Part shown: positions 1-23,845 of the stretch, one piece after another
Layout of the letters: each line of letters starts with the position of its first letter
Position numbering within the stretch: position 1 is the first letter of the stretch
DNA from: a virus
DNA length: 23,845 bases
Virus record (IMG/VR): IMGVR_UViG_3300046000_005483
Coordinates: 1-23,845 of that record
Reading direction: 5' to 3' (one strand)
Made by a program: the position numbers and the translations under genes
Notes under the pieces: model-generated
The model's input: the letters and a program-made list of their open reading frames with translations, nothing else
Told to the model about the DNA's origin: nothing
Databases searched by the model: none

Positions 1-432
1 AGGGCCGCGAATGCTGCCGCGAAGCTGAAAAACGAGGCACCTTCAAGCACACCTTCAAGCAGTGCTTCAAGCACACCTTCAAGCACAGCTTCAACGGAAG
101 AGAAAGGAAAGGAAGATAAGGTAAGAGAAAGGAAGAGAAGAAAAGAAAAGAGCGCGGGCGACCCGCTCGTCATTTCTCGGAAAACGGGATCGCTTGATGA
201 TCTGAAGGCATTCTGCCGCGAAATCGACATGCCCGAGGCCGACGGCGAATCGATGTTCTATCACTGGACGGCCAACGGCTGGAAAAACGGATCCAGCCCG
301 GTGCGCGACTGGCAGGCCGGAATCCGAAAGTGGAAATCGCAAGGCTGGCTCCCGAGCCAGAAAGCCGCGCCGGGGCAAAAACCCGCGCACCGCAAAAACG
401 AATACCCTCAGGAAATGCTCGAACTCCCATGA
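1..432 (+). CDS. Phage replication protein (replisome organiser/DnaT-like), C-terminal part, 5'-truncated by window edge
   Basis: The frame is open from base 1 to the TGA at 430-432, so the gene begins before the window; 143 codons are visible. It starts with a Ser/Thr/Pro/Ala linker built from 12-base repeats, then a Lys/Arg/Glu-rich stretch encoded by a polypurine run (about 96-150), then a compact C-terminal domain. That domain reads FYHWTANGWKNG, then PVRDWQAGIRKW, the Trp-rich pattern seen at the C-terminus of phage replication initiators and DnaT-like primosome proteins, which bind ssDNA and the helicase loader. The DnaC-type gene begins inside its stop codon (ATGA), fitting an initiator-loader pair. 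The N-terminal DNA-binding domain is out of view, so the exact family is uncertain. Confidence 0.7.
   Translation, partial: RAANAAAKLKNEAPSSTPSSSASSTPSSTASTEEKGKEDKVRERKRRKEKSAGDPLVISRKTGSLDDLKAFCREIDMPEADGESMFYHWTANGWKNGSSPVRDWQAGIRKWKSQGWLPSQKAAPGQKPAHRKNEYPQEMLELP
37..95 (+). repeat. 12-base tandem repeat encoding a Ser/Thr/Pro linker
   Basis: About five copies of a CTTCAAGCACAC-like unit run in frame within the replication protein and encode SSTP/SSAS-type residues. The 12-base period preserves the reading frame, so copy number could change by slippage without breaking the gene. Confidence 0.8.
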
Positions 433-1097
433 ACCCAAACGAACTAATCCAAAACCTCGATGCGCTCATCGCCGCCGCGCCAGATGAGATCCTGCCGACC
501 GCGGAGCAAATCGCCGCCGCCGAGGACCAACGCAGAATTAAATTGCGGGACGCTAGGGCGTGGCAAGCCCTCGGTTCGCGGACTGGGTGGCCGGAGAAGT
601 ATTTGGAGGCCGTGAAGACCCCTCCGCATGGCCAAGAATGGCTTGCTGCTTTCGACGTGGCTGCCGAAAAGGTCCGAAAAAAGGGAATCGTGGTCCTTTA
701 CGGAAAAAGAGGCGGCGGAAAAACCCGAATGGCGGCGGAACTGGCCGTCGTCGTCGGCGGTTCGCAATATCGAACGGCAATGCGATTTTTCCTCGAGGTC
801 CGGGCGACCTTCCGCCGGGACGCGATGCGCTCCGAAATGGAGGTCATCGACGAGCTGACGACCGCACCTCTTCTCATCCTCGATGAGATCCAGGAGCGCG
901 GGGAAACAGCATTCGAGGACCGCCTGCTCACCCACGTCATCGACGCCCGATACGCAGCAATGAAACCAACGATCCTGATTGCCAACCTCGCAAAATCGGA
1001 TTTGGCGGAAAGCCTTGGAAAATCGATTGTGGACCGCGCCCGCGAAAACGGGAAATCGATCGAGTTCACTTGGGAGTCTTACCGCAAACAGCCATGA
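429..1097 (+). CDS. DnaC-like AAA+ ATPase (helicase loader)
   Basis: 222 residues from the ATG at 429, which overlaps the previous stop as ATGA; an upstream in-frame ATG at 330 is rejected because it lies inside the replication-protein gene. Walker A GKRGGGKT is at residues 92-99, Walker B LLILDEI at 148-154, a sensor-1 like TILIAN at 181-186, and a sensor/arginine segment SIVDRARENG near 199-208. This is the layout of DnaC/IstB-type ATPases that load the replicative helicase on ssDNA. No helicase gene is in the window, so it probably loads the host DnaB or one encoded upstream. Translation looks coupled to the preceding gene because no good SD is present. Confidence 0.85.
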   Translation: MNPNELIQNLDALIAAAPDEILPTAEQIAAAEDQRRIKLRDARAWQALGSRTGWPEKYLEAVKTPPHGQEWLAAFDVAAEKVRKKGIVVLYGKRGGGKTRMAAELAVVVGGSQYRTAMRFFLEVRATFRRDAMRSEMEVIDELTTAPLLILDEIQERGETAFEDRLLTHVIDARYAAMKPTILIANLAKSDLAESLGKSIVDRARENGKSIEFTWESYRKQP

Positions 1098-1399
1098 ACC
1101 TAACCAACCCAACCGCCATGCTGGCCGAACGTGCATGCATCCTGACCGGCATTCAAAGGGAACTTGTTTTCTCGCCTGATAGAGGCGGGCGAGTTCCTCT
1201 CATCCGCTTTGCCGCTTGGCACATTGCCAGAAAAGGCGGATGGACATTGCACGAGTTAGCCGCAGTATTTCGCAGGGACCACGGATCGGTTATGCACGGT
1301 CTAAAAGTTGCCGAGGATTTGCTTGAAACCGATCAATGGTTCCAGCAGCTAGTCCGCCAGCTTTTGCAAGAATTGGAAAACTCAAAAATCAAAATCTAA
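1094..1399 (+). CDS. Stand-alone DnaA domain IV-like DNA-binding protein
   Basis: 101 residues from ATG 1094, overlapping the dnaC-like stop (ATGA). The segment LHELAAVFRRDHGSVMHGLK (residues 52-71) matches the DnaA signature helix-turn-helix that reads DnaA boxes, including the basic-His-Ser/Thr-Val-hydrophobic-His core. The AAA+ core and domains I-II of DnaA are absent, so it can bind DNA but cannot act as an ATP-dependent initiator alone. It may mark the phage origin, compete with host DnaA, or regulate transcription. I saw no convincing cluster of DnaA boxes in the window. Placement after the helicase loader supports a replication role. Confidence 0.8.
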   Translation: MNLTNPTAMLAERACILTGIQRELVFSPDRGGRVPLIRFAAWHIARKGGWTLHELAAVFRRDHGSVMHGLKVAEDLLETDQWFQQLVRQLLQELENSKIKI

Positions 1400-1420
1400 T
1401 CTACAAACAAAACAAACAAC

Positions 1421-1711
1421 ATGATCGCAATAAACATCGACGTAAAGAAAATCGACAAGGCCGCACTTTTCACCGGCAAAAAAGGCACTTACTTGAACAT
1501 GACCCTGATGGAAAACCGCGAGGGCGTGGACCAATATAACAACGAGGGCTTCATCGTTCAGGATATAGGGATGGCACGGAGGCAGGCTGGCGAGCGCGGG
1601 GCTATTCTGGGGAACTGGAAGACGGTTAAGCCAGCGCAGGCGCAGGTGCAGGCGAAGGTGCAGGTGCAGGCGCAAGCGGATGATGAGGACGAAAGTTTTA
1701 TTCCGTTTTGA
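1421..1711 (+). CDS. Small phage single-stranded DNA-binding (SSB-like) protein
   Basis: 96 residues. The N-terminal part (about 1-67) begins INIDVKKIDKAALFTGKKGTY, has short beta-type strands, and includes ENREGVDQYNNEGFIVQ. A Gln/Ala/Val linker follows (about 71-86), then an acidic tail DDEDESFIPF. The tail closely mimics the SSB C-terminal tip (acidic residues then IPF) that recruits replication proteins. At 96 residues it is much shorter than cellular SSB (about 170). It lies among replication genes. The leader (1400-1420) is A-rich and lacks an SD. Assignment rests on the tail, size and neighbours. Confidence 0.7.
   Translation: MIAINIDVKKIDKAALFTGKKGTYLNMTLMENREGVDQYNNEGFIVQDIGMARRQAGERGAILGNWKTVKPAQAQVQAKVQVQAQADDEDESFIPF
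1631..1678 (+). repeat. GCGCAGGTGCAG-type tandem repeat in the SSB linker
   Basis: Six-base GCAGGY-like units repeat in frame, giving alternating Gln with Ala, Val or Lys. It is the flexible linker between the folded part and the acidic tail of the SSB-like protein. Confidence 0.7.
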
Positions 1712-1713
1712 TT

Positions 1714-2136
1714 ATGGCCAAGATCCCAAAATACTGCGACACGCCGGAGAAGGTGGAGGTTTGGAAGGCGAAGCGAAAAGCCTACAACAGAGCCTACCAT
1801 CAAACCCCGGAACACAAAGCCGCTGCCAAAGCCCTCAACCAAACTTCGGAACGCAAAGCCGTTGTCGCAGCCGCCGAAAAAGCCCGCCGGCAAACACCAA
1901 AAGTCAAAGCTTACCAGAAAGCCTACCAACAAACCACGAAAGGAAAAACCCGCCAAAAAACCTACCGGCAAACCCCGAAATACAAAGCCCGCATCAAAGC
2001 CTACTTAAAATCTTACCGCCAAAACCTCTGCGCCGAACAATCCACCGCCGACGCGTTCCGCATGATGCAAGCTGTGGCTGAAATAACCAAAGCCCTAACC
2101 AATCTCCCGAAAACCAACAACACCAAAAAGAAATGA
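1714..2136 (+). CDS. Basic 13-residue-repeat protein, function unknown
   Basis: 140 residues from the ATG at 1714, two bases after the preceding stop; a TTG six bases earlier is possible but overlaps that stop. Most of the protein is a degenerate repeat of about 13 residues with core QTPExKAxxKAY, in at least five copies (for example QTPEHKAAAKALN, QTPKVKAYQKAYQ, QTTKGKTRQKTYR). The units are Lys/Arg/Tyr/Gln-rich and probably helical, suggesting a nucleic-acid-binding or structural rod. The C-terminal 35 residues are not repetitive. The gene sits between the SSB-like gene and another unknown with 1-4 base junctions, so it belongs to the replication operon. I do not recognise a function. Confidence 0.65.
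   Translation: MAKIPKYCDTPEKVEVWKAKRKAYNRAYHQTPEHKAAAKALNQTSERKAVVAAAEKARRQTPKVKAYQKAYQQTTKGKTRQKTYRQTPKYKARIKAYLKSYRQNLCAEQSTADAFRMMQAVAEITKALTNLPKTNNTKKK
1795..2022 (+). repeat. 39-base-period coding repeats (13-residue units)
   Basis: Degenerate repeats with the shared string CAAAC(A/C)CC(G/A)AAA about every 39 bases, one stretched to 51 bases. They underlie the QTPExKAxxKAY units of the basic protein. Divergence at third positions suggests the copies are old rather than recent duplicates. Confidence 0.6.
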
Positions 2137-2720
2137 AAAACGAAATCAAGACAATGACCACCAAAGAGCAAAATTCCAAGATCGTCGAACTGGCGCAGGC
2201 GATCAAAGACGGAGGCGATGCGATGCAACGCGCCGGAAATATCATGGTTGAACTCGTTGATGCTGATCCACACGTTTACGATTATATCACCAAACAATGT
2301 CCTTCGATGACGCCGGGAATGCTGAACACGTTGGAGCGCATCGGACGCGGGCAGATCATCCCGGCGCTGGCGATGGACAATTCGCCGGGATCGAGGAAAT
2401 TGAAGAGCCTTCCCATCTCATTGCAGCAACGCTTCGAGACGGAACCAATCCCGCTGATCGTCATGCGCAATGATGAGCCGGATGTTCTCCTAGTGAAGAG
2501 GGAGGACATGACCGCAGCGCAGGCCAACCAGGCGTTTCGCAATGGCAGGCTATCGACCGAGGGCGAACAACGTGCTTGGATCGAGGATTTTAGGATGAAG
2601 GCGCAAACGGCGAAACCCGCGGAAGCAGCATCATGGGAGATCCGCGGCAAGGTGCTCGTCGTTGGCAATGTCAGATTCAGCCAGAAGCAACTCCTTTCGT
2701 TCGCCGCACAAATGGCGTGA
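2133..2720 (+). CDS. Conserved-looking phage protein of unknown function
   Basis: 195 residues from ATG 2133, overlapping the previous stop (ATGA). The composition is that of an ordinary soluble protein, with no TM segment or signal peptide. The first part (about 8-70) is predicted helical, and a middle segment (about 105-130) has beta-type IPLIVMRNDEPDVLLVKRED. The C-terminal part, WEIRGKVLVVGNVRFSQKQLLSFAAQMA, looks like a small beta-hairpin plus helix. No catalytic motif was recognised. It is the last gene of the tightly packed replication block, so a DNA-metabolism accessory role is possible but unproven. Confidence 0.6.
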   Translation: MKNEIKTMTTKEQNSKIVELAQAIKDGGDAMQRAGNIMVELVDADPHVYDYITKQCPSMTPGMLNTLERIGRGQIIPALAMDNSPGSRKLKSLPISLQQRFETEPIPLIVMRNDEPDVLLVKREDMTAAQANQAFRNGRLSTEGEQRAWIEDFRMKAQTAKPAEAASWEIRGKVLVVGNVRFSQKQLLSFAAQMA

Positions 2721-2919
2721 GGTGCAATGGGACTCTCTGGAATAATTATAGGCACGGGTGTCAAGCCCGAATGAAAACCGGGCGGAATGGCCGGATTAAT
2801 CCTTGCGGATGGCATTGCAAGCCGCCGTAAGGGTTTTTGGCGCAATGATGCCAAAATCTAAAGCAAAGCAATTCTAGGCCGGTCTAAAGAATAAACACGA
2901 TAATTTCGTAAGAATAGGA

Positions 2920-2948
2920 TTGAAGGCGCTGAAAAACAGCGCTATACG
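2920..2948 (+). promoter_or_regulatory. Promoter with inverted-repeat spacer, leaderless geometry
   Basis: TTGAAG (2920-2925), a 17-base spacer, then TATACG (2943-2948), five bases before the ATG at 2954. The spacer is exactly the inverted repeat GCGCTG-AAAAA-CAGCGC (2926-2942). The -35 box starts 34 bases before the start codon, as at the other promoters listed here. Confidence 0.55.
2926..2942. promoter_or_regulatory. Perfect inverted repeat filling the promoter spacer (operator candidate)
   Basis: GCGCTG-N5-CAGCGC is a perfect 6-base dyad around AAAAA that occupies the entire interval between the proposed -35 and -10 boxes. A dimeric repressor bound here would block RNA polymerase. It could also form an RNA hairpin only if transcription came from upstream. 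Confidence 0.5.
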
Positions 2949-2953
2949 TCGGC

Positions 2954-3613
2954 ATGGCAACCCGCAAGCGATCCAGCTACGCCAGACGGGACATCAAGGA
3001 ACCGACTAGGGATCATAAGCGCCAAATCCGAAAATCGGGAGATGTTTTGCTTTCTGATGGCGTAGTCAAAAATTTAGACAAGACCTTAAATAAATGGCTT
3101 TCTGAAAGGATTGGCAACAAATCAGCCACAGCAGCAGGAATCAATTTTGAGGAATCGGATGTTGTTAGCTCTTCGTTTAAAAGAAAAAAGCAAGATCCTT
3201 TGGACGCGCATTCTTTGAAAGCGATGCTCATCCGTGGCGTTGTTACCAACCTTAAAAGGCAAGGGCTTTTAATTACAAGACCGGTTGACGAGGAGATATG
3301 GGGATTTGTTGTAGCCGAGAAATTAGACAGGACTAAATTTTCTAAGCGTCTTAAAAAACACAAAAAGGCGACAACCAAACACGTTGCCGAAGCTCTTTCT
3401 GACGGGCCTGTTTCAAGGCAGGACATCATTGATTTCATCGTAAGAGAATGCGGATGTTGCGTTGCTTTGGCAGCGATGGTTATCGAAGACTCCGTGGTCC
3501 AAGGAGTAGCGGAATGCTTTATAGGGCCAAGCGCAAGAGGAGGCAAGCCGCTCAGATGGTATCAATTGTCAAAGCGTGAGGTGGTCGAGGGATGCGAGGA
3601 GGATCCTGTTTGA
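2954..3613 (+). CDS. Unknown basic protein with possible C-terminal winged helix
   Basis: 219 residues. The first 80 are very Lys/Arg/Ser-rich and likely disordered or nucleic-acid-binding. The C-terminal part (about 140-212) has helices around VSRQDIIDFIVRECG, then GKPLRWYQLS, which has the look of a winged-helix wing, so a transcription regulator is plausible but not shown. Part of the gene (about 3040-3400) is visibly more AT-rich than its neighbours, hinting at separate acquisition. It has its own promoter with an inverted repeat, so it may be regulated independently of the replication block. The ATG at 2954 is chosen because it sits at the promoter-start spacing shared by other genes here. 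Confidence 0.55.
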   Translation: MATRKRSSYARRDIKEPTRDHKRQIRKSGDVLLSDGVVKNLDKTLNKWLSERIGNKSATAAGINFEESDVVSSSFKRKKQDPLDAHSLKAMLIRGVVTNLKRQGLLITRPVDEEIWGFVVAEKLDRTKFSKRLKKHKKATTKHVAEALSDGPVSRQDIIDFIVRECGCCVALAAMVIEDSVVQGVAECFIGPSARGGKPLRWYQLSKREVVEGCEEDPV

Positions 3614-3637
3614 CATTGGCGACTAACCGCTTACAAT
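3610..3637 (+). promoter_or_regulatory. Promoter TTGACA-16-TACAAT, leaderless geometry (HNH gene)
   Basis: TTGACA (3610-3615) in the extended context TTTGACATT, a 16-base spacer, TACAAT (3632-3637), then seven bases to ATG 3645. The stop codon of the previous gene (TGA, 3611-3613) lies inside the -35 box. This is the best -10 match of the set. Confidence 0.7.
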
Positions 3638-3644
3638 ACACGAA

Positions 3645-4646
3645 ATGTATGACGCACAAGGAATTCAGCAGCAAGGGCGGATCTTCGAAGTCGCAAAAGA
3701 AGTCAGAGTCGAGCCGTGCGAACATCGCCAAGGCAAGATTGGCAAGAATCAGTCATGGAAACATGCGTTCAACTGCCAGAACTGCGGCAAGCGGGCAGCA
3801 GGGAGAAGCGACGGGGCTAACCGATTCTGCCGGAACGAATGCCATCAAGAGTTCCAAGTGAACCGTTGGCTTGCGTGTTCGTGCTGTCTGGCGAAGATTG
3901 GGTTGGGGCAACAGACAGCGGGAAAAATTATAGGAGTTCACGGGACGAGTATCGGCAGGCAATGGAAAGCTCGGGGGGTTGTTGCCGAAAAACCCAAGTG
4001 CGGGAGCATGGTGTATGTCGGGAGGGCTATGATCACAGCAAAGCGGAAAGAGGCTGAGGCGGTTGAGAGCGAACCGCAGAGGCTTTATGAAGAGGCGGCG
4101 ATGGCTGATATTCGGGCGCATCGGAGGTTTTTTGATTGGTCCGCTATGTGGATGAACAAGCAGGCAATGGATGAATACAATTCACCAGAAAACATCTATG
4201 AGCGTTGTTGTATGAGGAGCATTAGAGCGCATGGATTCAAATCGGTTTATCCTGACTGGTCACAGGTTTGGGCAAGATCCAGAATGAGCATGAGTCCGGC
4301 GCAACGTGCTGTGGCAAACATGAGAACTAGGCTTAAGCTGTTGATGAAAACAGCGAGGAGAGGAGGAGCAAGCGTCAAGTCTTCATTCATTGGATGCTCG
4401 ACTAGCCAGCTTGCGAAGCACTTGGAATCCAAGTTTAAAAGGGGAATGACATGGGACAATTACGGAACACATTGGCACGTTGATCATGTTATTCCGTGCG
4501 CATCATTCGATCATACGGATTCAAACCATGTCGCGCGGTGCTGGCACTGGACCAACCTTGAACCGTTAGAGGCATCTGCCAACATAGCAAAGCGAGACGC
4601 GATAACAAAACCTCAAATGCAATTGCTTTTGTGTGCAACTCACTAA
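3645..4646 (+). CDS. HNH endonuclease with N-terminal zinc-finger
   Basis: 333 residues. Cys pairs C44/C47 and C62/C66, then C78/C80/C81, suggest zinc binding near the N-terminus. A helix-turn-helix-like IIGVHGTSIGRQWKARG lies at 95-111. Residues 152-170 and 189-209 are an internal repeat, both with IRAH followed by DW-S-x-x-W. The C-terminal domain holds IGCSTSQLAKHLESKF (249-264), HWHVDHVIP (276-284) and WTNLEPL with NIAKRD (302-318), the His-His-Asn pattern of HNH nucleases. It lies just before the terminase genes, where phage HNH proteins often assist packaging cleavage; a homing nuclease is the alternative. No SD precedes the ATG. Confidence 0.85.
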   Translation: MYDAQGIQQQGRIFEVAKEVRVEPCEHRQGKIGKNQSWKHAFNCQNCGKRAAGRSDGANRFCRNECHQEFQVNRWLACSCCLAKIGLGQQTAGKIIGVHGTSIGRQWKARGVVAEKPKCGSMVYVGRAMITAKRKEAEAVESEPQRLYEEAAMADIRAHRRFFDWSAMWMNKQAMDEYNSPENIYERCCMRSIRAHGFKSVYPDWSQVWARSRMSMSPAQRAVANMRTRLKLLMKTARRGGASVKSSFIGCSTSQLAKHLESKFKRGMTWDNYGTHWHVDHVIPCASFDHTDSNHVARCWHWTNLEPLEASANIAKRDAITKPQMQLLLCATH

Positions 4647-4818
4647 ATTCGAACAACTTACAAACAATAATTAAGCATGTCTTTGCAAGCTATTGAAAGT
4701 CAACGGCTTATGGCCCATATGGGAACCCTACGCCATAAACGCTTGCCGTCCGGGCTGCGTCGCGCGGGATAAACGCATGCATGAATCCCAGGCCTTGGAC
4801 GTAACCCACTAAGAACCA
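4647..4818. other. Intergenic region before terminase, with dyad and 31-codon ORF
   Basis: 172 bases without a confident gene. TTATGGC (4708-4714) pairs with GCCATAA (4732-4738), and the palindrome CCCATATGGG (4714-4723) sits inside that loop. A 31-codon ORF (ATG 4677 to TAA 4770-4772, basic product) spans them and has an A-rich leader. Lying just upstream of terS, the region is where a lambda-like phage could carry its cos or terminase-binding site, but no family signature was recognised. Confidence 0.4.
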
Positions 4819-5346
4819 ATGAGCAAAAAAACACTCGCCCAAATCTGCGTTGCCAATGGCATTTCGCGTGACGTTTTGGACGCCGCAAAAACCGCTGGCG
4901 TCAACGTCTGGAACGCCGAAGAACTAGCGCAACACTTAGGAAAACGACGCCACCGAGTTGCCAAGGATGCCAAGCTAACGGTCGCGCCGGTTGTTCCAGA
5001 CGACGACATGCCGGAAGACCCGCACGAGGCAATTCGGCGCATTGAGTCTGACATCCGCAGAACGCAGGATCATAACGACGTAAAGATCCTGGCCGACAAG
5101 CTCAAGGCTCTCTTGGTTGGCGTCAAAATCCGCGAGGAGATGGGCGACCTAATCCCAGTCGGTCAAGTCCGCGAGGCCGCAACCCGCGTATGCTCCGCAG
5201 CTCGATCCGAACTTCTAAAGCTGGCCGCAGATTCCGCCCCAAAGCTCGAAGGGCTTCCAGCCGCGAAGATCCAAGCCATCCTGCGCGCTGACATTTCCGA
5301 CATCCTCACCCGCCTGTCCGATGAAACCGGCAACCTCTACGACTAA
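4819..5346 (+). CDS. Terminase small subunit (Nu1-like)
   Basis: 175 residues. An N-terminal DNA-binding-type segment (about 1-45, TLAQICVANGISRDVLDAAKTAGV, then NAEELAQHLGKRRHRV) resembles the winged-helix N-terminus of Nu1-type small terminases. A helical oligomerisation and large-subunit-binding part follows (about 60-165). It recognises the packaging site and directs TerL. The next gene, TerL, starts 26 bases inside this one, the usual coupling. No clear SD precedes ATG 4819. Confidence 0.75.
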   Translation: MSKKTLAQICVANGISRDVLDAAKTAGVNVWNAEELAQHLGKRRHRVAKDAKLTVAPVVPDDDMPEDPHEAIRRIESDIRRTQDHNDVKILADKLKALLVGVKIREEMGDLIPVGQVREAATRVCSAARSELLKLAADSAPKLEGLPAAKIQAILRADISDILTRLSDETGNLYD

Positions 5347-7159
5347 CCCATTTGTGGCCGGCGCTCGCCTCGGTTTCCGCCCTCCAACCCGGCTCCAGCC
5401 GTGGCAGTGGGCGCAGAAGCATGTAAAAATCCAAAACTCCGAGCGCTCATCATCGTTCGACCCGGAGCAAACTCCCTGGTGGAAAGCTCCGATGGAATGC
5501 GCGGCAGACAGCGAAACCCGCGAGTGCGTCATCATCGCTCCGACTGGGTCCGGCAAATCTACCCTGGCCGAAGCGCTGGTGCCCTACGTTGTTTCGGAAG
5601 ACCCGGGTAATCTGCTTTACGCATCGCAGACCGACCCTGACGCAAAATTTTGGGCAGAAACCCGCTTGCTCCCGACGCTAAAATCCTGCGAGCCGATCAT
5701 GGGTCTATGGCCGGAAGACCGAAGCTCATCCAGAAAGCTGGAGATCATTTTCCCGCACATGGCGCTGGTCCTTGGGGGTGCCAACATGTCGAACTTTCAA
5801 GAGAAATCCTGCCGCTGGCTTTACGGCGACGAGGTCTGGAAATGGACTGCGGGTCTGATTCGGGAATTTCTCGCCCGCCATCACAACCGCTGGAACCGAA
5901 AAGTTTTCCTTGTTTCGCAAGGTGGCGAAACTGGCAAAGAGTTGGACCTTGAATGGCAAAAAACCACGCAGGCTAATTTCTCATGGAAATGCGAGAAGTG
6001 CAAAACGCCGCAGATTTATTCATGGGACTCTCTCAGGTTTGACGTTGTCCACCGGGCCGATGGTGAGATTGACGAGCAGGCCACAGCGGAAACCGCTAGG
6101 CTGGAGTGCATTTCCTGCCGTGCTCAATACCCAGACACGGCGATGGTCCGACGCAAGCTGGCTGGATCAAACATGGGAAACGGCTCGCAAGGCTACGTCG
6201 GCAGCAATCCAAACGCGTTGACCGGCTACGCTGGCTTCCATGTCGATTCCTTAGCCATCTGGTGGGTTCCCTGGTCCGACGAGGTGCTGGGCTGGCTGGA
6301 AGGCAAGCGCATGCTTCGCGCCGGCGTCGTCGATAAATACCGCCAATGGTGGCAAAAACGCCGCGCCAATTTTTGGTCTGACGACATGGCCGACGCCAAG
6401 GTTGAGATTTCCCGCTCCGATTTCTCAACGCTCGATCACGCCGACGGAAAACCAATGGAAGGCGAAGCGATGATGGGGCCGAGCGATTCCCGCAGGCCGG
6501 CGCGCTTCATAACCATTGACGTTCAAGGCACCCACTTTTGGGCCATCGTCCAAGCGTGGAAAGCCGGTGGAGGAAGCCGGATTCTTTGGGAAGGACGTAT
6601 TGCTGGCGACGGCAAAGAAGAAACAGCGCTGGTTGATCTAGCCAAACGCTACAACGTCCATCCGCCAGACGTTTGGATCGATATCGGTTACGACCAGCCC
6701 CGGATTTTTAACCTCATGGCGTTGCACCTATGGCGCGGAATCAAAGGCGAAGGAAACAAGCGGTCATTCGCTCACGTCTCGCAATCTGGCGCAAAAACCG
6801 AAAGGCTCTATTCCAAAATCCAGCGGGCGCGGTCACCTCGGGGCGCCATCGTTCAATTTGTTTTTGTCGCCACCAATCCGGTCAAAGACATCCTGCACGC
6901 GATCATTACCGGCCACGGCGCAGACATGGAATTCCCGTCTGACATGTCAAAAGACTTTGAGAAACACCTAAAAGCCGAACGTCGGGAAATGATCCGTTCG
7001 CCCAAGACCGGCCAAGAGGAATCCGTTTGGGTCACAAAGAACCGGGATAACCACCTTTGGGACTGCCTCGTCTATCAAATCGCCGCCGCGCTTATGATGC
7101 GGCTTTTTGAGTCTTTGCCAATTTCTGAACCTGACGCATCGGCCACACCTGAATCCTGA
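5321..7159 (+). CDS. Terminase large subunit (lambda gpA / GpA family)
   Basis: 612 residues, close to lambda gpA (641). The ATPase domain has Walker A APTGSGKST (73-81) and Walker B-like CRWLYGDEV (164-172). A Cys4 zinc site, CEKC (224-227) and CISC (263-266), is typical of the GpA family. The nuclease domain has D400 in RFITIDVQGTHFW, D454 in VWIDIGYDQP, and D576/D581 in NRDNHLWDCLVYQ as metal-binding candidates. It pumps DNA into the procapsid and cuts concatemers. The start at 5321 overlaps terS out of frame; the N-terminal PWQWAQKHV matches the family. Confidence 0.95.
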   Translation: MKPATSTTNPFVAGARLGFRPPTRLQPWQWAQKHVKIQNSERSSSFDPEQTPWWKAPMECAADSETRECVIIAPTGSGKSTLAEALVPYVVSEDPGNLLYASQTDPDAKFWAETRLLPTLKSCEPIMGLWPEDRSSSRKLEIIFPHMALVLGGANMSNFQEKSCRWLYGDEVWKWTAGLIREFLARHHNRWNRKVFLVSQGGETGKELDLEWQKTTQANFSWKCEKCKTPQIYSWDSLRFDVVHRADGEIDEQATAETARLECISCRAQYPDTAMVRRKLAGSNMGNGSQGYVGSNPNALTGYAGFHVDSLAIWWVPWSDEVLGWLEGKRMLRAGVVDKYRQWWQKRRANFWSDDMADAKVEISRSDFSTLDHADGKPMEGEAMMGPSDSRRPARFITIDVQGTHFWAIVQAWKAGGGSRILWEGRIAGDGKEETALVDLAKRYNVHPPDVWIDIGYDQPRIFNLMALHLWRGIKGEGNKRSFAHVSQSGAKTERLYSKIQRARSPRGAIVQFVFVATNPVKDILHAIITGHGADMEFPSDMSKDFEKHLKAERREMIRSPKTGQEESVWVTKNRDNHLWDCLVYQIAAALMMRLFESLPISEPDASATPES

Positions 7160-7169
7160 AGCAGCCTCT

Positions 7170-7197
7170 TTGACATTCGCGCACCGTCCCCAAGGCT
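7170..7197 (+). promoter_or_regulatory. Promoter-like TTGACA in TTTGACATTCGC, leaderless geometry (7204 gene)
   Basis: TTGACA (7170-7175) starts 34 bases before GTG 7204. The -10 position 7192-7197 reads AAGGCT, a poor match, so activity depends on the extended TTTGACATTCGC context that recurs at 14893. No SD is present before the GTG. Confidence 0.55.
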
Positions 7198-7203
7198 TGC
7201 GTC

Positions 7204-7479
7204 GTGAGTCTTTTTACCACAGCCCGTTCTATTTACGTCGCATTGGAGGACGACGAGAAGGCAATTTCCGCAATCCGCGACGAAAGGAAAGCGCTGGCCC
7301 TGTCTCTGGCAACCGATCCAAACGGTGCGACCCAGATTACAAGCTCTACGGTAAACGGGCAAATGTTTACGGCCATGCAGGGACTAAAGGCAATGGACCG
7401 GCTTAAAATTCTTTCCTTGGTTTGCGGAATGGCAAAAGCAGGAAACGCAATTCCATCGCAAACCACCGCGATATTTTAA
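7204..7479 (+). CDS. Small head-completion protein at the gpW position
   Basis: 91 residues from a GTG. The N-terminus is helical (LFTTARSIYVALEDDEKAI), followed by GATQITSSTVNGQMFTA and a further helix. Lying between TerL and portal, it occupies the place of lambda gpW (68 residues), which plugs the portal after packaging. The hairpin-like TSSTVNGQMFTAM loosely matches gpW's central beta-hairpin, but sequence identity is weak. The start is supported by the promoter-start spacing shared with other genes. Confidence 0.55.
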   Translation: MSLFTTARSIYVALEDDEKAISAIRDERKALALSLATDPNGATQITSSTVNGQMFTAMQGLKAMDRLKILSLVCGMAKAGNAIPSQTTAIF

Positions 7480-7480
7480 C

Positions 7481-9004
7481 ATGGCAACAATCCTCAACGA
7501 ATACGGCACGCCCTACTCAAACCCGCAGCGATACGCGCATGCGTCAGAGTATGATCGTCGGCGCGGCGTGACCTATCCGGTCAAGACCGAGGACATTGAC
7601 AAATTGATCACCCCTTGGGATTCTAGGCGTCTCCGCAGCCTTTCCAGCCGCCTTTATACTAACGTCGGCGTTATTAAAGGAGCGGTCGATCAAAAAGCGG
7701 ATTACAGCGTTGGCGAAGCGTTTCTTCCGGCTTACGTTGGCGAATCAGACTTTGCGGACGGCAAGCAGATTGCCAGTTTCATGCGCAAAGTCTGGTATCC
7801 AAATTGCAACGTCAAAGGGCAACCTTTCGACTGGCACAAAACGCTTGAACTTGCCAGCGTGGCGATTGACCGGGACGGAGATCAGTTCTGGATCAAGATT
7901 GTTGGCGAAGACGGATTCCCTCGATTGCAGGTCGTTCCAGCGCACCGAGTTGGCGACGGTCCAGACGGAAGCGGCAGGGTTTCTAGCGGAAAATTCAAAG
8001 ACTTTAAAATCAGCGACGGAGTCATCGTCTACAAAAGCGGAAAGCCTGCCGCATACCGAGTTTTGACCGGCGACCTTAGAATCAGCGAGACTTTTGAGGA
8101 CATTGAGGCGGCAAACGTCATCCACATTTTTAATCCAGATTTTGCAGAGCAAACCCGAGGAATCCCTGCATTCAGTCACGCGCTGATGGACATTTCTGCC
8201 TGCCTTGCATCCACGGAAGACGAGCGCATTCGGCAACAAATCATTTCCAGATTACACCTTACGGTTTTTAACGAGTCAGGCGGGCCGGATCTAGATGACC
8301 CGATGAATTCAATCCAAAATCCAACCACTGACTCATCGTTTGTCATGCAAAACATCCCAGGCGGGGTCGTTTACATGCAAGCCGGAAGCGGCGAAAAGAT
8401 GGAGCAGGTCAAGCACGACTCACCCGGCGATATGTGGGAGAACTTCCAAGACCGAATGATCCGCATGAGTCTTGCGCCGTGCTGGCCTTATTCCATTTGG
8501 AAAGGTGCCGGCCAAGGGACCGATGCTCGGGCCGAGATCGTAAAAGGCCGACGGTTCGTCTTAAAACGCCAAAGGGATTTGCGTCGAGCTGCCTTGGCCG
8601 CTTTCTCGTTTGCGTATTCCGTATTTCAAAAAGCAGGCCGCGTTCCCTTGCTCGACAATCCGTTTGCCTGGTCGTTTTCCAAACCGCCGCGCCTATCCGT
8701 TGACGATGGACGCGAGTCGAAAATGGAGGTCGATGAATGGCGGGCAGGACTTCGCAACACCGACGAAATCACCGAGGCTCGCGGGCTAACTGAGGAGGAG
8801 TTTTACACGAAGCGGGCGCATTCTGTTGCGCTTCGCAAAGTCATTGCGCGTCAAGTATCGCAGGACGTTTCCGCGTCATCCGGCTTTGAAATCGAAGTTG
8901 AGGACAGGGAAATGGCGATGCTGACCGCTAACGAAATGGGCCACGACCAGCCGGACACCTCAGATCAAATCATTCAACCAAATCAAAACGATGAAGATTC
9001 TTAA
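7481..9004 (+). CDS. Portal protein (lambda gpB family)
   Basis: 507 residues, typical for the family (lambda gpB 533). Features include PWDSRRLRSLSSRLYTNVGV near 45-64, a GVIKGAVDQKADYSVG-type segment after it, and the C-terminal block KPPRLSVDDGRESKMEVDEW with RAGLRNTDEITEARGLTEEEF, which is highly characteristic of lambda-type portals. It forms the dodecameric DNA channel at one capsid vertex and binds the terminase. The stop overlaps the start of the protease gene by 14 bases. No SD precedes ATG 7481. Confidence 0.95.
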   Translation: MATILNEYGTPYSNPQRYAHASEYDRRRGVTYPVKTEDIDKLITPWDSRRLRSLSSRLYTNVGVIKGAVDQKADYSVGEAFLPAYVGESDFADGKQIASFMRKVWYPNCNVKGQPFDWHKTLELASVAIDRDGDQFWIKIVGEDGFPRLQVVPAHRVGDGPDGSGRVSSGKFKDFKISDGVIVYKSGKPAAYRVLTGDLRISETFEDIEAANVIHIFNPDFAEQTRGIPAFSHALMDISACLASTEDERIRQQIISRLHLTVFNESGGPDLDDPMNSIQNPTTDSSFVMQNIPGGVVYMQAGSGEKMEQVKHDSPGDMWENFQDRMIRMSLAPCWPYSIWKGAGQGTDARAEIVKGRRFVLKRQRDLRRAALAAFSFAYSVFQKAGRVPLLDNPFAWSFSKPPRLSVDDGRESKMEVDEWRAGLRNTDEITEARGLTEEEFYTKRAHSVALRKVIARQVSQDVSASSGFEIEVEDREMAMLTANEMGHDQPDTSDQIIQPNQNDEDS

Positions 9005-10061
9005 AATTGAAAACAAGACCGGCAAAGTAACGCTGGACGATACGGTTGACGAATTCAGCCGAAAGCAACTGGCGCGGGAAATGTCCAAGGTTTTTGGCGC
9101 AGAAGCGTTCACGAATCCCGACTTTACCAACTTGACCAACGAGGCCAGCAACCAAGTGGACCGGCTGGAAATCACGATCAATTCCCCAGGCGGCAGCGTT
9201 TTTGACGGCATGGTCATCGTCAACGAACTGAAGGCAATGAGCGCAAAAGGCGTTCACACGGTCGCCATCGTCAATGTCCTTGCCGCTTCAATGGGCAGCG
9301 TGATTGCAGCGACTTGCGACGAATGCCAGATCGTCCCTAATGGTCAAATGATGATCCACGACGTTAGCGTTGGAGTCAGGGGGACTTCAAAAGACTTGCA
9401 ACGGATGGCGGATCTTTGCGAAGGCATGTCCAACGAGATCGCCGGAATATACGCAGAAAAGACCGGCAGGCCAATGGCCGAAATGCGCGAGCTAATGATG
9501 GATGAAACTTGGATGAACGCAGCCAAATGCGTTGAGCTTGGCTTTGCAGACAGCCTGTTTGACATTCGCGCCGAGCATGGCAAAACCGTTTCCAACATGA
9601 GCCTGCTAGCACGCCTCACAAACCCTTCTGCCGACGAAGCCGTCGGACGCATTTCCGCCTTGGAGAATCAAATTTCCTCTTTGGAAGCCGATCACGCAAC
9701 GGCATTTGCCGATTTTAAATCCAAGATCGAAATTGCCGAAACCGCATTGCAGGAAGCAGCCGGATTTAAAAACGAGATCGAAACTCTTACCGGGAAACTC
9801 ACAGAGTCTGACCGACTGGCAAACGAAAACGCGCAAGCAATCTCCGAACTTACCGACAAGCTCAGCAAAGCCGAAAGCTCTGCCGCTGGTAAAGCGGTTG
9901 AAATTGCCGCTGCCGCTGGAATCACCGCACCTCTGGAAATTGAAAACCTCGGGTCAACACCCGTGGATCATTTGCTTGAAGTCGGCAAACTCACTGGATC
10001 AGCTCGCACAGAATACATTTCCAAGCACGGCAAGGAAATCCGCGAGCAAATGAAAAAATAA
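8991..10061 (+). CDS. ClpP-like head maturation protease with C-terminal scaffold-like region
   Basis: 356 residues. The N-terminal half is a ClpP/S49-type serine protease: SPGGSVFDGM (65-74), nucleophile S100 in LAASMGS, H123 in MMIHD and D171 in MMDETW, then ELGFAD (182-187). Residues 216-300 are heptad-like coiled coil (ISALENQISSLEADH and onward). This matches the lambda gpC/Nu3 plan, in which the scaffold is nested at the 3' end. M203 (codon at 9597) is a candidate internal start for a separate scaffold. It processes the procapsid during maturation. It directly precedes the capsid gene. Confidence 0.9.
   Translation: MKILKIENKTGKVTLDDTVDEFSRKQLAREMSKVFGAEAFTNPDFTNLTNEASNQVDRLEITINSPGGSVFDGMVIVNELKAMSAKGVHTVAIVNVLAASMGSVIAATCDECQIVPNGQMMIHDVSVGVRGTSKDLQRMADLCEGMSNEIAGIYAEKTGRPMAEMRELMMDETWMNAAKCVELGFADSLFDIRAEHGKTVSNMSLLARLTNPSADEAVGRISALENQISSLEADHATAFADFKSKIEIAETALQEAAGFKNEIETLTGKLTESDRLANENAQAISELTDKLSKAESSAAGKAVEIAAAAGITAPLEIENLGSTPVDHLLEVGKLTGSARTEYISKHGKEIREQMKK
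9597..10061 (+). CDS. Possible nested scaffold protein (internal start)
   Basis: In-frame ATG 9597 would give a 154-residue protein, MSLLARLTNPSADEAVGRIS and onward, consisting almost wholly of the coiled coil and tail of the protease, as lambda Nu3 lies within gene C. A TTTGACATTCGCG string begins 39 bases upstream. There is no SD, and M203 lies at the domain boundary. Evidence is positional only. Confidence 0.4.
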   Translation: MSLLARLTNPSADEAVGRISALENQISSLEADHATAFADFKSKIEIAETALQEAAGFKNEIETLTGKLTESDRLANENAQAISELTDKLSKAESSAAGKAVEIAAAAGITAPLEIENLGSTPVDHLLEVGKLTGSARTEYISKHGKEIREQMKK

Positions 10062-10095
10062 TCTCTCATCAATCACTACAAACTAACTAAATTAA

Positions 10096-10989
10096 ATGGC
10101 TACCATTTCATTCAACGACACGATTTTTGCGCAACAGGCTTTGATTGCCTTCACTGCCAAGCTCGCTCCACTCCGCGCATTTTCCCGCAGTCTTGACGAC
10201 TCGGCCGCAAAGGTTGGCGACGCCATTGTCATTCCCTACATTTCGGCGGCTACGGCAACTACGTTTAACGCCAGCACCGCCAACTACCAAACCGGCGGCG
10301 GCGCGGTGACGCACAACACCGTTTCGATCAACCAGCACAAGGTTGTTACGTTCGACATCACCGACCTTCAAGCTGCCAACAGCTCGGGAGCGCGTTTCGA
10401 CGAACTGGCCTTTGCCGCTGGTCGCGCTCTTGGCGATCTGGTGCTCCAGAACATCTGGAAGCTGATTACCACAACCAACTTTGGCAGCGCATCGATCACC
10501 ACGCTTGAAGCAAACTACTCCTTGTCATCTTTGATTGAGCTGCGCAAAGTGCTAGCTGGCCGCAATGTTGATGTTGATCCGGGAGTTTGCAGCTTCATCC
10601 ACAACACCGTGGTCGGAGCAACCCTGCTTGGAACCGCCAACGTGTTGAACGCTTATCAGATTGGCGACAATCAGGCAGCGCGGCAAGGCACCCTTGGCCA
10701 GTTGGTTGGATTCCCGACTTACGAAACCAACATCCTGCCAACCGCCGCGACTTCGCTTGTTGCGTTTGCAGCTCACCCAGATTCGATCAACATTGCGATG
10801 CGCTACCTGGAGCCGCTTGCCGCTTCCGAGTATCTTGCTGTTGAGCGCGTTGCCGATCCTTCCGGCATCGTTATGGGCTATCGCCGCTCTTTTAATGCCG
10901 CGACCGGCGTGATGTATGGCGCTTTTGAGTGTCTCTTTGGGACTGCAACCGGCCTCACCCTCGGGCTGGTGCATGGCACGAAGCCATAA
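10096..10989 (+). CDS. Major capsid protein
   Basis: 297 residues, of even Ala/Thr/Val-rich composition and no Cys clusters. Position after portal and protease and before a strong terminator marks it as the major capsid protein. Segments such as KVGDAIVIPYISAATATTF (39-57), INQHKVVTFDITDLQA (78-93) and FIHNTVVGATLLGTANV resemble HK97-fold coat proteins of this size (P22-like or lambda E, 341). The leader (10062-10095) is A/T-rich without an SD. It forms the icosahedral shell. Confidence 0.85.
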   Translation: MATISFNDTIFAQQALIAFTAKLAPLRAFSRSLDDSAAKVGDAIVIPYISAATATTFNASTANYQTGGGAVTHNTVSINQHKVVTFDITDLQAANSSGARFDELAFAAGRALGDLVLQNIWKLITTTNFGSASITTLEANYSLSSLIELRKVLAGRNVDVDPGVCSFIHNTVVGATLLGTANVLNAYQIGDNQAARQGTLGQLVGFPTYETNILPTAATSLVAFAAHPDSINIAMRYLEPLAASEYLAVERVADPSGIVMGYRRSFNAATGVMYGAFECLFGTATGLTLGLVHGTKP

Positions 10990-11017
10990 GTTTTTCTGGT
11001 GTTGTGTTCATTCGGGG

Positions 11018-11050
11018 AAACCCGCTGTCAGAAATGGCAGCGGGTTTTTT
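11018..11050 (+). terminator. Rho-independent terminator after the capsid gene
   Basis: AAACCCGCTGTC (11018-11029), loop AGAAAT, and GGCAGCGGGTTT (11036-11047) form a 12-base stem with one T.G wobble, followed by a T run (11045-11050). It ends the head operon and implies a new promoter for 11095 onwards. Confidence 0.9.
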
Positions 11051-11053
11051 CGT

Positions 11054-11083
11054 TTGCCAATTTTGCCATGAAGTAATATCAAG
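11054..11083 (+). promoter_or_regulatory. Weak promoter candidate for the glycosyltransferase block
   Basis: TTGCCA (11054-11059) and TATCAA (11078-11083), 18 bases apart, lie between the terminator and ATG 11095; an AGGA SD (11088-11091) precedes the ATG. The geometry differs from the leaderless set. It is suggested mainly because a promoter is needed after the terminator. Confidence 0.3.
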
Positions 11084-11094
11084 GCGCAGGAAAT

Positions 11095-13332
11095 ATGAAA
11101 AAGAAACTGAGCTTGTGCGTCATTGCCGGGAATGTGGAAAATATCATGGGGCGCTTTTTGGATGCCTTTGGGCCATTGGCCGATGAGGTGATTGTGGTCC
11201 GCTCAACAGGCCGGCAAGTCGAATCGGACCAGACTATTGCCATTGCCAAGAAGAAGGGATGCCGCACTGGCGAGTATTGGAACGATCCAAAAAATAAATG
11301 GCCGCACGTTGACGACTTTGCCGCAGCCCGAAACATGGCTTGCGACATGGCGACCGGCGACTGGCTAATGTGGGCCGACACCGATGACCTAATTGACGAG
11401 GATTCAATCAAGCAAATCCGCCTTCTCATTGAAGACATCCACGAAAAAGACTGCGACGGTGTTCTGATGCCCTACGTCGTGCCCGAGGATGGCGTCATCA
11501 ACTGGCGCGAGAGGCTTTGGCGCAAGGGGTCGGCGCGGTGGCAAAATCCCGTGCATGAGTGCCTTAAATTTAACGACGACGCCAAGCCCTCAATTCGATT
11601 TGAATCTGCCAGAATTACCCATGCAAGCGAGCCAAGGACGGCAGCGCGTGACGAGCGCAACCTGCGGATTCTTGAAAGCATTCCAGAAGACAAGCGGACC
11701 ATTTCTCAGAAATTCCACGTTTTCCAATCGCTGATTGCGCTGGACCGAAACGACGAGGCAATCCCTAAAGCTATCGAATTTATTGGACTGGAAGGCGTTG
11801 GCAAGCCGGAGCTTTACGAAGCATACTTCCAACTGGCCAGACTCGCGCAGGATGGCGAGGTCAGGAAATCAATGCTGATCCAAGCCATTTTAACCGACCC
11901 TTGCAGGCGCGAGGCATTTGGGGAACTCGGTCTTGCGTCACTGCCGGCGGATTCAGAATCCGCGCTTGGATGGACCGAGGCGATGATGGCATTGAAGCTG
12001 CCGGCGAATCCTCCGTGGAACCTTCGCCGGACCTATTACGGGCAACTCGGCATAGGGCTGCGAGGAATGGCTTTAAGGGCGTCAAATAGGCGCGAGGAGG
12101 CAGACGCGCTGGAAACCAATCACTTCATTCGCTCTGGAGCTAAGATTAGCCTTTTGCATGCCACCAGGGGCCGTCCTGCAATGGCATGGAAAACCCGGAT
12201 GGAATGGATGCGAGCGGCAGACAATCCAGATTCCGTGGAGCATATTTTTGCAATTGATAGCGACGACCACGGTTCGTTCCCGCTGTTCAACACGAGATCA
12301 GTAGTGACAAGCGGAAGCGGCGGGCCGGTTGAGGCGTGGAACCTTGCCGCAGAGCAGGCGCAAGGCTCTGTTCTGGTGCAACTATCTGACGATTTCCGAT
12401 GCTTCCAAGGATGGGACACGGCAATTCTGACCGCGATTGGCAACACCTCAAAACCCGCAGTGCTTGCCGTTTCTGACGGATTCCGAGCGGATGGACTTTT
12501 GTGCATGGCAATCTTGACTCGCGCAAGATACAGGGACCAAGGACACCTGTTTCACCCTGAGTTTTTTAGTATGTATTCCGACAACTGGTTTTCCGAATGC
12601 GCCTATCGTGACAAAGCTGTCATCGATGCGCGGCATTTGGTTTTTGAGCATGTTCACCCAGCGGCGGGAAAAGCGCAAACCGACGAAACCTACGAGCGCA
12701 GTAATTCCGCAGAAAACTACCATGCAGGCCAAGCAACTTACGAGCGGCTAAAAAAAGGAATTAAGTTGGCGCGGGATATTGGAGGCTGGTGCGATTACTC
12801 GGCATTTTACCGGGCGCTTGCTAGGTCAATTCCAGACGGCGCGGTTTTTGTCGAGATTGGATCTTGGATGGGCCAGTCGATTGCCGTCTTTTGCCAAGAA
12901 CTTCAGGACATTGGCAAGGCCGCAGAAGTCTGGTGCGTGGATACGTTTAAGGGCGAGCAAAACCAACCGGCGCACGTTGAAATCGTGGAAGACAACGGCG
13001 GAAGCATTAAGCACCTATTTGATCGAAACACCGAGGCGGCTGGAGTGCGCGACATGATCAAAGCCATCGTTGGCGACTCTGCGGAATCAGCCAGCAAATT
13101 TGCAGACGGTTCCATCGATGCCGTTTACATCGACGCAGCGCACGACTACAATTCCGTTGTCCGGGACTTGGCGGCATGGTTTCCAAAGGTCAAGCCAGAC
13201 GGCGTTTTTTCCGGTCACGACTACCCATGCGAAGACGTAAAGCAGGCCGTTGACGAGCACGCTGCCGCTAATGGCTACACCGTCGAGCAAATCGGAAGAG
13301 TCTGGATGAGAACAACCAAAGAAAAACCATGA
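11095..13332 (+). CDS. Glycosyltransferase-TPR-glycosyltransferase-methyltransferase fusion
   Basis: 745 residues. Domain 1 (1-160) is a GT2-type nucleotide-sugar transferase with WADTDD (93-98) as the metal/sugar-binding DxD motif and AARNMACDMATGDWLMW before it. Residues about 180-345 are helical, TPR-like (for example RDERNLRILESIPEDKRT). Domain 2 (350-525) looks like a second GT-A domain: ISLLHATRGRP, VEAWNLAAEQAQGSVLVQLSDD (D432/D433). Domain 3 (about 560-745) is a class I SAM methyltransferase: VFVEIGSWMGQS (584-595), VWCVDTFKG, AVYIDAAHDYNSVVRD (676-691). It probably builds and methylates a glycan on virion proteins or host surface. It starts a post-terminator block; AGGA precedes the ATG. 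Confidence 0.85.
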   Translation: MKKKLSLCVIAGNVENIMGRFLDAFGPLADEVIVVRSTGRQVESDQTIAIAKKKGCRTGEYWNDPKNKWPHVDDFAAARNMACDMATGDWLMWADTDDLIDEDSIKQIRLLIEDIHEKDCDGVLMPYVVPEDGVINWRERLWRKGSARWQNPVHECLKFNDDAKPSIRFESARITHASEPRTAARDERNLRILESIPEDKRTISQKFHVFQSLIALDRNDEAIPKAIEFIGLEGVGKPELYEAYFQLARLAQDGEVRKSMLIQAILTDPCRREAFGELGLASLPADSESALGWTEAMMALKLPANPPWNLRRTYYGQLGIGLRGMALRASNRREEADALETNHFIRSGAKISLLHATRGRPAMAWKTRMEWMRAADNPDSVEHIFAIDSDDHGSFPLFNTRSVVTSGSGGPVEAWNLAAEQAQGSVLVQLSDDFRCFQGWDTAILTAIGNTSKPAVLAVSDGFRADGLLCMAILTRARYRDQGHLFHPEFFSMYSDNWFSECAYRDKAVIDARHLVFEHVHPAAGKAQTDETYERSNSAENYHAGQATYERLKKGIKLARDIGGWCDYSAFYRALARSIPDGAVFVEIGSWMGQSIAVFCQELQDIGKAAEVWCVDTFKGEQNQPAHVEIVEDNGGSIKHLFDRNTEAAGVRDMIKAIVGDSAESASKFADGSIDAVYIDAAHDYNSVVRDLAAWFPKVKPDGVFSGHDYPCEDVKQAVDEHAAANGYTVEQIGRVWMRTTKEKP

Positions 13333-13511
13333 GCAAAGGAAGCAAACCACGACCAGTTGACCCGCGCAAATTCGCGCAGAATTACGAACAAATCTTTAGA
13401 AAAAAACACGATGAAATTATCAATCCTGACGCCGACGATTCCAACGAGAGCAAGCCAAGTTGCCAAGCTGCAAGAAAAGATCCAAAGCCAAATCGAAAAC
13501 CTGCCAGTTGA
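13329..13511 (+). CDS. MSKGSK-type small phage protein overlapping the next gene
   Basis: 60 residues from ATG 13329, overlapping the previous stop (ATGA). The N-terminus MSKGSKPRPVDPRKFAQNYE resembles a family of tiny basic phage proteins that I recall from other phage genomes (usually 25-40 residues, K/R-P-rich, ending near IF-basic); the C-terminal half here is unlike them. It overlaps the downstream glycosyltransferase by 101 bases in another frame. Function is unknown. An A7 run at 13400-13406 could allow slippage, but nothing shows it is used. Confidence 0.6.
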   Translation: MSKGSKPRPVDPRKFAQNYEQIFRKKHDEIINPDADDSNESKPSCQAARKDPKPNRKPAS

Positions 13512-13977
13512 ACACCTTGTTTTCTGCGATAACCGGCAGCGCTCAATCGGAGCAAAGCGGCAGGCGCTGGTCGATATTGCGCGGGGTCAATACGTTGCAT
13601 TTGTGGACGATGACGACGACATTTCCAACGACTACGTTTCCAGCATCCTGATTGCAATCGGCCACAATCCAGACGTTGTGACTTTTCGGCAGCGGGCAAT
13701 TTACAACGGGCTGGAATCTGAAGTTCATTTTGGGGTCAATAATCTAGACGGGAAATTCAATGCCGGCGGGATCACGTTTCGCGCCCCTTGGCACGTTTGC
13801 GCCTGGAAGCGGGACGTTGTCGCCGGATGCCTGTTTGGCGAGTCAAACTATGGCGAGGATTTGATCTGGTGCGAGCAAGCGCGAAAGCGAATCAAGACCG
13901 CTAGCCACATTGATTTGACGCTTCACACCTACCGGCACGACGCCGCTTTGACTTCGGCACCTGAACCGGTAGGATAA
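13411..13977 (+). CDS. Small GT2-type glycosyltransferase
   Basis: 188 residues from ATG 13411; the frame opens earlier at a TTG (13357), but MKLSILTPTIPTRAS is the natural GT-A start. SIGAKRQALVDIARGQYVAFVDDDDD (about 45-70) is the canonical GT2 approach to the metal-binding acidic motif (66-70). NAGGITFRAPWHVCAWKRD and NYGEDLIWCEQA (146-157, acidic pair E149/D150) match the acceptor-side catalytic region. It transfers sugar from a nucleotide donor. It lies in the same block as the fusion transferase, so both may act on one glycan. No SD was found. Confidence 0.85.
   Translation: MKLSILTPTIPTRASQVAKLQEKIQSQIENLPVEHLVFCDNRQRSIGAKRQALVDIARGQYVAFVDDDDDISNDYVSSILIAIGHNPDVVTFRQRAIYNGLESEVHFGVNNLDGKFNAGGITFRAPWHVCAWKRDVVAGCLFGESNYGEDLIWCEQARKRIKTASHIDLTLHTYRHDAALTSAPEPVG
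13948..13975 (+). promoter_or_regulatory. Promoter TTGACT-16-TAGGAT, leaderless geometry (13982 gene)
   Basis: TTGACT (13948-13953), 16-base spacer, TAGGAT (13970-13975), then six bases to ATG 13982: exactly 34 bases from box to start. It lies in the 3' end of the glycosyltransferase gene. Confidence 0.6.
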
Positions 13978-13981
13978 CGGC

Positions 13982-14314
13982 ATGAGCTTGCTGACAGATT
14001 TTACTATTGCCGCCTCTTCCGCCTCCTTTGCGGTCATTGGCGCTGAATCCTTGACCATTGGAAGCGGAGCCGCAGTCGATGCCGTCTTTGACGAGATTGT
14101 CAGCAGCAAAGATTTTGGCGAGTTTGGCAACGACACCGACAACGCGCTGGTGGCCGTAGTTCGTCGCGCAGCTTGGGACGCCGCTTACCCGCTGGCCGGG
14201 CTGGAATACGTTAACCAAAAAGCAACCGCCCGAGGCACCACGTTCCGGGTCAAGCGCGTCCGCATCGGAGCTGGGTTTGCCGAGATCATGCTGGAGACTT
14301 TAACGAAGGCTTGA
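13982..14314 (+). CDS. Head-tail connector protein (FII position)
   Basis: 110 residues; lambda FII is 117. The N-terminus MSLLTDFTIAASSASFAVIG and middle ALVAVVRRAAWDAAYPLAGLEY, with FRVKRVRIGAGFAEIMLETL at the C-terminus, give a beta-rich small domain. Placement after the capsid block and before tail genes fits a connector. Identity to a known family was not recognised. The AGGA in its promoter (13971-13974) is eight bases from the start and could double as a weak SD. Confidence 0.5.
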   Translation: MSLLTDFTIAASSASFAVIGAESLTIGSGAAVDAVFDEIVSSKDFGEFGNDTDNALVAVVRRAAWDAAYPLAGLEYVNQKATARGTTFRVKRVRIGAGFAEIMLETLTKA

Positions 14315-14322
14315 AATAATTG

Positions 14323-14351
14323 TTGCCAATTCAAAGCGGACGGGGTAGTTT
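14323..14351 (+). promoter_or_regulatory. Promoter TTGCCA-17-TAGTTT, leaderless geometry (ligase gene)
   Basis: TTGCCA (14323-14328), 17-base spacer, TAGTTT (14346-14351), then six bases to ATG 14358 (35 bases from box to start). No SD is present. The box matches are moderate, but the spacing is that of the TTGACA set. Confidence 0.5.
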
Positions 14352-14357
14352 TCACTC

Positions 14358-14891
14358 ATGGACGCCGCGCTGCTCACTGATTCCCTCCCCGCCGATGTGG
14401 TTGGCTGGTGGGTTTCGGAGAAGCTCGACGGTGTCAGGGCAATCTGGAACGGCTCGAAACTCCTGACCCGCAACGGCAAGGACTTGAAGGCGCCGGCCAG
14501 TTTTACGGCGGGTCTGCCACGCGGTTCAAGGCTTGACGGTGAGCTTTGGATGGGGCGCGGGACTTTTGACCGACTTGTTTCCACAATCCAGAAGGCTGGC
14601 AGCGATTGGGCCGGCGTAAAATTCATGGTTTTTGATTTGGCCGAAGCTGGCACTTTTGAGGACCGCGATGCCAAATTGCAACAGATGGAAATCGCTCATC
14701 CCGCAGAACTGGTTTTGCACATTGCGCTGCAAGGCCACGACGAACTTTGCTCACGCGAGTCAGCTATTGTTGCGGCAGGCGGCGAGGGTTGCGTTATTCG
14801 TCGCCCCGGCTCGCCTTATCGCCCAGGACGTATGGGCGACGTAATCAAGGTAAAGCGGTTGGTGTCCGACGTTGAGCGCTGGCAGGGCTGA
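14358..14891 (+). CDS. Minimal ATP-dependent DNA ligase (adenylation domain only)
   Basis: 177 residues. Nucleotidyltransferase motifs are in order: motif I EKLDGVR with lysine K22; motif III LDGELWMG (59-66); motif IIIa FMVFDL (89-94); motif IV GEGCVIRR (142-149); motif V DVIKVKR (161-167). The protein stops right after motif V, so the OB-fold domain (motif VI) of normal ligases is missing. It may still adenylate itself, or may need a partner. It could seal nicks at packaging ends or assist repair. It lies alone among virion genes, with its own promoter, so it is likely a moron-type acquisition. Confidence 0.85.
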   Translation: MDAALLTDSLPADVVGWWVSEKLDGVRAIWNGSKLLTRNGKDLKAPASFTAGLPRGSRLDGELWMGRGTFDRLVSTIQKAGSDWAGVKFMVFDLAEAGTFEDRDAKLQQMEIAHPAELVLHIALQGHDELCSRESAIVAAGGEGCVIRRPGSPYRPGRMGDVIKVKRLVSDVERWQG

Positions 14892-14893
14892 TT

Positions 14894-14921
14894 TTGACAT
14901 TCGCCTTGCGGATATTACCAT
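14894..14921 (+). promoter_or_regulatory. Promoter TTGACA-16-TACCAT, leaderless geometry (14928 gene)
   Basis: TTGACA (14894-14899) within TTTTGACATTCGCC, 16-base spacer, TACCAT (14916-14921), then six bases to GTG 14928. The 12-mer TTTGACATTCGC is identical to that at 7169. It lies just after the ligase stop. Confidence 0.65.
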
Positions 14922-14927
14922 TGCTAT

Positions 14928-15659
14928 GTGGTTTCCGCAAAATACGACATGCAAGCGCTTGAGCGCTCGTTAAAAAAAGCGGCAGGAGCATTTGGGGAAA
15001 CTTCGGCTCAGGCCGTCATCCGCTGGGGCGTTTCCGTCTGCCGGGATTTGGCTGTGCAAACTCAGGCATGGGGGCCGAATAAATACGGGCGCGAAAAAAA
15101 GCAAGGCAAGACCACCTGGGCAAAAGGGCAGCAAGAAGGGGCAATGGTTGCAGACGCTTACCATGTAATCCTGATCGTCCCTAAGGTTGGGGGATCAAAC
15201 AAAAAAGGCTTACAATCCGCTGGAGAGGTCAACGATTGGATCGAACTTAACCGGACCCGACGCGGGGCAAGAACAGCGCATTTGCCGGTTTCGGAGCGAA
15301 AGGTATGCACCGAGGCTGTTTTTAAATCCGCCATGCGCGAACGGTTTAAACGCGCAGGCATGGCAAAAGGCGGCTGGCTGGGTGCAGGCATGGAGATCGC
15401 CAAGCACCAGACCGGACAGGACCGGATAAACATTGGTAAAAACTACCTTTCTTACGCTCAAAAGCACTCCAACAAAGGCCACGGAGTGCCGGCTAAATCC
15501 GGTTTTTCTCCTGTCGCCGTTCTCGAAAACCGGGCCGCGCATTCGGCATCCAAGAACGTCGTTTCCGATAGGGCCAGACGTGATGCCGTCGCGTTTGGCG
15601 CTCAAAAAACCATCAAGTGGTACAACATTGCCCTTAAAAAATCACTCGACAAAGTATGA
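14928..15659 (+). CDS. Minor tail / tail completion protein (gpZ or HK97 gp10-like position)
   Basis: 243 residues from GTG 14928, set by the promoter spacing; the ATG two bases earlier is out of frame. The N-terminus ALERSLKKAAGAFGETSAQAV with RDLAVQTQ is amphipathic helix, like gp10/gpZ proteins that cap the tail. The rest is basic (pI high by eye). Gene order (connector, this, gpU-like, tail tube) supports tail completion. An ATG eight codons in is an alternative start. The 3' end overlaps the next gene by four bases. Confidence 0.5.
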   Translation: MVSAKYDMQALERSLKKAAGAFGETSAQAVIRWGVSVCRDLAVQTQAWGPNKYGREKKQGKTTWAKGQQEGAMVADAYHVILIVPKVGGSNKKGLQSAGEVNDWIELNRTRRGARTAHLPVSERKVCTEAVFKSAMRERFKRAGMAKGGWLGAGMEIAKHQTGQDRINIGKNYLSYAQKHSNKGHGVPAKSGFSPVAVLENRAAHSASKNVVSDRARRDAVAFGAQKTIKWYNIALKKSLDKV

Positions 15660-16102
15660 CCGCCGACAACGTCAAAGAATCCCTGCGGACTTGGATGGAA
15701 TCCCAAGTCGTCAATCATCCCGCGCTTGATGACATCTCCATTGTCCTAAACGGAGAAACCGCAGACGCTGTTTTCCCGCTGATCGCCATTATAGACCAGG
15801 GGGCCGGATTAGTCGAGCAAGAGGGAGTTGTCATGCGCGGAGTTGATTCGCTGACCATTGCGGCCGAAATCCACACCGTGCCCGAGGAAGAGGCGCAGGA
15901 TGGCACTACGCTGGAAACCCACCGAGCAATTGTCACCGCCGCGTATCAGATCCTTGGAGATTTCCAAGCAATCCAATTTTGCAGCGGATTGAACGACACG
16001 ACCGTGTTTGACATTCGCACCTCATCTCCAACTCTGGAACCGCGTGAAGGCAGGCGGGTTTCGTCCATCCAGATGACTGTTTTAGCCTGTCCAAAGCCCT
16101 AA
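15656..16102 (+). CDS. Tail terminator protein (gpU-like position)
   Basis: 148 residues (lambda gpU 131), from ATG 15656 overlapping the previous TGA. A helix (NVKESLRTWMESQV) leads into beta strands (ISIVLNGETADAVFPLIAII and SLTIAAEIHTV), a long helix (HRAIVTAAYQILGD) and a final strand (VSSIQMTVLACPKP). That alpha/beta pattern is the one expected of tail terminators, which cap the tail tube and join head. It lies right before the tail-tube gene. Identity is by order and fold pattern only. Confidence 0.55.
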   Translation: MTADNVKESLRTWMESQVVNHPALDDISIVLNGETADAVFPLIAIIDQGAGLVEQEGVVMRGVDSLTIAAEIHTVPEEEAQDGTTLETHRAIVTAAYQILGDFQAIQFCSGLNDTTVFDIRTSSPTLEPREGRRVSSIQMTVLACPKP

Positions 16103-16120
16103 CTTTTACCACTGTCCACC

Positions 16121-16555
16121 ATGTCACTTGCAACCGTTTACGGAACCGCCCAATACGCCCTTGCCGACGAATCTACCGCAACCGGACTTTTTGCCGGGAC
16201 CGTAAGTTTTACCGGCGCGTCCGACAACACTGAGCTTCCAGATCATCTTGGATGCGCTGTCGGTTTTGCCGTAGGAAATCCAAAAAAGGACATTTCCGTT
16301 GAAGGCATCGTTAAAACCAAAGGCACGGGTTTGGTCGACTACATCGGCAGCACTATCGTTCTTGCCAATTCGACGCACAACACCCGCACTCGACTCAATG
16401 AAGGGCTTGGCGATAGTATCGCCAGCGCAACTGGCGCGGCGATTATCATCACCGGCAACACATTGAGCGCAACCGCCACAGGCTTTGAATCAGGGGGGAT
16501 TTCTGGCGTTTATCTGCCATTTGTTGCTGCTGGAACCGTAGTTGTTTTGACCTAA
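16121..16555 (+). CDS. Major tail (tube) protein candidate
   Basis: 144 residues, beta-rich, with Gly/Thr/Ala-rich strands: GTAQYALADESTATGLF, DISVEGIVKTKGTGLVDYIG, AIIITGNTLSATATGFES. It has no TM segment or signal peptide. It sits in the gpV position between the tail terminator and the chaperone genes. The length is shorter than lambda gpV (246), as expected if a C-terminal Ig domain is lacking. The leader has no SD. No motif fixes the family. Confidence 0.5.
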   Translation: MSLATVYGTAQYALADESTATGLFAGTVSFTGASDNTELPDHLGCAVGFAVGNPKKDISVEGIVKTKGTGLVDYIGSTIVLANSTHNTRTRLNEGLGDSIASATGAAIIITGNTLSATATGFESGGISGVYLPFVAAGTVVVLT

Positions 16556-16564
16556 CTTTCCATT

Positions 16565-17167
16565 ATGATTCAAGAAATTAACGGCACCGGATCTAGGCAG
16601 ACCGGAGACATCAACCTTGCGTCCGCCCTTATGGCGTGCGCCATTCCATTGGATCAAAAAGATCCGGTTCGGGTCATTGAGGCGGAGTGCATAAGCGGTT
16701 CCTATGCGTCATTCCGAATCGCGGAAGCCAGCGCAGACGGAAAGCACACGACTCAATCTTGCATGGATCATTGGTCTAGCGTAAAGCTACTGCCTGATTT
16801 CCATCCGTTTGCAACCATCTGCGCATTTATAAAAGATCGCCCAGGAGGGCGCTTAAGCGCTGAAGATTGGCTAGGCTACGCATTGTCCTATCTTCGGGAA
16901 CGCGGCATTGACCTTCCTGGCCTCACGCGCATCTCTGACATTGAGCAATTTGTAAACAAATTGCCAAGCGCGCCGGAAAGCTACATCCTTGCATTTGTCG
17001 CTAACCGTCAAACGTGCCTCGCTCTTTACCGATCAGGAAAACGCGCAATTTTCCAAATGAAAATGGGCGGCGATTTGCGGGACCGATCAAATGACAGGCA
17101 CACCCTAATTGATGCCAAGCTACCCGCATGGCAGCGCAACGAACTACTCTCTAGACTGCAAGGATAA
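16565..17167 (+). CDS. Unknown protein between tail tube and chaperone genes
   Basis: 200 residues. No motif recognised. HDL-type helices dominate: LSAEDWLGYALSYLRERGIDLPGL and SDIEQFVNKLPSAPESYILAFV. Five Cys residues are scattered, not clustered. Being in the tail operon with short junctions, it is probably a tail-associated or assembly protein. TTGACC at 16547 is only 18 bases upstream and is not treated as a promoter. Confidence 0.5.
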   Translation: MIQEINGTGSRQTGDINLASALMACAIPLDQKDPVRVIEAECISGSYASFRIAEASADGKHTTQSCMDHWSSVKLLPDFHPFATICAFIKDRPGGRLSAEDWLGYALSYLRERGIDLPGLTRISDIEQFVNKLPSAPESYILAFVANRQTCLALYRSGKRAIFQMKMGGDLRDRSNDRHTLIDAKLPAWQRNELLSRLQG

Positions 17168-17179
17168 CAAAAATAAAAC

Positions 17180-17563
17180 ATGAAACGCGACGATCTACTT
17201 TCAACCGCATGGACAGGCAAACCTCTCGAGCTTGAAGGCCGCGAATTGCGGCTTTCTGCTGGACGACACGGGCTGCTTGGCTATTGGAAAAACGCATTTT
17301 TTGAGGAAGGCCAAACAGGCCAATCCTCGCTTGCGGCAATGGGTGAGCTTGTCATGGTTTGTTACCTTACAAAGGACGAATTAAAAGGCGTCCAAAGAAT
17401 GACCAACGAAGACCGCGCAAAAGCAGTTGTTGATTTCATGCTTGAGTTTGAAGACGAATTGCCAGAAATCCAAGCTGGGATTCAAGAGCGCATGGAGGCG
17501 ATCAAAGCTGCCATCGTGGAAAGCGAGTCGCCGGGAAAGGGGGATGCTCCCCATGCTTCCTAG
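17180..17563 (+). CDS. Tail assembly chaperone (gpG-like), zero-frame product
   Basis: 127 residues (lambda gpG 140), acidic at the C-terminal half (FMLEFEDELPEIQAGIQERME). It precedes the tape measure, and near its 3' end lies GGGAAAG, so it is the upstream half of a chaperone frameshift pair. It keeps the tape measure soluble and helps the tail tube to polymerise. An A-rich leader replaces an SD. Confidence 0.75.
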   Translation: MKRDDLLSTAWTGKPLELEGRELRLSAGRHGLLGYWKNAFFEEGQTGQSSLAAMGELVMVCYLTKDELKGVQRMTNEDRAKAVVDFMLEFEDELPEIQAGIQERMEAIKAAIVESESPGKGDAPHAS

Positions 17564-17772
17564 CACACATCGAGCTTTTTGCGCTTCGCGTGGGGCTGGA
17601 CCCAGAACTAACCATTTGGGAAACGGATTTCTGCCGCGTGCTGCAACTCATCCATGCGGAGGGGATGCGAAACGGCATGCGCTACCAGTGGCGGAACTAT
17701 TTCGAGCCGGCACAGGAATTTATCGATGAATTTGAGAGACTGGCAAATCAGGAACCACTTGAAGACTTATGA
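17180..17772 (+). CDS. gpGT-like fusion by programmed -1 frameshift
   Basis: About 197 residues: codons 1-120 of the chaperone, then -1 reading from 17539 to the TGA at 17770-17772. The -1 frame is open over the whole overlap, with LAHIELFALRVGLDPELTIW after it and MRYQWRNYFEPAQEFIDEFE near the end. The T-part gives the chaperone its tape-measure or tube contact in lambda. A GTG at 17590 could start a free ORF, but the frameshift explains the open overlap better. The stop overlaps the tape-measure ATG. Confidence 0.75.
17533..17552 (+). promoter_or_regulatory. -1 frameshift site GGGAAAG plus hairpin
   Basis: The heptamer 17533-17539 is in phase as G|GGA|AAG, the same as the lambda G/T slippery site. 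It overlaps or abuts GGGGA/TCCCC (17540-17552), a five-base stem around TGC that could stall the ribosome, although it leaves almost no spacer. Confidence 0.75.
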
Positions 17773-18848
17773 TCGGGACTAAATTAGTGTTAGGATTTGA
17801 CGGAAACGCCGTCAAAAAAGGCATGGCCGGGATCGGGGGCATGATGGGCAGGCTTGGCCGCCAGATCGCCATTGGTGGCGCTCGCCAAGTCGGGGCGCAA
17901 ATGACGGACTGGGTTGGGAAACTTGTGATGGCAATTCCCGAGGCTGTATCGGAAACGATGGATTGGGCCGGGAGTCTGGTGGATCTGTCGCGGCAAACCG
18001 CGATGACCACGAAGGATCTGATGGAACTTTCCGAGGCGTTCCGGTTAGCAGGCGGCGAAGGCATGGACGCGGGCCGCATGATCGGAACGATGCGGAAGAA
18101 CCTCTATGAGTCTTCCAGGGAGCAGGAAGGCGACGTTGTGGACGCTCTGCGGGCGCTAGGATTGCGCGGGACCGGGCTGGAAAGCCTTGGGCCAATGGAG
18201 CAATTTCAGAAAATCATGACCGCTCTCAACTCGACAATGGGCAGCATGGACCCTGGCCAACTCGAAAAGATCACGACCGCGCTTTTTGGGGGCAAAATGG
18301 GTCTGAAGGGAATTGCTGTTTTTAAGGATTTCGCCGCGGGGATCAAGCAGGCGCAAGGCAACCTCAATGGTCTTCAAAATACCAGCAAGGAATCCCTTGA
18401 AGCGGTGGACAATTTGGGAGACTCGCTAGGTAGATTTTCAACTATTAAAAAAGGGCTAATGCTGGAATTTCTAAAAGGTCTGACCGGATCTGGAGACCTG
18501 CAAAGCATGGATCAATTTGTTAATAAAATCTTCAATAGCACAAAGGGGCTTGGGGACGCAATGAGATCCCTTGGAGAATTTTTTAGGGAAATTATGGACA
18601 AGTTTATGACACGCATTGACACAGAGGGCGGATTTGGAGGAGCGCTAAATGCAATTTTGCGAGACCTCGGAAAAACCATTGGCGAGGGAATTCGGGAGGG
18701 AGTTGGCGGATTAAAGGGAATGCTTTTTCCTGGAATCCCCGGCGACGGGAAAACCTCAATGAACAACGCCCCGCTCTTGCATGAAGCTGAAACAACCAAC
18801 GAGCTACTTAGCAGAATCTACCGGGAAAAAGGAGGGATGTGGGCATGA
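17769..18848 (+). CDS. Tape measure protein (short)
   Basis: 359 residues, from ATG 17769 overlapping the previous TGA. It has the Gly/Ala/Met-rich N-terminus GMAGIGGMMGRLGRQIAIGG, long helices (MTTKDLMELSEAFRLAGGEG, LEKITTALFGG), and position after the chaperone frameshift gene, all of which mark tape measures. At about 0.15 nm per residue, the tail would be about 54 nm, short for a siphophage (lambda gpH is 853). No lysozyme or peptidase domain was seen. The low number of charged repeats leaves some doubt, but gene order is strong. Confidence 0.8.
   Translation: MIGTKLVLGFDGNAVKKGMAGIGGMMGRLGRQIAIGGARQVGAQMTDWVGKLVMAIPEAVSETMDWAGSLVDLSRQTAMTTKDLMELSEAFRLAGGEGMDAGRMIGTMRKNLYESSREQEGDVVDALRALGLRGTGLESLGPMEQFQKIMTALNSTMGSMDPGQLEKITTALFGGKMGLKGIAVFKDFAAGIKQAQGNLNGLQNTSKESLEAVDNLGDSLGRFSTIKKGLMLEFLKGLTGSGDLQSMDQFVNKIFNSTKGLGDAMRSLGEFFREIMDKFMTRIDTEGGFGGALNAILRDLGKTIGEGIREGVGGLKGMLFPGIPGDGKTSMNNAPLLHEAETTNELLSRIYREKGGMWA
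18830..18835 (+). promoter_or_regulatory. Strong Shine-Dalgarno AGGAGG for the 18845 gene
   Basis: AGGAGG ends nine bases before ATG 18845, inside the tape-measure gene. It is the only full SD I saw in the window and decides the start over the GTG at 18839. Confidence 0.7.
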
Positions 18849-19684
18849 GTAGCCAAGTGACAGTTTATGGCATCCCAGCATACGGGTGGATTCCTGGTCC
18901 TGATTATCGAGCCGGGTTTGACGCCGAGGGAATGTGGTCTGGATCGCAAAGTTTCTATTGCCGGAAGTTTGACTTTGAGTCCACGCCAATTCAAACAGCT
19001 TTTCGCAAAGGCGTTTCTATTACAACGCTTTACCCAAACCTAACCGCCAAATGGAACTTTCTTTTGGTTGACGAAGTTGACCACGAGCACCAACCAAATG
19101 GGGTGACAAAAATAAACGTCACGCTTAAAGGATATTCTGAAGAATGGGATTTTGATGGAGAAGGCGACCAATCCGGCACCTTCTCAATGAACGGGACGCT
19201 GGTTGACCGGCCAATTATTGAGCATCCCGGATTCCTTGCTCTCGACGCAAACTCACGCGGCCTAATCGTCGACGCGTTCAAGAACCGAGCAAAACGAAAA
19301 GAGGGCGAGGCGAAAGGATCGTCATCCGTAACGGTTGTTTCAATGTTTGATAAGCTGATTGAATTTATTACTACCGAAGATGAGGTTTTTTGGTGGAATT
19401 TTATTATTGATGATGGCAACACGACATGGGAGGCGTCATCTATTGAGTGGACCAAATCCGCCACCAACATGGGTGGAATTGATCCTGCGCAAATTGAAAA
19501 ACTTGGATGGATTGATATTCCACCAGGAGCACCTCCAGTGATCGCGCCTCGCAACTGGAGGATGACGAGCCTTACGGATTCCCAGACCAAAGCTGGAAGC
19601 GAAACCACAAACGATTATTCAATCACTTGGAGCATGTCGCCGCCTGGGCAAGTTTGGAACGCTGTCATTTACACGAAGCCATGA
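18845..19684 (+). CDS. Tail protein downstream of tape measure (distal-tail position)
   Basis: 279 residues from ATG 18845 (ATGA overlap with the tape-measure stop). It is beta-rich with many Trp/Tyr residues (VYGIPAYGWIPGPDYRAGF, WNFLLVDEVDHEHQ, VFWWNFIIDDGNTTWE). It lies where lambda M/L, or distal tail proteins, would be found. No metal or catalytic motif recognised. It ends with the start of the next gene (ATGA). Confidence 0.5.
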   Translation: MSSQVTVYGIPAYGWIPGPDYRAGFDAEGMWSGSQSFYCRKFDFESTPIQTAFRKGVSITTLYPNLTAKWNFLLVDEVDHEHQPNGVTKINVTLKGYSEEWDFDGEGDQSGTFSMNGTLVDRPIIEHPGFLALDANSRGLIVDAFKNRAKRKEGEAKGSSSVTVVSMFDKLIEFITTEDEVFWWNFIIDDGNTTWEASSIEWTKSATNMGGIDPAQIEKLGWIDIPPGAPPVIAPRNWRMTSLTDSQTKAGSETTNDYSITWSMSPPGQVWNAVIYTKP

Positions 19685-20358
19685 GGAATTCAGGAACGCC
19701 AATTATTCTTCCCGAGCGAGTCAGTCCGGGAGATCCGCCAAAAGCGGAATGGGCTAACCGTGTTCGGGAATGCCTTCAGCGATTGGCTGGAAGAGGTGTT
19801 GAGGGTGCGCCGGGTTTGCCGCCAACACCTCCATACATTCATCCATTTCAGCTATTTCCAGCCTACGAATCCAGCGCCTACATCCTTCGCGTGGCCATTG
19901 GACGAGTCACCGCACAACGGTGGGTTTACGACGGCGCAAACCCGCCCAAATACTCTGCAGAGGATGTTCAAGTTTTTTACGACACCAGCGTTGGAGACTT
20001 GCTAAACGACGATTTTGGGCCGACAGGATCCCTTGGCGACATTGACCTGTCCCCTTCCACAACCTACGGCGTTTGGCTGGTTGCCGCGATTACCGAGGTC
20101 ACTCGGCTTGATCCGACCGGAAACGGCTACTTTACAAACATTTCTGATTTTTACTGTTCCGGCGCATCCATTGTCGTCAATTCAACTTACCCAGATTTTG
20201 ACGACGCTGCGGCCTACTCGGTGACGCTGACTGGATCCAAGGCGCTTTATTATCTCGGCCAAGTCACGACCGTCACTGACGGGGATTTTAGTTTTAAGCA
20301 GTGGCGCAAATCGGACATTTCGATTGGCGACTCAATAATGCCGGCAGACATCATTTAG
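19681..20358 (+). CDS. Tail-tip associated protein, unknown
   Basis: 225 residues from ATG 19681; an upstream in-frame ATG (19627) lies within the previous gene and is rejected. The first 60 residues are polar with Pro (PGLPPTPPYIHP), then beta-rich repeats of Tyr/Asp/Thr (YILRVAIGRVTAQRWVYDG, DLSPSTTYGVWLVAAI), then ALYYLGQVTTVTDGDFSF near the end. It looks like a distal tail or fibre-associated protein. No family recognised. Confidence 0.5.
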   Translation: MRNSGTPIILPERVSPGDPPKAEWANRVRECLQRLAGRGVEGAPGLPPTPPYIHPFQLFPAYESSAYILRVAIGRVTAQRWVYDGANPPKYSAEDVQVFYDTSVGDLLNDDFGPTGSLGDIDLSPSTTYGVWLVAAITEVTRLDPTGNGYFTNISDFYCSGASIVVNSTYPDFDDAAAYSVTLTGSKALYYLGQVTTVTDGDFSFKQWRKSDISIGDSIMPADII

Positions 20359-20371
20359 GCCGCATCCAGTT

Positions 20372-20399
20372 TTGACATCCGCCGCTTGTCCGTAACCCT
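20372..20399 (+). promoter_or_regulatory. Promoter-like TTGACA in TTTTGACATCCGCC, leaderless geometry (20406 gene)
   Basis: TTGACA (20372-20377) starts exactly 34 bases before ATG 20406; the -10 region reads TAACCC (20393-20398), a weak match. It lies in the 47-base gap between tail genes. Confidence 0.55.
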
Positions 20400-20405
20400 T
20401 GCGGC

Positions 20406-21257
20406 ATGGCAATTTCATCCGCCCAAGCAATTTACGGCTTTAACTGCATCGGCACGTTTGCCGACACCGACCTGCAAGCCGGCACCGTTCAAATCGGACC
20501 CTCCCAAAAGTCGGTTTCGCTGACGACCGGCACAATCGGCTACGGCGTAAAAGCAGAGCTAACGACCTCGACAAACACGCTCACTCTCGACGTTCAAACC
20601 AACACCGCCAGCGGCACCGCTTACGTCGCAGGAACCGCCCAGGTCGAAACCGCTACCGTCGTTGCGGCGTCCGGGTGCACGAGCAACGGAAACTGCTCGC
20701 TGACCTTCACCTCCGCTGCCGTCACCGGCTCGCCCCTGACCGTCGTTGTTGCCCTTACAACCGCCAGCAACACTGCCACGCTTGTTGCTGCCGCTCTCGC
20801 CGCAGGATTGGCCGCAAACGCCGCCATCGCCGCCGTGTGGACCGTTACAAGCTCCGGGGCCGACATCCTGTTTACCCGCATCGTGGACGCCAACGGCTAC
20901 AAATACGCAAACGAGGCCGGAACCAACTTGGACATTCCCGCCGGCCTTGGTTTGACCGCCGCCGCAACATCCGCAAACACAACCGCAGGCGTTGTTACCA
21001 GCGGGACAAACATTACCGTTGGCGGCGATACAAAAGACTTCCGAGGCGCAGCACTGACCAGCATCACGACCCTCCAGGGCGTTTTGATTGACGTTGCAAG
21101 CGGCAGCGGAACTGCAACCAACGGCACGCAGGTGTTTTTGCTGCCGTATTTTTTCCAATCACTTACCGGCACAACTGGCACAATGCTGACTGCGGACCTT
21201 GTTATTACGGCAACCTCAGCCAAAACGCTTTTAAACATCACCGTAATCGGAAAGTAA
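20406..21257 (+). CDS. Ala/Thr-rich virion surface protein candidate
   Basis: 283 residues, very rich in Ala, Thr, Ser, Gly and Val (for example TATLVAAALAAGLAANAAIA), with almost no charged runs. A central stretch (about 78-180) has Cys pair CTSNGNC, and it is flanked by similar strand-rich parts (SVSLTTGTIGYGVKAELTTS before, ITVGGDTKDFRGAALTS after). That composition fits beta-sandwich decoration, spike or fibre proteins. It has its own leaderless-type promoter, so its amount could be set independently. Confidence 0.45.
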   Translation: MAISSAQAIYGFNCIGTFADTDLQAGTVQIGPSQKSVSLTTGTIGYGVKAELTTSTNTLTLDVQTNTASGTAYVAGTAQVETATVVAASGCTSNGNCSLTFTSAAVTGSPLTVVVALTTASNTATLVAAALAAGLAANAAIAAVWTVTSSGADILFTRIVDANGYKYANEAGTNLDIPAGLGLTAAATSANTTAGVVTSGTNITVGGDTKDFRGAALTSITTLQGVLIDVASGSGTATNGTQVFLLPYFFQSLTGTTGTMLTADLVITATSAKTLLNITVIGK

Positions 21258-21261
21258 GATC

Positions 21262-21609
21262 ATGGCAAAACCAGCAAGGGCAGAACTTGAGCCAATTGTC
21301 TATCGGGACACATGGGCCGGATTTACTGTGTCGGCATCCTCCACTGGATCGGCATTGGATTCCAACCTTTCCAGTGTTCGCATGTTTTTCCGAGATGGGG
21401 ACGGGGTCACTGGTCTTGAGCTAACCAGCGCAAATTCTAAGATTACTATCACCGACGCAAACGCATACGCGTTTACGGTTTTGCCAGTCAATCCGCTAAC
21501 TTTGGACATTGGCAATTGGTATTGGTCAATTGAGACAACTAACGCGCTTGGCATCATTAAAACCTACATCGTCGGGACTTTGGAAGTATTGAGCGACGCT
21601 ACTTTCTAA
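21262..21609 (+). CDS. Small beta-rich protein, BppU N-domain-like
   Basis: 115 residues, beta-sandwich-type: DTWAGFTVSASSTGSALDSN, VRMFFRDGDGVTGLELTS, and GNWYWSIETTNALGIIKTYI near the end. The FRD-G---EL-S and GNWYWSIET pattern resembles N-terminal domains of baseplate upper (BppU-type) and fibre-anchor proteins. It directly precedes the collagen-like fibre gene, so it may anchor the fibre. The assignment is tentative. Confidence 0.45.
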   Translation: MAKPARAELEPIVYRDTWAGFTVSASSTGSALDSNLSSVRMFFRDGDGVTGLELTSANSKITITDANAYAFTVLPVNPLTLDIGNWYWSIETTNALGIIKTYIVGTLEVLSDATF

Positions 21610-21613
21610 ATTT

Positions 21614-23131
21614 ATGGCCGAAACAATCACACTAATTTTGACTGAAGACGATGGAGAAACAATCACCGTTTCGCTTGACCAAGCAGCAACCGGCGCAACC
21701 GGCGCAACCGGCGCAACCGGCGCAACCGGCGCAACCGGAGCAACCGGCGCCCAAGGCGACCGCGCTGGACTAAAATACACTTTCGACAGCAACACAAATC
21801 CCGGTGCGCCAAGTCCAGGACATCTAAAATTTAACAGCGCAACTTTAAGCGCGGTCACCCAAATTGCCATTCGTGACACGGATTTCGACGGCACCGATAT
21901 TACCGCATTGCTGGCTTTGATTGACGACTCGACCTCGACGACAAAAGCCCGTGTGCTCATCCGTAGCAACTCAAACTCTGACGCCAGCAATTTCAACTTT
22001 CTGGTCACCAGCGTTACCGATGAGGGAAACCATTTCCACATCAATGGCACCTACGTTTCAGGCTCTGCATTTACGGACAACGAGGTTGTCACTTTTGATT
22101 TTTACATGACCGGCGACTTGGGCGCAACTGGCCCAGCACCATCCGGCACGGGATTCGTGAAGGTTGTTTCCGGCGTATTGCAGACGCCGAGCAACGCAAT
22201 AATCGTCACAAGCGTTAATGGCATTACAGTTACGCCGAATGGATCAGGCACCCTAACAATGGCGGGAAGCATTGACACGAGCAACAACGGCGGCAGCATA
22301 AATACCAGCAACGGCGGCAGCATTAACACAAGCGGTGATGGCGGCAGCATCAACACAACTGCACAGGGTTTTGTTGAATTTGGAAATGATGGTCAACGAA
22401 CATCTCTGGAAGGAGCTGCCACTGAAAATCGCACAATCGGTCTTCCAGACGCATCTGGCACCATCGCGCTAACCGCTAACAAACTCTCCGCCTTCGCCGC
22501 CACAACATCCGCCGAACTGGCAGGCGTGATTTCAAATGAGACAGGAACCGGATCGCTAGTTTTCGGAACGTCGCCGACGATTGACGCGCCTACGGTTTCC
22601 GGCGCAGCTCAATTCACGTCCACCACCCGCCCGACGAGCGCAGGTACAGGCACACCAGCGGCAACGAGCTTGATTACGCGAAATGACGTAGATGCACGCG
22701 TCGGAAGATCCGTCACCTTGGCGTCCGATTTAACTATCACTTCAAACGCTGTCGCGCAGGATGTCCCCAGCATGTCGCATACAGTTGAGGCAAACAAAAG
22801 CTATTCATTCGTCATCGTTATGGAGGTTTCTGAAAACGCATCGCCCAGAAACCAATCCTTCGAGTTCGGCATGCCGTCTGGCGGAGCGGTGATGCTTCAA
22901 CTACAGGCCACCGCTAGCGGGTCACCGGCAATTTACAATTACGGAAACTCAACATCCGTTCCTAATGCATTGGCGAGCGGAGCTTATGGAGGTGTCGTGA
23001 CGATTTCAGGGATGTTTACAAATTCCTCAACGGCTGGAAATTTAGTTTTTAAAGCCCGCCAAACAGTTTCATCCGCCACGGCAATGACTATAAAAAAGGG
23101 TGCTGTTTTTGCAATTTATCCCACATTTTAA
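21614..23131 (+). CDS. Collagen-like tail fibre / receptor-binding protein
   Basis: 505 residues. After a short N-terminal segment, residues about 25-48 are GAT collagen-type triplets (at least six) plus GAQ-GDR. Residues 218-249 hold four copies of GGSINTS-type repeats. The segment SAFAATTSAELAGVISNETG and GSLVFGTSP (292-321) is a motif common in phage fibres, and DASGTIALT precedes it. The C-terminal 120 residues (about 370-505) form a predicted beta-rich receptor-binding head. It trimerises and contacts the host surface. The two repeat tracts may vary by slippage. Confidence 0.8.
   Translation: MAETITLILTEDDGETITVSLDQAATGATGATGATGATGATGATGAQGDRAGLKYTFDSNTNPGAPSPGHLKFNSATLSAVTQIAIRDTDFDGTDITALLALIDDSTSTTKARVLIRSNSNSDASNFNFLVTSVTDEGNHFHINGTYVSGSAFTDNEVVTFDFYMTGDLGATGPAPSGTGFVKVVSGVLQTPSNAIIVTSVNGITVTPNGSGTLTMAGSIDTSNNGGSINTSNGGSINTSGDGGSINTTAQGFVEFGNDGQRTSLEGAATENRTIGLPDASGTIALTANKLSAFAATTSAELAGVISNETGTGSLVFGTSPTIDAPTVSGAAQFTSTTRPTSAGTGTPAATSLITRNDVDARVGRSVTLASDLTITSNAVAQDVPSMSHTVEANKSYSFVIVMEVSENASPRNQSFEFGMPSGGAVMLQLQATASGSPAIYNYGNSTSVPNALASGAYGGVVTISGMFTNSSTAGNLVFKARQTVSSATAMTIKKGAVFAIYPTF
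21686..21750 (+). repeat. 9-base tandem repeat GCAACCGGC (collagen-like GAT triplets)
   Basis: Six or seven near-identical units, with a single GCAACCGGA variant near the end. The 9-base period keeps frame, so strand slippage would change triplet number and fibre length. Confidence 0.85.
22265..22360 (+). repeat. GGCAGCATMAACAC-type repeats (GGSINTS)
   Basis: Four degenerate repeats of about 21-27 bases, encoding GSIDTSNNG, GSINTSNG, GSINTSGDG and GSINTT in the fibre. Unequal spacers differ by in-frame steps of three bases. Confidence 0.75.
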
Positions 23132-23173
23132 ACCAATTGCCTACGCATCACGCTTGTAAACTAAACATAACAC

Positions 23174-23500
23174 ATGGACACTCCACACAAAACCGCCGCC
23201 ACCATCGCCGAGATCATCGCCAGCGTGCCCGCCTTCGTCGTATCGCAGATGGCGCGAGCCTATGCGCTCGTGAATACGCCAGACCAGCAGCAAGACATCC
23301 TCGATGCCATGCCCGATTTTGGCATTACGCCAGCGCAGGCGTTGACGCTATACGCGACAATGAAAGGCGCGCTTTCATCTATCGGCCTTGCTGGAAACCT
23401 GCCGGAAGCGGACCTTACCATCTTCGTCCCACAGCCGGACGGATCGGTTCTATACGTTGCACCTCCTGCGCCGGCGCCGGAGCCTGAGCTTGAGTCGTGA
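23174..23500 (+). CDS. Small phage protein of unknown function
   Basis: 108 residues. It is helical in the first 70 (TAATIAEIIASVPAFVVSQM, then LVNTPDQQQDILDAMPDF) and ends in a Pro/Ala/Glu tail (PPAPAPEPELES). An overlapping 116-codon frame at 23137-23487 is Arg-rich and looks like a shadow. Position after the fibre suggests chaperone or lysis accessory, without proof. Confidence 0.5.
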   Translation: MDTPHKTAATIAEIIASVPAFVVSQMARAYALVNTPDQQQDILDAMPDFGITPAQALTLYATMKGALSSIGLAGNLPEADLTIFVPQPDGSVLYVAPPAPAPEPELES

Positions 23501-23523
23501 CATTCTAAAATCATCAAACCACC

Positions 23524-23811
23524 ATGTTCATCCCATTTGAACCAATCCTCGGATTCACCTGCGCGACGGTTTCGACCTTCGCGCTGTGGCTCGCCCAATC
23601 CGAAATGGCTATCCCAGAACCAGCGAAAGGATGGATCGAAACTGGCGGCACGGCTGGACTGATCGGCGGGTTGGCGTTCGGATGCATCACCCTCTGGAAA
23701 GCCAACCAGGTGCAAAAGAAGGAAATGGCAGAGTTAAACAAAGAAATCCGCTCTGACTGGAAAACGCAGAACGACCGACTGATTGCAACTCTTGAGAGAC
23801 TTGAAAAGTGA
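23524..23811 (+). CDS. Holin-like small membrane protein
   Basis: 95 residues. Two predicted TM segments (about 6-25 and 41-58) have a short loop with Pro residues, then a charged, heptad-like C-terminal tail (61-95). The size, two TMs and charged C-terminus fit class II holins, which open the inner membrane for endolysin. No endolysin gene is visible before the window ends, but one often follows. A TTGAGT box 34 bases upstream is too weak to call. Confidence 0.6.
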   Translation: MFIPFEPILGFTCATVSTFALWLAQSEMAIPEPAKGWIETGGTAGLIGGLAFGCITLWKANQVQKKEMAELNKEIRSDWKTQNDRLIATLERLEK

Positions 23812-23845
23812 ACTCCAACATCAAAACTAAAATGAACAAAATCGC
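23808..23845 (+). CDS. Start of a further gene, truncated by window end
   Basis: GTG 23808 overlaps the holin stop (GTGA), and an in-frame ATG follows at 23832 (MNKI...). Twelve codons are visible, with no stop. It would be the next gene of the lysis block; its nature cannot be told. Confidence 0.4.
   Translation, partial: MNSNIKTKMNKI

Follow-up and report, generated by a model that had tools for sequence, protein, structure and literature searches.

Directly behind the major capsid gene of an uncultured phage, one open reading frame encodes a fusion of two glycosyltransferases, a TPR-like helical block and a methyltransferase, which, judged from its sequence and its modelled structure, probably works together with an adjacent third glycosyltransferase (GT3) as a one-polypeptide machine that would build a glycan on a protein of the virion; the product of the upstream major capsid gene is the likeliest acceptor. 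The window, by which we mean the whole stretch of DNA that was analysed, comprises the 23,845 nucleotides of IMG/VR record IMGVR_UViG_3300046000_005483, and the features on which the argument depends are the following:

5321–7159, plus strand: terminase large subunit, GpA-like (Pfam GpA_ATPase, E = 3e-25; phrog_15)
7481–9004, plus strand: portal protein of the lambda family (Pfam Phage_portal_2, E = 3e-28)
8991–10061, plus strand: ClpP-like head maturation protease (Pfam CLP_protease, E = 7e-27; phrog_94)
10096–10989, plus strand: major capsid protein, 297 aa (phrog_283/267, major head protein)
about 11013–11054, plus strand: intrinsic terminator in the gap between the capsid and fusion genes (hairpin ending in a T run, RNA fold z = −5.56)
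11095–13332, plus strand: whole fusion gene, ATG start, 745 aa
11095–11640, plus strand: GT-A domain 1 (WADTDD), SunS/ThuS/GmaR-like, residues 1–182 (Pfam GT2; phrog_13126; PDB match to GmaR, E = 5e-10)
11641–12132, plus strand: TPR-like helical block, residues 183–346 (AlphaFold secondary structure; SunS/ThuS alignment to residue 289)
12133–12780, plus strand: GT-A domain 2 (DSDD, QLSDD), residues 347–562 (phrog_14945; WrtF, GalNAc-T2 and RmlT folds)
12781–13329, plus strand: sugar O-methyltransferase-like class I domain, residues 563–745 (Methyltransf_24; MeT1, SpnH, MycF and NovP folds)
13411–13977, plus strand: GT3, a stand-alone GT-A enzyme (DDDDD; phrog_8858, E = 3e-30; frame also open from a TTG at 13357)
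13982–14314, plus strand: head-completion gene, Hc1-like, at the end of the exchange block (phrog_82, E = 0.016, a weak match)

The original prediction, made from the letters of the sequence, described a real and open reading frame with two GT-A-like domains, a TPR-like bridge and a class I methyltransferase, and most of this description was borne out by profile and structure searches. Pfam placed Glycos_transf_2 on two stretches of the protein (E = 5e-11) and Methyltransf_24 on residues 586–710 (E = 2e-23), and PHROGs profiles matched glycosyltransferases at residues 4–297 (phrog_13126, E = 2e-14) and 350–550 (phrog_14945, E = 4e-19) and a methyltransferase at residues 568–724 (phrog_2675, E = 1e-28). 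An AlphaFold2 model of the fusion (mean pLDDT 92.7, pTM 0.85) was used for fold searches, in which residues 1–289 resembled the SunS/ThuS peptide glycosyltransferases (Z 19–21), residues 348–561 resembled WrtF, GalNAc-T2 and RmlT (Z about 17), and residues 544–744 resembled the sugar O-methyltransferases MeT1, SpnH, MycF and NovP (Z 18–20), upholding both the second glycosyltransferase and the methyltransferase. Residues D95, D97, D98, Q429, D432 and D433, which belong to the WADTDD and QLSDD motifs, were invariant across 37 relatives, and these aspartates together with the fold matches indicate a GT-A fold with a DxD-type metal motif in both glycosyltransferase domains. The methyltransferase domain has a class I SAM fold with a metal-site-like D...(H/D)D motif, and its IDxxH...HD motif is that of MeT1, the best PDB match of the methyltransferase profile. 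The bridge held up in structural terms, with a helical array in the model and the SunS/ThuS alignment extending into it, but no TPR family in Pfam matched the fusion at E up to 1. No membrane segment was found in the fusion protein. Between the window and a 98%-identical relative, dN/dS was 0.066 over the fusion gene and 0.04–0.09 across its four parts, all of which are under purifying selection.

The genes run in the order terminase, portal, ClpP-like protease, major capsid, terminator, fusion, GT3 and head-completion gene, so that the capsid-gene terminator and the downstream connector genes named in the original prediction are both in place, the latter beginning with the weakly matched Hc1-like gene. 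The terminator, a strong one, was seen by RNA folding, having been overlooked by a simple terminator scan, and a terminator-like hairpin lies in the matching gap of 63 of 78 relatives. GT3, whose model is a GT-A enzyme (pLDDT 95), had been missed in the enzyme set first proposed, in which the fusion itself was correctly recognised. A 60-residue frame at 13329–13511, beginning MSKGSKPRP, overlaps the fusion stop codon (ATGA) and the start of GT3 and occurs only in the window and L002; it was rejected as a part of the cassette, since a match was present in just 2 of 113 pairs, each of the window's own kind. Amid the connector genes there is also a DNA-ligase-like frame at 14358–14891 (phrog_114, E = 1e-22; Pfam DNA_ligase_A_M at threshold), the position of which shifts in relatives, being on the minus strand in L020 and before the terminase gene in L027.

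To survey relatives, GT domain 2 was used as a query, which returned 74 viral loci; loci from all queries, some of which were the same contig, were then pooled and merged at 92% identity of GT domain 1, leaving 67 non-redundant loci with both glycosyltransferase domains. The GT-TPR-GT core was in a single reading frame in 67 of 67. The methyltransferase was fused to it in 43 loci, was encoded by the next frame in 4, was replaced by an FkbM-like frame in 1 (a sub-threshold Pfam assignment, E = 0.0019), had no match in 10 and was cut in 9; it is a modular element. Of 51 informative relatives, 46 had GT3 after the fusion. At 65 of the 67 loci, the head gene recognised closest upstream of the core, within 1 kb, coded for a capsid protein, of the window's own family in 52 and of a second family (phrog_1005) in 13. 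Searching from the capsid side gave a similar picture: 80 contigs were found by the capsid query alone, with the cassette in 70 of the 71 that were informative, and the second-capsid-family query found it in 18 of 18 informative contigs. No record of a cultured phage covered at least 80% of the fusion, and no similar capsid-linked glycosyltransferase cassette was found in the literature.

Several loci carried variations on this arrangement. The GT-TPR-GT core at L040:2261–4054 directly follows the terminase gene, not the capsid gene. The FkbM-like frame in the methyltransferase slot is at L064:8618–9214, with similar frames in L068, L181, L183 and L185–L189. In some phages with the second capsid family, a GT-B-like frame (L056:9704–10618; Glyco_trans_1_2, sub-threshold), possibly a fourth glycosyltransferase, lies behind GT3. 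At L108:7002–7553, just behind the capsid gene of a locus that ends before the cassette region, a repetitive frame built of ARKWDEANPEKRREA units resembles the window frame at 1708–2136.

The original prediction left the target as capsid or tail, and it is the capsid that the evidence favours. Among the 24 loci with all genes present, a sample that was shaped by retrieval with GT-domain-2 and capsid queries and in which pairwise distances are non-independent, the divergence of GT domains 1 and 2 correlated with that of the capsid at rho 0.77 and 0.79, with the protease at 0.48 and 0.46, with the portal at 0.22 and 0.30, and with a tail tube candidate (16121–16555, named by its place in the gene order, with no PHROG match) at 0.17 and 0.23. 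The values for the capsid were 0.67 and 0.71 in a stricter set of 15 loci, in which tail and portal fell to about 0. Methyltransferase divergence tracked no gene well (0.21 with the capsid). Co-inheritance of the glycosyltransferases with the capsid could be due in part to adjacency, yet adjacency alone is insufficient to account for it, because the protease on the capsid's other flank tracks the capsid at only 0.43. One locus reads as a natural swap of the capsid block in a sister phage: L173 is 86% identical to the window in terminase, 66% in portal, 75% in the head-completion gene, and 67% and 82% in two connector-region genes, and at L173:4252–7212 its protease differs, its capsid protein (5636–6802) is another one that blastp did not match to the window's, and the glycosylation cassette is missing. 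Its tail tube candidate differs as well (33%), so L173 taken by itself cannot tell a capsid target from a tail target. Counting against the capsid link are the phage P8625 and L175, whose distantly related capsids come without the cassette, and L040, where the core follows a terminase gene. We also looked in the capsid for cassette-specific Ser/Thr acceptor sites: 13 Ser/Thr columns were conserved and none stood out in comparison with only two distant cassette-less relatives (22–24% identity), and total Ser + Thr content did not differ between capsids with and without the cassette.

That a tail protein is glycosylated instead of, or besides, the capsid, whether the tail tube or the Thr-rich and collagen-like proteins at 20406–23131, is in our judgement unlikely. 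Ser + Thr makes up 22–27% of the window's tail proteins vs 17% of its capsid, the protein at 21614–23131 has (GAT)n collagen-like repeats with 26% Ser + Thr and is a possible acceptor, and phages of the Che8 type are described as glycosylating the tail tube as well as the capsid (PMC12363180). Against this, glycosyltransferase divergence follows the capsid and not the tail tube, the cassette keeps its place behind the capsid gene nearly throughout the survey, and collagen-like repeats of this kind were found elsewhere only in one L160 frame, most loci ending before that region.

The relatives also bear on the host. The only cultured relative of the window's capsid is that of the Verrucomicrobia phage P8625 (25% identity), which has the same order of terminase, portal, Clp protease and P22-like coat and, unlike the window, lacks a glycosylation cassette after its capsid gene. 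Stand-alone relatives of GT domain 2 occur in Verrucomicrobiota chromosomes, on several contigs with adjoining glycosyltransferases and methyltransferases, and together with the P8625 match they make Verrucomicrobiota the probable hosts of at least some of these phages. Metagenome bins were rejected as a sole guide to the host, since they were mixed: full-length matches fell in bins of Verrucomicrobiota and of Armatimonadota, and those that were partial or split in bins of Thermoleophilia, Betaproteobacteria and Burkholderiaceae. Beside one of the stand-alone GT domain 2 relatives, in a Verrucomicrobiota chromosome, L163:10912–12639 encodes a GT2–Methyltransf_24 fusion, a possible cellular relative of the cassette.

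This chromosomal setting among other glycosyltransferases and methyltransferases would also suit an enzyme that modifies a glycan of the host cell surface, perhaps to keep out superinfecting phages or to change the surface of a lysogen, and GT2 genes of temperate phages often alter the O-antigen. We regard such a role as quite unlikely, given that the protein is soluble, that no flippase or carrier-lipid glycosyltransferase was recognised within the window, and that the gene sits in the head block behind a terminator and is inherited with the capsid. Modification of phage DNA, with sugar and methyl groups on bases as a defence against restriction, is very improbable: phage glycosyltransferases for hydroxymethylcytosine exist and phrog_2675, the best PHROG of the C-terminal domain, carries the label "DNA methyltransferase", but the folds are those of protein or polysaccharide glycosyltransferases and small-molecule sugar O-methyltransferases, no base-hypermodification genes were recognised within the window, and the gene is linked to that of the capsid, so that the label was set aside on folds and location. 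There is next to no chance that the product is a secreted glycosylated peptide of the glycocin kind, as SunS makes of sublancin, for although SunS/ThuS is the closest fold for residues 1–289, membership of the SunS family (TIGR04195) was rejected at 19.6 bits vs an NCBIfam cut-off of 350, no precursor peptide or bacteriocin transporter was recognised beside the fusion, the gene has head genes as neighbours at almost every locus, and an additional glycosyltransferase and a methyltransferase are present.

A built-in pathway of glycan assembly and methylation acting on the virion, as originally proposed, is the best-supported reading of the folds, the capsid linkage and the homology of GT3 to Che8 gp108. 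In such a pathway the N-terminal GT-A and TPR-like module would hold the acceptor polypeptide and add the first sugar, as in SunS, ThuS and GmaR, the second GT-A domain and GT3 would extend the glycan, the C-terminal domain would carry out SAM-dependent O-methylation of a sugar, and the terminator behind the capsid gene would hold the enzyme well below the level of the capsid. That the methyl cap is the last step we can only infer, because the methyltransferase is a modular tailoring domain that is absent or replaced in some relatives. The benefits named in the original prediction, protection from host defence or a change in receptor binding, are conjectural. One published observation counts against a virion glycan: a phage whose sole gene of this kind was a putative methyltransferase gave no glycoprotein stain (PMC12894461).

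The four-part enzyme is fixed behind the capsid gene in a large group of uncultured phages and passes down together with the capsid, which suggests that phages with decorated capsids may be common in nature. The two adjacent genes form a directly testable enzyme–acceptor pair, of which natural variants differ in the methyl step. A more speculative extension, which we hold to be rather doubtful, is that capsid and glycosyltransferases are matched to each other and move between phages as a single block, with the GT-TPR-GT core tuned to its own capsid and the methyltransferase freely swapped to vary the outermost tag, and that the virions carry a methylated glycan similar to the surface polysaccharide of the host, from whose enzymes the cassette may derive; were this so, glycosylation of the capsid would count among the core traits of a widespread group of phages that probably infect Verrucomicrobiota.

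Among characterised enzymes, SunS/ThuS and the Listeria flagellin glycosyltransferase GmaR share with the fusion a GT-A plus TPR-like architecture and act on polypeptides, but SunS and ThuS are only 16–18% identical to the fusion, which adds another glycosyltransferase and a methyltransferase. MeT1, SpnH, MycF and NovP have in common with its C-terminal domain the class I fold and a metal-site-like D...HD/DD pattern, at about 15–20% identity, and only the domain of the fusion is joined to glycosyltransferases.

To our knowledge, few tailed phages, most of them mycobacteriophages, have been shown to glycosylate their virions. The nearest cultured-phage relatives of GT3 are of the Che8 gp108 kind (57 records, all of Mycobacterium or Gordonia phages), and GT3 aligned with the glycosyltransferase domain of gp108, itself a glycosyltransferase–methyltransferase fusion, at E = 2e-32 and 36% identity (hhalign). 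Che8 gp110 and Corndog gp38 are reportedly glycosyltransferases essential for capsid glycosylation; gp110 gave no significant match with the A2 or A3 glycosyltransferase queries in a single-sequence comparison, and gp109 and gp110 fall in other PHROGs than the glycosyltransferases of the cassette. Che8 virions are reported to be glycosylated (Freeman et al. 2023, as cited in PMC11256854 and PMC12363180). Like the cassette, Che8 genes 108–110 (and also Corndog gp38 and Myrna) provide phage-encoded glycosyltransferases, but the Che8 glycosylation genes include no four-part GT-TPR-GT-methyltransferase fusion. Genes 108–110 lie at the far end of the Che8 genome, to which we take the head genes not to be adjacent, whereas the cassette of the window stands directly behind the capsid gene. 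Set beside these systems, the cassette is a probable variant of phage virion glycosylation in which the one-gene architecture is unusual and the link to the capsid unusually tight.
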